A DNA stretch of 64,000 nucleotides from positions 1 through 64,000 of the forward strand of contig JARCRU010000111.1 of the NCBI GenBank assembly GCA_029850535.1, written 5' to 3'. The notes below the pieces were generated by a model. It had not been told where the DNA came from, made no database searches, and saw only the letters and a program-made list of their open reading frames with translations. Positions 1 to 64,000 of this stretch are shown here, piece after piece (positions within the stretch are counted from its first letter, which is position 1; the number at the start of each line of letters is the position of its first letter). Both the position numbers and the translations under genes were made by a program. The stretch is from Actinomycetota bacterium (GTDB lineage Bacteria > Actinomycetota > Acidimicrobiia > Acidimicrobiales > RAAP-2).

Positions 1-251
1 GGGGCAAACATCGCTGTCGGAGCGGGCGCGGGCGTCACGCCGACACCACCCTCGAGTTGACGGATTCTCTCGCCCGCTTGACGCAGCTGCTGACGCATCT
101 GCTGCATCTGCTCACGAATCTGATCGACTTCGGCGGCGGCCCGGTCCAAGAACTCGTCGACCTCGTCGACAACGTAACCACGCATCCCCTGTTTAAACGA
201 GACCGTCTTGATCTCGTCGAGGGCAGAGCGTGGAGCATCGGTACTTTCCAT
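1..251 (-). CDS. DivIVA-domain protein, N-terminal part (runs off the window)
   Basis: Reading from ATG at 251 gives a DivIVA N-terminal module: an early stretch with the VSFKQGMRGYVVDEVDEFLD signature at about residues 17-36, then a Gln/Arg-rich coiled coil (EQMQQMRQQLRQ). The C-terminus lies beyond base 1. DivIVA (Wag31) proteins bind curved membrane at poles and septa and organise wall growth in actinobacteria. It is the last visible gene of the division cluster, 44 bases after yggT. The family call is firm; whether it is Wag31 itself or a shorter DivIVA-domain paralogue cannot be told from the fragment. Confidence 0.85.
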   Translation of the reverse strand, partial: MESTDAPRSALDEIKTVSFKQGMRGYVVDEVDEFLDRAAAEVDQIREQMQQMRQQLRQAGERIRQLEGGVGVTPAPAPTAMFA

Positions 252-295
252 GACGACTACCCTACCGCCCGCCTTCCTCGTACGGCGGTCAGAAC

Positions 296-550
296 TCAAA
301 GAATCCGCGAGATGATGGTCAGGAGAATAACGGCCACGAGAACCGAGAAGTCCACCCCGACTCCGCCGAGGTTGGGACGCGGCACAATCTGACGCAGCGG
401 TCGCAAGAGGGGTTCCGTGAGTTGCGCGAGCACGCGCTTGGTGGTGGCGAGTCCTCCGGTCGACGACGTCGTGGGGAACCAACTCAGCAGCGCCGAGATG
501 ATAAGAATCCAAATGTAGATATAGATCAGACGCTGGATGAGAGAGATCAC
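296..550 (-). CDS. YggT-family membrane protein
   Basis: An 84-residue protein with two hydrophobic segments (about residues 4-24 and 66-83) flanking the loop with PLLRPLRQIVPRPNLGGVGVD, which is the conserved YggT core. The family is linked to cell division by genomic position and has no assigned reaction. The start is GTG; its G overlaps the sepF stop (TAGTG), so the two are probably translationally coupled. Order sepF-yggT-divIVA is the usual actinobacterial arrangement. Confidence 0.85.
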   Translation of the reverse strand: MISLIQRLIYIYIWILIISALLSWFPTTSSTGGLATTKRVLAQLTEPLLRPLRQIVPRPNLGGVGVDFSVLVAVILLTIISRIL

Positions 551-1188
551 TAGTAACCAACGGAACTGTAGTTCGAGGCCATCAGTCGTGCCCGAACCTC
601 AGGGCTCAGACTCGCACCATGAGGGTAGATCGCGTAGACCGCGCCCTTTTCCAGAGTCTCGACCGTGGCCCGCAGGGCGTAGGACGTACCGGCCGCGAAG
701 TCAATGAGTCGACGCGCCACCGCGGGGCCGCACTGGGTCACTACCAAAATCACCGTACGGTTCAGACGCAATTGGTCGGTGATGCGCTGGCACTCGTTGA
801 ATTCGAAGGGCGTCATGATTTCGATGTCTTGTTCGGCGGCGTACGTCACCACGCCGCGAAGACCACTGGTCGTGGAATTCGGACGGGCCCGCGCGACGGG
901 CTGGCCGTTGTCCAGCAGCGAGAGGGACGAAGCGCGCGGAGCGAGATTCGGCGCCGAACCCTGGGGACGTAGCGGTGGCGCATTGCCGGTGCGCGGCGCC
1001 GGCGTGGGATTGATGCGGGGCGAGGGGGCACTGGGCCGCGCCGGGGCGCTCTGTTGGCGAGGCGCCCACGTCGGCTCCTCACGCACTTCCTCGGTGAAGG
1101 GCCGAGGGGCCTCCGTCGCGGTGTACTCGTTGTAATCGTCCTCGACGAGTCCCAAAAAGCCGAGTGCTTTTCGCATTCTTTCGTTCAT
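550..1188 (-). CDS. sepF: Cell division protein SepF
   Basis: A 212-residue protein. The N-terminus (MRKALGFLGLVEDDY) is the amphipathic membrane-binding helix typical of SepF, followed by a long Pro/Ala-rich linker (about 30-105) and the conserved SepF fold (about 110-200). SepF tethers FtsZ to the membrane and replaces FtsA, which is absent here as in other actinobacteria. The ATG is preceded by GAGGAG nine bases upstream. The linker is longer than in Firmicute SepF, as is common in this phylum. Confidence 0.95.
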   Translation of the reverse strand: MNERMRKALGFLGLVEDDYNEYTATEAPRPFTEEVREEPTWAPRQQSAPARPSAPSPRINPTPAPRTGNAPPLRPQGSAPNLAPRASSLSLLDNGQPVARARPNSTTSGLRGVVTYAAEQDIEIMTPFEFNECQRITDQLRLNRTVILVVTQCGPAVARRLIDFAAGTSYALRATVETLEKGAVYAIYPHGASLSPEVRARLMASNYSSVGY

Positions 1189-1224
1189 CTACATCTCCTC
1201 GCGGCTCTACCGCCCGGCCCCATG

Positions 1225-1917
1225 TTAGGCCAGTGCTGTCGTGCTAGATCGAGGGCCGAATAATGCGCGGCCCACTCGTAATTCCGTACTGCCGTGGGCC
1301 ACGGCGATTTCGAGGTCATCACTCATGCCCATGGAGCGCCCCCGCAACCCTAATTCTCCCGCGAGGTCATTGACCCGCGCGAATTGCTCCGACGCCATCA
1401 GCGGGTCCGGCGAAGCAACGGTCATGAGTCCGCGCACGTCGAGTCCCTCCTCGCGCGCCACGCGTACGAGCTGAGGCACCAGACTCGCGTCACATCCGTT
1501 GCGCTGCGCGGCCCCCGTCAGGTCAACCTGGACGTCGATGGTCGCGCCGTGGCGCGCCGCGGCGATCTTGTGGATCTCCTTCTCGCGCGAGACGCCGCTG
1601 ATCACGTCCGCCGCGGCGGCGATTCGGTCGATCTTGTTCGACTGCAGCGCACCAAGGTAGTGCCAACGCACGGCCAGGGAATCGGCACCGCGCCGCTTCT
1701 CCTCGAGTTCGTCGACGTAGTTTTCGCCCATTTCCGTGAGTCCCGCCGCGGCCGCCGCGCGCACCATGTCGAGGGAGAAGGTCTTAGTAACGGCCACCAA
1801 CGCAATTCGCGACGGATCGCCGCCCGCGGCGCGCACGCGACGATGAACTTCGGCCAAGTTGACGGCGACCCTCGCGAGGTCGTCGGGGTTAACGAAGGAA
1901 GCTGGGTAGGTCGTCAT
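1225..1917 (-). CDS. YggS-type pyridoxal-phosphate homeostasis protein
   Basis: A 230-residue single-domain PLP-binding protein of the alanine-racemase-fold family. The cofactor lysine lies in [10 protein letters not shown] (about residues 43-52); [20 protein letters not shown] and the [13 protein letters not shown] tail follow in family order. YggS/PLPBP proteins buffer free PLP and are often found beside ftsZ. The ATG at 1917 makes the gene overlap the ftsZ 3' end by 29 bases. A longer reading to 1995 runs through ftsZ and adds non-homologous sequence, so it was rejected. Confidence 0.93.
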
Positions 1918-2977
1918 CGCCACCAACGTCGAAGAAATCGTCACTGGTGGTGTTGGCGAAGATGTCCGAGCGCGGTGCGTCCGTCGCGGGCGCACTCGGG
2001 GCGCTCGGGGCGGGACTCTTGGACGCTGGCGTGTGATCGAAACCAGCGGCGATCACCGTAACGCGCACCGCATCACCGATGGATTCGTCGATCACCGATC
2101 CGAAGATGATGTTGGCGTCCTGGTGCGCCACGTCGTGGATGATGCTGGCGGCGTCGGTCACTTCGTTCAAGGTGACGCTCGGGCCACCAACAATATTCAT
2201 CAAGATGCCGCGCGCACCCTCGATCGACGCCTCGAGCAGCGGCGAGGTGATGGCGGCACGGGCCGCATTAATGGCACGACCTTCGCCCGTGGACATGCCC
2301 ACGCCCATAATTGCGGTACCGGCATTTCGCATAATGGCATTGACGTCAGCGAAGTCGGTGTTGATCAATCCGGGAACCGTAATGAGGTCGGTCACGCCGC
2401 GAACCGCCGACAACAAGACGTCGTCGGCGATCTTGAACGCATCGAGCATGGACGTCTCGGACGTGGCGACTTGACGGAGTCGGTCGTTGGGGATCACGAT
2501 GAGGGTGTCGACCTTCTCACGCAGAGCCTGAATCCCCTTCTCGGCCTGGGTGGCACGGCGCTTTCCCTCGAAGGCGAAGGGGCGAGTGACGACACCAATC
2601 GTCAAGACTCCCAGCGCTCGGGCAATATCCGCCACCACGGGGGCGGCGCCGGTCCCGGTGCCGCCACCTTCACCGGCGGTGATAAAGACCATGTCGGTGT
2701 CCTTCAGGGCCTCTTCAATCTCCGCGCGGTGGTCCTCGGCGGCCTGTCGGCCGATCTCGGGGTCCGAACCCGCTCCGAGTCCACGCGTGAGCGAACGTCC
2801 AATGTCAATCTTCAAGTCGGCTTCGGAGAGCAACAGGGCCTGCGCGTCGGTGTTCGCCGCGATGAACTCGATGTTACGGAGTCCGGCGGTGATCATTCGG
2901 TTCACCGCGTTCACTCCACCGCCGCCCACACCAATGACCTTGATGACGGCGTGATAGTTGCCCTGGTTGAGACTCAT
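1889..2977 (-). CDS. ftsZ: Cell division GTPase FtsZ
   Basis: A 362-residue tubulin homologue. The nucleotide-binding signature GGGTGTG is at about residues 104-110, [15 protein letters not shown] at about 13-27, and the T7 catalytic loop near 206-214 (NTDFADVNA). After the globular domain comes a Pro/Ala/Ser-rich linker and a conserved C-terminal peptide (DDDLPSFLR), the docking site for SepF and other partners. The start is ATG 2977 with AGGGGAG upstream. A 118-base spacer to ftsQ could hold its own promoter: TTGACC near 3092 followed by TACTAG, with short spacing. Confidence 0.98.
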
Positions 2978-3095
2978 GAACTCCCCTTGCTTTGGTGTGT
3001 TGAAACTACTCTGGTCTCATTGCGAACGACCGATTCGAGCGAAATAAATTGATTGAAGGCTAGTAAGGTCTCCAGTTTAGGGTCAAATGTCTTTC

Positions 3096-3950
3096 TCACG
3101 AGGAAGAAGGGCCCGTGACCGATAATTCATTGGGTGTCGTGACGTCGACGAGGTCGCCTGGTGTGAAGGTCGCGTGGGCAATAGCTGAGGCCACCGCCAC
3201 GAATTTGGCGTTCAAATTGGTGGCCGGACCCAGATAGAACTTGATGGGAGTCGTTAACTGCAGCGTCACGCGTCCCAGCGCGTCAACGCTGATCTGGCGC
3301 ACCTGAGCCGAAAAGGCCTCCGGGAGTTGACTCGCCACGAGGGCCGCGGCCGACTCGGGACCCTGGTAGGGCCAGGACTTCGCGCCCAGGGTGCTCGGAG
3401 AGGTCACCAGGGTCGGAAAATTCGCACTGATCGGTGCGCCACTGAGCGCTCGACCATCGGCACCCACGTAGCGCAAGACGTGGTGTGCGTCGAAGGCGAC
3501 CGCGACCGCGCTCATCTCGTGCACCGCCAGTTGCACCGAGTTGGGCCAGCGCTTGATGAGAGAGACCGAACTGACCCACGGGTAGATCGACAAATCGTGT
3601 TGCAACGTCGCCTGAGAGAGGTCGATCATCGCCGGGTGCGCGTCGAGATGCGTGGCGGTCAGAATTTGCGACAGCGTCTCGTGGTGCTCCCCCGTGACGC
3701 TCACGTGGTGCACGCGAAAGATGGACTGGTGCAGCACCCACTGGCCGGCGTAGACCACCGAGGTGAGGATCGCCACGGTGGCGGCGGCCATGGCCACCGC
3801 CCACACCCGACGCCGACGCCGTTGACGCGGCGTGGTGTCGTTGACGAGCTCACCGTTGCGTGGGGAGACGACCGTGGCCCGAGCCTTCGCTCGCGGTCGT
3901 TCGCGAGTGGTGGAGACCGAACTGGTGGAGGCGACCGGACGACGACTCAC
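3096..3950 (-). CDS. ftsQ: Cell division protein FtsQ/DivIB
   Basis: A 284-residue bitopic protein. A basic cytoplasmic N-terminus of about 50 residues is followed by one membrane helix (AVAMAAATVAILTSVVYAG) and a POTRA domain (SIFRVHHVSVTG onward), then the FtsQ beta domain. It forms the FtsQBL complex at the septum. GTG at 3950 overlaps the murB stop as GTGA, so translation is probably coupled to the murCB gene. Identity rests on position plus architecture, since FtsQ sequences diverge strongly. Confidence 0.9.
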   Translation of the reverse strand: MSRRPVASTSSVSTTRERPRAKARATVVSPRNGELVNDTTPRQRRRRRVWAVAMAAATVAILTSVVYAGQWVLHQSIFRVHHVSVTGEHHETLSQILTATHLDAHPAMIDLSQATLQHDLSIYPWVSSVSLIKRWPNSVQLAVHEMSAVAVAFDAHHVLRYVGADGRALSGAPISANFPTLVTSPSTLGAKSWPYQGPESAAALVASQLPEAFSAQVRQISVDALGRVTLQLTTPIKFYLGPATNLNAKFVAVASAIAHATFTPGDLVDVTTPNELSVTGPSSS

Positions 3951-6256
3951 TCGAGCCCCTCAAATCCGATCAGATGATGCTCGAACTCGAGCCACACTCC
4001 TTGGGACTCGCCCACTCTCGTGCGCACGTGTTGCATCAGGGCCATCACGTCACTCGCCGTGCCCCGAGCATCGGCGATGATGAAATTGGCGTGCTTGTCC
4101 GACACCGCCGCGGTGCCCAGTCGATATCCCTTGAGGCCAGCGTCCTCGATCAGTCGCCCGGCCGAGAGGCCCTCGGGGTTGCGAAAGACACTGCCGGCGT
4201 TCGCTCCACCCGGTTGGTGTTCGCGGCGCCAGCGCACGATCTTGGAAATCTCCTCACGCGCGCGAGTGGCGTCGCCACGCTCGAGACGCAATTCGACCCT
4301 CGTCACGATCTCGCCGGCGCGAAGGGAACTGTGTCGATACGAGAAGTCCATCTGCGAGGCGTCACGCCAGTGACTCTCACCCCGGGCCCAGACCTGCACA
4401 CGCGTGACGCTCGCGCGCATATCCGAGCCGTGCCCCCCGGCATTCATTGCCACCGCCCCGCCAAACGTGCCCGGCACGCCCACCGCCCATTCGAAACCCA
4501 CCACGCCTTCGCTCGCCAGTCGTCGCGCGGCGACGGGTAAATCGAGTCCCGCCCCGGCCACCACGCGCACGCCCTCGTGCTCGTCGGTGACTTCCATCGT
4601 GGCGAACTCCTCGTCGAGGTGAACGGCCACCACCTCGTGACGACCATCGGCGACCACCAGGTTCGAACCGTTGCCCACCACCACCAGGGGGCGTGACGAC
4701 GACGCCAGGAGCGACGAGAAGTGCTCGAGCTGTTCCTCGCTCGACAAGGTGAGCAGAGCCGCGACCGAACCGCCCACTCGATAGGTCGTCCTCGCCCCTA
4801 GGGGGGCGTCGTAGACGACCTGGGGACTCCGCCCCAGAAATTCTTCGCCGCCACTTGAGGACGCCACACTCGCACGGGGCGGGGACGCATCGGTGATGAC
4901 TGGACGTGGGTGGCCGTCGAGGTGGTCAAGGACCCTGGTCACGTCACCCGCGCCGAGCAACAACAACAAGTCCATCGGCGCGTGACGCTGCTCCAACGTG
5001 CGCGCTACGTCGTGCAGTGCCGCAACGTAGCGGGCTCGGGTCCGGCCGCGCTCATTGACGAAGTTGGCCAAGAACTCGCCGGTGACGGCGTCGGGATTCG
5101 CCTCGCCGGCGGTGTAGATGTCGGTAACGATGACCTCTTCGACCCCATCGAATGCCGGAGCGAAATCCGCGCCGACCCGGAGCGTGCGCGTCACCCGGTG
5201 AGGCTGGAAGACGGCCACGATCCGCTCGTAGCCCGCGCCGTGCGCGGCGTCGACCGTGGCGGCGATCTCACCGGGCAGGTGGGCGTAGTCGTCCACCACG
5301 TCGATGCCACGCCAGGGCGTCACGTGCTCGAAGCGCCGCGGGGCGCCGCGAAAACGTCGCAATCCCTCGCTGACGTGTGTGGGCTGCACGCCGAGCGCCA
5401 GCGCGAGAGCGGCCGCCACGGCCGCGTTGACCAGATTGTGATGACCCGTCACCGCCAAATCAATGCCCACGTCCTCGGGTCCCACCAGTCGGGCGTGGGC
5501 GCCGCGACGGGTGATCCGTTCGTCCTGCAGACGCCACCACGCCGGTGCGCGCGTGCCCACACTCACGACGTCGCGCAATGACGTCGACGCGACGCGAGCG
5601 GCGCCGGGATCATCGGTCCACACCACGACGGGACCCGTCGTGCGGTCGAGAACGTGAGTGAAAGCGGTCTCGAGGTTCTCGAGTGTTCCGTAGTGATCGA
5701 GGTGATCGGCCTCGACGTTGAGCAGACCGAGCGCGTACGGGGTGAGTTCGGAGAAGGCCCCGTAGCTCTCGTCCACTTCAGCGAGCAGGTCGCCAGAACC
5801 GAAGTGTCCACCGAATCCGATCCCGCGCACCGGGGCCCCCAAGAGACGTGCGTCGTCGCGTCCAGCCGCCGCCATGATCTGTACCAGCATCGAGGTCGCG
5901 GTCGTCTTTCCGTGGGTGCCCGTCACCCCGATGAGGCGCTTCATGGCCGAGAGCTCGGCGAGGACGTCACGGCGCGCCAGCATCACCCGACCCGAGCGCT
6001 GGGCCGCGACGAGCTCGACGTGTTCACGCGAGACCGCCGGGGACCATAGGACTACGTCGGCCCGAGCGACGTGGGTCTCGTCGTGGTCGAAGCTGACCTC
6101 CACGCCGTGCTCGCGCAACTGCGCGAGCACCGTGGCGTTCGCGGCGTCACACCCGCTCACGACGCAGCCGTACCCCTGGAGGAGGACGGCGAGGGAACTC
6201 ATCCCGGCGCCACCCACCCCCACGATGTGCACCCGGGTGCCGGGTCCGAAATTCAC
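3947..6256 (-). CDS. Fused MurC-MurB: UDP-MurNAc L-alanine ligase / UDP-GlcNAc-enolpyruvate reductase
   Basis: A 769-residue fusion. MurC fills about residues 1-445: nucleotide loop GVGGAGMSSLAV near 10, P-loop GVTGTHGKTT near 105-115, and the ADHLDHYGTLE ligase motif. After a linker of about 30 residues, MurB begins near residue 478 with FAD motifs GNGSNLVV and GVPGTFGGAVAMNAG, catalytic FSYRHS, AGSVFRNP (catalytic Ser) and the C-terminal LEFEHHLIG (Glu). Both halves look intact, so one chain makes UDP-MurNAc and adds L-Ala. The start is GTG 6256, overlapping the murG stop (GTGA) with GGGGAGGG upstream; the open frame to 6583 is rejected. No stop separates the domains. Confidence 0.95.
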   Translation of the reverse strand: MNFGPGTRVHIVGVGGAGMSSLAVLLQGYGCVVSGCDAANATVLAQLREHGVEVSFDHDETHVARADVVLWSPAVSREHVELVAAQRSGRVMLARRDVLAELSAMKRLIGVTGTHGKTTATSMLVQIMAAAGRDDARLLGAPVRGIGFGGHFGSGDLLAEVDESYGAFSELTPYALGLLNVEADHLDHYGTLENLETAFTHVLDRTTGPVVVWTDDPGAARVASTSLRDVVSVGTRAPAWWRLQDERITRRGAHARLVGPEDVGIDLAVTGHHNLVNAAVAAALALALGVQPTHVSEGLRRFRGAPRRFEHVTPWRGIDVVDDYAHLPGEIAATVDAAHGAGYERIVAVFQPHRVTRTLRVGADFAPAFDGVEEVIVTDIYTAGEANPDAVTGEFLANFVNERGRTRARYVAALHDVARTLEQRHAPMDLLLLLGAGDVTRVLDHLDGHPRPVITDASPPRASVASSSGGEEFLGRSPQVVYDAPLGARTTYRVGGSVAALLTLSSEEQLEHFSSLLASSSRPLVVVGNGSNLVVADGRHEVVAVHLDEEFATMEVTDEHEGVRVVAGAGLDLPVAARRLASEGVVGFEWAVGVPGTFGGAVAMNAGGHGSDMRASVTRVQVWARGESHWRDASQMDFSYRHSSLRAGEIVTRVELRLERGDATRAREEISKIVRWRREHQPGGANAGSVFRNPEGLSAGRLIEDAGLKGYRLGTAAVSDKHANFIIADARGTASDVMALMQHVRTRVGESQGVWLEFEHHLIGFEGLE

Positions 6257-7371
6257 GTGACCCTCCCCGCCGAGAGGACCACCCGGGCGATTCGGGCGGC
6301 GGCGTCGGGTCGAGCCAGCAGCGTGCACGCGCGCGACATCTGCGCCCACACCTCGGGCCCCAACACGTGTTCCACGCGTTGCGCTAACGCCTCGGCATCG
6401 CAGTCCGCGTCGGACAGCAACTGCGCCGCCCCCGCGTCGGCCAACGCGCGCGCGTTGTGGGTTTGGTGATCGCCGGGCGCTCCGGGCAACGGCACCAGGA
6501 TCGCCGGGAGGGCGAGCGTCGTCAGTTCCGCCACCGTGGTAGCCCCGGCACGGCAGATCGCTACGTCGGCGAGCGCCCACCACGTGGGCATGTGGGCGAA
6601 ATCAATCACTCGGTAGTCCAGTCCCGTCAGGTCGGGACGTCCCGCGTTCACCATCTCGTAATCACGACGACCGGTGACCTGCACCAACGCGAGGTCGGTC
6701 CGGTCTCGCCACTGCCGGGCGAGCTCGAGCACGGCACGGTTCACCCGCGTGGCCCCGAGCGAACCGGTCATCACCACGACCACCCGACGCGCGGCGTCGA
6801 TGGGAGGAGTCACGGCGGCCTTGGCCCGGACTCGGGCTTCGAGAGAACGGTCGATCTCGAGCACGTCAGAGCGCACCGGGGCCCCCGTCACCTCCACGCC
6901 AGTGCTCGGCGCACCAAGGGCCACGCAGCGCACGGTGGCGAAGCGGGCCAGCACGCGGTGCGTCACGCCCGGCGTGGCGTCGAGGTCCACGAGGACCAAG
7001 GGCCGTCGCCACAGTACCGCCGCGGTGGCGACGGCGGCCGAGGCGTAGCCACCCACCGAGACCACCACGCACGGTCGCCAGCGACCCACGTCAAAGATCG
7101 CGCGCACCATCGCTCCCGCCAGCGAGGCGATGGCTCCGGCATTGTCGCGCCACGCGCTTAGCGAGAGAGATCGGCGTATGCCCCGTCCTGGCAACAGTGT
7201 CAAGGCAATGGGCCCGCCACCTAAGATCGCAGCTTCTTGACCGCGGCGCGAGCCCACGAAACGAATATCCCCCTCGGCAACACCAGTGGCGAGTAGCGCA
7301 TCGGCGATGGCGCGCATGGGAAAGATGTGCCCCCCGGTCCCACCCCCGGTGAGAACCACGGGGCGGGTCAC
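6253..7371 (-). CDS. murG: MurG, lipid II-forming GlcNAc transferase
   Basis: A 372-residue GT28 glycosyltransferase that adds GlcNAc to lipid I at the inner membrane face. The N-terminal signature GGGTGGHIFP is at residues 9-18. The C-terminal donor site includes CRAGATTVAELT and LPGAPGDHQTHNARALADAG. Length is normal. The start is GTG 7371, overlapping the ftsW stop (GTGA). The end overlaps the murCB start in the same way. Confidence 0.97.
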   Translation of the reverse strand: MTRPVVLTGGGTGGHIFPMRAIADALLATGVAEGDIRFVGSRRGQEAAILGGGPIALTLLPGRGIRRSLSLSAWRDNAGAIASLAGAMVRAIFDVGRWRPCVVVSVGGYASAAVATAAVLWRRPLVLVDLDATPGVTHRVLARFATVRCVALGAPSTGVEVTGAPVRSDVLEIDRSLEARVRAKAAVTPPIDAARRVVVVMTGSLGATRVNRAVLELARQWRDRTDLALVQVTGRRDYEMVNAGRPDLTGLDYRVIDFAHMPTWWALADVAICRAGATTVAELTTLALPAILVPLPGAPGDHQTHNARALADAGAAQLLSDADCDAEALAQRVEHVLGPEVWAQMSRACTLLARPDAAARIARVVLSAGRVT

Positions 7372-8612
7372 GATCGCGGAGCGCGAAGGGGGCCGCGGTG
7401 CGAATATTGCGGCCGCACTGGGCGCGACGGCGGTAGCGATCCCGCCACCGCGATGAAGCCCGGCTCGGTCGCATCGATGTCGAGGTGCTCACCACGACTG
7501 CGGTCGTGCGCGACGTTGTAGAGGAGTCCCACGGCCGCGAGTTCAGTGATCAACGCCGTGCCGCCGTAGGAGAAGAAGGGCAACGGAATCCCGGTCACTG
7601 CCCAAAATCCTACGACCGAAGCGATATTGATGACGGCTTCGAGGACGATCCACACGGTAATTCCCACCACCAGAAGGCGATACGCTTCATTGGTGCACTG
7701 ACGCGCGATACGCGTGGCCGCCATCAAGAAGCCGACGAAGAGAGCGATGACGCTCAGGGTCCCGATCAGTCCGAGCTCTTCACCGATGATCGTGAAGATG
7801 AAGTCGGTGTGCGGATTGGGAAGCAGTCCCCACTTCTCACGACTGTGGTCCAAGCCCAGGCCCGTGAGTCCCCCGGCGCCCAGTCCGATACGCGACTGCA
7901 GTAACTGGTATCCGGTGGTGGCCAGATTGGCGTTGGGATGCAGGAAGGAGATGAGTCGACGCACCGAATACGGCTCGAGGGCCGCGTAGGTGCCGATCAC
8001 CGGCAGCCCTAACAGCACAATGGCGCCCACCACCTTGCGCGGCAGACCGGCCACGAAGAGGACCATGAGAGCAATCGCCACGACCACCGTGTCGGTACCC
8101 ACGTCGTGCTCGAGCAGGATCAGTCCCACGCCCGCCAGCACCGGTGACATCCACAATGCCAGGTGCTGCCAATTGCCGATGCGTCGGTGGTGATGTTGGA
8201 TCACCCACACCACGTAGAGGACCACAATGAGTTTGAAGAACTCCGAGGGTTGAATCTGGATGAAGGGCGTCGGCAACCACCGTTTGCCACCATTGACCGT
8301 GATGCCCACCATCTCCACGCCCATCAGCAGTGCCAGTCCGATGCTCACCAGCACGGGAGCCAAGCCCACCAGCCAGGAGAGGCGCACCCGCGCCACTAGC
8401 CAGAACACGATGGCTCCGATGGCCAAGTACATCAAGTCTCGTATCGCCAATGCGAACGAGGTTCCGCCGTTCAGGGCCGATTGAGCGTCGCTGGCGGAAC
8501 CCACCATCACGGTGCCGTAGCCCACCATCAAGGCCGTGAGGACGAGCAGCGACGTGGCGGCTCGGTCCCCGCGCGGGAAGGGTTGAAGAATCCGCGTCAG
8601 GACTTTAGCCAT
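7368..8612 (-). CDS. ftsW: FtsW, septal peptidoglycan polymerase (SEDS family)
   Basis: A 414-residue polytopic SEDS protein. Hallmarks are FIQIQPSEFFKL near 130, the catalytic-loop region with EHDVGTDTVV, PNPHTDFIFTIIGEELGLIG near 280, and GIPLPFFSYGGTALI near 350. The hydrophilic tail of about 45 residues after the last helix is likely a partner-binding segment. It polymerises lipid II with the transpeptidase FtsI encoded upstream. It starts three bases after the mraY stop. Confidence 0.97.
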   Translation of the reverse strand: MAKVLTRILQPFPRGDRAATSLLVLTALMVGYGTVMVGSASDAQSALNGGTSFALAIRDLMYLAIGAIVFWLVARVRLSWLVGLAPVLVSIGLALLMGVEMVGITVNGGKRWLPTPFIQIQPSEFFKLIVVLYVVWVIQHHHRRIGNWQHLALWMSPVLAGVGLILLEHDVGTDTVVVAIALMVLFVAGLPRKVVGAIVLLGLPVIGTYAALEPYSVRRLISFLHPNANLATTGYQLLQSRIGLGAGGLTGLGLDHSREKWGLLPNPHTDFIFTIIGEELGLIGTLSVIALFVGFLMAATRIARQCTNEAYRLLVVGITVWIVLEAVINIASVVGFWAVTGIPLPFFSYGGTALITELAAVGLLYNVAHDRSRGEHLDIDATEPGFIAVAGSLPPSRPVRPQYSHRGPLRAPRS

Positions 8613-8615
8613 GGC

Positions 8616-9650
8616 CTACACCACTTTCGCCGTGCGCACAAAGTCGCCATAGAAGATACCCAACCCCAGCGCGGCGAGCAGGCCGGCCAAGATCCAGAAA
8701 CGGATGATGACCGTGATCTCGGGCCACCCGCGTAATTCAAAGTGATGATGAAAGGGCGCCATCCGGAATATCCGTCGTCCAAAGACCCGAAAACTGACCA
8801 CCTGCAAGATCACCGACGCCGTCTCGGCGACGAAGAGACCCCCAATGATCGGAAGCAGGAGATCGAGATTCATCAAGAGGCACAGGGACCCCAGCCCGGT
8901 GCCGATGGCCAGAGAACCGGTGTCGCCCATGTAGATCTTGGCGGGAGCCGCGTTCCACCAGAGGAAGCCGAGACTCGCGCCCACGAGGGCCACGGCCACG
9001 AGACCGAGGTCGAGCGCGGCGTGCAGGTGGTAAATCGCGAAGTGACGAAACTGCCAGTAGCCGATAATGGCTAACACCCCGAAACAAAACGCCGCCGATC
9101 CGGCCGCCAAGCCGTCGAGGCCGTCGGTCAGGTTCACCGCGTTGGAACTGCCGATGACCACAAAGATCGCCAGGACGATCCAGCCAATCTCCGAGAGGTT
9201 CCAGCCCGGGAAGGTCACGCGCGTGAATGACAGGTGCGTCGAGGTGTGGACCCAGCCAATGGCGAGCGCGGCGAAGGCCCCCGCGATAATGAGTTGACCC
9301 ACGAACTTGCCACGCTTCTTGAGTCCCAGGTTGCGTGCGTTGCGGATCCCCAGATAGTCATCGAGCAGTCCGAGTACACCCGAGGCGATGGTCACGCTCA
9401 TGGCGAGAATCCCACCCCGGGTGAACACGATCGACGTACCCACGTGGCCCATTAGGTACCCCAGTACCGCGGCCACCACGATCACGACTCCGCCCATCGT
9501 CGGAGTACCAGCTTTGGCTTGGTGACTCTCAGGTCCGTCGGCGCGGATCTGCTGGCCCAGGGAACGCTGGCGCACGAAGCGAATCCACAGGGGCGTCACG
9601 AAGAGGGCGAACAAGAAGCCCACGCCGCCCGACTCCATCAAACTCAGCAC
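8616..9650 (-). CDS. mraY: MraY, phospho-MurNAc-pentapeptide transferase
   Basis: A 344-residue membrane enzyme making lipid I. It contains KAGTPTMGGVV near 47-57, the NLTDGLDGLAAG Asp motif near 176-187, GDTGSLAIG near 250, and PFHHHFELRGWPE near 310 (the HHH motif). The start is GTG 9650, whose G overlaps the murE TAG stop. An internal ATG four codons later is possible. In the usual order murF lies before mraY and murD after it; neither is here. Confidence 0.97.
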   Translation of the reverse strand: MLSLMESGGVGFLFALFVTPLWIRFVRQRSLGQQIRADGPESHQAKAGTPTMGGVVIVVAAVLGYLMGHVGTSIVFTRGGILAMSVTIASGVLGLLDDYLGIRNARNLGLKKRGKFVGQLIIAGAFAALAIGWVHTSTHLSFTRVTFPGWNLSEIGWIVLAIFVVIGSSNAVNLTDGLDGLAAGSAAFCFGVLAIIGYWQFRHFAIYHLHAALDLGLVAVALVGASLGFLWWNAAPAKIYMGDTGSLAIGTGLGSLCLLMNLDLLLPIIGGLFVAETASVILQVVSFRVFGRRIFRMAPFHHHFELRGWPEITVIIRFWILAGLLAALGLGIFYGDFVRTAKVV

Positions 9651-11050
9651 TACTTCTCCCTCAATAGTTCACGAACGACCTCACGGTCGTCGAAGGCCAC
9701 GACGCTCTCGGCGAACGTCTGCGTGGTCTCGTGGCCCTTACCCGCCACCACCACCACGTCACCCGCCCGCACCGAGTCCAACGCCCGGGCGATCGCTGTG
9801 CGCCGATCGATCTCTCGAACGACGTGAGCCGAGGCGACGACCCCGGCGACGATGTCATCAATAATGGCATCTGGCGACTCGTGACGTGGATTATCCGAGG
9901 TCACGATGGTCACGTCGGAGAGTTCGCTGGCGACGCGACCCATCACGGGTCGCTTCGCCGTGTCTCGCTCTCCCCCGCAGCCAAAGACCGTCACGATCCG
10001 GCCTGAACACATCGATCGCACCGAGCGCAGAAGTCGTTCGAGTCCCTGGGGGGTGTGGGCGTAATCCACCACCACGGTGAACTCCCCGTGGTGCACAACT
10101 TCAAAGCGGCCGGGTACGGGAGTCACGTCGGCCATCGCCGCGGCAACCGCCGCGTCATCCGCTCCCAACTCAGCGACGATGCTCATCGCCATCAGAGCGT
10201 TGTCAATGTTGAAATCACCAATGAGTGAGGTGTTGACTAGGTGTCCACGCCAGAAAAAGACGGTGCCCCCCAACGTACTCGTCACGTCGTTCGCGTCACG
10301 TCGTGACACTCGCACGACGGACAGTGACGTCGATTCGGCGAGCTGAGTCCCGTAGGGATCATCCACCCAGATCACGGCGCGAGCCGCGAAGTCGGGTTCA
10401 AAGAGTTGAGCCTTCGCGGCGAAGTACGCCTCCATGGTGTGGTGATAGTCGAGGTGGTCGTGGCTCAAGTTCGTGAACGCCACCACCGAGAAACGCGTGC
10501 CCTGGACGCGACGTTGGTCGAGCGCGTGGCTGGACACCTCCAGGGCGACGACGGACCGGGGACGTTGGGGGTCGAAGTCGGCGCGCACTCGAGCGAGGGT
10601 GCGGTAGAGCTCGGGGGGAGCGGGTGTCGTGCGCTCATTGGTCAACGTGCCGATCATGGCGCCATTCCACTGCAGGGCGCGCGCCAGTTCAGCCACCAAC
10701 GTCGTGACGCTGGTCTTGCCGTTGGTGCCGGTGACGCCAATCAGATCAATGCTCGCCTCGGGGTGCCCGCTCACGGTCGCGCTGGCGTGGGTGAGGGCGC
10801 GGTGGATACGCGACTCGGTCAGTACCACCACGGGTACCGACGCTTTGACGTTGTGCGTCGCCACGACGGCCACCGCACCGCGATCGATGGCGTGGGCGAC
10901 GAATTTCGCGCCGTCGGTTGTCGTTCCCGTCAACGCGAAGAACAGCGACGGGAACTCGCACTGGCGCGAGTCGACCTCGACGCGATCGACCTCGATGCTC
11001 GCGGTGAAAACGTCGAAGGATTCGTCATCGAAGATGTCCCCGAGTTGCAT
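9650..11050 (-). CDS. murE: MurE, UDP-MurNAc-tripeptide synthetase
   Basis: A 466-residue Mur ligase adding the third stem-peptide residue. P-loop GVTGTNGKTSVT is near residue 104, EVSSHALDQRRV near 174, FTNLSHDHLDYHHTMEAY near 192, and the substrate motif SDNPRHESP near 386. DNPR is the signature for meso-diaminopimelate, so an mDAP wall is inferred. ATG 11050 overlaps the ftsI stop as TGATG. It is followed directly by mraY, with murF missing from the usual slot. Confidence 0.96.
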   Translation of the reverse strand: MQLGDIFDDESFDVFTASIEVDRVEVDSRQCEFPSLFFALTGTTTDGAKFVAHAIDRGAVAVVATHNVKASVPVVVLTESRIHRALTHASATVSGHPEASIDLIGVTGTNGKTSVTTLVAELARALQWNGAMIGTLTNERTTPAPPELYRTLARVRADFDPQRPRSVVALEVSSHALDQRRVQGTRFSVVAFTNLSHDHLDYHHTMEAYFAAKAQLFEPDFAARAVIWVDDPYGTQLAESTSLSVVRVSRRDANDVTSTLGGTVFFWRGHLVNTSLIGDFNIDNALMAMSIVAELGADDAAVAAAMADVTPVPGRFEVVHHGEFTVVVDYAHTPQGLERLLRSVRSMCSGRIVTVFGCGGERDTAKRPVMGRVASELSDVTIVTSDNPRHESPDAIIDDIVAGVVASAHVVREIDRRTAIARALDSVRAGDVVVVAGKGHETTQTFAESVVAFDDREVVRELLREK

Positions 11051-12894
11051 CAGGTCACGTCCGACGAGATGCTCGCACTGGGACCGGTGAGGGGCTTGAC
11101 GATGGTGCCGCTCGAGGGAATGCCGTAGTGGCGCAGCGCGTAACTCATCACCTGCTGGAACACCGGCGCCGCCGCCGAGCCACCATAAATGGTGGTCTGG
11201 GGGCGCTCGATGACCACGATCATAGAGAGCACCGGGTTCGACGCCGGGGCGTAACCGACGAAACTCGCGTAGTACTGCCCGGCGAGAAGGAGATCCTTGC
11301 CGGGATACGGGATCGAGGCGGTCCCGGTCTTGCCCGCCACCGTGTAACCCGGAATGATGGCGTTGGTCCCGGTGCCCGTCAGAACGACTTGTTGGAGCAT
11401 CGAATTCATCGTGGCCGCGACCTTAGGACTGAGCGCCTGACGCGTCGTGCTCGACGCGGCGGCCCTGGTCACGCCATCGGGTTCGACGTAGCCACGCACG
11501 AGGCGAGGTTCGACGAAGACACCGCCATTGGCGATCGTGTTGTAGGCGTCGAGGACCTGAATGGGCGGGACGGCGTCGACCTGCCCGATGGGCAGCGCCG
11601 CCTGGTCGCTGGCGTACCAGTGCGCGGCGTCGACGAGTAGACCCGCGGTCTCGCCCGGGTAATTGATGGACGTCGTCTGGCCGAACCCGAGTCGCTGGAC
11701 CTGGGCCAGGATGCCATTCTCCCCGACGCGCTCGCCGACCTCGTAGGTACCGATGTTCGAGGACTGCGCCAGGATCTGTGTCGCGCTGAGGTGCTCGAGA
11801 CCGTGACTCTCGGCGTCGTGGAATAGCCGACCACCGACCATCACCGAATTGGGGATGGTGAACACGCTGGTGGGGGTGATGTCACCCGCCGCCAACGCCG
11901 CCGAGAAGGTTACGACCTTGAAGACCGAGCCGGGTTCGTAGGCCTGAGTGAAGGCCAGATTGTTGATGGTCTGCTCGATGCCGGGTACTCCCACCGAGGT
12001 GCCCCAGGCGGGAACCGGCCCCAGTACGCCAGCTTTGGTCGCGGTATTCACGAGCGACGCGTCCGCCAGGATCTCTCCGGTCTTGACGTCCATGACGAGG
12101 ACTACGCCGGTCAGGCCCCCGACCGCACGCAATTGCGTGGCCAACGCACGTTCGGTGACGAACTGCAACGGCGCATCGATCGTGAGCTCGAGACCGACCC
12201 CGGGCTGCGCTGGCTTGATGACACTGCTGTAGGTGCTGGGCAGCGCAACCCCCGACGACGAGATGAATTCACGAGTCACCCCCGTCAAACCCGCCAGGCT
12301 GGACTGGTACTGGTACTCCAGTCCGGTCGAACCCACCCCCGAGGCGTTGGTGCGCCCAATCAGGGACTCGGCCAGCGTGCCATTGGGGTAGGAACGACTC
12401 GATGCGCTCTGGACCACGATGCCCGGGAAGTTGCCGTTGGCGATGGACTTTCCGTCGCTCAAGTCGAGCTGACCGTTCAAGATTACGTATCCGCTTCCGG
12501 GGCCCTTCTTCGAGAGCAGGGCCGTCAGAGTGGCCACGGGTACCTTCACGAGACCCGACAGTGCCTGCGCCTCTTGAACCGGCTGGGAGATCTGCATGTC
12601 GTCGGCCACCACGAGCGACGTAGGTTCAGAGATCGCGAGCGTCTGCCCGTGGCGATCGTAGATTCCCGCCCGCAGCGCGTTGGTGGTGAGGTCGCGACGA
12701 ACTTGACTCACCGACAACTGGGCGTAATGCGCGTGATTAAAGACCTGCAGGGCTACGAGACGCAGGCTCAGGGCGGCGAAGACCACGATGAAGAATCCCC
12801 GTACCAATTGAAGGCGGCGCGGAGAGAACGCCGGACCCGAGGGTCGGCGCTGGGATTGTCGACGCGCGTGGGTGGGAGATGCGTGTGAACTCAC
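11050..12894 (-). CDS. ftsI: FtsI/PBP3, septal class B transpeptidase
   Basis: A 614-residue class B penicillin-binding protein. A short basic cytoplasmic tail is followed by a membrane anchor at about 33-50, a pedestal domain, then the transpeptidase with SVFK near 320, SSN near 378 and KTGT near 519. No PASTA repeats follow; the chain ends in a short Ser/Thr-rich tail. GTG 12894 overlaps the ftsL stop (GTGA). It crosslinks septal peptidoglycan with FtsW. Confidence 0.97.
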   Translation of the reverse strand: MSSHASPTHARRQSQRRPSGPAFSPRRLQLVRGFFIVVFAALSLRLVALQVFNHAHYAQLSVSQVRRDLTTNALRAGIYDRHGQTLAISEPTSLVVADDMQISQPVQEAQALSGLVKVPVATLTALLSKKGPGSGYVILNGQLDLSDGKSIANGNFPGIVVQSASSRSYPNGTLAESLIGRTNASGVGSTGLEYQYQSSLAGLTGVTREFISSSGVALPSTYSSVIKPAQPGVGLELTIDAPLQFVTERALATQLRAVGGLTGVVLVMDVKTGEILADASLVNTATKAGVLGPVPAWGTSVGVPGIEQTINNLAFTQAYEPGSVFKVVTFSAALAAGDITPTSVFTIPNSVMVGGRLFHDAESHGLEHLSATQILAQSSNIGTYEVGERVGENGILAQVQRLGFGQTTSINYPGETAGLLVDAAHWYASDQAALPIGQVDAVPPIQVLDAYNTIANGGVFVEPRLVRGYVEPDGVTRAAASSTTRQALSPKVAATMNSMLQQVVLTGTGTNAIIPGYTVAGKTGTASIPYPGKDLLLAGQYYASFVGYAPASNPVLSMIVVIERPQTTIYGGSAAAPVFQQVMSYALRHYGIPSSGTIVKPLTGPSASISSDVT

Positions 12895-13376
12895 CGCTGC
12901 GTCCTTGATGTGACCGGCGCGTAACCTGAGAACTTCGGCAGGGGCAGGATCGCATCAAGCGACGTCGTGGCGGGAACCTGAGTCACCGACGTGGGATTCA
13001 CGAGGTGCAGGGAATTGGCCTGCGTCACCACCACGCTGGGCGTGGAGAGGTTCGTGAGCGAGCTGACTTGATTGGCGTACGTCGATTGCGCCTGGAGTAC
13101 CTGGCTTTGCAGTTGGTGCAACTCAACCTGGCGATTGGTCTCGAGCATCGAGCCAAAGAGTGACACCATGACGGCGGCGACAACGATGGCCACCGATTTT
13201 TTGACGACGGAGATTGACGCCAGACGACCCTGACTCGAGGCGTGGCGCGGCCGCGTCTCACGACGGGTCGTTGGCGTAGTGGCGCTTCGCTTCGCGGGCC
13301 GCACGCGCGTCGGCGCGGATCCCGTTCGCGAGCGAGGAGTGACGATGTCACGGCGAGGGAGACTGACGACGCTCAC
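12891..13376 (-). CDS. FtsL-like division protein
   Basis: A 161-residue bitopic protein in the ftsL position between rsmH and ftsI. A basic N-terminus leads into one membrane helix (SVAIVVAAVMVSLFG) and a short coiled coil (ETNRQVELHQLQSQVLQAQ), then a region with TPSVV and a Pro-containing tail. This is the FtsL layout, although the sequence itself is poorly conserved. GTG 13376 overlaps the rsmH stop as GTGA; a longer open frame to 13529 lies inside rsmH and is not used. Confidence 0.83.
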   Translation of the reverse strand: MSVVSLPRRDIVTPRSRTGSAPTRVRPAKRSATTPTTRRETRPRHASSQGRLASISVVKKSVAIVVAAVMVSLFGSMLETNRQVELHQLQSQVLQAQSTYANQVSSLTNLSTPSVVVTQANSLHLVNPTSVTQVPATTSLDAILPLPKFSGYAPVTSRTQR

Positions 13377-14314
13377 GAGGACACCTTCTGAGCCGTGCGC
13401 AGCCGCGCCGACCGCGCGCGCGGGTTCGCTTCGATCTCGCTGGCACTCGCTAGTTGCGCACTCGCCCGGTGCACGAGAACCCGTGGTACCGCGCCGCACA
13501 CGCAACCCAATTCGTAGGAGCAGTGACACCCACCGGTCGCGGCTTCGTGCAGTACCGCCTTGACGGCGCGATCTTCGCCCGAGTGATAGGAGATCACCGC
13601 GAGCAAACCCCCCGGGGCGAGGACGTTGAGAGCCGCTTCGAGTCCGAGCTCCAACTGATCCACCTCATCGTTCACTACGATGCGCAGCGCCTGAAATACT
13701 CGCGTGGCCACGTGGCCACGTCGTCGCGCCGCCGCGGGCACCACCCTCTCAACGGCCTGCGTCAATTCATCCGTGGTCTGAGGCTGACGTTCCAGAATGG
13801 AACGCGCGATGGCTCCGGCGAAGCGGTCTTCGCCGTTGGCGCGCAAGAGGCGCACGAAGTCGTGTAAGTCGGCCGTCGCCAGGTACTGCGCGGCGGTAAT
13901 GCCCTGGGTCGGGTCCATGCGCATATCGAGGGGGGCATCAGCGCGAAAGGAGAATCCCCGACGCGACTCATCGAGCTGGTGCGAGGAGACACCGAGGTCC
14001 ATCAAGACCCCGGTAATGGGGTCGCTATCAAGAAAATCGGCCTGTTCGGCCACCACCTCAGCCATCGTGGCGAACGTGGCGCCCACAATTCGCACCCGAT
14101 CGGCGTCGTCCGCCAAGCGAAGTGCGGCGGCGGCACGCGCCTCGGGGTCACGGTCGATGCCGATCACCCGTCGAGCGCTGGAAGCGGCCAGGAGCGACGC
14201 CGTGTGTCCGCCCCCGCCCAATGTGGCGTCCAAAAGCACCCCAGCGCTCTGTCTGGAGAAGAACTCGAGGATCTCTCGCTCGAGAACTGGCTGGTGGTAG
14301 GTGTCCTGGGCCAT
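13373..14314 (-). CDS. rsmH: RsmH, 16S rRNA (cytosine-1402-N4) methyltransferase
   Basis: A 313-residue enzyme with the MraW N-terminus (YHQPVLERE), SAM site LLDATLGGGGHT near 28-38, and MDLGVSSHQLDESRRGFSF near 105. The C-terminus carries ISYHSGEDRAVK. It methylates C1402 in the ribosomal P site. ATG 14314 with AAAGG eight bases upstream gives a family-normal length; the open frame extends to 14431 without homology. Confidence 0.96.
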   Translation of the reverse strand: MAQDTYHQPVLEREILEFFSRQSAGVLLDATLGGGGHTASLLAASSARRVIGIDRDPEARAAAALRLADDADRVRIVGATFATMAEVVAEQADFLDSDPITGVLMDLGVSSHQLDESRRGFSFRADAPLDMRMDPTQGITAAQYLATADLHDFVRLLRANGEDRFAGAIARSILERQPQTTDELTQAVERVVPAAARRRGHVATRVFQALRIVVNDEVDQLELGLEAALNVLAPGGLLAVISYHSGEDRAVKAVLHEAATGGCHCSYELGCVCGAVPRVLVHRASAQLASASEIEANPRARSARLRTAQKVSS

Positions 14315-14427
14315 CTGCAGCCTTTCAATCGCCGAACGCGGTGGGCGGGCGGAGAAAAGTGCCCTCTCGCGATCGGCGATTGCCAGGCTGCGCATGGTCC
14401 GCGGCCGGTACTGCGTTCTTCCTTCTT

Positions 14428-14850
14428 TCACTCGTCACTGCCTCGAATAAACGCCACCTCGGCGGCACTCACCTGATCGGTGTAGCGCTGGGGATTCCAC
14501 AGTTCAATGTGATCGAGGTTGCCGGCGACGATGACGTCACCCTCGAGCCCAGCGAAATCGCGAATCACTGTTGGCAATGCAAAACGACCCTGTCGGTCCA
14601 CCTCCACCTCAGAGGAGTTGGTCGCCCAAAAACGCGACTGACGACGTTCGTCCGCCGAACCGTGTCGTCCGGCGTCGAGGTACTCGGCACTCTTACGAGC
14701 AAACTCACCAGGAGTCCAGAGCGCGACGCAGCCGTCCATATTGGGGCTTAAGTGTCCCCCGTTCTCGAATTCCCGACGGAACCGCGCGGGCAGGATGAGT
14801 CGACCCTTGTCATCCAGCGAATGCTGAAACTGGCCGACAAACAACACCAT
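14428..14850 (-). CDS. mraZ: MraZ, transcriptional regulator of the dcw cluster
   Basis: A 140-residue protein with two SpoVT/AbrB-like halves: DDKGRLILPARFR at about 13-25 and DRQGRFALP near 84-92. MraZ forms octamer or dodecamer rings that bind arrays of TGG-containing repeats and autoregulate the cluster. Such an array lies directly upstream (14870-14922). ATG 14850 has AAGGGG nine bases before it. The last five codons plus stop run into the extended rsmH open frame, but not into the chosen rsmH start. Confidence 0.97.
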   Translation of the reverse strand: MVLFVGQFQHSLDDKGRLILPARFRREFENGGHLSPNMDGCVALWTPGEFARKSAEYLDAGRHGSADERRQSRFWATNSSEVEVDRQGRFALPTVIRDFAGLEGDVIVAGNLDHIELWNPQRYTDQVSAAEVAFIRGSDE

Positions 14851-14869
14851 AAATCCCCTTCGTGATTCA

Positions 14870-14922
14870 CCACTTTACTCCATTTCGCACCACCATACTC
14901 CACTAGGCACCACTGTCTACCA
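14870..14922 (-). promoter_or_regulatory. MraZ-binding repeat array, six TGG boxes at exact 10-bp spacing
   Basis: On the minus strand TGG occurs at 14922, 14912, 14902, 14892, 14882 and 14872 (first base of each), exactly 10 bases apart. The boxes alternate roughly GTGGTG and RTGGAG. Experimentally studied MraZ operators are direct repeats of this kind with one helical turn of spacing. The array ends 20 bases before the mraZ start codon. A TTGACC at 14944-14939 just upstream could be a -35 element, but no well-spaced consensus -10 was found. Confidence 0.85.
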
Positions 14923-15003
14923 AATTGTGACAATTTTGGGTCAAAAGTCAGACCGCGCGACGTGAGGGAGCTCGTCGGCGCCAATGGTGAGAGTTCTCGA
15001 CGA

Positions 15004-15038
15004 GGTGAGGTGAACCGGTGAGGTGAACCGGTGAGGTG
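15004..15038. repeat. 13-bp tandem repeat, about 2.7 copies
   Basis: GGTGAGGTGAACC is repeated head to tail in the short spacer between the mraZ upstream region and the lplA-like stop. It has no coding sense on either strand and is probably replication slippage; a role in separating the two operons is possible but unsupported. Confidence 0.8.
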
Positions 15039-15052
15039 CTGCTTGGGTGGGG

Positions 15053-15712
15053 CTAGGCAATCAGGAAGAGCTGGCGCACGTCAACTGGCGCCGAAAGTTC
15101 CACCAGCGCCGAGGTCACATCGTCACCCTCGAGCCCCAGGGTCTCGAGGGTGTGGTGCTGGAGTGCTTCGTACAGACCATCGGGCACCGCATTGAGGATC
15201 TCAAGGAGTGGCGTCGAGGAGTGCGAGTGGAGCACACTCGACACGAAGACCCCCTCGCGCACGCGCCACTGAGTGACCCCAACGGCCTTTCGACCATCGA
15301 CGAAGACCTCGCCGGGCCCGCGACCCGCGAAACACGCCACGCGCCACGCGCGATCGCCCTCGAGTCCGCCATGGTGAACGCGCACGTCGCGCTCGAGTCG
15401 TGCGTCAAGCACCTCACACCACCACTGGCCGACTCGACGTGACGTGACGTGCACGTCGCTGGACCACCGCGGGTCGTCGGCCGGCAACCACCAGTCGATC
15501 CACACGTCATCGGGTTGCAGGAGAACGAGGCCTCCCCCACCTCGGCGCCGACGCAGTGCGGCGCGGGGGCGTCTCTCAGGGTCGAGGACCTCCAGGGACT
15601 GACTGCCCCCGAGGACGAACGTCGGTTCCGAGGTTCGCACGATCATCATGGTCGGCGACGTCAAACTCCGCACTACCTCGTAGTCGTACAACTCCTCGAG
15701 GTCATCCTTCAC
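15053..15712 (-). CDS. Lipoate/biotin-protein ligase-like protein
   Basis: A 219-residue member of the LplA/LipB/BirA catalytic fold. RRRRGGGGLV at about 54-63 matches the RRxxGGG motif that binds the acyl-adenylate. The preceding VLGGSQSLEVL is also family-like. The accessory C-terminal domain of classic LplA is not recognisable, so it may be an amidotransferase-like or divergent ligase; substrate unknown. GTG 15712 overlaps the HNH stop (GTGA); the reading from 15817 overlaps HNH by over 100 bases and was rejected. Confidence 0.72.
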   Translation of the reverse strand: MKDDLEELYDYEVVRSLTSPTMMIVRTSEPTFVLGGSQSLEVLDPERRPRAALRRRRGGGGLVLLQPDDVWIDWWLPADDPRWSSDVHVTSRRVGQWWCEVLDARLERDVRVHHGGLEGDRAWRVACFAGRGPGEVFVDGRKAVGVTQWRVREGVFVSSVLHSHSSTPLLEILNAVPDGLYEALQHHTLETLGLEGDDVTSALVELSAPVDVRQLFLIA

Positions 15713-16215
15713 GAGGCGCGCGGCAAAAACGGTGCCCACAGCGGATCGGGATCGGGGACGTGTCGCCAACGCCACCACGGACCATCGGGTATCTTCGGCT
15801 CGAAGTGCATCCGCCAACCAATCTCTTCGAGGAGCCGATCACCCTTTTGCATATTGTGACGACGACACGCCGCGACGACGTTGGTCCACTCGTGGCGACC
15901 ACCACGACTGCGCGGCACGACGTGATCAATGGTGTCGGCGTGCTCGAGGCAATAAGCGCAACGATAACCGTCGCGCAGGAGTAGCGAGCGTCGCGTCAAC
16001 GGAGGGGTTCGCACCTTGGTGGGAAGTCGCACCATGTCGTGGAGGCGCACGATGGAGGGGATCGTCACGCTCATCGAACTCGAGTGACACACGGGTGGTT
16101 CGTCGGCGGTGGCGATGGGCTCGGCCCGTCCCGCCAACAACAGCACGACCGCACGGCGCTCGCTCACGAGCTGCAACGGTTCGAAGGTGGCGTTAAGCAG
16201 AAGGACGCGCCCCAC
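15709..16215 (-). CDS. HNH endonuclease family protein
   Basis: A 168-residue protein. The N-terminal half (VLLLNATFEPLQLVSERRAV) is the conserved beginning of a widespread actinobacterial HNH family. The nuclease motif runs CAYC near 91, TIDHVVPRSRGGRHEWTNVV near 103, then RRHNMQKGDR. Family members are often chromosomal housekeeping genes of unknown role rather than homing enzymes. It is coupled to the downstream ligase-like gene and nine bases after the small gene upstream. Confidence 0.88.
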   Translation of the reverse strand: MGRVLLLNATFEPLQLVSERRAVVLLLAGRAEPIATADEPPVCHSSSMSVTIPSIVRLHDMVRLPTKVRTPPLTRRSLLLRDGYRCAYCLEHADTIDHVVPRSRGGRHEWTNVVAACRRHNMQKGDRLLEEIGWRMHFEPKIPDGPWWRWRHVPDPDPLWAPFLPRAS

Positions 16216-16224
16216 GGGTAAAAA

Positions 16225-16476
16225 CTACCGTCTCACATCTTGCAAATCGGACCACTTCGCCACTGCCACCACGTCGCGCGGGCTCACGTGACCGTCGACA
16301 CCGTTCACCGTCGTCATGCGAAAGTCCCAGTAAGAGTCGGGCGCCAGTGGCAGCCACGGCCGGTGTCGCCACCAATTCTCGCGACGTAGGCGCCACCCCG
16401 CGCGCACCACCCGAGGGATGTCGCGAGGGTGCACGATCAAGTATCGCCCGAGTCCCGGCACCCAGTATCGTCTCAC
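16225..16476 (-). CDS. Small conserved-type protein of unknown function
   Basis: An 83-residue soluble protein rich in Arg and Trp (GWRLRRENWWRHRPWLPLAP), with a C-terminal VAVAKWSDLQDVRR. No recognised catalytic motif. GTG 16476 overlaps the ROK kinase stop as GTGA with GGTGAG upstream, which favours this start over GTG 16500. Position inside an overlapping gene chain argues that it is real. No function is proposed. Confidence 0.7.
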   Translation of the reverse strand: MRRYWVPGLGRYLIVHPRDIPRVVRAGWRLRRENWWRHRPWLPLAPDSYWDFRMTTVNGVDGHVSPRDVVAVAKWSDLQDVRR

Positions 16477-17345
16477 GGGCTCACCCGCCACGCCACACAC
16501 GCGGCACCGAGGATTGGACCATCCGATCCGAGTCCTGATCGTTGCACCACGAGATCGTGGGTGTACGCGATCGTGGCCATCTGACGAGCTGACGAATTAG
16601 CGGTGGCGAAGAAATCGTCGCCGAAACCTAACGCGACCGACCCCGCGACGTAGCAGCGATTGAAATCGAGCACCGCAGCCAGGGTGCCAATTGCGCGCCC
16701 GACCAGTGTCGCGGTGCGGGTACGCATCGCCGCGTCAGCGAATTCGGCACTCTGTCCGGTCATCGCGGCAATCGCCCAACCCGAGGCTTCAGCCTCCAGG
16801 CACCCGCGCGCGCCGCACGAGCATTGTCGTCCTTGAGCGACGACGTTCACGTGGCCGAGGTGACCGGCGTTACCCGAATCGCCGTTGACCAGGCGACCAT
16901 CGAGGACCAGGGCTCCACCGACGCCGGTGGAGACCACCATCGAAGCGTAATTACGAACGTTGCGTGCAGCGCCGAAGGCGCCCTCCGCGAGAGCGAGGGC
17001 CCGCACGTCACCCTCGACCTCGACGCGCAGTCGCGTAGCGCGCTCGAGTTGCGCTCGCAACGCAAAATCGCGCCACACCGGGATATTGAGCGGTGACACC
17101 GACACGCCCCCGGCGATCATTGGTCCCGCACACGCCACACCGAGATCGTTCAGCTCCTCATCGCCCTTGACTCGAGCGATGAGCTCGACGATCGCTTCGA
17201 AGAGCCCATCACCGGCACGCTGGACGTCGAGACGATCGCGCCGAACGACTTCACCTTGGGGCGTCACGACGGCCACTTCGGCCTTCGTCCCGCCGATGTC
17301 CAACGCGAGGCACGGAATGGCGTCCGCCATTCCGGGCAACGTCAT
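16473..17345 (-). CDS. ROK-family sugar kinase (glucokinase-like)
   Basis: A 290-residue ROK protein. The N-terminal phosphate loop is LALDIGGTKAEVAVV. The middle holds STGVGGALVLDG and GHLGHVNV, followed by the zinc motif CSCGARGCLEAEASG, diagnostic of ROK kinases. No helix-turn-helix is present, so it is an enzyme rather than a repressor; glucose is the most likely substrate but is not proven. ATG 17345 overlaps the DUF3040 stop as ATGA. Confidence 0.9.
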   Translation of the reverse strand: MTLPGMADAIPCLALDIGGTKAEVAVVTPQGEVVRRDRLDVQRAGDGLFEAIVELIARVKGDEELNDLGVACAGPMIAGGVSVSPLNIPVWRDFALRAQLERATRLRVEVEGDVRALALAEGAFGAARNVRNYASMVVSTGVGGALVLDGRLVNGDSGNAGHLGHVNVVAQGRQCSCGARGCLEAEASGWAIAAMTGQSAEFADAAMRTRTATLVGRAIGTLAAVLDFNRCYVAGSVALGFGDDFFATANSSARQMATIAYTHDLVVQRSGLGSDGPILGAACVAWRVSP

Positions 17346-17728
17346 TCGGACGAGCGGCGTTGACGCGACAACCAGTCGCGAAGAGAACGAACCCGCGGCC
17401 CGAGAGAACTCGGGGCGTCGCCCTCGGCGTGCGGATGCGTGATGTCACGCCAACCGGCACGGCCCATCAGACGAGCGTTTCGCTCGATGAGAATCGCTGA
17501 CGCAAACATCAACGCCACGCCGACCAAGCCGACGTAGACGTTCTGGGAGAAGAAGGCCAGCAAGATGGCGAGACCGACCACGAAACCGGCGATACCCCAT
17601 CGGACGCGACGGGTACCGTGAGAGTAGACGTTCGTATCGCGAACACTCTTCGCGAACCGAGGGTCCTGCTTAGAAAGGGACTCTTCGAGTTCGGCGAGAA
17701 TCTTCTGTTCATGTTCTGACAGTGGCAC
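17342..17728 (-). CDS. DUF3040 membrane protein
   Basis: A 128-residue protein beginning MPLSEHEQKILAELEESL, the DUF3040 signature, with a pair of adjacent membrane helices at about 45-85 and a polar tail. DUF3040 proteins are found almost only in actinobacteria and have no known function. It heads the five-gene chain running to the lplA-like gene. ATG 17728 with GGAGG upstream. Confidence 0.9.
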   Translation of the reverse strand: MPLSEHEQKILAELEESLSKQDPRFAKSVRDTNVYSHGTRRVRWGIAGFVVGLAILLAFFSQNVYVGLVGVALMFASAILIERNARLMGRAGWRDITHPHAEGDAPSSLGPRVRSLRDWLSRQRRSSE

Positions 17729-17835
17729 CGCACCTCCCTCCTCTTGTGTAGTTATCGTACCTCGTAACTTTCCCCAATGGTGCGGCGTTACGCAAGAGGC
17801 ACTCTGTGAAAACTATGTAAGAAAATTGTGATGAA

Positions 17836-19392
17836 TTACACAATGGGGTCGGCGTTGGACAGAGGAATTTCGTCCGCCACTGGGTGCAAACTGGCCCGCA
17901 ACTTCACCTCGGGCAAGGTCAGACTCAAGAGCAACGCCACGATTCCGACGGGAATCGCTAGGAGATATATGTGGCTGATGCTGGAGGAAATCGCGTGCAC
18001 GATCACGTTCAGGCCCTGGACGGGCAGCGTGCGCAAGGTGCTGGGCGTCCACTGTGACGCCGGCGGAAGTGCCCCTTGGTAGTGCGATGACTTAAGTCCC
18101 GCGGCCAGTTGGCGAGGCAGTTCATTGGAGAAGATTGCTCCGAAGACCGCCGTGCCGAAACTTCCGCCGATCGAACGAAAAAAGTTGGAGCCCGCCGTGG
18201 CCGCACCCACGTCGGCGGGGTTCACCGCGTTTTGCACCGCCGTGATGAGGATCTGCATGACCAGACCAATTCCGACACCGAGGATCAACATGTACGCGGC
18301 CGTCACCACGGTCGACGTGGTGACCCCGATGGTTCCCAGAAGACCGATACCAATCGTCATGATCGCGGTACCCGCAATCGGGAAGGGGCGGTACTTCCAG
18401 CCCCGCACCACCAGCTGTCCCACAATGATCGAGGCCGAGAATAGTCCGACCATCATTGGCAACAGGCGAAGGCCCGAATTCGTGGGCGACGCCCCGTGAA
18501 CGTCTTGGAAGTACAGCGGCAAAAATGTCATCGCCCCGAACATTGCGAATCCCACCACGAAGCCGATCGCCGAGGCGGAGGAGAACACGCGATTGGCGAA
18601 CAGACTCGGTGGCAAGACCGGCTCGCTGGAGCGCCGTTCGATGAGAATGAAGACGATGGTGAAGACCACGCCGGCAACCAGGAGCGCGATTGACTTGACC
18701 GATCCCCAGGCCTGACTCGAACCACCGAGCGACGTGAACAGAATGAACGACGACGCGGCGATCGTCAACGTGACGATGCCCGCGTAGTCAATGACGTGCT
18801 GCTTGCGCACGCCCGCGTTGGGCAGCGCGGCCGCCGTCACGCCGAGAGCCACAATGCCGAAGGGCACGTTGACGAAGAAGATCCATCGCCACGACCAGTA
18901 CTCCACGATGAAGCCACCCAGTAGTGGCCCGAGCACGGTCGCGGCACCGAAGACCGCCCCGAACAGCCCGGAGTAGCGACCGCGCTCGCGCGGAGGGACC
19001 ACGTCGGCGATCACCGCTTGCGCGCCCACCATGAGACCGCCACCACCCAAACCTTGCAGGGCACGAAACAAGATCAGTTCGGGCATGTTCTGAGCGAAGC
19101 CGCACGTCATCGACCCCACGAGAAAAATGATGATGGCCCAGATGAAGTAGACCTTTCTCCCGTGCAGGTCGCCGAGCTTGCCCCACAGCGGGGTGCTGAC
19201 CGTTGAAGCCAGTAGGTACGCCACCACCACCCAACTGAGGTGGTTGGCCCCGTGCAAGTCACCCACGATGGTCGGCAGGGCGGTGGAGACGATGGTGGAA
19301 TCGAGCGCCGCGAGCAGCATGCCGAGCATGAGGGCACTCAGAACAAAGTGGAGCTCTCGTTTCGCGAGAACACCGGGTGTCGAAGGCTCCAC
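17836..19392 (-). CDS. DHA2-family MFS drug exporter (14-helix type)
   Basis: A 518-residue EmrB/QacA-like proton-driven exporter. Motif D1 is seen in LAALDSTIVSTALPTIVGDL, motif A in GKLGDLHGRKVYF, motif B in ILFRALQGLGGGGLM and motif C in GPLLGGFIVEYWSWRWIFFVNVP. The GTG at 19392 has AGGAG six bases upstream, a better start than the open-frame start at 19461. No regulator is adjacent; substrates cannot be predicted. It is divergent from nhaA. Confidence 0.93.
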   Translation of the reverse strand: MEPSTPGVLAKRELHFVLSALMLGMLLAALDSTIVSTALPTIVGDLHGANHLSWVVVAYLLASTVSTPLWGKLGDLHGRKVYFIWAIIIFLVGSMTCGFAQNMPELILFRALQGLGGGGLMVGAQAVIADVVPPRERGRYSGLFGAVFGAATVLGPLLGGFIVEYWSWRWIFFVNVPFGIVALGVTAAALPNAGVRKQHVIDYAGIVTLTIAASSFILFTSLGGSSQAWGSVKSIALLVAGVVFTIVFILIERRSSEPVLPPSLFANRVFSSASAIGFVVGFAMFGAMTFLPLYFQDVHGASPTNSGLRLLPMMVGLFSASIIVGQLVVRGWKYRPFPIAGTAIMTIGIGLLGTIGVTTSTVVTAAYMLILGVGIGLVMQILITAVQNAVNPADVGAATAGSNFFRSIGGSFGTAVFGAIFSNELPRQLAAGLKSSHYQGALPPASQWTPSTLRTLPVQGLNVIVHAISSSISHIYLLAIPVGIVALLLSLTLPEVKLRASLHPVADEIPLSNADPIV

Positions 19393-19511
19393 ACGTACTC
19401 CTATTCGATTGACGCGAGTCCGCACGAATAGGGCGAGACAGCAGCGAACGAACGCGTTCACCTCATCTTACCGACCCGCCCATTTTGGCAATGGCTGATT
19501 AGGCTGAGGGG

Positions 19512-20663
19512 ATGTCCCGCGGCGGCGGGCGCCTGCGTCGCGCCCTCGATCACCCCTACGCGGCGGCGCTCACCGTCGGTTCGGGCGCGGTCCTCGCGCT
19601 CGTATGGTCCGCCGTGGCCTCGTCGAGTTACCGCTCCGTGGTCGCCACGACGTGGTTCCACGGTCGCGACGTCGGACTACACACCCTCGTGATCAACGGC
19701 GCCATGACCCTCTTCTTCGCCACGGTGGGCCTGGAACTGTCGCGCGAATCCCACGCGCAGTGGCGACGCCACCTGCGCGAATCCATTCCTCCCCTCGTCG
19801 GCGCGGTGGGTGGCATGGCCGGCACCGCGGCACTCTCACTTCTCCTGGGTGGTCTCTGGCACTCCTCGGCGCTGCGCCGGGGCTGGGGCGTTCCCATGGC
19901 GACCGACATCGCTTTCACGCTGGGTGTGCTCGCGCTCGCCGGACCTCGCATCCCGACCCCGCTGCGGATCTTTCTCTTGACGCTCGCGATCGCCGACGAC
20001 GTCTTGAGCGTGGTCGTTTTGTCGGTGACGGGAGCCACCCACGTACGCGTTATCGGGCTCGTCGCGGTCGCCGTGGTGATCGCCGCAGGAGTCGTCGTCG
20101 GTCGCCGCCTCCCCCCCGTTCCGGCCTTCACGCTGATTCTGGTGGCGGCGTGGTTCGCCTTCGCCTTCGCGGGCGTCGAGCCGGCACTCTCGGGGGTCGT
20201 GGCGGGACTGCTCATCCCCGTGGCGTCAATCCCCGCACGACGCCTCGAAGTGCACGTCGTGCGGTGGTCGGTCGGCGTGGTCCTGCCCGCCTTCGCCCTC
20301 GTCGCTTGCGGCATCTCCTGGAGCGCACTCAGCCTGTCGGGAGCGAGCGGCAAAGTGATTTTTGGCACGACGGCGGTACGCCTCGCGGGCAAAGTGATCG
20401 GCATCGGACTCGGCGTCGTCATTGCGGGTTGGTTCGGAGCCCGACGACACCCCAGCATCACTGCGCCGGTCCTGGTGGGGGCAAGTTTGCTCTGCGCCAT
20501 TGGCTTCACGGTACCCCTGCTGTTCGCCGGCGCACTGTTCTCTCCCACCAGTTCCACCTACGGTGCCTTCACCGTCGGACTCCTCGTTGCGTCGCTCCTG
20601 GGTGCGGGTGGCGGGGTAGCGATACTTCGTCGCGCGACACGCCCGCGCGACACGACCGCCTAG
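19512..20663 (+). CDS. nhaA: NhaA-type Na+/H+ antiporter
   Basis: A 383-residue polytopic protein. The core GWGVPMATDIAFTLGVLALAG, followed by IPTPLRIFLLTLAIADD, aligns with NhaA and keeps the adjacent Asp pair that carries sodium and protons. The C-terminal ILVGAS-like segment (LVGASLLCAIGFTVPLLFAG) is also conserved. It exchanges external protons for internal Na+ across the cytoplasmic membrane. The gene stands alone between a divergent exporter and a Fur-family gene. Confidence 0.93.
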   Translation: MSRGGGRLRRALDHPYAAALTVGSGAVLALVWSAVASSSYRSVVATTWFHGRDVGLHTLVINGAMTLFFATVGLELSRESHAQWRRHLRESIPPLVGAVGGMAGTAALSLLLGGLWHSSALRRGWGVPMATDIAFTLGVLALAGPRIPTPLRIFLLTLAIADDVLSVVVLSVTGATHVRVIGLVAVAVVIAAGVVVGRRLPPVPAFTLILVAAWFAFAFAGVEPALSGVVAGLLIPVASIPARRLEVHVVRWSVGVVLPAFALVACGISWSALSLSGASGKVIFGTTAVRLAGKVIGIGLGVVIAGWFGARRHPSITAPVLVGASLLCAIGFTVPLLFAGALFSPTSSTYGAFTVGLLVASLLGAGGGVAILRRATRPRDTTA

Positions 20664-20703
20664 CGATGCCGAGGGACCGGTTCACGCGTTCTACGCTGAA
20701 CTC

Positions 20704-21168
20704 ATGACGTTGAACGTGGCCCGCCGGGAGGAAGTGCTCGAGACCCTGCGCCAACACGCCAAGCGCATCACTGCCCCGAAGCGGGCCGTCGTCGAGGTGC
20801 TCGTGACCACGGACGACCACCTCACGGCGGACGAGGTGACCCACCTCGTCCAACTGGTGCGTCCCGACGTTAGCCCCTCGACGGTGTACCGCATCCTCGA
20901 AGAGCTCGAAGACCTGGCTCTGGTGGTGCATTCCCACACGGGTCACGCCGCTGCGGTGTACCACTTGGCGGGTCGCTCCCACGGTCACGTGACCTGTGAA
21001 GTGTGTCACGTGACCTTCGAAGTCCCCGCCGACGTCTTTGATCTGATGGCCCGTGAACTCGACACGACCCTGGGCTTCGAGCTCGACCGACATCACGTGG
21101 CACTCTCGGGCGTGTGCGCTCAGTGTCGCGGCCTCGCGCTCGAGAGCCGTTCGACGACTCCCAACTAG
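20704..21168 (+). CDS. Fur-family metalloregulator
   Basis: A 154-residue winged-helix protein of the Fur/Zur/PerR family. The DNA-binding part includes RITAPKRAVVEVL and SPSTVYRILEELEDL (the recognition helix region). The metal region has HSHTGHAAAVYHLAGRSHGHVTCEVC, with a second CxxC (CAQC) near residue 139 for structural zinc. The metal sensed (iron, zinc, or peroxide via iron) cannot be decided. It lies 40 bases after nhaA and 43 before an ABC exporter. Confidence 0.9.
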   Translation: MTLNVARREEVLETLRQHAKRITAPKRAVVEVLVTTDDHLTADEVTHLVQLVRPDVSPSTVYRILEELEDLALVVHSHTGHAAAVYHLAGRSHGHVTCEVCHVTFEVPADVFDLMARELDTTLGFELDRHHVALSGVCAQCRGLALESRSTTPN

Positions 21169-21211
21169 CGACACACGACGCACCTCCTTCAGTAGTGTGC
21201 AGACAGAACCC

Positions 21212-22129
21212 ATGTTGAAAATCGACCACCTCAGCAAACACTACGGCGAGACCCTCGCGGTGAACGACCTCGATTTTGAGGTGAAGGCGGGAGTGGTCAC
21301 GGGCTTTCTCGGCCCCAACGGTTCGGGGAAGTCAACGACCATGCGCGTGATCATGGGCCTCGATCGCCCCTCCAGCGGGCGCGCCACCATCAACGGTCAG
21401 ACCTACGACCAGCTGAAGTCCCCGTTGCGCGAGGTCGGCGCACTGCTCGACGCCAAAGCTCTCGACCCCAGCCGCTCGGCGCGCAATCACCTGCGCGCCC
21501 TCGCTCTCGCCAATCGCATTCCCGTCTCCCGGGTGGATGAGGTGCTCGAATTCGTCGGCGTCGCCTCGGTGGCCAACAAGAAGGTGGGCGGCTTCTCGCT
21601 CGGCATGAGCCAGCGATTGGGCATCGCCGGGGCGCTGCTGGGCGACCCGGGCATCTTGCTCTTCGACGAACCGGTCAATGGCCTCGACCCCGAGGGTATC
21701 CGGTGGATACGCGACTTCTTCCGCTCACTGGCCAAGGAGGGGCGGACCGTCTTCGTCTCCTCGCACCTCATGAGCGAGATGGCGGTGAGCGCGGATCAGA
21801 TCATCGTCATTGGCCGCGGCAAGTTCATCACCTCGGGCACCGTCGACGACTTGACCGCCAACGCCGTGGGCACTGTCTTAGTGCGTAGCAACGACCCCGC
21901 GCGCCTCGCTGAGGTGCTGCGCGCGGCGAACGCCACCGTGGAGGTCCTCAACGACAACGGCCTGAACGTGGGCGGACTGAATTCGGAACAAGTGGGCGAG
22001 GCCGCATTCGCGGCGGGCATCGTCGTGCATGAGCTCACTCCCCAACGCGCCTCCCTCGAAGACGTCTTCATGACCCTGACCGCCGACTCCCTGGAGTACG
22101 GCCACAAGAACCTGGAGGCGAACTCGTGA
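21212..22129 (+). CDS. ABC-2 exporter ATP-binding subunit
   Basis: A 305-residue ATPase. Walker A GPNGSGKST is near residue 35, the signature FSLGMSQRLGIA near 130, Walker B ILLFDEPVNGLDPEG near 150, and a switch His in VSSHLMSEM. The C-terminal extension is of the DrrA/CcmA type. ATG 21212 was chosen because upstream codons in the open frame overlap the fur gene. The downstream permease overlaps by four bases, so the two make one transporter. Confidence 0.93.
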   Translation: MLKIDHLSKHYGETLAVNDLDFEVKAGVVTGFLGPNGSGKSTTMRVIMGLDRPSSGRATINGQTYDQLKSPLREVGALLDAKALDPSRSARNHLRALALANRIPVSRVDEVLEFVGVASVANKKVGGFSLGMSQRLGIAGALLGDPGILLFDEPVNGLDPEGIRWIRDFFRSLAKEGRTVFVSSHLMSEMAVSADQIIVIGRGKFITSGTVDDLTANAVGTVLVRSNDPARLAEVLRAANATVEVLNDNGLNVGGLNSEQVGEAAFAAGIVVHELTPQRASLEDVFMTLTADSLEYGHKNLEANS

Positions 22130-22917
22130 GTACGTCGCCCACCCTCGTCGACACGACCCGTGCGGAGTTTCTAAAGTTCCGCACGGTGCGCGCGACCTTT
22201 ATCGGCCTGATCACCCTGATCGTCTTGACCATCGGCCTGGCCGTTCTGATCACGCTGGTCATCAAGGCCAACTGGAGCCAGCGCAGTCCCGTCGAACGCC
22301 TGGCGTTCGATCCGGTCGCCACCAGCCTGGTCGGGGTGTTCTTCGCCCAATTCGCGGTGGGCGTCTTAGGGGCGCGCAACATCACGTCGGAATACGCCTC
22401 GGGTGCGATCCGCACGACGCTCGCCGCCGTGCCACGTCGGGTGCGTCTCGTCGTCTCCAAGGTGATCGTGCTCCTCGTGACGTTCTTCGTCGTCGGTCAG
22501 GTCGTCGTCTTCTGCGCCTTCGAAATTGGTCAAATGATCTATCGCAGTGGCCATCTACCCTCGGGGACGCTGTCGAATTCCACCGACCTGCGCGCGGTGA
22601 TCATGGCCGGGATCTACCTGACGCTGCTGACTCTGGTGGGTTTTGGCCTGGGCCTGATTCTGCGCACGACCTCGGTCACCATCTCGATCTACGTGACGTT
22701 GTTGTTGATCATTCCGATCATCGTGAACTTCCTCCCCTCGAGTTGGCAGGACCACATCAGCAAGTACCTGCCCTCGAATCTTGGACAATCGATGACGTCA
22801 CCGAGCGCCATCTCGTCCCATTCCTTCTCGTGGGGAACCGCCACGATTGTGCTCGTGATCTACACCATCGTCATCGTGGGCATCGGTACACTCCTGTTGA
22901 CTCGTCGCGACGCCTAA
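22126..22917 (+). CDS. ABC-2 exporter membrane subunit
   Basis: A 263-residue protein with about six hydrophobic segments and the start region TRAEFLKFRTVRATFIGL, typical of ABC-2 permeases that pair with DrrA-like ATPases. GTG 22126 overlaps the ATPase stop (GTGA). Together they probably export a drug-like or lipid substrate; nothing in the sequence narrows this. Confidence 0.9.
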   Translation: MSTSPTLVDTTRAEFLKFRTVRATFIGLITLIVLTIGLAVLITLVIKANWSQRSPVERLAFDPVATSLVGVFFAQFAVGVLGARNITSEYASGAIRTTLAAVPRRVRLVVSKVIVLLVTFFVVGQVVVFCAFEIGQMIYRSGHLPSGTLSNSTDLRAVIMAGIYLTLLTLVGFGLGLILRTTSVTISIYVTLLLIIPIIVNFLPSSWQDHISKYLPSNLGQSMTSPSAISSHSFSWGTATIVLVIYTIVIVGIGTLLLTRRDA

Positions 22918-22953
22918 CGCCACTTCGTCCAGACCGCTGGTTTCATTACTCGC

Positions 22954-23010
22954 GGGTTACCCTATGATCGTCGCCTTACTGATGGGTTACCCGTCAACGA
23001 CGGTTAACCC
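22954..23010. promoter_or_regulatory. Three GGGTTACCC / GGTTAACCC sites upstream of accDA
   Basis: GGGTTACCC occurs at 22954-22962 and 22984-22992 and the related palindrome GGTTAACCC at 23002-23010, in the 122-base spacer before the carboxyltransferase gene. The first two are exactly 30 bases apart, three helical turns. Repeated palindromes on one DNA face in a promoter suggest a cooperative repressor or activator site; the cognate protein is unknown. Confidence 0.55.
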
Positions 23011-23039
23011 AAAAATGACCTGTGACATAATTGGGATCC

Positions 23040-24878
23040 ATGATTGAATCCACTGGCAATAGTGGGTCGCCCCACGACGAAGACTTTGACCACTCTTTTT
23101 TTGGTGAGGGACACCCGGTCGGACTGCCCACCTTCGAACCCGAGGTAGAAGCGCATTTACGCAACCGCCGCAAGATCAACAGCCCGGGGGAATTACTCAA
23201 ACTCCAAGAACTGGTGCACTTCAAGTCGAGCCACGGGCGTTGGAGTATCGGTAAGGACCTCATCGGCCTCATTCGTAGTGGTACGTCCGGTGAACGCGAC
23301 GAGTCCTACCTGGACAAGTTGCGCCGCGAGACCGGTCGGGGCAAATCTGAATCTTCGACCTACGGTCTCGCGAACTTCGACGGTCACCCCGTGGTCCTGT
23401 ACGCGATGAATTGGGACTTCTTCGCGGGCTCACTCGGCGTCGTCTCCGGGGAGACCTTCCAGGCCGCCGCCGACCTGGCGATCTCCAAGAAACTCCCTTT
23501 CGTGAGCGTCTACGTCTCTAGCGGGGTGCGCCAGCACGAGAACTTCGCCGGCCTCACCCAGATGACACGCATGGTGGAAGCGATCCGCCACTATAAGGAA
23601 AAGGTCGACCTGCCACAGATCGCCGTTCTCCTGGGCAACGTCTGGGGCGGCGTCTCCGCGAGCGCCGTACCCAACGCCGATCTCATTTTGGCAACCTCGG
23701 GAACCGACTACGGTTTCGCTGGGCCGAACGTCATCGAGGCGTTCGAGGGGAGTGCCGTGCCTTCGGGTTCCCAGAGCGCCGAAGCCAACCTGCTCGACCG
23801 CAATATTGACGTCGTCTTGCACGACGTCAAGGAACTTGTCACCTACGTGGGGGCGCTACTCTCCTCAACGGCGCGACCGGATCGACAACACCAATTGAAC
23901 ACCGAAACGGTTCCCACCTTTCGCAACGTCAGCGCCCCCGACGCTCGTCGGACCTTCGATTTCGGACCCGAGGGTATTCAAGGACCCAGCTTCGACATCG
24001 CCCCGGACGCGGAACTCGTACGCCCCTCGCATTCGCGCACTCCCTCGAGTGACCCGGCCGACGCACTCGTCGAGCGGTACCAGGACCTGATGACCGACGC
24101 CAATCGCGTCGACCTGGAGTTCATCGCGCGCTACGCCTTCAACGACACCACCGCCGTCTACAACTTCGTGCAGGAGAAGGACTACCGACGATACCCGGCC
24201 ATCGTCGGAGCCTTCGCCAAGATCGGCGCCCAGCCCTTCGTCATCGTCGGGACCCAACCCTCGTACCAGCGCATCGGCGACACCGTCGTCAAGCGACCCT
24301 CGAACCCGGCGCCCGAGGACTTCGCCTTCATGGAGCGCATGCTCGACATCGGGGAGCGGCTGGGGCTACCCGCCCTGTTCGTGACCGACACCCTGGGCGC
24401 CAAGCCGACTCTGGAGAGCGAACGGCGCGGCCAGAGCCGTGCCATTGCCCGGTCCATCTTGAAGGGCATCGACTACTCCGAGCCCGTGATCACGGTCGTG
24501 GCTGGCGCGCTGGGCTCGGGGGGCGGCCTCGCCACGACGCCCATGGCCGATCACGTCATCATGCTGGAAAAGGCCATGGCGTTCGTCGCCGAACCGCGTT
24601 CGGCCGCTTCCATCCTCTACAAGACGCCGGCCCCGACCCACGAGCAGGTCAAGGTGACGGTCTCGACGATGCGTTCCACCGCCGCCGACCAGCTCGACCT
24701 CGGGCTTATCGACGAAGTGGTGAGCGAGGACCCGAACCCGTTCGTCACCGTCGAACATCTCCATCACGCCATCCTGGCCTCCTACGTCGAACTCGCCGCG
24801 CTGTCGCAAAAGAAGCGACGGGCGCGACGCCAGGAGCGCATCCGCAATCTGCGGGCCTTCGAGATCGTTCAGGAGTGA
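23040..24878 (+). CDS. Fused acetyl-CoA carboxylase carboxyltransferase (AccD-AccA)
   Basis: A 612-residue protein carrying both halves of carboxyltransferase. The AccD-like half (about 20-280) holds YGLANFDGHPVVLYAMNWDF, GGSLGVVSGE-type oxyanion residues and QIAVLLGNVWGGVSASAV. The AccA-like half (about 330-600) holds ALGSGGGLATTPMADHVIMLE and AEPRSAASILYK. The zinc ribbon of classical AccD is absent. The enzyme moves CO2 from carboxybiotin to acetyl-CoA or another acyl-CoA; the biotin carboxylase partner is not in the window. ATG 23040 is preferred to TTG 23031. It converges on the CoA-transferase with a 10-base overlap. Confidence 0.88.
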   Translation: MIESTGNSGSPHDEDFDHSFFGEGHPVGLPTFEPEVEAHLRNRRKINSPGELLKLQELVHFKSSHGRWSIGKDLIGLIRSGTSGERDESYLDKLRRETGRGKSESSTYGLANFDGHPVVLYAMNWDFFAGSLGVVSGETFQAAADLAISKKLPFVSVYVSSGVRQHENFAGLTQMTRMVEAIRHYKEKVDLPQIAVLLGNVWGGVSASAVPNADLILATSGTDYGFAGPNVIEAFEGSAVPSGSQSAEANLLDRNIDVVLHDVKELVTYVGALLSSTARPDRQHQLNTETVPTFRNVSAPDARRTFDFGPEGIQGPSFDIAPDAELVRPSHSRTPSSDPADALVERYQDLMTDANRVDLEFIARYAFNDTTAVYNFVQEKDYRRYPAIVGAFAKIGAQPFVIVGTQPSYQRIGDTVVKRPSNPAPEDFAFMERMLDIGERLGLPALFVTDTLGAKPTLESERRGQSRAIARSILKGIDYSEPVITVVAGALGSGGGLATTPMADHVIMLEKAMAFVAEPRSAASILYKTPAPTHEQVKVTVSTMRSTAADQLDLGLIDEVVSEDPNPFVTVEHLHHAILASYVELAALSQKKRRARRQERIRNLRAFEIVQE

Positions 24879-26041
24879 CGATCCTTCTGGCCGAGTAGTT
24901 CCGCGGTGTCCTGACCCAGTCGACGTGGCCCGCTGCGCACGCGAGGACGCACGCCGTCGATACGCAGGGGCGAGCGCATGGTGTGAACGAGGCCGTACGG
25001 CGTCGACATCTCGTCGACGAAATCACCCGCCGCGATCGTCTCCTGAGCGAACGCCCCCGCCACGTCGAGGATCGGAGCGTGGGGCACACCGACCTCCCCC
25101 AGCACCTTGAGCCACTCGTCGGTGGTGCGAGTCACGAAAACCCGCTCCAGACTCTCGCGCAAGTCGTCGCGTCGCGCCACGCGCTGGTCGTTACGCTCGA
25201 AGTCGCGCGACGCCCGGAGCACTTGGTCGTCCAGCGCCTCGAGAAGTCGCGCGAATTGCGCGTCGGTGCCCACCGCCAACATGACGAGGCCATCGCTCGT
25301 GCGCAGGGGGCCGTAGGGAGCAATGGAGGGATGATCATTGCCCAGACGGCGCGGATTCACTCCGGTGGCCAGGTATCCCTGAGCCTGGTTGATCAGCGCC
25401 GACATCGTCGACTCGAGCAGTGGCGCCTCGAAATGTCGCCCGGGGCGCCCGGCGAGGCGAGCGTAGAGGCCGGTGACGAGCGCGATGGCCCCGTAGAGTC
25501 CGGTGATCACGTCAGCCAGCGGTGCCCCCACCTTGGTAGGCGCGCCGCTGGCCTCTCCCGTCACCCCCATCAGCCCCGAACGAGCCTGCGCGAGCACGTC
25601 GAAGGACGGCAACGTCGACAAGTCCGAACCCGAGGCCGCGGGCGTCACGCTCACCCACACGCATTCGGGATTAGCGCGACGAAGACGTTCGATGCCGAGT
25701 TGGGCGTACTGCGAAGGGAGATAGTTCTCGACCACCGCGTCCGCTTCGCGAACGAGGGCTTCGATCGCCGCGAAGTCATCGGGGTTACGCAAGTCCGCGA
25801 CGACGTTACGACGATGACGATTGACGGCTAGGTAGTACGTCGCGTCCTCGCCGAAGTAGGGTGGCGCCAACGCCCGCACGGGGTCGCCGTCAGGGCCCTC
25901 CACCTTGACGACGTCAGCGCCCAAGTCACCAGCGATCATCGCGGCTAACGGGCCGGCGAGGACGCGCGAGAAGTCGAGCACGCGCACACCCTCGAGGGGT
26001 AGGCCCGAACCCGTGTTGACATCGCTGAGTTCCCAGACCAC
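24869..26041 (-). CDS. Class III (CaiB/BaiF) CoA-transferase
   Basis: A 390-residue family III CoA-transferase. The start PLEGVRVLDFSRVLAGPLAAMIAGDLGADVVKVEGP is diagnostic. The catalytic Asp is expected in the ADVITGLYGAIALV segment near residue 175. Substrate specificity in this family is not predictable from sequence. The GTG at 26041 starts it; a second GTG eight codons in is possible. It follows the exporter gene upstream by 20 bases. Confidence 0.92.
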   Translation of the reverse strand: MVWELSDVNTGSGLPLEGVRVLDFSRVLAGPLAAMIAGDLGADVVKVEGPDGDPVRALAPPYFGEDATYYLAVNRHRRNVVADLRNPDDFAAIEALVREADAVVENYLPSQYAQLGIERLRRANPECVWVSVTPAASGSDLSTLPSFDVLAQARSGLMGVTGEASGAPTKVGAPLADVITGLYGAIALVTGLYARLAGRPGRHFEAPLLESTMSALINQAQGYLATGVNPRRLGNDHPSIAPYGPLRTSDGLVMLAVGTDAQFARLLEALDDQVLRASRDFERNDQRVARRDDLRESLERVFVTRTTDEWLKVLGEVGVPHAPILDVAGAFAQETIAAGDFVDEMSTPYGLVHTMRSPLRIDGVRPRVRSGPRRLGQDTAELLGQKDRHS

Positions 26042-26061
26042 GCTTGAACTCTAGACCCGTA

Positions 26062-27621
26062 TCAGGACTGTTGAAGTGGCGACAGGGAGTGCACGACATG
26101 CCCCGGGGTATCCGCCAGTCGCGGCAGAAAGAAGAACGTCAGAGCTCCCATCACGATCGCCGTCAGACCGGCCACGATGCAGCCGCGGTGAAACCCGTCC
26201 ATGAAGGCGCGTATGAGGCCGTCGTGGATCGTGGCCCCCTGGGATCTAGTAGGTGACAAGGCGACGACGCGCAGCGCGGCCTGCATCGAACTCTGGGCAA
26301 GGGTGACATCGTGGTGGTTGAATCCGAGGGGCGCGAGGACCACGGCGACACTCTTACCGAAGAGTGAGGAGAAGACGGAGCCCACGACCGCGACGCCCAG
26401 AGTGCCGCCCAGTTCTCTGGTTGTCTCGTTGACCGCGGCCCCCGCACCAATCTGTGCCGCCGTTAGTGAACCCATCAGCGCCGAGGTCGACGGTGACGAG
26501 ATGAACGAAAAGCCCACCGCCAGCAACATCATCGAGACCACCACCGCACCCCAGTACGCGGCGTGCGCGCCAAACTGCGTCATCCACAACATGGCACCCC
26601 CCATGATGACGAGGCCCGACGACACGATCCAGCGCACGCCGAGGCGCAACGCCAACACCGCGCCAATCGGGGTGGCGATGATCGTGACAATGGCGAAGGG
26701 CAAGGTGTGAACACCCGCCGACAAGGGTGAGTACCCGTGGACCAACTGGAAGTACTGGGTCACGAGGAAGACGAAGCCGAAGAGGCAGAAGAAGCTCGTG
26801 GCAATGGCCGCCGCTGCGGAGGAGAAGACGGCACTGTGAAAAAGACGGATGTCCAGCATGGGATCGGTGAGACGACGTTCGTACAGGGCAAAGAGGAGCA
26901 GGGTCAGCACTGATACCACGAAGAGCGCGAGGACCTTCGCACTGAGCCAACCCCACGACGGTCCCTCGATGATGCCGAGCACCAGCGACGAGACGCTCAC
27001 GCTGCCTAACGCGAGACCGCCGAGGTCCACGCGGCGCACCACGGGACTCCGCGACTCGGGGACGATGAAGGCCGCCAGGGCGATCGTGAGACACGCGACG
27101 GGCACGTTGACGATGAACACCGAGCCGTACCAGTAGTGATCGATCAGGTAGCCACCCGCAATGGGTCCCACGGCGATGGCGATGCCCGCGGTGGCCCCCC
27201 AGATTCCGAACGCCTTCGCGCGGTCCGCCAGATCGTCGAAGGACGCCGTGATTAGCGACAACGTGGCCGGAAAGGTGAACGCCGCCGACGCCCCCATCAG
27301 GGCGCGCGCGATCAGCAGTTGCGTCATGGAGTGACTCTCGGCGGCCATCACCGAAAAGAGGGCGAAGGTCACCAGGGACAGTTGCATCACTCGACGCCGG
27401 CCCCAGCGATCAGAGAGTTCACCCCCCGCGAGGAGCAGTCCGGCGAAGGGTAGGGAGTAACTGTCGACGATCCACTGCAGCCCGGAATCCGAGGCGTTCA
27501 ATTTGGCCGACAACGTGGGCAACGCGACGTTGACGATGGTGTTATCGATGACCACGATCAAGACCGCGATGCAGAGGACGGCCAAAATCAGCCAAGGGCT
27601 GTGCCGCCGTCGTCGGGCCAA
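26062..27621 (-). CDS. DHA2-family MFS exporter, probably TetR-controlled
   Basis: A 519-residue 14-helix exporter with VVIDNTIVNVALPTL (motif D1), GGELSDRWGRRRVM (motif A), LIARALMGASAAF (motif B) and GPIAGGYLIDHYWYGSVFIVNVP (motif C). The TTG at 27621 has GGAGGAG six bases upstream and gives MARRRRHSPWLIL, a natural MFS N-terminus; the open frame reaches 27666. It is divergent from tetR across a palindrome overlapping a TATAGT -10-like element, so repression by that TetR is likely. Confidence 0.92.
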   Translation of the reverse strand: MARRRRHSPWLILAVLCIAVLIVVIDNTIVNVALPTLSAKLNASDSGLQWIVDSYSLPFAGLLLAGGELSDRWGRRRVMQLSLVTFALFSVMAAESHSMTQLLIARALMGASAAFTFPATLSLITASFDDLADRAKAFGIWGATAGIAIAVGPIAGGYLIDHYWYGSVFIVNVPVACLTIALAAFIVPESRSPVVRRVDLGGLALGSVSVSSLVLGIIEGPSWGWLSAKVLALFVVSVLTLLLFALYERRLTDPMLDIRLFHSAVFSSAAAAIATSFFCLFGFVFLVTQYFQLVHGYSPLSAGVHTLPFAIVTIIATPIGAVLALRLGVRWIVSSGLVIMGGAMLWMTQFGAHAAYWGAVVVSMMLLAVGFSFISSPSTSALMGSLTAAQIGAGAAVNETTRELGGTLGVAVVGSVFSSLFGKSVAVVLAPLGFNHHDVTLAQSSMQAALRVVALSPTRSQGATIHDGLIRAFMDGFHRGCIVAGLTAIVMGALTFFFLPRLADTPGHVVHSLSPLQQS

Positions 27622-27669
27622 CTCGATCTCCTCCACCACAGACACTCGGGGACAATGCCAATCCAACTA

Positions 27670-27684
27670 TAGAACGTTGTTCTA
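27670..27684. promoter_or_regulatory. Palindromic operator between the exporter and tetR genes
   Basis: TAGAAC-GTT-GTTCTA is a perfect six-base-arm palindrome with a three-base centre. It lies 11 bases before the tetR ATG. On the minus strand the overlapping TATAGT (27671-27666) is a good -10 hexamer for the exporter. Size and placement match a TetR dimer site that would control both directions. Confidence 0.82.
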
Positions 27685-27695
27685 CACTTCTGAAG

Positions 27696-28292
27696 ATGCC
27701 ACCCCGTCCACAGCGCACGCCGTCGGAGGTCATTATCCCTGGCGTGTTGCGCGCGGCCCTCGCGCTGATCAGCGAGCAGGGCCCCGAGGGCCTGACGGTG
27801 CGCGCGTTGGCCCGTCGCGCCGACGTCGCCCCCATGTCGATCTACAACCACTTCGGCGGCAAGAACGGTGTCCTCGACGCCATCATCGTCGACGGATTCT
27901 CCCTCCTCGCGGCGATGGCCGACACGAGTGCCCCGGACCCGCGTGACAACCTCGTCGTTGGCTCGGGTGCGTATCGCGACTTCGCCCTCGCGTACCGCGC
28001 GCACTACACGGTGATGTTCCTGCATCAATTCGTGGGTTACTCACCCAGCGCCGACACCATGTACGTCGCCGCCAAGGGCTTCGAGATACTCGCCGGTCAG
28101 GTGCAGCGGTGCGTGGACGCGGGAATGTTCGCGGGTCGCTCCAACGTCGACACGGCCCAGCAGATATGGGCGGCGGTCCACGGCTACGTGGCCCTCGAAA
28201 TCCTCGGCATCAACTTCGCCTCGGACCGCGAACGCGTCTTCTACGACTTCCTCGATGCACTGATCAACGGGCTCGACGCCGACGCGCTCTAG
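27696..28292 (+). CDS. TetR-family transcriptional repressor (WHG-type C-terminus)
   Basis: A 198-residue protein. The TetR HTH runs about residues 12-55, with GLTVRALARRADVAPMSIYNHFGGKNGVLDAI. The ligand domain contains AAVHGYVALEILGI, like the WHG subgroup. The divergent DHA2 exporter and the palindrome between them point to a drug- or metabolite-inducible efflux switch. Its stop overlaps the convergent esterase by four bases. Confidence 0.92.
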   Translation: MPPRPQRTPSEVIIPGVLRAALALISEQGPEGLTVRALARRADVAPMSIYNHFGGKNGVLDAIIVDGFSLLAAMADTSAPDPRDNLVVGSGAYRDFALAYRAHYTVMFLHQFVGYSPSADTMYVAAKGFEILAGQVQRCVDAGMFAGRSNVDTAQQIWAAVHGYVALEILGINFASDRERVFYDFLDALINGLDADAL

Positions 28293-29215
28293 GCGCTGGC
28301 CACGTACTGGCGCAGATGAGTGGCCACGTCGTCGACGATGTCCAACGCGTCAGGAATGACGTGACCCATGCGCAAGAAGCCGTGCAGCATGCCCTCGGCT
28401 TCGAGAATCTCCACGCGGACCCCGAAGTGTTCGAGTAGCCCGGCGTAGGCGATCGCCTCGTCGCGCAACGGATCGCACTCGGCGACGACCACGATGGCCG
28501 CGGGGGCGCCCGTCAGATCATTGGCGAACAGGGGCGTCACGCGAGGGTCCGTGTGATCGGTCCAGTCGCCGAGATACTGCTGATAGTCGTAGCGCAAGTG
28601 ATCGATCTCGAGGATGTAGCCGCTCGCGTAGCGGTGCGAGGAATCCGTCATCACCTCGGGCCCGAGGGTGGGATACATCAGCACCTGGCCGGCGAGCTGG
28701 AGGTCGTGGCGAGTGGTGGCCGCGGCGACCGCGACGAGCGACGCCCCCGCGGAGTCACCCATGGCGATGAGCTTGGTCCCCTCGGCGGCGAACTCCCCCA
28801 CGTGCGCGCTCACGTAGCGCAGTGCCTCCACGGCGTCATCGACAGCGGCCGGAAAGGGGTGCTCGGGGGCGAGCCGGTAGTCCACCGCGAGGAAGCGCAT
28901 CGAAGTGTCCCGGGCCAGACGCCGACAGAGCGCCTCATGGGTGTCGAGGTCGCCGAAGACGAAGGACCCACCGTGCAAGTACACCACCAGGGCGTCACCG
29001 TGCTCCGCGAGCGGAACGAAGAGTCGATAACGAAGATCTCGCCCGTCGAGTGCGAGGACGCCGTCACGCACGTCGGCCATCTCTTCGAGGGGGCCACGTT
29101 GGCGCAGCGCGCGTTCACGGTACTCCTCGCGACGCGCGATCGTCGACAGTGAGGAGGGATGCGCCACGGACTCCGGCAATGTCCTCAGGTATCTCTCGTA
29201 GTCGGGATGAATCAT
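28289..29215 (-). CDS. Alpha/beta-hydrolase esterase of the hormone-sensitive-lipase family
   Basis: A 308-residue serine hydrolase. HGGSF (oxyanion hole) is near residue 80, nucleophile GDSAGAS near 153, catalytic Asp probably in AECDPLRDEAIAYA near 250, and His in MLHGF near 280. Such enzymes cleave short acyl esters. No signal peptide is seen, so it is cytoplasmic. ATG start; convergent with tetR. Confidence 0.92.
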   Translation of the reverse strand: MIHPDYERYLRTLPESVAHPSSLSTIARREEYRERALRQRGPLEEMADVRDGVLALDGRDLRYRLFVPLAEHGDALVVYLHGGSFVFGDLDTHEALCRRLARDTSMRFLAVDYRLAPEHPFPAAVDDAVEALRYVSAHVGEFAAEGTKLIAMGDSAGASLVAVAAATTRHDLQLAGQVLMYPTLGPEVMTDSSHRYASGYILEIDHLRYDYQQYLGDWTDHTDPRVTPLFANDLTGAPAAIVVVAECDPLRDEAIAYAGLLEHFGVRVEILEAEGMLHGFLRMGHVIPDALDIVDDVATHLRQYVASA

Positions 29216-29289
29216 CTGACCGCCTCGCTAGAGCGCCAGCCTAGACAAAATCCCGTGAGCCAGCGCGACTCTGGTCGTCGTCACGCGCC

Positions 29290-30054
29290 CTAGAGCACCT
29301 TCGAGAGGAAGCTCCGCAGCCGCTCGGTTCGAGGATTGCCCAACACCTCCGCGGGGGGACCCGACTCTTCGATGACCCCCTGGTCCAAGAAGTAGACGCT
29401 GTTCGCGACCTCTCGAGCGAAACCCATCTCGTGGGTCACCACAATCATGGTCATCCCACTCTTCGCCAAGTCGCGCATGACGTCGAGGACCTCACCCACG
29501 AGCTCCGGGTCCAGGGCCGACGTCGGTTCATCGAACAGCATCAGTTTTGGTTCCATCGCCAGCGCACGAGCGATAGCCACCCGCTGCTGCTGACCACCAC
29601 TGAGTTGCACGGGGTAGGACTTTTCCTTCGCGTCGAGGCCCACGCGCTCGAGCAACTCACGCGCGCGCCGTCGAGCGGCGTCCTCGCTCACGCCCTTGAC
29701 CTTCTCTTGACCAATGGTGATGTTCTCGAGCACCGTCAGGTGCTGAAACAGGTTGAAGCGTTGGAACACCATGCCGATATTCGCGCGTTGATTACAGATC
29801 TGTTTCGGGCTACGTTCGTAGAGTTTGTCGTGACGCAGCTCGTACCCCACGAGTTCACCCTCGACGCGCAAAACGCCCGAATCGTGCTGCTCGAGGTGAT
29901 TGATGCAGCGCAGGAAGGTCGACTTGCCCGATCCCGAGGGTCCGATGAGACACGTCACCTCACCTCGCTGCACCGTCAGGTCCAGCCCCTTCAGGACCTG
30001 GAGGGCCCCGTAGGACTTGGCGACGCCCTTCGCTTCGACCATGGGCGCGTTCAT
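29290..30054 (-). CDS. Polar amino-acid ABC importer, ATPase
   Basis: A 254-residue GlnQ/HisP-type ATPase. Walker [10 protein letters not shown] is near residue 36, Q-loop MVFQRFNLF near 95, signature [15 protein letters not shown] near 148, Walker [15 protein letters not shown] near 170, and H-loop [12 protein letters not shown] 30054 overlaps the permease stop as ATGA; the longer open frame lies inside the permease gene. It powers the importer formed with the two genes upstream. Confidence 0.95.
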
Positions 30055-31064
30055 CGCGTCACCGCATCTCTCGCTCGCACCCGCATCGCGACACCACGAA
30101 GATCGCGGCGCAAGCGCTGGATCGGCGTCGGGGGTTGAGTGCGCAGCGATCCGCGCGCGTAGTGTCGTTCGACGTAGAACTGCCCGATCGACATCAATGT
30201 GGTGGCGAACAAGTACCACAGACTCGCCACGATCAACAGCGGAACGGTGTCGAAGTTAGCTGCCGCAATCGCCTGCGTGGCCCCCGTCAACTCCATGACG
30301 CCGATCGCCGAGGCCAGTGAACTCGTCTTGAGCATCGAGATCACTTCGTTGCCGGTGGGAGGGATGATGACGCGCATGGCCTGAGGAAGAATCACGAGGC
30401 GCATGGTCTGCGCCGGGGTCATCCCGATCGACGTCGCGGCTTCGATCTGGCCCTCGTCCACCGAGATGAGCCCCGCTCGGGCGATCTCGGAGAAGTAGGC
30501 CGCCTCGTTGAGTCCGAGACCGATGATGGCGGCGTTCATGGCGCCCAGGAGCCTCACCGAATTGATGTGCGCGAACGTGACGGGCAAGAAGGGCAGACCC
30601 AGCGTCAGGTGCGGGTAGGGGATGGAAATCGCGAACCAGAAGAACAACTGGATCAACACCGGCGTCCCACGAAAGAACCACGTGTAGGACCACGCGATCC
30701 CCGACAAGAGTCGGCTGTGCGACAGCCTCATGATGGCCACGACGAGGCCGAGTGAGATACCGATGACCATCGCCCAGAAAGTGATCTGCAGCGTCAGCCA
30801 CACGCCCTTGAGGACCAGCGGATCGAACAGGTACCGTCCCACGGTATTCCAGCTGTATCGCCAGACCAACGCCGGCTGACAGACCTTCTTACCGTGGCTC
30901 AGGTGGCACACCGTCTGACCCGTGGGGTCGGGCACCTTCGAGATCAGCGTATGGACGATCATCGCCACGACGACCAGCGTCACGGCAATGCCCGCCCAGC
31001 GTCCGTAGTGCCGTAGCGGTACTACTTCAGGGCTCGTCTCGCTCTCCGATTCCGTCGAGCTCAT
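30051..31064 (-). CDS. Polar amino-acid ABC importer, permease
   Basis: A 337-residue HisM/GlnP-type permease. An N-terminal helix near 25-43 is followed by a periplasm-side loop with two Cys, then the transport domain with [17 protein letters not shown] and the EAA loop [23 protein letters not shown], which contacts the ATPase. The segment between the first helix and the core, and the long basic tail (residues 300-337), are unusual in length for the family. A single permease implies a homodimeric channel. Confidence 0.93.
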
Positions 31065-31083
31065 GCGACGAAGAAGTGTGTCG

Positions 31084-31965
31084 TTACGACTTCGCGCCGT
31101 TGAGCGTCATCGCGGCGGCCGAGACTGCGCCACCGGTCACGCCCCACTTCTTGAGAATGGCGGCGTAGGTTCCATTGGCCACCATTGTCTTGAAGCCCGC
31201 TTGAATCGCCTTGGCCAACTTCAGCCCATTCGGCGTCTTGGCGGTGGCGATTCCGTAGGGGAACACGTTGATGGGCTGACCCGTCAACTTGAACTGGCCC
31301 TTCGAGATGGACACCACGTAACTGGCGACCTGGCTGTCGAGGAATCCGAACTGCGCGTGGCCCGAACTGACCGCCAGGTTCGCGGTGTTCTGGTTCGCGA
31401 ATGACTCCACCGTGACCTTCTTGCCACCGGTGCACTTCACCGCCGACGCATCGGTCAGTTCCGAGGTCCCCGCTTCGACCGCGACCGTGGTGCCACAGAA
31501 GCTGTGCAGATTCTTGAACACGTACTTAGAGTTGCGCGTCACGTACACACCCTCACCGGCTTTGAAGTAGTCAACGAAGTTGACGGACTTCTCGCGCGAC
31601 TTCTCGTCAGTGAAGGACGAGTTACCGATCTGGTAGCGCCCACCCGTGATACCACCGAGGATGGTCGAGAAGGTGACGTTGTTCTCCTGGTACTTCACGC
31701 CCAGAGTGGCCGCGAGAGCCTTCATCAAGTCGAGGTCAAATCCCACGATCGTTGAACCCTTGAGGTACTCGTCGGGTGGGTAGGAGGCGTCCGTCGCGAC
31801 CTGTAGTGTCGTGTTCTTGTAGGCGGCGGGAACGAGCGCGGCGTCCTTGGCGTTATACACGCCGGACGTGGAACTGGCTCCCGCAGTCGTCACCATCGTC
31901 GAGGCCAGCAATGAAGCGGCCCCCATGACGACGAGCGTCGAACGCAAACGGGTGAATCGCTTCAT
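31084..31965 (-). CDS. Polar amino-acid ABC importer, substrate-binding protein
   Basis: A 293-residue family 3 solute-binding protein. A Sec signal peptide covers about residues 1-31 (basic start, hydrophobic core, TTAGASS). The ligand-binding lobes include LQVATDASYPPDEYL, TIVGFDLDLMKALAA and GGRYQIGNSSFTDEKSREKSVNFV. No lipobox Cys is present, which is unusual for a monoderm. GGGGAG lies seven bases before the ATG. The ligand is probably a polar amino acid; the exact one is unknown. Confidence 0.92.
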   Translation of the reverse strand: MKRFTRLRSTLVVMGAASLLASTMVTTAGASSTSGVYNAKDAALVPAAYKNTTLQVATDASYPPDEYLKGSTIVGFDLDLMKALAATLGVKYQENNVTFSTILGGITGGRYQIGNSSFTDEKSREKSVNFVDYFKAGEGVYVTRNSKYVFKNLHSFCGTTVAVEAGTSELTDASAVKCTGGKKVTVESFANQNTANLAVSSGHAQFGFLDSQVASYVVSISKGQFKLTGQPINVFPYGIATAKTPNGLKLAKAIQAGFKTMVANGTYAAILKKWGVTGGAVSAAAMTLNGAKS

Positions 31966-31998
31966 GAGGTCTCCCCTAACTTCAATGTGGTCACTGCA

Positions 31999-32030
31999 AC
32001 TTCACAACGGCACTACTTCACAACGGCACT
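31999..32030. repeat. Perfect 16-bp tandem duplication
   Basis: ACTTCACAACGGCACT occurs twice head to tail, just past the 3' end of tRNA-Gly and upstream of the binding-protein gene. It looks like a recent slippage duplication. It lies where the importer promoter is expected, so it could alter spacing there. Confidence 0.85.
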
Positions 32031-32039
32031 ACAAACTGG

Positions 32040-32112
32040 AGCGGACGACCGGGCTCGAACCGGCGACCTCGACCTTGGCAAGGTCGCGCTCTACCAACTG
32101 AGCTACGTCCGC
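32040..32112 (-). tRNA. tRNA-Gly (anticodon GCC)
   Basis: On the minus strand the 73-base sequence folds as a standard cloverleaf. The acceptor stem GCGGACG pairs with CGTCCGC, the D-loop holds AGCTCAGTTGGTAGAGC, the anticodon loop is CTTGCCAA within stem CGACC/GGTCG, and the T-arm is CCGGTTCGAGCCCGG. The discriminator is T and CCA is not encoded. Confidence 0.96.
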
Positions 32113-32191
32113 GTGGTGACCCAGTGTAGCCGATGCACTGAGGACGTCCAATCATCCGTCATCAATAATTAACCAGAAATTTCGTCGTCAT

Positions 32192-32623
32192 CTATCGCCC
32201 CGTACTGCCGAAACCGCCGGCCCCACGATCCGTGTCGGGCAATTCCGCCACTTCCACGTATTCGGTAGCCGGAGTGGCCAGGACCACCAATTGCGCGATG
32301 CGATCTCCCACCTTGACCTCGTAACTCTGGTCGCGATCGAGGTTGACGAGCGCGACCTTCACCTCCCCGCGATACCCCGCGTCGATGAGTCCGGGCGCGT
32401 TCGCACACGTGACGCCGAATCGTGAGGCGAGCCCGCTGCGGGGCAGGACGAAGCCGGCGTACCCCTCGGGAATGGCGATACTAAGTCCCGTGGCAACCAT
32501 CGCCCGCGCCCCGGGCGCCAGCAGGCACGTCTCGACCGCCACGAGATCACCCCCCGCATCGCCCGGATGGTGTGGCGCCGGGATCACCGCGTCGGGGTGA
32601 AGACGTCGAATCTGAATCTGCAT
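32192..32623 (-). CDS. dut: dUTP diphosphatase (dUTPase)
   Basis: A 143-residue trimeric dUTPase that hydrolyses dUTP to dUMP, keeping uracil out of DNA. Motifs in order: DAGGDL, PRSGLASRFGV, NAPGLIDAGYRGEVKVALVN, GDRIAQLVV and the C-terminal arm RGAGGFGSTGR. All five conserved motifs are present. ATG 32623 starts the family match; the upstream open frame adds Ser/Ala-rich sequence without homology. It is divergent from orn. Confidence 0.96.
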   Translation of the reverse strand: MQIQIRRLHPDAVIPAPHHPGDAGGDLVAVETCLLAPGARAMVATGLSIAIPEGYAGFVLPRSGLASRFGVTCANAPGLIDAGYRGEVKVALVNLDRDQSYEVKVGDRIAQLVVLATPATEYVEVAELPDTDRGAGGFGSTGR

Positions 32624-32676
32624 GGTCGGCACCCTAGCCCTCGGTGCGGAGGTGGCGGCTTCGCTAGTCTCACTAG

Positions 32677-33234
32677 ATGCTCGCATGGATGGACTTAGAA
32701 ATGACGGGTCTCGAACCCCGTCGTCACGTCATTGTCGAAATTGCCACCATCATCACCGATGACGACCTGCGGGTCATCGCCGAAGGTCCCGACCTGGTGA
32801 TCCACGCCACGCCCGAACAGTTGTCCGAGATGGGTGACTTCGTGACCGAGATGCACACGAAGTCCGGACTGTTGTCGGCGATCCGCACCTCGACGGTCAA
32901 TGTGCGCGACGCTGAAATGGCCACGCTGGCTTTTATGAAATCCCACGTCCCCGAGGCTCGTAGTGTGCCGCTCTGCGGCAACTCCATCGGAACGGATCGG
33001 CGTTTTCTCGAAGAATACATGCCCGAACTCGAGCACTTCTTTCACTACCGCAACGTCGACGTCTCCACGATCAAGGAGCTCGCGCGACGTTGGCACCCCG
33101 ACGTGCTCGACGCGCAGCCCGACAAGACCACGACGCACCGTGCCCTTGACGACATCAAGGAGTCGATCGCCGAACTGGTGCACTACCGTTCGACCCTATT
33201 TCCACCCCGCGACGCTGGAGTAACGTCGGACTGA
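32677..33234 (+). CDS. orn: Oligoribonuclease
   Basis: A 185-residue DEDDh 3'-5' exonuclease that degrades two- to five-base RNAs, including pGpG from cyclic-di-GMP turnover. WMDLEMTGLEP carries the first Asp and Glu; GNSIGTDRRFLEEYMPELE and THRALDDIKESI carry the rest of the site. A GGDEF-EAL protein lies 3.4 kb away, so a functional link with pGpG is plausible but not shown. Its last base overlaps the next start (TGATG). Confidence 0.95.
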   Translation: MLAWMDLEMTGLEPRRHVIVEIATIITDDDLRVIAEGPDLVIHATPEQLSEMGDFVTEMHTKSGLLSAIRTSTVNVRDAEMATLAFMKSHVPEARSVPLCGNSIGTDRRFLEEYMPELEHFFHYRNVDVSTIKELARRWHPDVLDAQPDKTTTHRALDDIKESIAELVHYRSTLFPPRDAGVTSD

Positions 33235-34979
33235 TGTCGCCGGTCGCACGCCCCCTGAACGAGGTCTGCGCACAACTCACCTCGCCGGGGCAACCCTACG
33301 AGACGGAAGTTGTCGATGTCCGGGGCGTGAGCTTCACCTCCTGGAAGCACGCACCCGCGAATCTCGTCGAAATTCTCGAGCAATCTTCACGCTTCGGTTC
33401 GCGAGAGTTCATCGTGCACGAGGGCCAGCGGGTCACCTACGCCGAGCATTACGCTCAGGCCGCCACGATGGCGCGTCGCCTGATCGAACACGGTGTCACG
33501 CCGGGCGATCGAGTGGCCCTGGCCGCGCGCAATCTCCCCCAGGGCATCGTCACCTTCTGGGGAGCCCTCGCCGCGGGTGCCGTCATCGCCCCCCTCAACG
33601 CGTGGTGGACCAGCGAAGAATTGGCGTACGGCCTCAACGATTCCGAAGCCACCATCCTCGTCCTCGACGAGGAGCGCCTCGCACGGCTTCGCAAGCAATT
33701 CAACCACCTCGAACACCTGCGTCACATCGTGGTCATCAGTGACGATCCCGCGCACGGCGCCGACCTCGGCAAACCCCACGACATCATCTCCTTACACGGG
33801 TACGGCGACTTCCTCGGCAGCGTCGACCCGCGCTCGACGCTGCCCCCGGTCAATCTCGGGCCCGACGATGACGCGACCGTCTTCTACACCGCGGGCACCA
33901 CGTCCAAACCCAAGGGGGCCGTCGCCACTCACCGGAATTCAGTGGTGAGCGTCATGTCGCTCGGATTCGCCAATGAGTGCCGCGACCTCGCCGCCGGGGT
34001 CGACCACCACGGCGCGCGCGAAATCACCCTGCTCAACATTCCGCTCTTCCACGTCACGGGGGCCCTGGCGGGACTCGTCGCGAACACCGCCACCGGGGGA
34101 ACCCTGCTCACCATGCGCCACTTCGACGCGGGTCGCGCCCTCGCCCTGATAGAACGCGAACGCGCCACCACCATTGGCGGCGTGCCCACCATCGTCCAGC
34201 AACTCCTCGCGCACCCCGACTTCACGAAGTTCGACCTCTCGAGCGTGCGTTCGGTGGCCTACGGGGGTGCTCCCGTGCCCGAGAACCTCCCCGCGCGCAT
34301 CCGGGGCGCCCTGCCGCGCGCCATCGCCTCCAATGGCTACGGTCTCACGGAAACGTCCGCGCTCGTCGCCCAGATCAGCGGACAACAGTATTTGGATCAC
34401 CCCACGAGCTGCGGGCTCGCCGTGCCGGTCTGTGAAATCGCCATCGTCCCCGAGTCCTTCGACGGCACCGAGCCCACCGTCGAATGTCGCTGCGCGAGTA
34501 ACGAGGCGGGCGAACTCTGGGTCAAGGGACCCCACGTGGTGCGCGGGTACTGGCACAAACCTCAGGCGACGTCGCAATGCTTCTCACACGGATGGGTGCG
34601 CACCGGCGACATTGCGCGCATCGACGAAGAAGGGCTGCTCTACATCGTCGACCGTTCTAAGGACATGATCATTCACCGCGGCGAGAACGTCTACCCGTCG
34701 GTGGTGGAGGCCGAGATCCTCGAACACCCGGCGGTGGCGGAGTGCGCCGTGATCGGCTTGCCCGATGAGGACGACGGCGAGGAGGTCGTGGCGGTCATTG
34801 TCCTGCGCGAGGCGGGCCTCATCGACATGGCCGACATCGCGGCGTTCGTGAGGCCGCGCGTGGCGAGCTTTGAGATGCCCTCGCGCTTCTACCTGCGCCC
34901 CTTCGCCCTGCCACGCAATGCTCAACTCAAAGTCCTCAAACGTGAACTACGCGAAGCTCTCGCCCACGAGAGTTTCTGA
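33234..34979 (+). CDS. Acyl-CoA synthetase (class I adenylate-forming)
   Basis: A 581-residue AMP-binding enzyme. The phosphate loop reads YTAGTTSKPKGAVATH near 220. NGYGLTETSA lies near 370, GWVRTGDIARIDEEGLLYIVDRSKDMI near 455, and ENVYPSVVEAEI near 483. The C-terminal catalytic Lys sits in LPRNAQLKVLKREL near 568, where family members have a TxxGK motif. It probably activates a fatty or other carboxylic acid; the chain length is not predictable. ATG 33234 overlaps the orn stop. Confidence 0.92.
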   Translation: MSPVARPLNEVCAQLTSPGQPYETEVVDVRGVSFTSWKHAPANLVEILEQSSRFGSREFIVHEGQRVTYAEHYAQAATMARRLIEHGVTPGDRVALAARNLPQGIVTFWGALAAGAVIAPLNAWWTSEELAYGLNDSEATILVLDEERLARLRKQFNHLEHLRHIVVISDDPAHGADLGKPHDIISLHGYGDFLGSVDPRSTLPPVNLGPDDDATVFYTAGTTSKPKGAVATHRNSVVSVMSLGFANECRDLAAGVDHHGAREITLLNIPLFHVTGALAGLVANTATGGTLLTMRHFDAGRALALIERERATTIGGVPTIVQQLLAHPDFTKFDLSSVRSVAYGGAPVPENLPARIRGALPRAIASNGYGLTETSALVAQISGQQYLDHPTSCGLAVPVCEIAIVPESFDGTEPTVECRCASNEAGELWVKGPHVVRGYWHKPQATSQCFSHGWVRTGDIARIDEEGLLYIVDRSKDMIIHRGENVYPSVVEAEILEHPAVAECAVIGLPDEDDGEEVVAVIVLREAGLIDMADIAAFVRPRVASFEMPSRFYLRPFALPRNAQLKVLKRELREALAHESF

Positions 34980-35000
34980 GCACTCACGCGCGCCGCACAG

Positions 35001-35045
35001 CACGACGCCCGCCGCACCGAATAACGGCGCGGCGGGCGTCGCGTG
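35001..35045. terminator. Strong GC hairpin between convergent genes
   Basis: CACGACGCCCGCCGC at 35001-35015 pairs with GCGGCGGGCGTCGCGTG at 35029-35045, with a 13-base loop and one bulge. It sits between the acyl-CoA synthetase stop and the peroxiredoxin stop, so it probably ends transcripts from both sides. No U-tract follows, as is usual for actinobacterial terminators. Confidence 0.8.
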
Positions 35046-35046
35046 A

Positions 35047-35682
35047 CTACAGGTTCGGCTGGGGCGTCATCCGCAGATACGACTTGATCTTGGTGAAACC
35101 CTTGGGGAACTTGGTCTCCGCGTCCTCGTCGCTCACGGCGTTCGAGATAATCACGTCAGCGCCGTTGGTCCAGTTGACCGGCGTGGCGACCTGGTAGCCC
35201 GCCGAGAGCTGGAGCGAATCCAGTACGCGAAGGACCTCATCGATGTTGCGACCCGTGGAGGCCGGATAGGTCAAGGTCAACTTCACCTTCTTGTCCGGTC
35301 CGATAATGAACACGCTGCGCACCGTCAGAGTGTCGTTGGCGTTGGGGTGGATCATGTCGTAGAGGTCGGCGACCTTGTGGTTCTCGTCACCGATCAATGG
35401 GAAATTGAGCTCGGCGCCCTGCGTCTCACCAATGTCGGCCTTCCACTTATTATGCGAGGCCACGTCGTCCACCGAGAGACCGATGATCTTGGTGTTTCGG
35501 GCATCGAAGTCAGCCTTGCGCTTGGCAAAACCACCCAATTCAGTGGTGCAGACTGGGGTGAAGTCGGCCGGGTGCGAGAAGAGGACTCCCCAACTGTCAC
35601 CGAGCCACTCGTGAAAATGAATGGTACCTTCGGTGGTCTCCGCGGTGAAATCCGGGGCCACGTCGCCAAGGCGAATCGCCAT
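35047..35682 (-). CDS. 1-Cys peroxiredoxin (Prx6 family)
   Basis: A 211-residue thiol peroxidase. The peroxidatic Cys lies in HPADFTPVCTTELGGFAKR near residue 46. The long C-terminal extension (about 165-211, SAGYQVATPVNWTNGADVII) is typical of the Prx6 group, and no resolving Cys is found. It reduces H2O2 and alkyl peroxides in the cytosol. ATG 35682 has AAGGAG seven bases upstream; the open frame to 36147 overlaps the divergent HAD gene and is not used. Confidence 0.95.
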   Translation of the reverse strand: MAIRLGDVAPDFTAETTEGTIHFHEWLGDSWGVLFSHPADFTPVCTTELGGFAKRKADFDARNTKIIGLSVDDVASHNKWKADIGETQGAELNFPLIGDENHKVADLYDMIHPNANDTLTVRSVFIIGPDKKVKLTLTYPASTGRNIDEVLRVLDSLQLSAGYQVATPVNWTNGADVIISNAVSDEDAETKFPKGFTKIKSYLRMTPQPNL

Positions 35683-35777
35683 GTTTGCTCCTTGTAAAAA
35701 CGAGGTCAGTCCCTCGACTGATCGTCTCAAGTCTAGTCGCCGTCGTGAATTTGTTGATATGGCGGTTCGATTGGACG

Positions 35778-35812
35778 GTGAATGTTTCACGACCGTCGCT
35801 ATCTCTGTGAAA
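35778..35812. promoter_or_regulatory. GTGAA/TTCAC inverted repeats between peroxiredoxin and HAD genes
   Basis: GTGAA-TGT-TTCAC (35778-35790) is a perfect five-base-arm inverted repeat nested in a larger GACGGT...ACCGTC symmetry. A further GTGAA half-site sits at 35807-35811. It lies in the 138-base divergent spacer, so it could control either gene. The regulator is unknown. Confidence 0.4.
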
Positions 35813-35820
35813 CTGGAGAC

Positions 35821-36510
35821 ATGCAGACATCTCCCGTCGTAGCGGCCTTCGATCTCGACGGCACCTTGACCGAGGGCGGCAGTGTCTTTCACTGGTTGCG
35901 CTTCGTCGCGGGAGATTCCACGGTCGCGCGAGCGGCGTTGCCCTTGTTGGTCCCTCTCATCGTCGGGGCAATCCGTTCGGGCTACCGGGCTGATTCGGCC
36001 AAGGAGCGACTGTTCCGCGCGGTACTCGTCGGACGCGACCTCGAGGAAGTGAGGATCGCCTCGCGTGATTTCATCCTGCACCACCTCACAGAAGAGGGTC
36101 GCCCCGACGTGATCGCCCGTCTCAACTGGCACCGAGACCAGGGGCACGACGTCGTCCTCGTCTCGGCCTCACCCCAGATCTACGTCGATATCCTCGTCGA
36201 GGAATTCAAGATCGCCGGGGGTCTCGGAACTCGTCTCGCCGTCGACACACGGGGCAAGTTGACGGGCAGCTACCTGGGTAAGAACTGCCGAGGTACCGAG
36301 AAGATGCGTCGACTCAACGAATGGATCTCCTCACGTCACTACGAGAACGAACCCGTTATCTTCGCCTACGGTAATTCGCGCGGCGACCGTCGCCTTCTCG
36401 CGGGTGCCACGCACCCCTTCGACGCCGGCAAGATGGGGCGCTGGGGGGCACTACGGGCCTATCCACGACTGGGCGAGGAAATCCGTACTCACGACGAGGA
36501 CTCAACGTGA
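35821..36510 (+). CDS. HAD-IB family hydrolase (SerB-like phosphatase)
   Basis: A 229-residue HAD protein. Motif I is AAFDLDGTLTEGG near residue 8, motif II VVLVSASPQIYVD near 110, and motif III/IV the segment EPVIFAYGNSRGDRRLL near 178. The layout matches HAD-IB proteins annotated as phosphoserine-phosphatase-like; related enzymes act on lysophosphatidate or phosphoserine. The ATG at 35821 has GGAG close upstream. It precedes the GGDEF-EAL gene by 162 bases. Confidence 0.85.
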   Translation: MQTSPVVAAFDLDGTLTEGGSVFHWLRFVAGDSTVARAALPLLVPLIVGAIRSGYRADSAKERLFRAVLVGRDLEEVRIASRDFILHHLTEEGRPDVIARLNWHRDQGHDVVLVSASPQIYVDILVEEFKIAGGLGTRLAVDTRGKLTGSYLGKNCRGTEKMRRLNEWISSRHYENEPVIFAYGNSRGDRRLLAGATHPFDAGKMGRWGALRAYPRLGEEIRTHDEDST

Positions 36511-36519
36511 CCGCACTCC

Positions 36520-36534
36520 TTGACAGGGTGTCAA
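36520..36534. promoter_or_regulatory. Perfect short palindrome upstream of the GGDEF-EAL gene
   Basis: TTGACA-GGG-TGTCAA is a six-base-arm inverted repeat ten bases after the HAD stop and about 140 before the next gene. The left arm equals a consensus -35 hexamer, so this could be an operator overlapping a promoter. No -10 at proper spacing was confirmed. Confidence 0.4.
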
Positions 36535-36672
36535 CGTGAGCGAGCGAACCGGTAGCGACGACGCGAGAGTGCGCGAATCTCAATATTGAAACAACGACGT
36601 CACCGATTACAGCCAACTAGTCCAAAAGGCGCACTTTCATCGGTACTGTTTGCGCTGAAAGGTGGTAAGGGC

Positions 36673-38868
36673 GTGTCAAAGCCAGTCGGGGAGGACGAGA
36701 CATCGCTCGACGCCGCGCCACCCGACGTGACGTCTGGGGCCACCCCCGCGAGCACGTCACCCGTCGAGATCGAAGACGCCCAGTACTACTCCATGCTCGA
36801 AGCTATCGGCCAGAGTACGGAGGACGTCATTGTCATTACCGACGGACAGGGCCAGGTCGTCTACGGCAACCCCAACGCCCAGAAGCTCTTCGGCGTCACG
36901 CTCGAGGAAGCCGTGGGCACTCAGGCTCGCCTGTACCTGCACCCCGACGATCTCGAACGCAACCTGCTGTTCTTCGCCGAGGTGATTTCCACCCCGGGCA
37001 CGTCGGCGCGACAGGACGTACGCACGATGTCCCCGCACGGCGAAGTGCGTCACCTCGAAGTGGTCTGCACCAACCTGCTCGACGACCCCTCCATCCACGG
37101 GATCATCATCAACGGCAAGGACGTGACGGAACGCAACGAGTACGTCCGGCGCCTCCAGGCGCTCGAGGAACGCTTCCGCCTGGCCTTCGAGGAGAACATG
37201 GCGCCCATGAGTTTCGCCGACGTCGACGACCACATCCTGGCCGTCAACGACGCCTTCTGCGAGATGGTCGGGTTCTCGCGCGAGGAATTGATCGGTCGCG
37301 ACTCCACCCCCTTCACCTACCCCGACGACGTGGGACTCACCGAGTCCACGCACCAACGCGTCATGAGTGGCCTCGCCGACCGCGTGCGCTACGTGAAGCG
37401 CTACCTACGCAAAGATGGCCACGTCATTGACGTGGAGGTGTCGCGCTCGCCCGCGCGTGACGCCGAGGGCCATATCTTGTACTTCGTCTTCTCCGAGCGC
37501 GACATCACCGAGGAGAAGAAACTCACCGCCCAACTCTCGCACCAGGCACTCTACGATTCGATCACCGGACTGGCGAACCGCACCCTGATGGAGAACCAAC
37601 TGGCGAAGTCTCGCGCCAGCGTCAAGCGCCGTGGAGGATTCAACGCTCTCTTCCTGCTCGACCTCGACGACTTCAAGGGGGTCAATGACACCCAGGGGCA
37701 CCTGATCGGCGATGAACTGCTCATCGCCGTGGCCCGACGTTTCGAAGCCGTGACGCGACCCGCCGACACCCTGTGTCGATTCGGGGGCGACGAGTTCTTG
37801 TACCTGGCCGAGGGGCTCACCTCCATCGATGACGTGAAGGGCATTGCGCGCCGTCTCCTGGCGGCGCTGGAGGACCCCTTCCACTTCCTCGACATTTCGG
37901 TGGAGCAACGCGCCAGCGCGGGCGTCGTGGTGTGGGGAGCGGCGGATTCAGAGCAGATCGATCTCCTGCAGAACGCCGATGTCGCACTCTACGAAGCCAA
38001 GCGTTATCACCGCGGCACCTTCGTGCTCTACGAACCCTCGATGCACGAGGAGGCGAGCAATCGATTCTTGATGATCCAGGAGTTGCGCAACGCCCTCGCC
38101 CGCGACGAACTCGAACTGCACTACCAACCCATCGTCCACCTGCCCGACACCACGGTCGTGGGTTTCGAGGGCCTGATCCGCTGGCACCACCCCGAGCGCG
38201 GCTGGATCGCGCCGGGAGAGTTCATCCCCCTCGCCGAGTCCAGCGACATCATCCTCGACATCGGCGCCCTGGCCCTGCGATCGGCGGTCGCGGCGGCCAG
38301 CCGGTGGACCCCGAGCCGACCACAGGACCCCGCGCCCTTCGTCTGCGTCAACCTATCGGCCAAGCAGTTCCACTCCGCCAATCTCGTGCCGATGGTGGAA
38401 TCAGTATTGCGTCGTTACGACGTACCCGCCACCCAGTTGATTCTCGAAATCACCGAAGGGGTGGCCATCTCCAACTTCAGTGAGTCAATGAACACGATCA
38501 GACGTCTCGAGCTCCTCGGAGTGGGGCTCGCCCTGGACGACTTCGGCACCGGATTCTCGTCGCTCTCCTACTTGGCCAAGATCAATCCACGCATCATCAA
38601 GGTCGACAAGTCCTTCGTGCAACTGGCGAGTTCGAGTCAGCGCGACGCCACGCTCCTGGAGGCGATTGTCACCCTGGGCAAGAACCTCAACATCACCATG
38701 CTCGCCGAGGGCGTCGAGACGAGCGAACAGTTCTCGCGCCTCACGGCGCTGGGGTGCTCCATGGCCCAGGGCTACCTCTTCGCGCCCGCGGTCAAACTGG
38801 AACTGGCCAACGCCATGGTGGACGCCAACTTCACCTCCCACCTGGGCACGGCTGACGTCGGGCCCTGA
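36673..38868 (+). CDS. PAS-PAS-GGDEF-EAL cyclic-di-GMP signalling protein
   Basis: A 731-residue soluble sensor. Two PAS domains (about 40-150 and 160-285) precede a GGDEF domain with intact RFGGDEF near 370, LDLDDFKGVNDTQGH upstream, and an EAL domain. The EAL motif reads EGLIRW near 499 (Ala to Gly), while DDFGTGFSSLSYL, KVDKSFV and LAEGVET are kept, so phosphodiesterase activity is plausible. No membrane segment is seen. The GTG at 36673 with AAAGGTGG upstream is preferred to the TTG at 36586. It probably couples a small-molecule or redox signal to c-di-GMP level. Confidence 0.93.
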   Translation: MSKPVGEDETSLDAAPPDVTSGATPASTSPVEIEDAQYYSMLEAIGQSTEDVIVITDGQGQVVYGNPNAQKLFGVTLEEAVGTQARLYLHPDDLERNLLFFAEVISTPGTSARQDVRTMSPHGEVRHLEVVCTNLLDDPSIHGIIINGKDVTERNEYVRRLQALEERFRLAFEENMAPMSFADVDDHILAVNDAFCEMVGFSREELIGRDSTPFTYPDDVGLTESTHQRVMSGLADRVRYVKRYLRKDGHVIDVEVSRSPARDAEGHILYFVFSERDITEEKKLTAQLSHQALYDSITGLANRTLMENQLAKSRASVKRRGGFNALFLLDLDDFKGVNDTQGHLIGDELLIAVARRFEAVTRPADTLCRFGGDEFLYLAEGLTSIDDVKGIARRLLAALEDPFHFLDISVEQRASAGVVVWGAADSEQIDLLQNADVALYEAKRYHRGTFVLYEPSMHEEASNRFLMIQELRNALARDELELHYQPIVHLPDTTVVGFEGLIRWHHPERGWIAPGEFIPLAESSDIILDIGALALRSAVAAASRWTPSRPQDPAPFVCVNLSAKQFHSANLVPMVESVLRRYDVPATQLILEITEGVAISNFSESMNTIRRLELLGVGLALDDFGTGFSSLSYLAKINPRIIKVDKSFVQLASSSQRDATLLEAIVTLGKNLNITMLAEGVETSEQFSRLTALGCSMAQGYLFAPAVKLELANAMVDANFTSHLGTADVGP

Positions 38869-38907
38869 GAGCGTCACGAGACCCTCAAGCGCCGAGACGT
38901 CGACGAC

Positions 38908-40062
38908 TCAATTCTGACGAATCGTCGCGTCGAGCTCGACGAGCCCACTCTGGCGTCCGCCGTAGGTGACCTGAAGAGTCGCCACCTTCTCGCCCCACGC
39001 CTTGACATTCGAACCGCGAGGATCGAGCACGCCCACATTGACGTCGAAGACGCCATCGAGCAGGGGCATATTCGGCAGATCGATGCCAATCGTGTTCGCG
39101 CCGGGCATCAGATTGATGGGTGCGCCCTGGGCGTCGGAGCGACTGACGAGTACGCCGTCGCGGGTGAAGATCTCCAGCACGAAGTTACCGCTGTAGGCGG
39201 TGGCGGAGGTGATGTGCACGTCGAAGTGCATGCTCGCCCCACTCTGCACGTCGAAGCTACCCGTGGGAGTGGTGATCGAGTCGATGTGCACTTCGGCGCT
39301 GTGGTGCTCGTTGACCTCATTGGAGGGGGTGTCACCTAAGAGATGTTCGCGAAAGATCCGCAACGACTCCCCCACGGGGCCATTGGCGATCATCAGGCCC
39401 GACTCGAGCACGATGGCGCGACTCGCCAGGGCGCGAACTTGATCGGCCGAGTGAGTCACCAGCAAAATCGCGCGACCCTCCTCCTGGAAGTAGCGGATTC
39501 GATCGATGCACTTGGCCTGGAAGCGCTCGTCGCCCACCGCCAACACCTCGTCGATCACCAAAATGTCGGGATTCACGTTCACCGCGACGGCGAAGGCCAA
39601 GCGCACGTACATGCCACTCGAATAGAACTTGACCGGGGTATCGATGAAGTGTTGAATCTCCGAGAACTCGACGATGTCGTCAAAAATCTGGTCGATGCGC
39701 TTGCGGGTGAAGCCGAGCATCGCCCCGTAGATGTAGACGTTGTCGCGACCCGAGAGCTCGAGCTGGAAGCCCGCGCCCAGTTCCAGCAGGGCCGCCAGTG
39801 AACCCCGCAGTCGGATCTCACCCGACGTGGGTTGCAGGACACCGCAGATGCACTTGAGCAGGGTCGACTTTCCCGATCCGTTGTGGCCCAAGATGCCCAC
39901 GGTCTCGCCCTCTTGCATCTGGAAGGAGATGTTCTTCAGGGCCGAGAAGTCCTCGGTGCTGCCGGTCTTGGGGTGCAACAGCCGTTCCTTGAGCGACTGG
40001 TGGCGCTCGTAATGAATCTTGAAATTCTTTGAGACGTCGGCGACGTCAACGACGACGGTCAT
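38908..40062 (-). CDS. Polysaccharide ABC exporter ATPase (Wzt/TagH type) with substrate-binding tail
   Basis: A 384-residue ATPase. Walker A GHNGSGKST lies near 60, the signature YSSGMYVRLAFAVA near 150, and Walker B PDILVIDEVLAVGDE near 165. After about residue 245 comes a beta-rich C-terminal domain (VHIDSITTPTGSFDVQSG onward) like the O-antigen-binding domain of Wzt. It therefore probably recognises a finished, end-modified glycan before export. The permease gene directly precedes it without a gap. Confidence 0.92.
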   Translation of the reverse strand: MTVVVDVADVSKNFKIHYERHQSLKERLLHPKTGSTEDFSALKNISFQMQEGETVGILGHNGSGKSTLLKCICGVLQPTSGEIRLRGSLAALLELGAGFQLELSGRDNVYIYGAMLGFTRKRIDQIFDDIVEFSEIQHFIDTPVKFYSSGMYVRLAFAVAVNVNPDILVIDEVLAVGDERFQAKCIDRIRYFQEEGRAILLVTHSADQVRALASRAIVLESGLMIANGPVGESLRIFREHLLGDTPSNEVNEHHSAEVHIDSITTPTGSFDVQSGASMHFDVHITSATAYSGNFVLEIFTRDGVLVSRSDAQGAPINLMPGANTIGIDLPNMPLLDGVFDVNVGVLDPRGSNVKAWGEKVATLQVTYGGRQSGLVELDATIRQN

Positions 40063-41001
40063 TTACAACTCCGATTCGAAGTTCCCCTCGAGACGCCCGA
40101 AAATCATGAGCGACACGAGGAACAAGATGCACATCACGCCCAACATGGCCACGTTCAAGTACAGGAACGAACCCGCCGACCACTTCGGCAACATGTGAAT
40201 CAGCGCGTGTCCGCTCAGGAGCGAGTGCACGTCGGTGGAGACGTAGAAGGTGCGCTGGAAGGTCAGCACCAGCAGGGTCATGGGATTGGCGAAGTACAAC
40301 AGCGTCAGTCCGTGTCGGTGGATCTGGGGAGCGAGCGAGTTGGAGTACGAGTACACCACCGGCGACATCCAGAACCACAGCTGCAGGAGCACTTCCATGA
40401 GGTGCTTCATGTCGCGCAGGTAGACCGTGATGGCCGACATGACAATCGCGACCGACGAGGCGAAGAGGTACAACGTCGCGAAGGTGATGGGCAAGATAGC
40501 CAACATCTTCCAGTCCGGCGCGTGATGAAATACCAGCAAGAAGAGGGCGAGGACGCCGAGTTGGATGAGGAAGTAGATCACCGCCGATCCGACGCTGGCC
40601 AGCGGCAGGATCTCTCGAGGGAAGGAGACCTTCTTGACCAGACCCGCCCGGTCCACGATGACTCCCGTGGCTGAGTTCACGGCGTTCTGGAAGAGATTCC
40701 AGACGATCAAGCCCGAGAACAAGAAGATGACGTAATTGGGATAGCCGTTCTTCAAGAACACTGAGAAGACCAGGTAGTAGATCCCCAGCGTGAACGCCGG
40801 CGCCAGCATCGACCAGAGCAGACCGAGGGCCGAACCCTTGTACTTGATCCGAATGTCCGAGATGACCAGGTTGCGTAACAGCTCTCGTCGGCCCCACAGA
40901 TTGACCAGTCGCGTGCCGAGTTTGACGCGCGCACTCATCACCCGCACGGGAGCGTGCATCAAACCCTCGTGCACCGCCGCGGGCGAGGTCGGATGCTCCA
41001 T
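40063..41001 (-). CDS. Polysaccharide ABC exporter permease (Wzm/TagG type)
   Basis: A 312-residue ABC-2 permease. The N-terminal amphipathic region RELLRNLVISDIRIKYKGSALGLLWSMLAPA is diagnostic for Wzm/TagG, followed by six hydrophobic segments and the motif FWMSPVVYS. It forms the membrane channel for the Wzt-like ATPase. ATG 41001 overlaps the clpP stop by one base (TAATG), an unusual partner. No glycosyltransferases are adjacent. Confidence 0.92.
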   Translation of the reverse strand: MEHPTSPAAVHEGLMHAPVRVMSARVKLGTRLVNLWGRRELLRNLVISDIRIKYKGSALGLLWSMLAPAFTLGIYYLVFSVFLKNGYPNYVIFLFSGLIVWNLFQNAVNSATGVIVDRAGLVKKVSFPREILPLASVGSAVIYFLIQLGVLALFLLVFHHAPDWKMLAILPITFATLYLFASSVAIVMSAITVYLRDMKHLMEVLLQLWFWMSPVVYSYSNSLAPQIHRHGLTLLYFANPMTLLVLTFQRTFYVSTDVHSLLSGHALIHMLPKWSAGSFLYLNVAMLGVMCILFLVSLMIFGRLEGNFESEL

Positions 41002-41588
41002 TACACGCCTTGGCGAAGCGCGGACCGATCAATCACGGCGTCGATGAAGCCATACTCCAAAGCTTCTTGCGCCGTGAACCAGCGATCGCGATCGGAGTCC
41101 GCCTCGATGCGTTCGACGCTCTGACCGGTGTGAAACGCGATCCGCTCCGCGAGCATCGACTTCATGTAGACAATCTGCTCCGCCTGGATCGCGATGTCCG
41201 AAGCTTGCCCCTGCATACCGCCCATGGAGGGCTGGTGCATCAGGATCCGACTGTGCGGCAGTGAGAATCGCTTGCCCTTAGTGCCCGCGCAGAGCAGGAA
41301 CTGACCCATCGACGCCGCCATGCCCACGCAGATGGTGCGGATATCACAGTTCACGTACTGCATGGTGTCGTAGATCGCCAGGCCGTCGGTGACCGAACCA
41401 CCCGGTGAGTTGATGTAGAGACTGATGTCCTTACCCGGGTCTTCGGCTTCGAGCAGAAGCAACTCGGCGCAGATGCGGTTGGCCGCACTCTGGTCAACCT
41501 GGGAGCCGAGAAAGACAATGCGTTCGCGCAAGAGGCGCTGGTTGAGGTCGTTGGCACCGAACGTGTCCGACATGGAGGAGTTGATCAT
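41001..41588 (-). CDS. clpP: ATP-dependent Clp protease proteolytic subunit
   Basis: A 195-residue serine protease subunit. The triad is Ser93 in GMAASMGQ, His118 in LMHQPSMGG and Asp168 in [23 protein letters not shown] is also conserved. It forms the 14-mer barrel fed by ClpX or ClpC; neither is here, and no second clpP is adjacent, unlike the usual clpP1-clpP2-clpX order in actinobacteria. It overlaps the export permease gene, so they may share a transcript. Confidence 0.95.
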
Positions 41589-41651
41589 GTGTCCAATCTA
41601 CCGTGCGCGCCCTTCGTCACCCACCCATCAGGACCTAGACTCACTACGTCG

Positions 41652-41734
41652 GCGGGCGTGGCGGAATTGGCAGACGCGCTGGTTTTAGGTACCAGTTCTT
41701 CGGAGTGTGGGTTCGAGTCCCTCCGCCCGCACCA
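41652..41734 (+). tRNA. tRNA-Leu (anticodon TAG)
   Basis: Acceptor stem GCGGGCG pairs with CGCCCGC; the anticodon stem CTGGT/ACCAG encloses TTTAGGT, giving anticodon TAG. A short variable arm (TTCTTCGGAGTGT) and T-arm GGGTTCGAGTCCCTC follow. The 3' CCA is encoded (41732-41734). Leucine reading of CUA codons. Confidence 0.95.
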
Positions 41735-41737
41735 ACT

Positions 41738-41766
41738 GGGCCGGTTCTCAGTGTGTGCACCGGCCC
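41738..41766 (+). terminator. GC hairpin just after tRNA-Leu
   Basis: GGGCCGGT (41738-41745) pairs perfectly with ACCGGCCC (41759-41766) across a 13-base loop, three bases past the tRNA CCA end. It probably ends the tRNA transcript, without a U-tract. Confidence 0.7.
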
Positions 41767-42224
41767 GAGTGACCTCGAGATCGCCTCGTCGACCATCGGT
41801 CAAGGCGGGTCTCTAGAACAGCGCGACGGCTGTACGTGAGCCACGTGAACAAGTAGTCCCGTCCCTCGTAGCTGCACCGCTTCTCGCCGAAGCCCCGGCC
41901 AACGTGGCCCCACGTACTTCGAGGAAACCGCGAGTGCTGGGCACGCGGTGAGCGCTGCGTCGCCCCTCGGCGCACCGTGCTCCGCAGTGTCGTTCTCGAC
42001 CAATGAGGGCGCCGTCACGAATGGTCTACGCGTCGCACGTACCAACGAACGCACGACGACAGATAGGAGCTATCTTCACACTCACCCACTGGCATGACGA
42101 ATAAAGGTGGCGCTCAGCACCTATTCCTGCTAGCGTGGCATTCGCTGTCTGTGCCGCATTTCGCGGTGGAGCCGATTCGACTGTGACATATCGAGTTGGG
42201 CTCATCTCAACTTGTAGGAGTCAT
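41767..42224. other. Long non-coding stretch before the helicase gene
   Basis: About 460 bases with no convincing gene. It contains a perfect hairpin AGATAG-GAG-CTATCT at 42061-42075 and a GGTG...CACC symmetry near 42105. Cold-shock helicase genes often have long structured leaders, so part of this may be the 5' untranslated region of the DEAD-box gene. That is an inference; no known riboswitch class was recognised. Confidence 0.4.
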
Positions 42225-43820
42225 ATGTCTATGTCCTTTGCCGACCTCGGTGTCCCGTCGAACCTCGTGGAGCGTCTCGCTGCACGCGGCATCACCGAAG
42301 CCTTCCCTATCCAAGAGGCCGCGCTCCCCGACGCTCTCGCCGGTCGCGACGTCGTGGGCAAGGCCGCTACGGGCTCGGGCAAGACCCTCGCTTTTGGCCT
42401 GCCACTCATGGCCCGACTCGGCAAGGCCCGTCCCCGCAAGCCCCTGGGCCTCGTTCTCGTACCCACGCGTGAGCTCGCCGCGCAGGTGCAGAAGGAACTG
42501 GCCAACTTGACCGACGACCGTGGTCGTCGCGTCATCTGCATCTACGGCGGCACGTCCTACAACGTCGCGCGCAAGGCTCTGAACTTCGGCGTCGACGTCG
42601 TCGTCGCCTGCCCGGGTCGCCTCGAGGACATGCTCGAGCAGGGTGCCTTCGACCTCTCCGAGATCACGACCGTCATCGTTGACGAAGCAGACCGTATGGC
42701 CGACATGGGATTTTTGCCCGCGGTGCGACGCATCATGAGTGCGACGCCTCGTGACCGTCACGTGATGCTGTTTTCCGCGACCATGGGCCCCGACGTCAAG
42801 TCTCTCGTCAAAGAATTCACGCACGACGCCATCGTCCACGACGTCGTCGGCGAAGAAGCGCCCAGTGACGTCGACCACTTCTTCTGGCGCGTACCACGTG
42901 ACCAGCGCCCCCAATACACCGCCGACATCATCGCGCAGTACGAGCGCGGTTTGGTCTTCACCCGTACCAAGCACGGCGCGGACCGTCTCGCGCGTCAGCT
43001 CGAAGAGCGCGGTATCAGTGCGGTCCCCCTGCACGGTGACCGCACGCAGGCTCAACGTGAGCGTGCGCTGCGATCGGTGAAGAGTGGCCAGATCCAGGTG
43101 CTGGTCGCCACTGATGTCGCCGCCCGAGGAATCCACATCGATCTCTTGCCCGTGGTCGTGCACTACGACCCACCGGCCGCGGCCAACGACTACCTGCACC
43201 GTTCGGGTCGCACGGGCCGCGCGGGTGCCACCGGCGCGGTCATTTCACTCGTCGGCGAGGACGCCATGGGCCAGGTGAAGCGTCTACAGCGCGCCCTGGG
43301 GATTCCCATGTCAATTGAGAGTCGCGAAGACGCCCCGGCCATCCGCCTCGGCGCCGTCGACGATGGCGCGGCGGCTGAACGCATCGACGATCGAGGCGGC
43401 AAGGGTCGATCCGAGCGTCCGGCATCGCGCGAGCGCAGCTTCGCCGACCGTGGTGAGCGCGCGCCGCGTTCTTTCGAGCGTCCCGAGCGCAGTTTCTCGG
43501 ACCGCAACGAGCGTGCCCCGCGTCCCGAGCGCAACTTCGCCGACCGTGGTGAGCGCAAGTTCACCGGTTCGGCTTCAAAGCCGGGCAACGGTGAGGCCGT
43601 GGTGAGTTTCTTCAACGACTCCAAGGGCTTTGGTTTCGCGAGCGACTCCAAGGGCGATGATCTCTTCATCCACTTCTCGAGCATCCAGGGCGACGGATTC
43701 AAGTCTCTCGCTCAGGGTCAGAAGATCACTTTCGAAGAGGCTCAGGGTCCCAAGGGACGAGAAGCTCGTAACGTTCGCGTGGTCGGCGGCGCCGCTGGCG
43801 GTCGCCAACGTCGCTACTAG
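42225..43820 (+). CDS. DEAD-box RNA helicase with a C-terminal cold-shock domain
   Basis: A 531-residue fusion. The helicase core (about 1-370) has the Q motif (FPIQEAALP), ATGSGKT near 50, PTRELAAQV, DEAD near 153, FSATM, and HRSGRTGRAG. A linker (about 400-455) repeats R-S-F-x-D-R-x-E-R-A-P-R units. Residues about 456-522 form a cold-shock domain with RNP1 KGFGFASDSKGDD and RNP2 LFIHFSSI. The protein should unwind RNA and bind single strands with the same chain, useful in cold or ribosome assembly. ATG 42225 has GTAGGAG upstream. Confidence 0.94.
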   Translation: MSMSFADLGVPSNLVERLAARGITEAFPIQEAALPDALAGRDVVGKAATGSGKTLAFGLPLMARLGKARPRKPLGLVLVPTRELAAQVQKELANLTDDRGRRVICIYGGTSYNVARKALNFGVDVVVACPGRLEDMLEQGAFDLSEITTVIVDEADRMADMGFLPAVRRIMSATPRDRHVMLFSATMGPDVKSLVKEFTHDAIVHDVVGEEAPSDVDHFFWRVPRDQRPQYTADIIAQYERGLVFTRTKHGADRLARQLEERGISAVPLHGDRTQAQRERALRSVKSGQIQVLVATDVAARGIHIDLLPVVVHYDPPAAANDYLHRSGRTGRAGATGAVISLVGEDAMGQVKRLQRALGIPMSIESREDAPAIRLGAVDDGAAAERIDDRGGKGRSERPASRERSFADRGERAPRSFERPERSFSDRNERAPRPERNFADRGERKFTGSASKPGNGEAVVSFFNDSKGFGFASDSKGDDLFIHFSSIQGDGFKSLAQGQKITFEEAQGPKGREARNVRVVGGAAGGRQRRY

Positions 43821-43831
43821 GCTCGGGTCCC

Positions 43832-44203
43832 ATGTCTGAAAAACCACTGGTCGAACCGCACCTCGGCGAAGCTCCCACGGAGTTGATCGTCGAGGACCTC
43901 ATCGAGGGAACTGGCGCCGCCGCGCAGGCTGGTCAAACCGCCGTCGTCCACTACGTGGGCGTCGGCGTGACCAGCGGCGAAGAATTCGACGCCTCGTGGA
44001 ATCGCAACGAACCCTTCGCCTTCCCCCTCGGAGCCGGCTACGTGATCAAAGGTTGGGACGAGGGCGTGCAGGGAATGAAGATCGGCGGACGCCGCCGATT
44101 AGTGATTCCTTCGCACCTGGGCTACGGAGACCGCGGCGCCGGTGGCGTCATCGCCCCCGGCGAGACGCTCATCTTCGTCGTGGACCTGCTCGAACTTCGC
44201 TAG
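43832..44203 (+). CDS. FKBP-type peptidyl-prolyl isomerase
   Basis: A 123-residue single FKBP domain. The core is TAVVHYVGVG, GEEFDASWNRNEPFAFPLG, VIKGWDEGVQGMKIGGRRRLVIP and LIFVVDLLEL. The active-site Asp, Trp and Tyr positions are kept. There is no signal peptide, so it acts in the cytoplasm on proline-limited folding. It lies 11 bases after the helicase and likely shares its transcript; four bases separate it from the convergent LON-domain gene. Confidence 0.95.
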   Translation: MSEKPLVEPHLGEAPTELIVEDLIEGTGAAAQAGQTAVVHYVGVGVTSGEEFDASWNRNEPFAFPLGAGYVIKGWDEGVQGMKIGGRRRLVIPSHLGYGDRGAGGVIAPGETLIFVVDLLELR

Positions 44204-44207
44204 CGCT

Positions 44208-44846
44208 TCAGTCGAAGAAGGGGCGGGCGTCGACTGCGAGCATTCGCTGGTAGTCACCGTAACGCTCACAGCAAATCTCCACCAGCAGTGACAGTCGCTC
44301 ATTGGGGTCGCTGAGCGAGATCACCTTGAACTGGTCCATCAACGCCATCGGCGTCATGGAGCACAATTGCCAACTGCGTACCCACGGATCTTGGGCCATC
44401 GAACAATTGGTGGCGAAGACCTCGTCGGACGCGACTTCACTTTGCAAGTGACGAAGCGCCCTCACCGACGTCTCGGCCAGGCGCAAGAGGTCAGGGTCGA
44501 TCATCACGTCATCGCAGCAGCGTTCCTCGCCCAGCGCACGCGGGTAGGGCCGATCCTCGAGCCACGTATCGATCTCGAAGCACGACTCCCCCTCCGCGAC
44601 CACCAGAATCTTGCCGTCGGGTAGGCGCTGCTGGCCGCGGATGCTCAGCATGGTACCCACGAGAGTTCGCTCGTCACCGCCGCCCACTTCGGATCCCCGA
44701 GCGATCAGGCACGTGCCGAATCGCAGGGTCTCGGCCACGTCGGCGAGCATCTGTTGGTAGCGCGATTCGAAGACGCACAGGCCCACGACCTGATGGGGAA
44801 AGACGACCATGCCCAAGGGGAACATAGCTACTTCGGCACGCGTCAC
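44208..44846 (-). CDS. LON substrate-binding-domain protein
   Basis: A 212-residue protein made of the Lon N-terminal (LAN/PUA-like) domain only. MFPLGMVVFPHQVVGLCVFESRYQQML and FGTCLIARGSEVGGGD are diagnostic; no ATPase or protease domain follows. Stand-alone LON-domain proteins are widespread and their role is unknown. The gene runs toward the FKBP gene. Confidence 0.88.
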   Translation of the reverse strand: MTRAEVAMFPLGMVVFPHQVVGLCVFESRYQQMLADVAETLRFGTCLIARGSEVGGGDERTLVGTMLSIRGQQRLPDGKILVVAEGESCFEIDTWLEDRPYPRALGEERCCDDVMIDPDLLRLAETSVRALRHLQSEVASDEVFATNCSMAQDPWVRSWQLCSMTPMALMDQFKVISLSDPNERLSLLVEICCERYGDYQRMLAVDARPFFD

Positions 44847-44872
44847 ACTGCCAGACTAAAGGTACCAACGCC

Positions 44873-45463
44873 TCACGACGACGTTCCCAGCGCCTCCACC
44901 AATGCACGCAACGCGCGAGCGCGATGCGAGTTCGCGTTCTTCTCCTCGGGGGTGAGTTCCGCCAGGGTGCGTCCGTCGGCGTCACTGGGTACAAAGACCG
45001 GGTCGTAACCGAATCCGAAATCACCGCGGCGCTCGCGAGCGATGCGACCGGGCAGGTCTCCCTCCACCCAGAGAGACTCCCCCGACGGATACGCCACGCA
45101 GACCACCGTGCGAAACACCGCACCACGACGCGCGTCCTCGACGTCGATCAGTTCCGCGAGCAATTTGGCGACGTTGTCGTCGTAACTCGCGTGCTCTCCG
45201 GCGTAGCGCGCGCTGAAGACGCCCGGACGACCACCGAGGGCGTCGACGAAGAGTCCCGTGTCGTCGGCGATCGCCGCGTGGCCGGTGGCGTCGACGAGGG
45301 CGCGCGCCTTTAACAGTGCGTTGCCCTCGAGGGTCACCTCGTTCTCCGGCACCTCGGCCACGTGGGCGGGACGCGCCAGCAGTTCGATGCCGAGATCTTT
45401 GAGCACCGCGCGCATCTCCTCGGTCTTATGAGGATTCGCGGTGGCCAGGACGAACGTCGTCAC
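44873..45463 (-). CDS. rdgB: RdgB/HAM1-type XTP/dITP diphosphatase
   Basis: A 196-residue nucleotide house-cleaning enzyme. It carries [12 protein letters not shown] near residues 6-17, [24 protein letters not shown] near 65-88 and [10 protein letters not shown] near 148. It removes deaminated purine nucleotides. ATG 45463 overlaps the rph stop by four bases. The rph-rdgB pairing is conserved across bacteria. Confidence 0.95.
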
Positions 45464-46203
45464 GCTCGCGCACTCGGCGGGGTGGCCAGGAGACGTCGCT
45501 GCGACGCGTGGATGGCGCCGATACCGGCCCCGGCGAGGTCTAGCAATTCGTTGAGCTCCGCGCGCGAGAAGGCCGCCTGCTCTGCGGTACCTTGCACCTC
45601 GACGAATCCGCCCGCCCCGGTCATCACGACGTTCATGTCGGTGTCGGCGCGGCTGTCCTCCTCGTAGGGTAGGTCCAGCATGGGCACACCGTTAACGACT
45701 CCCACGGAGATGGCGGCGACCAGGTCGGTGAGCGGGTGCTCCTTGAGCAGGTCACGCTGCACCAGGCGAGTGAGGGCGTCGTGCAGCGCGACGTAGCCTC
45801 CGCAGATGGACGCCGTGCGGGTGCCACCGTCGGCTTGGAGTACGTCGCAGTCCACCGTGATCGACACCTCCGGCATGAGTTCCAGGCGCGTCACGGTCCG
45901 CAACGAACGACCGATGAGGCGCTGGATCTCCTGCGTGCGTCCCGACTGCTTGCCCTTGGCCGCCTCACGCGTCGCGCGGTCGGGTGTCGAGCCCGGCAGC
46001 ATCGAATACTCCGCCGTGACCCACCCCTTGGCGCTCCCGCGTAGCCAGCGCGGCACGTCCTCTTGGACCGAGGCGGTGCACAGCACCCGCGTGCGACCAC
46101 AACTGACCAGCACCGAGCCGAGCGCCATCTCGGTGAAGTCACGATCGAACCCGAAGGGCCTCAGTTGTTCGGGTGTTCGCCCGTCGGCGCGAAGTTCAGT
46201 CAT
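45460..46203 (-). CDS. rph: Ribonuclease PH
   Basis: A 247-residue phosphorolytic exoribonuclease that trims tRNA 3' ends. [12 protein letters not shown] at the start, [35 protein letters not shown] in the middle, and [21 protein letters not shown] are conserved; the chain ends in the usual Ala/Arg tail. The ATG at 46203 with GGAGAG upstream fits; the open frame to 46422 overlaps cysM. It follows cysM, as in the mycobacterial mec-cysO-cysM-...-rph-rdgB block. Confidence 0.96.
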
Positions 46204-46261
46204 GGCTCTCCTCAAAGATCGTTCGACCGACCACGGTAGTGGAGAACGCCGGGAGAGGACG

Positions 46262-46297
46262 AGAAGTAGGTGATCTTCTAGAAGTAGATGATCTTCT
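46262..46297. repeat. 18-bp tandem duplication across the cysM stop codon
   Basis: AGAAGTAGRTGATCTTCT occurs twice back to back (46262-46279 and 46280-46297) with one mismatch. On the minus strand the upstream copy encodes the last five cysM codons and most of the stop. The downstream copy repeats that code past the stop, so the gene end was duplicated and the first stop used. Confidence 0.85.
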
Positions 46298-47243
46298 TCG
46301 CGCGTTCGACGACCTGGTCGATATCGTCGCTCCACGCACCCGTCGAGAGGTACTTCCAACCATCGTCGCAGGCGATCGTCACGATCGTGGCCGTCTGGTC
46401 GTCGGGTACCAGTGACGCGCACTTGACGGCGCCCGCCATGATGGCGCCCGAGGAGATCCCGACGAAGAGACCCACTTCAGTCAAGCGACGCGTCCACTCG
46501 ATGGATTCCTTGGGGCGCACGACGACCTTTCGGTCGAGCAACTGCGCACCGTGATTGTCGGTGAAGATTGGCGGGATGTAGCCGTCATCGAGATTGCGCA
46601 GTCCGTCCACCATCTCGCCGCTGGGGGGCTCGATGGCCCAGACTTGCGTGCCGGGCTTGCGCTCCTTCAGGTACCGTCCGACGCCCATCAACGTGCCCGA
46701 GGTGCCCAGTCCCGCGACGAAGTGCGTGATCTCGGGCACGTCGTCGAGGATCTCAGGACCCGTGGTGCGGTAGTGCGCGAGCGGGTTGTTGGGGTTGGCG
46801 TACTGGTAGAGAAACACCCACTCGGGGTGTTCACCCGCGAGCGTTTGGGCCATACGCACCGCCCCGTTGGAGCCTTCGGAGCCCGGCGAATCAATGATCT
46901 CCGCACCCCACGCCAACAGCAGTTGGCGCCGCTCGGGCGACACGTTGGAGGGTAGGACGACCTTGAGGTGGTACCCGCGGAGTCGACACACCATCGCCAG
47001 GGCGATGCCCGTGTTGCCCGACGAGGGCTCGATCAGGGTCTGGCCGGGCCGGCCCGGCACCAGTCTCTTGTCCGCCTCGGCGGCGTCAATGAGCGAGAGG
47101 GCCACCCGGTCCTTGACCGATCCCGCCGGGTTGCGACCCTCGAGCTTGGCGAGAATCGTCACGTTGGCCTTGGGCGACAGGGCACTGACGTCCACGATGG
47201 GCGTCTGGCCGATCAGGTCCAGGACGGACGCGTAGCGCGCCAC
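46278..47243 (-). CDS. cysM: CysM-type cysteine synthase (CysO-thiocarboxylate dependent)
   Basis: A 321-residue PLP enzyme. The Schiff-base Lys44 lies in [22 protein letters not shown] and the phosphate loop GTSGTLMG are conserved. Context with cysO and mec matches the mycobacterial CysM, which uses O-phosphoserine and thiocarboxylated CysO to make CysO-cysteine. By sequence alone ordinary O-acetylserine sulfhydrylase cannot be excluded. GTG 47243 overlaps the cysO TAG. Confidence 0.93.
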
Positions 47244-47524
47244 TACCAGGCTCCCCCGGCCACCGCGGGCAACAGGGTGATCTCGTCGGTGTCGACCACG
47301 GGAGCGTCGACTCCCCCGAGGTAGCGAACGTCGTCATCATTGACGTAGACGTTGAGGAAACGGTGCAGCGTGCCGTCATCGTTGAGCAACTGGCCCTTGA
47401 CGGCCGGGAAGCGCTCGGTCACGTCCGAGAGGACCGCACCAATGGTCGTGCCCTCGACGCTGATCGTGGTTGCGCCACCCATCGCGGGTCGCAGGACAGT
47501 GGGGATACGCAGCACAGCTGACAT
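47243..47524 (-). CDS. cysO: CysO-like sulfur-carrier protein (MoaD/ThiS fold)
   Basis: A 93-residue ubiquitin-like carrier. RIPTVLRPAMGGATTISVEG, HRFLNVYVNDDDVRYLGGVD and ITLLPAVAGG match mycobacterial CysO. The di-Gly tail is followed by two extra residues (Ala-Trp), so the active C-terminus must be freed by a protease; the mec gene next door is the obvious candidate. The E1-like adenylating enzyme that would make the thiocarboxylate is not in the window. Confidence 0.92.
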   Translation of the reverse strand: MSAVLRIPTVLRPAMGGATTISVEGTTIGAVLSDVTERFPAVKGQLLNDDGTLHRFLNVYVNDDDVRYLGGVDAPVVDTDEITLLPAVAGGAW

Positions 47525-47571
47525 AGGAACTCTTTCGCCGAAGAATCAATACCTGACTAACCTCGTCAACT

Positions 47572-47997
47572 TTAATCGTCGACTCGAGAACCCGTGCCCT
47601 CCTCGACGCGCACTTCCTCCTCGGCGACCTGACCCTGCACCACGGAGTAACTGCGGACGTCGGCGGGAACGCTGAGAAGTGAGATGAGTACGTAGTGCCA
47701 GGTCGGATCAGGGGCTTGTCGGATATCGGTGGGACTGGGGTAGGCCGGCGAATGAGTGTGCGAATGAAAGACGCCGATGACCTCGAGACCCTCATCGTCG
47801 GCTCGGCGAAAGGTCCGCAACAGTACTTTGGGGTCGATCTCGTAGACCTTGGCCGAGTGGGCCACGTTCGCACTGGGCACCACGTCGAGCACCACCCCCG
47901 GGGTCGTGCCGAGCAGGAGACCGCACCCCTCGTCGGGCAGGGCGCGGATGCAGGTGGCGAGCATGGCGTCGCGCTGGGACCGAGTGATTGTGAGCAC
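47572..47997 (-). CDS. mec: Mec-type JAMM metalloprotease
   Basis: A 141-residue JAMM/MPN+ zinc protease. Glu23 in LPDEGCG and the HxHx10D set (His78, His80, Asp91) in VFHSHTHSPAYPSPTD complete the site. Its mycobacterial counterpart releases cysteine from CysO-cysteine and restores CysO. It is first in the mec-cysO-cysM operon and diverges from smpB. Confidence 0.95.
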   Translation of the reverse strand: MLTITRSQRDAMLATCIRALPDEGCGLLLGTTPGVVLDVVPSANVAHSAKVYEIDPKVLLRTFRRADDEGLEVIGVFHSHTHSPAYPSPTDIRQAPDPTWHYVLISLLSVPADVRSYSVVQGQVAEEEVRVEEGTGSRVDD

Positions 47998-48048
47998 CCA
48001 CCAACGTTAGTGAGGTGCTGGCCGCGGTGCTCTCGGTACGCTGGGGAG

Positions 48049-48570
48049 ATGGCACGAGCCAAACAGATGCAGGAGCGTCGCGCCAAAGCGAAAGCCGAGG
48101 TGTCAAACGGCGACCGGGTGGTCGCCTCGAATCGTCGCGCCCGCCACGACTACGAGATCATCGAGACGCTCGAGTGCGGCCTAGTACTGACCGGCTCGGA
48201 GGTGAAATCCCTTCGTGAGGGCAAAGCCCAGATCGCCGAGGCCTACGCCCGCGTCGACGACGGCGAACTGTGGCTCTTTCAGTCGCACATTCCGCCGTGG
48301 GCCTTCGCGGTGGGATTTGGTAGTCACGACCCGGATCGCAAGCGCAAACTCCTCGTGCACCACCACGAATTGGTCCGTCTCGTCGACAAGACCAAGACCC
48401 AGCCGCTCACCATCGTGCCGCTCAAGATGTACTTCAAAGAGGGGCGAGCGAAGATCGAGATCGCTCTGGCCAAGGGCCGCAAGCAGCACGACAAGCGCCA
48501 AGCGATCGCCGAAAGGGACGCGAGTCGCGAGATCGCCCGCAGCATCCGTAACGCCGAGAAATTCGCCTGA
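48049..48570 (+). CDS. smpB: SmpB, tmRNA-binding protein
   Basis: A 173-residue protein that delivers tmRNA to stalled ribosomes. VVASNRRARHDYEIIETLECGLVLTGSEVKSLREGKAQIAEAYA is diagnostic, and the basic tail RKQHDKRQAIAERDASREIARS is the C-terminal helix that enters the mRNA channel. The ATG at 48049 gives normal N-terminal length. ssrA follows 60 bases downstream on the same strand, a common pair. Confidence 0.97.
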   Translation: MARAKQMQERRAKAKAEVSNGDRVVASNRRARHDYEIIETLECGLVLTGSEVKSLREGKAQIAEAYARVDDGELWLFQSHIPPWAFAVGFGSHDPDRKRKLLVHHHELVRLVDKTKTQPLTIVPLKMYFKEGRAKIEIALAKGRKQHDKRQAIAERDASREIARSIRNAEKFA

Positions 48571-48629
48571 TTCATTGCCGCTCGGCTGCGGTAGAATTGA
48601 CTTGCGGCAACGAGGACCGCAACTACCGA

Positions 48630-48976
48630 GGGGATGATTGGTTTCGACGTCTGACGTTGAGGTGAGAGAAGCGAGCCGTGGTCTCCGGAACCACGTAAAA
48701 GAGCCGGAAACAAAAATAAACGCCAAGCCTCAGCTTGTGCTTGCTGCCTAGGCAGCAACGTTCACCTGTGCCCAGTCCTGCGGTGCAGATTATGAGCGTC
48801 AAAACAGTGGGACTTACCTTCAACACTCGTTAGTGGTGACGTTGGGACACTTCAGCTAACTACGGATCACCACTGGTGCACACAGTGGGGGTGATCTCGA
48901 CAATTCCCTGTGCGCTGCGCTCGGAGAAGGATCACTAAGAAGCAGGCGGACCTGGGTTCGATTCCCAGCATCTCCA
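48630..48976 (+). ncRNA. ssrA: tmRNA (ssrA)
   Basis: The 5' end GGGGATGATTGGTTTCGACG and the 3' end with T-arm GGGTTCGATTCCC and CATCTCC-A pair as an alanyl-tRNA-like acceptor. The reading frame after ATAAAC gives GCC AAG CCT CAG CTT GTG CTT GCT GCC TAG, so the tag is probably (A)AKPQLVLAA. It ends in LAA, as most degradation tags do. The resume codon is inferred from position and could be one codon earlier. CCA is not encoded. Several pseudoknot stems are visible 3' of the tag. Confidence 0.95.
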
Positions 48977-48978
48977 CG
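48968..48978. repeat. Left copy of the 11-bp putative attachment-site repeat (ssrA 3' end)
   Basis: GCATCTCCACG spans the last acceptor-stem bases of tmRNA and two bases beyond. The same 11 bases recur at 51219-51229. ssrA 3' ends are well-known integration targets, and the DNA between holds toxin-antitoxin genes, so this may be an attL. Confidence 0.5.
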
Positions 48979-49031
48979 CATGAGACCGCAAGAGAACTAT
49001 GTCCACGATACCTTGGTGAGTTACCGGGGCA

Positions 49032-49670
49032 CTACGGACTTGACTTACGTCGTCGTATCGCCTCGCTGCCGAGTGTCTCGATATAACGAAGCAGGGACCT
49101 CACGGCGTCCGGAACGTCTCGATGCAACCTGATGCGCGCTAGGACATCGGCGAGTCGAGCCGGCGGCGTGTTGACGACCGAGAACTCCACCGTCATCTTC
49201 TCGACAGAGGTGGCAAACACGACGAGGATCAAGGAGCCCGGTAGCGCCGCTGATGGCGAGAGGATCCCGTCGAGTCCATGCTCGCGAGCGAGCGCGGCAA
49301 CTCGCTGGCACTGCTCGTAGTCGTCACCTGTCAGGTCGTCAAGCGTGATATCAATCGTCTGTCTGCCGACCTCTTCGGTGAGATCGAGCACCATCATGGA
49401 GTCGACGCGAACGCGACCCACACGGCGACGCACCTCGAACGGATCAACGCCATCATCGAGGAAGTGGCGGAAGAACTCCGCCCAGGCTCACTCCTGCGGG
49501 CTCGAGGCGTACCAAACTCCATGTCCGTCTGCAACATGAGAACGAGCGCCGTAGGAAGGCGAGACGGGCACGTAGACCACTTCGTGACGCACCGGACCCT
49601 GGTGCCAGTAGTGCTGATCCCGTATTTCGCGAACCGGGAGGTCGTGAGCAGACGACCCCTCGCCACTCAC
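49032..49670 (-). pseudogene. RES-domain toxin gene interrupted by one in-frame TGA
   Basis: From GTG 49670 the frame runs 60 codons, meets TGA at 49490-49488, then continues open in the same frame to 49032. Joined, it makes about 212 positions with RES features: GVWYASSPQE-(stop)-AWAEFFRHF, DPFEVRRRVGRVRVD, VLDLTEE, DDYEQCQRVAALAREHGLDGILSPSAALPG. The conserved Tyr, Glu and Ser expected in RES toxins are all there. RES enzymes degrade NAD+. The single stop most likely inactivates the toxin; GTG 49433 could restart only the C-terminal part. The antitoxin gene overlaps by four bases (GTGA). Confidence 0.85.
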
Positions 49671-50014
49671 ACGTACGCACCATCGACGAATGCGTGCGCC
49701 GCATCCTCCACCTGCTTGAATTCCCCCTTCGCGAGGAGGTCGATCGGGCGCGCACCATCAAGCATCCGGTTCTTCGCCACGAGCCATTGCTTTACCCCCC
49801 GAGGGGTGAGTGAGTCAGAGAGGAGCGAGACGAGATCGCGCAACTCGGCAAGAAGGTCGTAGCGAGCGAGCCGCGGAGCACTCGTGCTCCAACCACGCAC
49901 CGCGCGAGGGGTTACATGAACCACGGAAGCGATCTCCTCCTGGGTTACCCCAAAGGCCTTCAGTGCCTTCACTATCTCCGGGGCCTCGATAGCCGAGTCG
50001 AGATATACGTTCAT
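49667..50014 (-). CDS. Xre/MbcA/ParS-type antitoxin (partner of the RES toxin)
   Basis: A 115-residue protein. A helix-turn-helix (VTQEEIASVVHVTPRAVRGW, about 25-44) is followed by a DUF2384-like toxin-binding region ending LLAKGEFKQVEDAAHAFVDGAYV. This matches antitoxins of RES toxins such as MbcA. ATG 50014 has GGAGG nine bases upstream. It is intact although the toxin is interrupted. A strong promoter with an internal inverted repeat precedes it. Confidence 0.87.
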   Translation of the reverse strand: MNVYLDSAIEAPEIVKALKAFGVTQEEIASVVHVTPRAVRGWSTSAPRLARYDLLAELRDLVSLLSDSLTPRGVKQWLVAKNRMLDGARPIDLLAKGEFKQVEDAAHAFVDGAYV

Positions 50015-50058
50015 GATGTCCAACCTCCAAACCGCTTCCGCTGATACTTCCGCTTCTG

Positions 50059-50092
50059 CTACCTATTGTATCGGTAGACGGCTACGTGTCAA
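50059..50092 (-). promoter_or_regulatory. Near-consensus sigma-70 promoter and operator of the RES module
   Basis: On the minus strand TTGACA (50092-50087), a 16-base spacer and TACAAT (50070-50065) make one of the best vegetative promoters in the window, about 50 bases before the antitoxin ATG. The inverted repeat CTACC-N9-GGTAG (50059-50077) covers the -10, as expected for autorepression by the antitoxin HTH. Confidence 0.8.
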
Positions 50093-50454
50093 GGCATCCT
50101 TTGAGCAATCCGAGCCCTCTCACGTTTCAACCTTCCTCCGCACTGGAATCGAGTCACATCCTCCGATACCGCCCCAGCCCGACCCGCGTCAGCTCCGGTG
50201 CCCGCCCCCCGGTCTCCGCGGTACATCCGGGCCATCGCCCGCTGGAGAGCCAAGTACTCACCCGACCGCACCGCGACCCCGAGGTGGCGATAGACGTCGA
50301 TCATCTCAAACTCTGCTCCACCCGGTGAAATACCCATCTCGGTCAGCGCCGCCAGCACCCGCTCGCGGGCCGTTCCTGGGCGCCGCAGGGTTCTCTGCTC
50401 GATCTTGAAGGGCGCCAATCGAACCAGCCACCGGTTCGTATGGGGTAACGCCAT
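50089..50454 (-). CDS. Hypothetical protein in the accessory segment
   Basis: A 121-residue open frame from ATG 50454. The middle (MGISPGGAEFEMIDVYRHLGVAVRSGEYLALQRAMARM) has natural composition, while the last 45 residues are Arg/Gly/Ala-rich and look low-quality. Its end overlaps the RES promoter. It may be a small gene or a decayed fragment of one. No family was recognised. Confidence 0.35.
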   Translation of the reverse strand: MALPHTNRWLVRLAPFKIEQRTLRRPGTARERVLAALTEMGISPGGAEFEMIDVYRHLGVAVRSGEYLALQRAMARMYRGDRGAGTGADAGRAGAVSEDVTRFQCGGRLKRERARIAQRMP

Positions 50455-50584
50455 CTCCACGAACTGCCCTGATCAGGGGTTACTGTTTGACAAGGCTGTC
50501 TCGACCGTATTGTGGGAAAAACCTACGTGCCCACTGATACACAAATGGGTATAGTCGTAGATGAAGAAGTTGAAGGAGGGCCGT

Positions 50585-50809
50585 ATGCCACGACACACGA
50601 GGACCGACTCACGGGGCCGCCTACTTCTACCCGGACACCCTGACGAAGATTGGCTCATTGAAGAGCTTGCAGATGGGACGTTTCGGGTCGAACCCGCCAA
50701 GGTCGTGAGCGCGGCCCAGTTCGAATACGACAACACACCCGAGCTCCAAGAGCTGCTCACGAGAGCTGCGTCCTCTCCTTCCGTCGGTCGCCGTCGCGCA
50801 TCGGCGTAG
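50585..50809 (+). CDS. Probable type II antitoxin (second module)
   Basis: A 74-residue protein. DSRGRLLLPGHPDEDWLIEELADGTFRVEPAKVV resembles a swapped-hairpin AbrB-like DNA-binding half, followed by a flexible acidic-to-basic tail (DNTPELQELLTRAA) that could bind a toxin. ATG 50585 has a perfect AAGGAGG five bases upstream; the longer frame from 50561 has none. A TATAGT -10 at 50550-50555 is overlapped by the imperfect repeat ACTgATAC...GTATAGT. Six bases separate it from the next gene. Confidence 0.6.
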   Translation: MPRHTRTDSRGRLLLPGHPDEDWLIEELADGTFRVEPAKVVSAAQFEYDNTPELQELLTRAASSPSVGRRRASA

Positions 50810-50815
50810 GTTGAC

Positions 50816-51082
50816 GTGGCCAGCGAGCCGTGTTACTCGAAGGTCGCGGACGAACAGCTCGACGAGATAGAGATGAGTGGTGACCACGAGCTGTTTAACG
50901 ATCTGGTCAACGCGTGTGAGGACATTCTGGACAACCCCGGACGTGCCCGAGAGCGTTCGGCGGCCATAACAACCACGGAAGGCGTGCGGTTCCGCTTCCC
51001 GGTGCAGGGTCGAGCACCGTACAAGATCTTCTGGTCGAGTGAAGGGCCTCGAATCGAGGCAGTGTACCCGTACCCGTCCTAG
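50816..51082 (+). CDS. Probable RelE/ParE-like toxin (second module)
   Basis: An 88-residue protein. The ending RFRFPVQGRAPYKIFWSSEGPRIEAVYPYP looks like the C-terminal beta-sheet of RelE/ParE toxins; the N-terminal half is helical and acidic (LDEIEMSGDHELFNDLVNACEDILDNPGRA). Close linkage to a small gene with antitoxin features supports the call. GTG start with a weak Shine-Dalgarno. The target (mRNA or gyrase) cannot be told. Confidence 0.58.
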   Translation: MASEPCYSKVADEQLDEIEMSGDHELFNDLVNACEDILDNPGRARERSAAITTTEGVRFRFPVQGRAPYKIFWSSEGPRIEAVYPYPS

Positions 51083-51384
51083 CGGCTCCCGATCCCGAGC
51101 CGAGTCCAAGGTATCCATCTCCCAGCAGGCGAGACACACGTAGCCCCCCGGCGGACTTGGTGGGGTGCCATGCCACACACGCGACCCCGGCACCGTATAT
51201 GTTTCGCCTGGGGTATCTGCATCTCCACGACATCACCGGACCTGCTCCCGCCAGGGACCAATTACGAACTTGGTCGCCCAACGACATCCCTCTACTGGTC
51301 CGAACTCGACGGTCACCGGCTCGAAGGGCTCTCTCGCTGTTTCAAGGAGGCGAGTTCGAACACCGGGTGAATCAAAAGATGCGA
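51083..51384. other. About 300 bases without a supported gene
   Basis: Only short overlapping frames of unnatural composition were found. It contains the second GCATCTCCACG repeat (51219-51229) and a tRNA-T-arm-like GAGTTCGAACACCGG near 51350 that does not fold into a tRNA. It is probably the right border of the ssrA-linked insertion plus remnants. Confidence 0.5.
51219..51229. repeat. Right copy of the 11-bp ssrA-end repeat (putative attR)
   Basis: GCATCTCCACG, identical to 48968-48978. The neighbouring bases are also loosely alike (CTGGGGTATCT before, ACAT after). It would mark the far end of a 2.25-kb insertion at ssrA. No integrase lies between the two copies. Confidence 0.45.
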
Positions 51385-51882
51385 CTAAGAAAGCGGCGCG
51401 TAGCACCCGCTCGACGACGCTGCACTGCCCACGGAGCCCCCAGAGGACGCTCCGCGTCGCGGCACGACAGTGAGGGTCGTGCCATTCCACTTAAAGGTGA
51501 AGTGACCGGGATCCGACGGCCACGACGTCAGCGAGGCACTCCCACTTTGAATCCCGAGCACCCAGGAAGTTCCCGCGGGAGGATTGGCCCCGTGCAAGGT
51601 GGCGTAGACCTGCAGCGCCGTCGTGAGCGACGTAAAGTCCGCCACGCACGTCGCACTCAACGCGGCCTCGGTGACCACATTGGTGGACTTCCCCGCCGAC
51701 GGCGTTGACCCGCGCGTCGCAAATTCGTGCGGCGTCGTCGCCAGCGTGGTGCCTGCGTTGCCGCCGATGGCCGACACCGCGACGGCGCCCATGGCGCCCA
51801 GGATAATCAGTACCACGAGGACGCCGACTAACGACGCACCGCGCTCGCGAGTGAAGAGAGTGCGACGAGGGCTGATGCTCAT
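51385..51882 (-). CDS. Prepilin-like secreted protein lacking Glu5
   Basis: A 165-residue protein with a class III-like prepilin start: a short basic leader RRTLFTRERG, then ASLVGVLVVLIILGAMGAVAVSAI. Cleavage after Gly by a prepilin peptidase would leave Gly at position 5 instead of the usual Glu. The rest is a small Ser/Gly/Thr-rich globular part with two Cys that could form a disulfide. No other pilus genes are nearby, so it may be a minor pilin or pseudopilin. ATG 51882 is chosen; 51900 is possible. Confidence 0.6.
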   Translation of the reverse strand: MSISPRRTLFTRERGASLVGVLVVLIILGAMGAVAVSAIGGNAGTTLATTPHEFATRGSTPSAGKSTNVVTEAALSATCVADFTSLTTALQVYATLHGANPPAGTSWVLGIQSGSASLTSWPSDPGHFTFKWNGTTLTVVPRRGASSGGSVGSAASSSGCYAPLS

Positions 51883-51935
51883 GACCGCACCGTACGCCAT
51901 TGCGTCATGTTCGTCACCGGCCGAGCAACGGTGAA

Positions 51936-52862
51936 TCATTCGACGAGCGCGCGATCGGCGGTGAACTCCACGGTGAGCCACAGGTCGTGCGGGATGGTCT
52001 TGAGCATGCGAAAGAGCACGTGTCGAACTTGATCAGACTGCGCCACGGTCCATCCGGCGTCGACGACGAAGTCGATCTCGACGTAGAACTTGCGACCGAT
52101 CTTGGTCATGCGCATATGCCGGTCGGTCAATCCGAACTGAAAGGCCACGTGGTCGAGCGCCAACTTCGCCGACTCTTGAAGTTCGGGGTCGGGCACACCC
52201 TCAATGAGCTCGATGAAAGTGGTGCGCACCATGCCCGCGGGGGGAACGACGAAGATGAAGCACGCCGCGATCACCAGTGACGGGTCAATGTACTTGGCCC
52301 CCAATGCCCAACCAGTCCCGGTCATGATGTTCGCGGCGATGAAGGCCAGCAAGATGGCCAGTCCCAGTCCGGCTCCGGCGAGCCACTGCGTCGCCTCCGC
52401 GCGCACCAACTCGGACTTCCTCGCGGGGTGACGCAGTCGCCACCAGATGAAGGTGGGGATCACCAGCGCGGTGACCGCGTAGCTGAAGCTCCACCCGTTG
52501 GGCACTGCGGTCCCCCCGGAGATAATCGAGAGCACGGCGTTGAACGACGCGTAGGTGCACGTGGCGAGCAGGGCGACGCCCTCGATGCCGATGATGAGGG
52601 GAACCAGGGCCTCACGACCGTAGGGGTAGCGAATGGTGGGCCCCTCCTCCACCAGGTGCGATACCCGCATGGCCATCCAGGTCAGCCCGATTCCGAGGAA
52701 GGTGTAGAAGCCGTCGAAGAGCACGATCTGCGAGCCCCCGATGATGCCAATAGTGATCCCGACCACGGCGAGGGCCATCCCCATATAGATCGACAAGCTC
52801 AGGGCGCGACGCTCGATTTTGAATTCCTTGGACTTGGCCGACTTCTTGGGTGAACTCACCAC
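51936..52862 (-). CDS. CDF-family cation efflux protein (variant metal site)
   Basis: A 308-residue protein with about six membrane helices and a C-terminal cytoplasmic domain (about 205-308), the CDF layout. YIDPSLVIAACFIFV and FDGFYTFLGIGL match transporter segments, but the canonical HxxxD metal ligands are not evident: helix 2 shows DGFYTF and helix 5 EATQW. The protein may carry another ion or have a reshaped site. ATG 52862 with AAAGGAG six bases upstream. Confidence 0.8.
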   Translation of the reverse strand: MVSSPKKSAKSKEFKIERRALSLSIYMGMALAVVGITIGIIGGSQIVLFDGFYTFLGIGLTWMAMRVSHLVEEGPTIRYPYGREALVPLIIGIEGVALLATCTYASFNAVLSIISGGTAVPNGWSFSYAVTALVIPTFIWWRLRHPARKSELVRAEATQWLAGAGLGLAILLAFIAANIMTGTGWALGAKYIDPSLVIAACFIFVVPPAGMVRTTFIELIEGVPDPELQESAKLALDHVAFQFGLTDRHMRMTKIGRKFYVEIDFVVDAGWTVAQSDQVRHVLFRMLKTIPHDLWLTVEFTADRALVE

Positions 52863-53042
52863 AACTCCTTTCGATGACGAGCGGTCCCCACCAGTCTCGC
52901 CCAGGATCGTGCGCGTATCCCTGATACCCGTGGCGACGGGCCCGATAAGGGAGTTGACCGAGGGGCATCGTCACCTACTGCGGCGTCGGCTTCGAAGCCT
53001 TCGCCACTCGACGGATCGCACACTTGGGCCCAAGGCCCGGTG

Positions 53043-54065
53043 TCACCTCACCAGCGAATGCACGGCCGCCTCGAGATACACCCGCACACTGGAGCGAAGC
53101 TGCTCGTGGTCACCGGTCGTGACGCGACCGGTGCCGCCGCCCGTTCGGCCGCCAAAGTTCGCCCTCGAGGTCGTCGAGAGCCACCCGTGCCCCCAGCCGC
53201 GCTTCTCGTACGTCGCGCTCACCGTGCCCATGGACAGCTCGATCACCGTGACACCCGTCGCCAGCACTTGCTCACACGCCGTGTCGATCTTGGCCGCGAG
53301 CCAGGGCGCGACCCGGCGCTCGAGCGACACGTCGGGACCGGATCGCGTGCTCTCGAGACGCGGATCCGCGAGGAGTCGATCGATGGTCGCCCCGCACGCG
53401 GCGACGAATGTGAACTGCAGGTCGACTTCGGTGGCCACGAACCAGGAGCGATCGGCCGCCCACCAGAGACTGGGCGACACGAAGCGACCGTGGTGGGCGA
53501 CGAAGGACGCCGCTGCGCGCGAGGTACCGGTGTAGAGCTGATACTCGCGCCACGGGAGTTCAAAGTCGGGTTGGGGCTCGTAGCGCGCGGGCCTCGACGT
53601 CGTGTCCGCGCCAGTGCCGACCACGTCGATCAGGTCACCCCAGCCCCTCCACACGCCGAAGAAGCACGGTGTTCGAGAGGTGGGGTCGAGCACGTCGCTC
53701 AGCGCGAGCGTGTCGATGCGCGAGAGCCAACCCTCACGCGGTCCTTGACCCTGCCAGGGCGGTGCCTGCGAGGGGCTGACCTCGGGCAGCGCCAGGTCGG
53801 TCCAGTCAGTATCGGGACCGAGCGGTACTCCGTTCCAGCGCGCCACGTCGCGCCAGCGCAGCACCTCCGACACTCCGTCGTATCCCTCCACCTCGTGTAG
53901 CACCCTCGCGTAGGCCTCGAAGCCAGTGGGGACCCACGACGTGACCACCCCAACGAGGGGAGAGACCAGGGCGTCGGCGATCCACTGCGATGGCGACGCC
54001 GAGTCTTCCCTCGCGCCCACGACGCCTCTCCCGTCTCGGCGCACCACGTGCGCGTCACGGCCCAT
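53043..54065 (-). CDS. Unknown conserved-looking soluble protein
   Basis: A 340-residue protein with no recognised family. Two parts are visible: an N-terminal half with PLVGVVTSWVPTGFEAYARVLHEV and WRDVARWNG, and a C-terminal half with REYQLYTGTSRAAASFVA and PSLWWAADRSWFVATEVDLQFTFVAA, which reads like a ligand- or substrate-binding sheet. It has no signal or membrane segment. ATG 54065 is chosen; the open frame runs to 54407 but would overlap the divergent pirin gene. No function is proposed. Confidence 0.7.
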   Translation of the reverse strand: MGRDAHVVRRDGRGVVGAREDSASPSQWIADALVSPLVGVVTSWVPTGFEAYARVLHEVEGYDGVSEVLRWRDVARWNGVPLGPDTDWTDLALPEVSPSQAPPWQGQGPREGWLSRIDTLALSDVLDPTSRTPCFFGVWRGWGDLIDVVGTGADTTSRPARYEPQPDFELPWREYQLYTGTSRAAASFVAHHGRFVSPSLWWAADRSWFVATEVDLQFTFVAACGATIDRLLADPRLESTRSGPDVSLERRVAPWLAAKIDTACEQVLATGVTVIELSMGTVSATYEKRGWGHGWLSTTSRANFGGRTGGGTGRVTTGDHEQLRSSVRVYLEAAVHSLVR

Positions 54066-54215
54066 GTCTAACACCGGTCTACGCACCTCACTGGTGGTTT
54101 CGTCGTCCCCAGCAATCAACACGGTCGACCCAGTGGTCGTTCGAGCCGCGACGCCGTCAATCCAATGAGCGTCGGGTCCCAGCGCGCGGGCGTTAGTTTG
54201 TCCTGAGGAGGTCCC

Positions 54216-55112
54216 GTGCAAGAATTCGCCCCGCCCGACGACGTCGAGGTCCTCAGTGCGCACCACGCCCAGGTCGGCGCCCTGCGAGTGCGCCGCTCGT
54301 TGCCCCAGCGGCGTCGACGCACCGTCGGCGCGTGGTGCTTCGCCGATCACATGGGTCCGGCCGACGTCACCGAAGGCAGCGGCCTTGACGTCGGGCCGCA
54401 CCCGCACACGGGGCTACAGACCGTCACCTGGCTGACGGACGGTCAGGCACTGCACCGCGACTCGCTGGGCACCGAACAAGTCATCGCCGCCGGGGAGCTC
54501 AATCTCATGACGGCCGGGAACGGAGTAAGCCACGCCGAGGAGGCGACGGGTCACTACCGCGGCACACTGCAGGGCATCCAACTCTGGATCGCCCAGGGCG
54601 ACGAATCGCGCGACGCCGCCGCGGACTTCGAACACCACGGCGATCTGCCTCGTGTGGAATTCGCCCAGGGCTCCGCCACGGTGTTGTTAGGCGACCTAGC
54701 GGGCACGCGCAGTCCGGCGCGCTGCGACCACCCCCTCGTCGGCGCCGAACTGCGACTCAACGGACGCTTGCCGATTCCCCTCGAACCCACCTTCGAATAC
54801 GGCGCCATCGTGCTCGACGGTCTCGTCGAACTCGGGGGCCACGAACTCGGTCCCGGGACCATGGCCTATCTCAACCCGGGGCGCGACGAACTCGGTCTAT
54901 TCGCGCGCAGCGCGTCGACGGTGATCCTGCTCGGCGGCGTTCCCCTACAGGAGGAGATCTTCATGTGGTGGAACTTCGTCGCGCGTAGCCGCGCCGAGAT
55001 CGACGCGGCCTACGACTCGTGGCGCAACAACGACGGACGATTCGGCAAGGTCGACTCGGGCCTCGCGCGCGTCGAGACGGCACCACCGTACTGGCGAAGC
55101 CGCGAGAGTTAA
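54216..55112 (+). CDS. Pirin-family cupin protein
   Basis: A 298-residue bicupin. The metal site is GPHPHTGLQTVTWL near residues 60-73 with further His and Glu in NGVSHAEEA near 110. The second cupin holds ELGGHELGPGTMAYL. Pirins bind iron; some have quercetinase activity, others regulate enzymes. GTG 54216 has GAGGAGG four bases upstream. Convergent, with a four-base overlap, with the acetyltransferase. Confidence 0.92.
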   Translation: MQEFAPPDDVEVLSAHHAQVGALRVRRSLPQRRRRTVGAWCFADHMGPADVTEGSGLDVGPHPHTGLQTVTWLTDGQALHRDSLGTEQVIAAGELNLMTAGNGVSHAEEATGHYRGTLQGIQLWIAQGDESRDAAADFEHHGDLPRVEFAQGSATVLLGDLAGTRSPARCDHPLVGAELRLNGRLPIPLEPTFEYGAIVLDGLVELGGHELGPGTMAYLNPGRDELGLFARSASTVILLGGVPLQEEIFMWWNFVARSRAEIDAAYDSWRNNDGRFGKVDSGLARVETAPPYWRSRES

Positions 55113-55672
55113 CTCGAACGCCGCGCCAGCGTCCACTCGTCTTCGAGCACCGCGTAGATGAACTCATCGGTCCATTCACCCTTGACGAACTCGTTCTTGA
55201 TGAGGTGCGCCTCTCGGCGCAGTCCCAGTCGCTCGAGGAGATGTCGCGAGTGATCATTGCGCGCGTCGAGGCGCGCGACGACCCGGTGAGCGTCGAGCTC
55301 GACGAAGGCGATCTCAATCAGATGGCCCACGGCCTCGGTGGCGAAGCCCACCCCCTGGTACTCGGGTAAGAACACGTAGCCCACCTCGTAGCAACGATGG
55401 GTGGCACTCGCCAGGCTGAGGCCCACCTCGCCCACGAAGACGCCTTCGTGCTCGACCGCGAGATTGCTCCACGAACCCTCGCTCGGCGCGCCGTGCCAGA
55501 GTCGACGCGTGAAGTGCGCGCGCAACTCCTCGGGCGACATGAATTCGTCGTAGAGGTACCGCACAACGTCTGGGTCGTTGAACAGGCGTTCGTGCTCGTC
55601 CAGGTCGGTGGCGACGATCTCACGCAACACGAGACGCTCACTACGAAACGGTGGCACGAACGAGGTCGTCAC
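55109..55672 (-). CDS. GNAT-family N-acetyltransferase (RimJ/RimL-like)
   Basis: A 187-residue acetyltransferase. It opens with SERLVLREI, typical of Acetyltransf_3; the CoA loop lies in LPEYQGVGFATEAV near 104-117, and NDHSRHLLERLGL near 140 is also characteristic. It may acetylate a protein N-terminus or a small amine; the substrate is unknown. No operon partner. Confidence 0.9.
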   Translation of the reverse strand: MTTSFVPPFRSERLVLREIVATDLDEHERLFNDPDVVRYLYDEFMSPEELRAHFTRRLWHGAPSEGSWSNLAVEHEGVFVGEVGLSLASATHRCYEVGYVFLPEYQGVGFATEAVGHLIEIAFVELDAHRVVARLDARNDHSRHLLERLGLRREAHLIKNEFVKGEWTDEFIYAVLEDEWTLARRSS

Positions 55673-55709
55673 GACCCTCAGTCTGGCAGGTCGCGGGACA
55701 CCCGCACGC

Positions 55710-56054
55710 TTAGGTGTGCAGGAGTTCCGCGACCTGGTCGAGTCGACTCGCGACCACGCGCCAGTACGTCCAGCGTCCGCGCTTCTCGCCCACGATCAGA
55801 CCAGCGTTCGCGAGGATGCGCGTGTGGTGTGAGACGGTGGGCTGACTCTTGGCCACGGGAGCTTCGAGATTGCAACTGCAGACCTCGGCCCCCGAGGCGA
55901 TCAGCGAGAAGATCCGCAGTCGCACCGGATCGCTCAGGGCATTGAAGACCCGAGCCACTTCATCCGCTTCGGACTCGCTCATCACGTGCGCCGCCAGGGG
56001 CTGACAGGTGTCCAATGACGAGGTCACCTCGACGTCAATCACGCGGCGGGCCAT
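55710..56054 (-). CDS. arsR: ArsR-family arsenic repressor
   Basis: A 114-residue winged helix. The metalloid site EVCSCNLE near residue 56 resembles the CxC of ArsR sensors, and KSQPTVSHHTRILANAGLI is the recognition region. It is divergent from acr3-arsC, with two operators between. ATG 56054 has GAGG five bases upstream. Arsenite binding would release the DNA. Confidence 0.93.
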   Translation of the reverse strand: MARRVIDVEVTSSLDTCQPLAAHVMSESEADEVARVFNALSDPVRLRIFSLIASGAEVCSCNLEAPVAKSQPTVSHHTRILANAGLIVGEKRGRWTYWRVVASRLDQVAELLHT

Positions 56055-56065
56055 GTCCACCTCAC

Positions 56066-56112
56066 ATTGACACTCGTCAATTTATTTGCCATACTGATTG
56101 ACATACATCAAT
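56066..56112. promoter_or_regulatory. Two ArsR operators, ATTGACA-centred palindromes
   Basis: ATTGAC-ACTC-GTCAAT (56066-56081) and ATTGA-CATACA-TCAAT (56097-56112) share the consensus ATTGACANNCRTCAAT and start 31 bases apart. They fill the divergent promoter of arsR and acr3. This form matches known ArsR sites. Confidence 0.88.
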
Positions 56113-56200
56113 GTTACGGGATTGGCGACCCGCGGGGTACTGAGCGACCCCGTGGGCGACGTCGAGCTCCCCGAACCATCTTCGAGCGGACGACTTCTCC

Positions 56201-57307
56201 ATGAGCAACACCGAGACCAACCACCCACCCTTCGACACTGAACACGTGCCCGTGATCGGACGCCTCTCCTTCCTCGACCGCTTCCTGCCCGTCTGGCTGG
56301 GACTAGCCATGGCGATCGGTATTGGACTGGGCCGGGGCATCCCCTCCTTATCCAGCCGTCTCAATTCGGTCCAAGTGACCTCGGGCACGTCGCTGCCCAT
56401 CTTTCTGGGTTTGCTGATCATGATGTACCCCGTGCTGGCCAAGGTCCGCTACGACCGACTCGAAACGGTCACGCGTGACCGACGCCTCCTCGTCTCCTCG
56501 CTGGTCTTGAACTGGGTCGTCGGACCGGCGGTGATGTTCGCTCTGGCCTGGCTGCTACTGCCCGACCTGCCGACGTACCGGACGGGCTTAATCATCGTCG
56601 GACTCGCGCGCTGCATCGCCATGGTGCTGATCTGGAACGACCTCTCGGGCGGCGACCGCGAAGCGGGCGCGGTCCTCGTGGCCCTGAACTCGCTCTTTCA
56701 GATCGTCGCGTTCGCCCTGCTGGGGTACTTCTATCTCCAGGTCCTGCCCGGGTGGCTGGGACTCAGCACTCAGGGGCTGCACCTCTCGATCGCCAAGATC
56801 GCCGAGACCGTGGCCATCTTCCTCGGCGTGCCGCTCGTGGCGGGCTACCTCACCCGGACCTGGGGCGAACGACTCAAGGGCCGAACCTGGTACGAGACGA
56901 AGTTCCTACCCCGCCTGGGGCCCTTCGCCCTCTACGGGCTCCTGTACACCGTCGTCATCCTCTTCGCCCTGCAGGGTCACACCATCACCTCGCGACCCGG
57001 CGACGTCGCTCGTATCGCGCTACCGCTGCTCGCCTACTTCGCGATCATGTGGACTGGCTCCTTCGCTCTGGGACGCGCGCTGCACCTGCCCTACGAACGC
57101 ACCGCCACGCTCGCCTTCACCGCGGCGGGCAATAACTTCGAACTCGCCATCGCGGTGGCCATCGGCGTCTTCGGCGTCACCAGTGGCGAGGCCCTGGCGG
57201 GCGTGGTGGGTCCGCTCATCGAAGTTCCCGTCCTCGTCGGTCTCGTCTACGTCTCGCTGTGGGCCAAAGGACGATTCTTCCCCTCAACCCCCCAGGAGAA
57301 CACGTGA
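56201..57307 (+). CDS. acr3: Acr3-type arsenite efflux permease
   Basis: A 368-residue ten-helix transporter. The conserved Cys lies in GLARCIAMVLIWNDLSGGD near residue 140, and FTAAGNNFELAIAVAIGVFG and GEALAGVVGPLIEVPVLV are diagnostic. It expels As(III) by proton motive force. It is cotranscribed with arsC, which overlaps it by four bases. ATG 56201 fits the family, but no Shine-Dalgarno is clear. Confidence 0.95.
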   Translation: MSNTETNHPPFDTEHVPVIGRLSFLDRFLPVWLGLAMAIGIGLGRGIPSLSSRLNSVQVTSGTSLPIFLGLLIMMYPVLAKVRYDRLETVTRDRRLLVSSLVLNWVVGPAVMFALAWLLLPDLPTYRTGLIIVGLARCIAMVLIWNDLSGGDREAGAVLVALNSLFQIVAFALLGYFYLQVLPGWLGLSTQGLHLSIAKIAETVAIFLGVPLVAGYLTRTWGERLKGRTWYETKFLPRLGPFALYGLLYTVVILFALQGHTITSRPGDVARIALPLLAYFAIMWTGSFALGRALHLPYERTATLAFTAAGNNFELAIAVAIGVFGVTSGEALAGVVGPLIEVPVLVGLVYVSLWAKGRFFPSTPQENT

Positions 57308-57705
57308 TCCCCGAAATCCTTTTCTTGTGCGTGCACAACGCCGGACGCAGCCAGATGGCCGCCGCCTTCGCACGTGCTCTCGGCGACGACCGTGTCGTCA
57401 TCTACTCGGCGGGTTCCGCACCCGGTGAGACGCTCAACCCGGCCGTCGTCACGGCCATGAACGAGGTCGGCATTGACATCAGTGCCGAGAGCCCCCAGAA
57501 GCTCACTGATCAGATGGCCCGCGACGCTGACGTCATCGTCACCATGGGCTGCGGCGACGAATGCCCCTACTACCCGGGCAAGCGCTACGAGGACTGGGTT
57601 CTCACCGATCCCGCGGGTCAGCCACTCGACGTGGTGCGCCGTGTACGCGACGATATCCAGTCGCGCGTGCGCGGGCTCCTCGCAGAGCTCGGAGTACTCG
57701 AGTAG
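57304..57705 (+). CDS. arsC: Arsenate reductase, mycothiol/mycoredoxin type
   Basis: A 133-residue low-molecular-weight phosphatase-fold protein. The catalytic Cys9 lies in FLCVHNAGRSQMAAAF, and MGCGDECPYYPGKRYEDWVL near 80 is typical of actinobacterial ArsC enzymes that use mycothiol and mycoredoxin. It reduces As(V) to As(III) for Acr3. GTG 57304 overlaps the acr3 stop as GTGA, ruling out the upstream extension to 57259. Confidence 0.94.
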   Translation: MIPEILFLCVHNAGRSQMAAAFARALGDDRVVIYSAGSAPGETLNPAVVTAMNEVGIDISAESPQKLTDQMARDADVIVTMGCGDECPYYPGKRYEDWVLTDPAGQPLDVVRRVRDDIQSRVRGLLAELGVLE

Positions 57706-58169
57706 GCGGACACATTTCGAATGACCTACCTCCGCTCATAATGTGGGCGGGAAACCCTCCTCGCTGAGGTGGCGGCACAGCGCCAGGACCGTGATGAGGG
57801 GGCGCTGACCGCGTCGAGGTGGAACGTTCTTCTCACACTCGACAACAGGGCATCCACGAGGGTCGACTCATTGTCGCATATTCGCAGTACTCGCCCAGTA
57901 GCCTTGGGGGACGAAATGAGAACCTCGCTGGTGACGTTGACAGTCAAGTTCGCGACAGCGCGTCGCTGCGCTCACCAGCCGGGCATTTCGACGCTCGCAA
58001 TTGCTCGGGGCGGCGCCTCACGCGCGCAAAGTACGCCGACGCGGTGTTCGAGTCCGCGTCGTAGTGCCACCGTCGCTGGGTGCCAGCTCCACGGCTGCAG
58101 TTCCCACGAGCGACGCGTGCGACGTGTGCACTTCGGTGTCAGTCCCCACCGCGACGGCGAGGTACGTTG
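57706..58169. other. 460 bases without a convincing gene
   Basis: Several short frames exist (for example 57726-57947 minus), but none has family-like sequence or a good ribosome site. The composition is like that of neighbours. It may hold the promoter of the membrane protein gene and remnants; nothing structured was recognised. Confidence 0.5.
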
Positions 58170-59492
58170 ATGGCCGCGACGCCGAGTCGAGGGCGCGAGT
58201 GGGCGCGTCGTCACCGCGCCGCGCTCCTCGCGATGCTGGTGGTGGTGGTGACCGGCATGGCCTTCTCCCTTCTGTGGAACCGGGTGTTCTACCACTCTTC
58301 GAACTGGATCACCCCCGGGGATTTGTGGAGCACCTATCGCGCGGCGCAGTACGTGACGTGGGGAGGCCTGGGTCAGATCTACAACAATCCGGCGGCGTTC
58401 CAAACGTTCCCGGGCATCGCGGTCATCCTCTCGCCCGTGGCCAAACTCGCGGGGGCCCTCAACCTCTCCGAAGGTTTCCCCGTCGCCGTGGCGCAACCCA
58501 CCGCGTGGTTGCTCCTTGGTCCCGTGCAGTTGGCCCTCGGTGCGACACTGTTGCTCCCCCTCGAACAACTCGCTCGGCGCCTGAACGTGGCGCCACGGCG
58601 GCGACTGATGCTTCTTGCCCTCGAGGCGGCGCTGATATGGCCCTCGGTCGCCATCTGGGGACACCCCGAAGACGCGCTCTCACTGACGCTCGCGGTCTAC
58701 GCGCTCCTCGCCGTGGCCGACGGAGCCTGGACGCGCGTGGGGATCTACTTCGGCCTCGCGATCGTCATCCAACCTCTCGTCGTGCTGCTCGTGCCCCTCA
58801 CGCTCGCCCTGGTCCCCGTCAGGCGCTGGCCGATTCTCACGGTCGAGATGCTCGTGCCCTCCGTTGTACTCTTCCTACCTCCCCTCGTGCAGGAATGGGG
58901 GCCCACGACGCGGATCTTGTTGAAGCAGCCCAATTTCGTGGGGCCCAACCACCCCACGCCGTGGGTGTCACTCGCCCCCGTCATCACCCCCGCCCAGGTG
59001 AAGATGGTTCCGGTGCTCAAGCACCTGAAGCTGCACGGAGGCCTGCACCGGGCGACTGAGGTAATGGTCAAGGTGCATACGCAGCCCGTGGTCGCGGCGG
59101 GCCCCGGGCGGATCGTGGCGGTGCTCGCCGCCTGCCTGATCGGTGTGTACATCAAGGTGCGCAAGCCGTCGTGGCCGAAGATCATCTGGTGGGCGGCGCT
59201 GGTGCTCTCGCTGCGGTGCGTGTTCGAGCCGGTGATGGTCCCGTACTACTTGTTACCGGGACTCGCCCTGGCCCTCGTGGTCGCGTCGCGGGACCGGCTC
59301 CTGCGCTTCTACGTGGTGGCGTTCGCCGCCGCCGTGGACACGTGGTTGAGTTATTTCCACGTCAGTCCCTGGGACTACTACGCCGCGATGACGCTTCCCC
59401 TCCTGGTCGTCCTCGCGGTGGCGTATCCACGATCGGATGCTGCGGGGCCACTCCTGAGTCGCGACGCCGAGCGCGCGACGTCGTTCGCCTAG
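58170..59492 (+). CDS. Polytopic membrane protein, GT87/mannosyltransferase-like
   Basis: A 440-residue protein with about ten hydrophobic segments and an N-terminal outside loop (FYHSSNWITPGDLWSTYRAAQYVTWGGLGQIYNN) of the kind that bears catalytic acids in polyprenyl-phosphate sugar transferases (GT-C fold). The WGHPEDALSLTLAVYALL segment is also suggestive. Donor and acceptor are unknown, and the family call is tentative. ATG 58170 has GAGG seven bases upstream. Confidence 0.7.
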   Translation: MAATPSRGREWARRHRAALLAMLVVVVTGMAFSLLWNRVFYHSSNWITPGDLWSTYRAAQYVTWGGLGQIYNNPAAFQTFPGIAVILSPVAKLAGALNLSEGFPVAVAQPTAWLLLGPVQLALGATLLLPLEQLARRLNVAPRRRLMLLALEAALIWPSVAIWGHPEDALSLTLAVYALLAVADGAWTRVGIYFGLAIVIQPLVVLLVPLTLALVPVRRWPILTVEMLVPSVVLFLPPLVQEWGPTTRILLKQPNFVGPNHPTPWVSLAPVITPAQVKMVPVLKHLKLHGGLHRATEVMVKVHTQPVVAAGPGRIVAVLAACLIGVYIKVRKPSWPKIIWWAALVLSLRCVFEPVMVPYYLLPGLALALVVASRDRLLRFYVVAFAAAVDTWLSYFHVSPWDYYAAMTLPLLVVLAVAYPRSDAAGPLLSRDAERATSFA

Positions 59493-59558
59493 AGGGTTCG
59501 CCCGAGGGATCAAAGTGCCGACGCCTACCTCGCGGCCTGGAGGGCACCAGTCAACGCC

Positions 59559-60311
59559 TCACCGCGTCGTCGCGCGAGGAGCGCGAACGAGGTACTCACC
59601 GCGATGCACCCTGCCGCGCCAGCCCCTCCACTCAAAGCCCTCGACGGCGTTGAGTCCCTCTTGCACGATGCGCCGTGCGACGACCCCCTTCACCGCCTTC
59701 GCGTCGTGTCCGGCCACCCCCTGCCCGTCGTGGTGAAGAAATGACACCGTCACCAGTCGTCGCGAGAGAATCTCGCTCGCGCCGATCGCCGCCGCGTGCT
59801 CCTTCGGCAGCACACTGACGAGTTGAGCCGGGGCGAGTGATTCGAGTTGCGCGGTCAGTGCCGTTCGCCAGAAGGTGGCCAAGTTACCCAGACCGTCGAG
59901 GCTGACCTTCATCGTCAGGCGAAAGTCGGCGATTTGGTCAGTGCCGCTCGAGAGTCCGTAGACGCCCGAGGGAACGAGGAGTCGACGGCGTTGCCCCTCG
60001 CGAAGCGAGGCGGGGTCCAAGTGCTTCCAGACGACACCGTCGAAGCGTTGCCAGGCCGGTAGGAGGGGTGCGGTACCCGCGAGGAGTTGGCGCGTCGTCT
60101 CCTCGGCTCGTTCGAGATTCTGAGTGCGAACGTTCAACACCCTGGCGACGCGCTCCGGGGAGGCGGCCCGCAACGTCTCTCGCAGAGCGCGCAGGACTTC
60201 GTCGCGCTGCGTCGCGAGGGGACCATCAAAGATGCCCGGGGCCGCTTCGCCGCGGCCACCGGGCTCTTTGGACTCTGAGGGTGGGAGCAGGATGTAGGGG
60301 GCTCTGCTCAC
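59559..60311 (-). CDS. YaaA/DUF328-family protein
   Basis: A 250-residue protein that begins with ILLPPSESKEPGGRG, the family signature; FDGVVWKHLDPASL and LVPSGVYGLSSGTDQIADFRLTM are also conserved. E. coli YaaA lowers free iron during peroxide stress and binds DNA. The actinobacterial branch is less studied. GTG 60311 or 60320 are both usable starts. Confidence 0.88.
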   Translation of the reverse strand: MSRAPYILLPPSESKEPGGRGEAAPGIFDGPLATQRDEVLRALRETLRAASPERVARVLNVRTQNLERAEETTRQLLAGTAPLLPAWQRFDGVVWKHLDPASLREGQRRRLLVPSGVYGLSSGTDQIADFRLTMKVSLDGLGNLATFWRTALTAQLESLAPAQLVSVLPKEHAAAIGASEILSRRLVTVSFLHHDGQGVAGHDAKAVKGVVARRIVQEGLNAVEGFEWRGWRGRVHRGEYLVRAPRATTR

Positions 60312-60330
60312 GCCACCCACGGTAGCGGCG

Positions 60331-60606
60331 CTAGGCGGCGACCTGATTCGCGCGGAGGCCGACCGCCTCGAGGAAGTGGCGAACCTTGATCACCTGATCC
60401 TCAGTGAGGTCGCGCGTCCTGGTCGAGCCAAAGGAGATGGTCTCACCCTCCACCGTGACCGCCCAATTTCCTCGATGCGTCTCGTGTACTTCGCCGAATC
60501 GGCTGAGTAACGCGCACACGTCAATCCACTGGATGTTGTGGTTCAACGGGTGTCCGAACAATTTCTGTGCGGTGATGCGGTGGTGGTGGTCCAACTTGAT
60601 TGACAT
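60331..60606 (-). CDS. Small conserved-type protein, unknown
   Basis: A 91-residue protein with HPLNHNIQWIDVCALLSRFGEVHETHRGNWAVTVEGE followed by LTEDQVIKVRHFLEAVGL. The fold suggests a small alpha/beta domain, vaguely like HicA double-stranded-RNA-binding domains, but no catalytic His pattern or antitoxin is seen. It lies between yaaA and the methyltransferase gene. Confidence 0.7.
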   Translation of the reverse strand: MSIKLDHHHRITAQKLFGHPLNHNIQWIDVCALLSRFGEVHETHRGNWAVTVEGETISFGSTRTRDLTEDQVIKVRHFLEAVGLRANQVAA

Positions 60607-60664
60607 TTGTCAACCCCCCTTCGCGGGTCGAAACGATTCCGTCCCCACCTGCACTTTCCACCTT

Positions 60665-61879
60665 CTAGACGCTCAAGTCAAGGACTGCGACCAATTCCAC
60701 GTGCTCGGTCATCGGGAACGCATCGAATATTCGCAGGTCACCCAGGGTGTAGCCACCCGCGCCCAATTTCGCCAGGTCGCGCGCGAAGGTCGCGGCGTCA
60801 CAGCTCACGTACACCAGGCGTCGTGGGGCGCGTCGAATCAGTGCCTCGGCCACACCCTTGGCCAGTCCGCTGCGCGGTGGGTCGAGCACGACCACGTCCC
60901 CGGGAGCCACCGCGTCATTGATCGCGCGTGGGGTCACCGACCACTCGCGCACCCGCATCTGGCTGAGTCCGTCACCGTTCTTACGCGCGTCGCGCACGGC
61001 GTAGGGCGAGGCCTCCACGGCGACGACCTTGCCGGTGTGCCCGACCCGACGCGCCAGCGGGATCGAGAACAGGCCCACCCCACTGAAGAGGTCGACCACG
61101 TGATCGCCGGGCGCGACATCGGCGCCCTCGAGCACCGCACCCAGCAGCGTCGCGGGGGCGTCACGATGCGACTGCCAGAACGAGCGTGGCGAGACGTCGA
61201 AGTAGTGCCCGTCGACCGCGACGCGCGAATGGGTGGAGGGTTCGAGTGGTTCGCCAAAGAGTGTCGTGAGTTCGAAGAGGGTGCCGCGGTCGCTCACGCG
61301 GCGCACCAAAGCGAAGGGCTGACCCTCGCCGATCGCGCGCAACTCCACCTCCTCGGCGTGGTGCCACGGCGTCTTGAAGGCGTCGGCGAATCGCTCGTCG
61401 GCCACCTGACACGAGGCGATCGTGACCAATTCGTTGCTGCGCGAGCGTCGCAGGGCCAGGGCTCCGCTCTCGTCGACGGCGCAGCGAAGACGAGTGCGCG
61501 CGTGCGCACCAGTGGCGAGCGTGGTCACCTCGACCTCGCGCGTGACGCCCGCGATGCGTCGCAGGTGTTCACTGACCAGGGCGCCCTTCCAGGAGAGTTG
61601 CGCCGTGAGCGACGCGTGCTGGAAGTCGCACCCGCCACACCCGCCGGGTCGCGCGTAGTAGCACTGCGCGGCGACGCGCTCGGGGCTCGCGTCGAGGACC
61701 TGCACCGCGTCGGCGCGCGCGAACTTCGAGGTCTCCTCACTCAGCGCCACGCGCACGAGTTCACCGGGCAGACTGTGGCGCACGAAGACCACGCGCCCGT
61801 CGCTCAGGTGGGCGACGCCGCCACCGGCGGCCGGACGTTCGATACGGACGTTCTCGAGGTCGTCGACGGGGGTACTCAC
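60665..61879 (-). CDS. TrmA/RlmD-type RNA (uracil-5) methyltransferase
   Basis: A 404-residue enzyme. An N-terminal TRAM-like domain is followed by an iron-sulfur motif CYYARPGGCGGCDFQHAS near 73-90. The SAM domain shows VVDLFSGVGLFSIPLARR, VLDPPRSG and the catalytic Cys in LVYVSCDAATFARDL. It methylates U in rRNA or tRNA; which uridine cannot be told. Confidence 0.93.
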   Translation of the reverse strand: MSTPVDDLENVRIERPAAGGGVAHLSDGRVVFVRHSLPGELVRVALSEETSKFARADAVQVLDASPERVAAQCYYARPGGCGGCDFQHASLTAQLSWKGALVSEHLRRIAGVTREVEVTTLATGAHARTRLRCAVDESGALALRRSRSNELVTIASCQVADERFADAFKTPWHHAEEVELRAIGEGQPFALVRRVSDRGTLFELTTLFGEPLEPSTHSRVAVDGHYFDVSPRSFWQSHRDAPATLLGAVLEGADVAPGDHVVDLFSGVGLFSIPLARRVGHTGKVVAVEASPYAVRDARKNGDGLSQMRVREWSVTPRAINDAVAPGDVVVLDPPRSGLAKGVAEALIRRAPRRLVYVSCDAATFARDLAKLGAGGYTLGDLRIFDAFPMTEHVELVAVLDLSV

Positions 61880-61916
61880 CCGTCCAGCCTACTGAAGGGG
61901 TCCGTGGGACCCGGTT

Positions 61917-62597
61917 CTAGGCGAGCAGACCACTGTGGCGCAGGAACAACTCCACCAGTCGACCCGCGCGCTCGCGTGCCGCGGGGACTTGGCGAGCCGT
62001 CTCGGCGAGGAGATCGTCGATGTCGTGGCCGAAGTCGCGCGCGCTCTGTGCGGCGGAACTGAGCCAGTCGCGCAGTTGTTGATCGTCGATCTCGGGGTGG
62101 AACTGCACGCCCACGTTGGCTCCGCAGGAGAAGGCCTGCACCGCGCGCGCCGACGTGGCCCAGAGTCGTGCGTTCGCCGGCAGCGTCATGCGGTCGAAGT
62201 GGAATTCGAACCACGGACCCGACTCGAGTTCCACGCCCGCGACCGCCTCGATGTCGTACCAGCCAATCTCGGGTTCGGGTGAACGCGACACGTCGCCCCC
62301 GTGGTAGAGGCACAGCGCCTGAGCCCCGAAACAGACCCCCAGCACCGCAACGCCGAGCTCACCGGCCTCGGCGATGACGCCGAGCTCACGACCGAACCAG
62401 GCCTTTTCCACCTCGCGGTCGTACACGGCGCTCGACGAGCCCAGGATGACCAGCACGTCGTACCCCTGGACCGAGGGCGTCGCGGCGCGTTCGTTCATCA
62501 TCACCACGTCGAGCTCGTACCCCCGCGACGCGAACGCCTCGCCGAGCAGTCCGGGATGATCCTCGTCGTGGTGACGCAGCACCAGGGCGCGCGCCAT
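61917..62597 (-). CDS. Class I glutamine amidotransferase-like protein
   Basis: A 226-residue GATase1 domain. The Cys nucleophile is in AVLGVCFGAQALCLYHGG near 83-100, and VGVQFHPEIDDQ near 164 holds the His-Glu pair. It resembles the stand-alone GMP-synthase-like amidotransferases that act on glutamyl or peptide substrates; no synthetase partner is adjacent. ATG 62597 is preferred to 62615. Confidence 0.9.
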   Translation of the reverse strand: MARALVLRHHDEDHPGLLGEAFASRGYELDVVMMNERAATPSVQGYDVLVILGSSSAVYDREVEKAWFGRELGVIAEAGELGVAVLGVCFGAQALCLYHGGDVSRSPEPEIGWYDIEAVAGVELESGPWFEFHFDRMTLPANARLWATSARAVQAFSCGANVGVQFHPEIDDQQLRDWLSSAAQSARDFGHDIDDLLAETARQVPAARERAGRLVELFLRHSGLLA

Positions 62598-62679
62598 CAG
62601 TACCGCACCGCGCACGAGCGTCGTCGAAGGGATGGGAAGGAGGGAGTCGTCATGGGTCGAGTCGCGGGTCGTGCCGGGC

Positions 62680-62964
62680 TTAGGCGCCGGGCAGGGACCA
62701 GCCCATCCCTTCGGCGATCTCTCGACAGGTCGGACAGAGCGGGTACTTCTGGGGGTCGCGCCCCGGCACCCACACCTTGCCGCACAGTGCGGTCACCGCG
62801 GAGGCGTTGATGATCCCCTCCACCACGGAGTTGCCCAGGGGCACGAAATCGCCCTTCTTCGGGGTGTAGCCCTCGAGGACGATGTGGGTGAATCGCTCGT
62901 GGTCGCCCTCGTCGATCTGGGTCTCGGAGGTGACCTCGAGCGCCTGGTCTAGTTGCGTGCTCAC
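62680..62964 (-). CDS. DUF3039 protein
   Basis: A 94-residue protein with TALCGKVWVPGRDPQKYPLCPTCREI near 58-83; three Cys could bind zinc or an iron-sulfur cluster. DUF3039 is found in actinobacteria and has no known role. GTG start at 62964. Divergent from a small zinc-knuckle gene. Confidence 0.92.
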   Translation of the reverse strand: MSTQLDQALEVTSETQIDEGDHERFTHIVLEGYTPKKGDFVPLGNSVVEGIINASAVTALCGKVWVPGRDPQKYPLCPTCREIAEGMGWSLPGA

Positions 62965-62994
62965 CTCGACGACTTTACCGGCCCGCTAGGTTCA

Positions 62995-63222
62995 ATGACG
63001 ATGAAACAGCGCCGCCGACGTCCCGCCATCGCCACGCGCCCCCTGGGCAACGTGGCGGGGCACTTCACCAAGGAGGGTGGGGCCAAGAAGCGCTACCGCA
63101 CCGAGGCCGAGGCCCGCAGCGCCGCGCAACTGGCCTGGACGCTCAATGGCGTGGACCTGTCGGCGTATCGCTGCGAGCACTGCCACCAGTGGCATATCGG
63201 CAAGCGATTTCGCGAGGATTAG
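62995..63222 (+). CDS. Small basic protein with CxxC-HxxH motif
   Basis: A 75-residue basic protein. The N-terminus is Arg-rich (MKQRRRRPAIATR), then HFTKEGGAKKRYRTEAEARSAAQLAW, and at the end YRCEHCHQWHIGK, a likely zinc knuckle (CxxCxxxH). It may bind nucleic acid. The 62995 ATG is chosen; 63001 is also in frame. No known family recalled. Confidence 0.75.
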   Translation: MTMKQRRRRPAIATRPLGNVAGHFTKEGGAKKRYRTEAEARSAAQLAWTLNGVDLSAYRCEHCHQWHIGKRFRED

Positions 63223-63276
63223 CGCACGGGGCCGACAGGGGGCAAGATAGTGGGAGTCGAAGTGAAAGGTTTCTCC

Positions 63277-63513
63277 ATGTCGGTTCAGGCGTATATCTTG
63301 ATTCAGTCCGAAATTGGCTCGAGCGAAGCGGTCGTCCTGGCGACGCGAGCGGTACCGGGCGTGGTCGAAGCCTTCGAGGTCACCGGTCCCTACGACGTCA
63401 TCGTGCGCTGCGGCGCCGACAGCGTGGACGACCTCGGCAAGTTCATCGTGGGAGCCATCCAGAAGGTGCCGGGCATCACGCGAACGCTGACCTGCCCCGT
63501 CGTCAACATCTAG
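63277..63513 (+). CDS. Stand-alone Lrp/AsnC ligand-binding (RAM) domain
   Basis: A 78-residue protein made only of the AsnC-type regulatory fold (VQAYILIQSEIGSSEAVVLATRAVPGVVEAFEVTGPYDVIV). There is no helix-turn-helix. Such proteins bind amino acids and can modulate Lrp-family regulators. ATG 63277 with AAAGG; GTG 63250 is possible. Confidence 0.9.
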   Translation: MSVQAYILIQSEIGSSEAVVLATRAVPGVVEAFEVTGPYDVIVRCGADSVDDLGKFIVGAIQKVPGITRTLTCPVVNI

Positions 63514-63523
63514 CTCCCGCGCG

Positions 63524-64000
63524 TCAGTCCCACCAGAGGTCGTTGGCCACGACGCCGCGTCCGATGAGTCCGAGTTGGACCTGGGACGTGCCCTCGACGA
63601 TCGTGAGTTGGCGTGCGTCGCGGTAGTACATCTCGGTGGGGTGTTCTTCCATGTACCCCGCCGCACCGAGCAACTGCACCGCCAGGCCCGACGTCTTCAC
63701 CGCGACTTCGCTGGCGTAGTACTTCGCCATGGAGAGTTGTGGCACGTACTCCTTGGTGAACTTGCCCTGGTCGGCCAGCCAGGCGGCCCGATACGTGAGG
63801 AGGCGCGCGGCCTCGATCTCGGTGGCGCACTTGGCGATCTCCCACTGGATGCCCTGGAAGTCGGCGATGGTCTGAGCGAAGGCCGGACGGTTTTTCACGT
63901 ACTGCGTGGCGTACATCAGGGCCCCTTCGGCCAGACCGATGCCGCGCGCCGCCACGATGGGACGCATGGCGTTGAGCGACTGCATGATGAGGCGGAATCC
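63524..64000 (-). CDS. Acyl-CoA dehydrogenase, C-terminal part (runs off the window)
   Basis: The last 158 codons of an acyl-CoA dehydrogenase. RPIVAARGIGLAEGALMYATQYVKNRPAFAQTIADFQGIQWEIA and the ending QLLGAAGYMEEHPTEMYYRDARQLTIVEGTSQVQ match the C-terminal helical domain that holds FAD and the catalytic Glu region. The open frame continues past base 64000, so the ATG inside the fragment is not the real start. Substrate chain length is unknown. Confidence 0.94.
   Translation of the reverse strand, partial: GFRLIMQSLNAMRPIVAARGIGLAEGALMYATQYVKNRPAFAQTIADFQGIQWEIAKCATEIEAARLLTYRAAWLADQGKFTKEYVPQLSMAKYYASEVAVKTSGLAVQLLGAAGYMEEHPTEMYYRDARQLTIVEGTSQVQLGLIGRGVVANDLWWD

Follow-up and report, generated by a model that had tools for sequence, protein, structure and literature searches.

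The window analyzed here, the whole stretch of 64,000 nucleotides, carries at 42225-43820 (+) an intact open reading frame which begins with ATG and encodes a single 531 aa protein (Table 1). Three Pfam domains lie above their curated cut-offs in the product: DEAD at residues 28-192 (7.6e-46), Helicase_C at residues 235-334 (1.2e-26), and a cold-shock domain (CSD) at residues 458-519 (2e-19; 69.6 bits vs. a cut-off of 27). The union of a DEAD-box helicase and a CSD in one chain, as put forward in the original prediction, is therefore real. The helicase core contains FPIQ, ATGSGKT, PTRELA, DEAD, SAT, ATDVAARG, and HRSGRTGR, which we take to be motifs Q, I, Ia, II (DEAD), III, V, and VI, and these motifs together with both RecA-like domains place it among the DEAD-box helicases. 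In the C-terminal domain, KGFGF and LFIHF are presumably RNP1 and RNP2, and with the Pfam match they place it among the CSDs.

An AlphaFold2 model built from 27 aligned sequences (mean pLDDT 80.4) is confident for both RecA domains and for a five-strand barrel at residues 456-519; residues 376-413 and 415-452, in the linker, fall below a pLDDT of 50. The joining linker is thus predicted to be disordered and is Arg-rich, as had been proposed. The start at 42225 is probably right, since orthologues L009 and L013 have GTG at this position and no ATG in place of 42231, and the second ATG at 42231 looks internal. A possible frameshift error at about 43590 had also been raised; no sign of it is seen, and because fused relatives from other assemblies keep an open frame here as well, a frameshift or assembly artefact is excluded.

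Table 1. Features of the fusion locus in window coordinates
Feature	Position	Strand	Evidence
CTGCTAGCGTGGC block, possible -10 region of promoter	42127..42139	+	CTGCTA part conserved
Structured 5' leader RNA (model R1), ~97 nt, through start codon	42146..42242	+	conservation, covariation
Hairpin P1 (42153-42157 pairs with 42163-42167)	42153..42167	+	covariation
Outer stem P2 (42179-42187 pairs with 42220-42225 and 42227-42229)	42179..42229	+	covariation
Hairpin P3 (42192-42200 pairs with 42206-42214), just 5' of Shine-Dalgarno	42192..42214	+	covariation
Shine-Dalgarno-like AGGAG, mostly in P3-P2 loop	42216..42220	+	sequence
DEAD-box helicase/cold-shock domain fusion gene	42225..43820	+	ORF, Pfam
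DEAD domain (RecA-like domain 1)	42306..42800	+	Pfam PF00270
Helicase_C domain (RecA-like domain 2)	42927..43226	+	Pfam PF00271
Arg-rich disordered linker, three R-x-F-x-D-R-x-E-R units	43350..43589	+	pLDDT, unit count
Cold-shock domain (CSD), RNP1 and RNP2 motifs	43596..43781	+	Pfam PF00313, modelled five-strand barrel
FKBP-type prolyl isomerase gene, 11 nt downstream of fusion	43832..44203	+	PF00254, 8.4e-31

Genome Setting

The genome is a 2.48-Mb draft in 146 contigs (93.6% complete) with three CSD matches, namely the fusion and two free-standing genes; the fusion therefore does not stand in for separate Csps. A second helicase (C16, L085) has an equal DEAD score and is 44% identical in the core, and no CSD was found in its tail. 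The fusion gene follows an ABC-2 permease gene and a ClpP gene, both on the reverse strand, and a tRNA-Leu gene, and is followed by the FKBP gene on its own strand, which is a probable operon partner. Fifteen relatives (L004-L011, L013-L016, and L019-L021) likewise have FKBP after their fusion gene, whereas L017 and L018 lack it there; FKBP also lies downstream of the unfused helicases of L028, L031, L033, and L041; the sequences of L012 and L068 end too soon. Beyond FKBP, on the other strand, are genes for a Lon substrate-binding domain, Ham1/RdgB, RNase PH, and a PLP-dependent enzyme which we take to be probably CysK, and then come SmpB and tmRNA. None of these neighbors was found beside L022-L026. 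The tmRNA gene itself (48630-48979) lies just downstream of SmpB and encodes the tag peptide AKPQLVLAA.

Conservation and Spread of the Fusion

Relatives were taken as the best 80 loci from a scan of 84,980 species genomes, a sample that leans to close kin and consists of metagenome-assembled genomes. A CSD model built in this analysis places the domain in the helicase tail of 26 of these loci, and Pfam confirmed it in all 27 proteins (the window and 26 relatives), in which the RNP1/RNP2 columns G468, G470, F471, F481, and H483 are invariant. In the close relative L012 the contig stops short of the position of the CSD. All nine genomes of the same genus have the fusion. Two other genera of the family are represented by three genomes; the helicase is unfused in G106 and G118, and the one in G047 is of the paralogue type.

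Across the class, 108 of 148 genomes have a helicase match at 1e-60, and one helicase, the best match, was read in 87 of them. A C-terminal CSD is present in 25 (13 genera, 9 families), an RRM in the same place in 17 (14 genera, 6 families), and neither in 45; these class-wide CSD calls rest on the model built here, Pfam having been run on the 27 proteins. Five of the 45 with neither domain (L202, L204, L209, L210, and L211) group with the paralogue L085 on the tree and are thus uninformative on the orthologue. Outside the class but inside the phylum, the models built here found no fused CSD or RRM in 38 helicase loci (18 + 20, picked by rank, several from one genome). A free Csp gene lies within a few hundred bases of the helicase in ten of the 38, nine times on the same strand, and these ten come from only three genera in a small ranked sample with no control gene set. 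The same-strand cases include L233, L242, L245, L251, and L255-L259, mostly from one large-genome genus.

In comparisons of close relatives, the rate of change in the CSD is about as low as in the core. Between the window and L004, dN/dS is 0.027 for the core, 0.025 for the CSD, and 0.131 for the linker, which is about five times higher; against L005 it is 0.032 for the core and 0.036 for the CSD, these ratios being rough because some pairs have a dS close to 1 or saturated. In distant relatives the CSD diverges faster, with 44.6% identity vs. 65.4% for the core in L020 and 70.8% vs. 81.0% in L016.

The R-x-F-x-D-R-x-E-R unit occurs exactly three times in the linker (43434-43460, 43488-43514, and 43530-43556), which is far above chance for its composition, as shuffling the 80 linker residues 200,000 times never gave two or more copies. 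No tandem repeat was found in the DNA of the linker, so the units are a pattern at the level of the protein. The repeated units of the original prediction are thus real; however, they are not conserved in fused relatives, with even the shorter form R.F.DR present in only seven of the 51 rows with a fusion, which represent 45 distinct proteins. Fused-protein linkers are between 20 and 176 residues long, and their Arg content lies between 0 and 29%. Net charge is +4 in the window protein, and the medians over the 51 rows are +7 and 22% Arg. The linkers of L169, L102, and L047 have only 20-30 residues and little or no Arg, and those of L169 and L191 are net acidic. As the unit is unconserved and linker length and Arg content vary, a special function based on the unit appears unlikely.

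Exchange of the C-Terminal Tail

Pfam RRM_1 was found in nine of 50 relatives without a CSD. In these loci (L027, L034, L035, L040, L042, L048, L050, L053, and L060) an RRM tail takes the place of the CSD, and they fall into a single clade that also holds 17 other RRM rows. A quick tree built from 168 helicase cores (51 CSD rows, of which 45 are distinct, 26 RRM, 88 with neither, and three cut off) recovers the RRM rows as one clade with an SH-aLRT of 99, and the CSD needs eight changes on it, at least four of which are forced by well-supported branches. A more careful tree of 77 hand-chosen rows gives one change for the RRM (support 100/98) and seven for the CSD, again with at least four forced. 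The window falls in a clade of 28 rows, 27 with a CSD and one cut off. L153, without a CSD, is nested in a fused clade.

A single origin of the CSD fusion is unsupported by the helicase tree, the CSD rows forming one group in none of 200 bootstrap trees of the careful set, and the fusion apparently arose by several separate events, to the extent that change counts on the helicase tree, which do not tell gains of the CSD from losses, allow. In a tree of CSDs, which is too short to decide on a single origin, several fused CSDs lie among free Csps with weak support and only one change is forced. With the RRM in one clade and the CSD changing seven to eight times, the CSD behaves as an exchanged module. 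Free Csps near unfused helicases, and the RRM found where other relatives have the CSD, suggest that these helicases have a common need of an accessory RNA-binding domain.

A Structured Leader at the Start Codon

Upstream of the fusion gene a block of about 100 nt hardly changes in alignment. The 79 nt before the start are 91-97.5% identical to six relatives, vs. 43-53% at four-fold sites of the same gene; the DNA at -260 to -120, at 24-42% identity, is a weaker yardstick as some relatives have a tRNA gene there. Just 5' of the leader, nearly every one of the 11 rows that extend so far (the window and ten relatives) retains CTGCTA. A sigma-70 scan found no promoter consensus upstream of the fusion, so that the role of the CTGCTAGCGTGGC block as a -10 region is a possible one suggested by its conservation.

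The plan of the leader is P1, followed by P2 enclosing P3, with most of the Shine-Dalgarno in a loop and two bases of the start codon, A and G, within P2. At 37 C the predicted unpaired probability is 0.64-0.85 for AGGA and 0.15 for the final G. Folded alone, the leader of the window is modestly better than its shuffles (z -1.67; 12 of 200 as good). Among minimum-energy folds of 25 leaders (23 fused, two unfused), 19 pair the start codon with a base over 20 nt upstream and enclose a hairpin between the two, a count made loosely and with no shuffled control; the folds of L017, L020, L023, L024, L045, and L129 lack this pairing.

Covariation is stronger evidence for the leader structure than single-sequence folding. 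When 26 leaders are aligned to the model, 92.4% of cells are paired vs. 81.6% in shuffles, 18 of 23 pairs are changed on both sides vs. 6.0, and the covariation score is 0.309 vs. 0.152. As this fitted alignment follows the structure and its sources were chosen for matching, an unfitted MAFFT alignment of 20 leaders (19 distinct) serves as the fairer test: 92.5% of cells are paired vs. 88.0% in shuffles, double changes are found in 10 of 23 pairs vs. 2.5, and slid controls drop to 27-49% paired. By element, P1 has 100% of cells paired and double changes in four of five pairs (two of five unfitted), P2 has 86-89% and eight of nine (six of nine unfitted), and P3 has 92.9% and six of nine (two of nine unfitted). 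These margins are to be read knowing that the structure was taken from the window's own fold and that related rows can partly exceed such shuffles even without structure.

In the genome of the window, R1 has one clear place (E 4.1e-25) and a next best match at E 0.13, and the idea of the same leader before the free csp genes was rejected on this result. Under stricter filters, R1 has nine matches at E up to 0.01 in the 148 class genomes, eight of them in genomes of the same genus and each at the start of the fused gene. The ninth, in G117 (E 0.0034), is probably a chance match; its value is similar to that of the correctly placed G055 (0.0030). In 90 sources, 88 of which were chosen for holding a helicase or its relatives, 30 of 31 matches at E up to 1 lie at a helicase start. 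Matches beyond the set from which R1 was built include those of L008, L022 (1.7e-5), L020/L021/L128 (0.0013), and L024 (0.0015), with weak ones in L023, L025, and L030, and R1 has no match at the helicase start of the fused L026 and L136/G067, the latter of the window's own genus. By eye, a similar hairpin is seen beside the Shine-Dalgarno of the unfused L045, L058, L064, L066, and L193; R1 has no match at this position in any of the five, and the leader was rejected for them.

No Rfam 15 family matches the leader at E up to 5 (42050-42300), and a search of 15 loci of other clades with Rfam returned tRNAs only. Two other leaders were noted in relatives. A different block, strongly conserved in sequence and with majority CGGTTGGACCGCCTCTTCGGCCGA, precedes RRM-type helicases (L027:1815-1948, L048:3047-3180, and 16 further loci of the RRM clade), where covariation was found in 0 of 12 pairs. 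A second CSD clade may have another hairpin-like leader, on weak evidence from six sequences, with majority GTCTCGGG...GAGAC (L047:3900-4012, L139:1400-1512, L143, L169, L102, and L043), and one of 15 pairs covaries.

Relation to Known Helicases and Cold-Shock Systems

The helicase was originally predicted to be CsdA-type, and this is ruled out: the DbpA RNA-binding domain is absent from the Pfam matches of the protein at E up to 0.01, and the helicase lies under the curated cut-off of each of the best 25 of 50 NCBIfam families. Its nearest systems are instead RhlE, CshA, and Hera, with which it shares the DEAD-box core and motifs. Hera (4kbf) is the top solved match, at 2.6e-81 by sequence and 1.3e-37 by fold, and structures of CshA and DbpA also rank high. 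Membership in the RhlE and CshA subfamilies is not indicated, as the protein is below the NCBIfam cut-offs for RhlE (326 bits vs. 743), RhlE2 (329.9 vs. 925), and CshA, and unlike RhlE, CshA, and Hera its C-terminal RNA-binding domain is a CSD of the OB fold. With CsdA/DeaD and DbpA it shares the plan of a core, a tail, and a C-terminal RNA-binding domain, and differs from them in having no DbpA RNA-binding domain among its Pfam matches; CsdA is linked to cold (PMC8190605). The complete CSD with RNP1 and RNP2 is shared with the CspA family; however, it is here part of a larger enzyme and not a free protein of ~70 residues, and it falls below the NCBIfam cut-offs for free-standing Csps (CspE 71.8 vs. 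120, CspA 58.2 vs. 130). A core plus C-terminal RNA-binding domain is an already known plan.

Of the original prediction's concern that the fusion might be both widespread and characterized, the first part holds in that the fusion recurs across the class. As for the second, no description of a DEAD-box/CSD fusion was found among the open-licence PMC papers listed, a set that does not cover the Lopez-Ramirez 2011 survey of bacterial DEAD-box proteins, and the portions seen of PMC10459675, PMC8190605, PMC7074383, PMC12787238, and PMC9312465 mention no helicase fusion of the CSD type. For the leader, the nearest comparison is the thermosensor leader of cspA, a gene linked to cold whose mRNA adopts an open and a closed conformer (PMC9947658); unlike it, the fusion leader is short and three-stemmed and has no Rfam match at E up to 5.

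Proposed Function

The clearing of RNA structure in the cold, which stabilizes such structure, is generally regarded as joint work of helicases and cold-shock proteins. DEAD-box enzymes open short duplexes locally, and CSDs bind exposed single strands, usually at short motifs and with little sequence choice. The fusion protein is considered a fairly probable cold-adaptation RNA remodeller, with helicase and CSD acting in cis and translation probably restrained by its own leader. The RhlE/CshA-like core would open short RNA helices using ATP, and the flexible basic linker would tether an OB-fold domain of the CspA type. This domain would anchor the enzyme to single-stranded RNA and prevent separated strands from pairing again, so that helicase and RNA chaperone would act together on one transcript or one pre-ribosomal RNA. 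Demand for the enzyme would peak when cold stabilizes RNA structure. As the leader pairs the start codon in P2, translation should rise once P2 is opened, whether through refolding in the cold, by the ribosome, or by the enzyme, and more enzyme would be made when structured RNA accumulates. The domain content, the conservation of the fusion, the constraint on the CSD among close relatives, and the covarying leader were observed; beyond these, we infer enzymatic activity, strand capture, a role in the cold, and regulation by the leader. Counted against this explanation are the two remaining free-standing Csps, the 45 of 87 class helicases with neither domain, the faster divergence of the CSD in distant relatives, the predicted start-codon pairing that hardly varies with temperature, the modest fold of the window leader by itself, and the poorly conserved linker. 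Precedents in two papers make a link to cold and self-control plausible: Caulobacter rhlE is cold-induced mainly post-transcriptionally (PMC5472812), and in E. coli the closed form of cspA mRNA is translated more in response to CspA (PMC9947658). The leader is perhaps controlled by the enzyme itself.

The C-terminal domains of DbpA and Hera bind RNA and serve in affinity or targeting. It is possible, if rather doubtful, that the CSD likewise only raises affinity or targets the helicase to one fixed substrate, e.g., an rRNA site, with cold being irrelevant. The two free-standing Csps that remain in the genome would allow the CSD to add affinity only, Hera and DbpA are among the nearest solved relatives, and the RRM in place of the CSD in a sister clade fits a generic tether; the weak sequence choice usual for CSDs argues against a fixed target, and free Csps near some unfused relatives suggest that Csp activity itself is wanted. 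It is very improbable that a chance gene fusion left the CSD as a mere passenger that does little. Its absence from many relatives, including L153 inside a fused clade, and its faster divergence than the core at a distance, as in L020, would fit a passenger, but the core-like constraint among close relatives, the RNP residues invariant in 27 of 27 proteins, and the fusion in nine of nine genus genomes with several separate occurrences elsewhere would not. A linker that is disordered, basic, and Arg-rich might also drive condensates with the CSD as a client-binding module; this is unlikely, as several fused proteins have linkers of 20-30 residues poor in or devoid of Arg, two linkers (L169 and L191) are net acidic, and the unit is unconserved.

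For the leader, a serious contender, though held at somewhat below even chance, is that it is the target of another regulator (an RNA-binding protein, a small RNA, or a ligand) and is not linked to temperature. The support for a covarying leader with the start codon in a stem points to no particular effector. Folding in silico at 4 to 45 C keeps the start-codon A and G in pairs, and the predicted pairing changes little, which leaves a simple melting thermometer unsupported and suits such a regulator. Against it, the one clear copy of the leader in the genome stands before the fusion gene, and eight of nine matches in the class genomes are at the start of a fused gene; both fit self-control without showing it. 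Returning to the cold-adaptation remodeller, its most elaborate form would be a one-gene cold-response loop, in which a CSD-bearing helicase opens or closes its own start-codon-pairing leader and the tail is repeatedly exchanged in the class, which is offered as a tentative and speculative extension.

Cooperation of helicase and Csp is hard to test when the two are separate, whereas here they are tied together, and the CSD, RRM, or bare tail on one core offers natural comparisons. The covarying leader is a defined, testable regulatory RNA candidate with no Rfam 15 match. One fused relative has an extra free Csp gene (L169:2377-2589) ~150 nt downstream of the fused helicase on the same strand.
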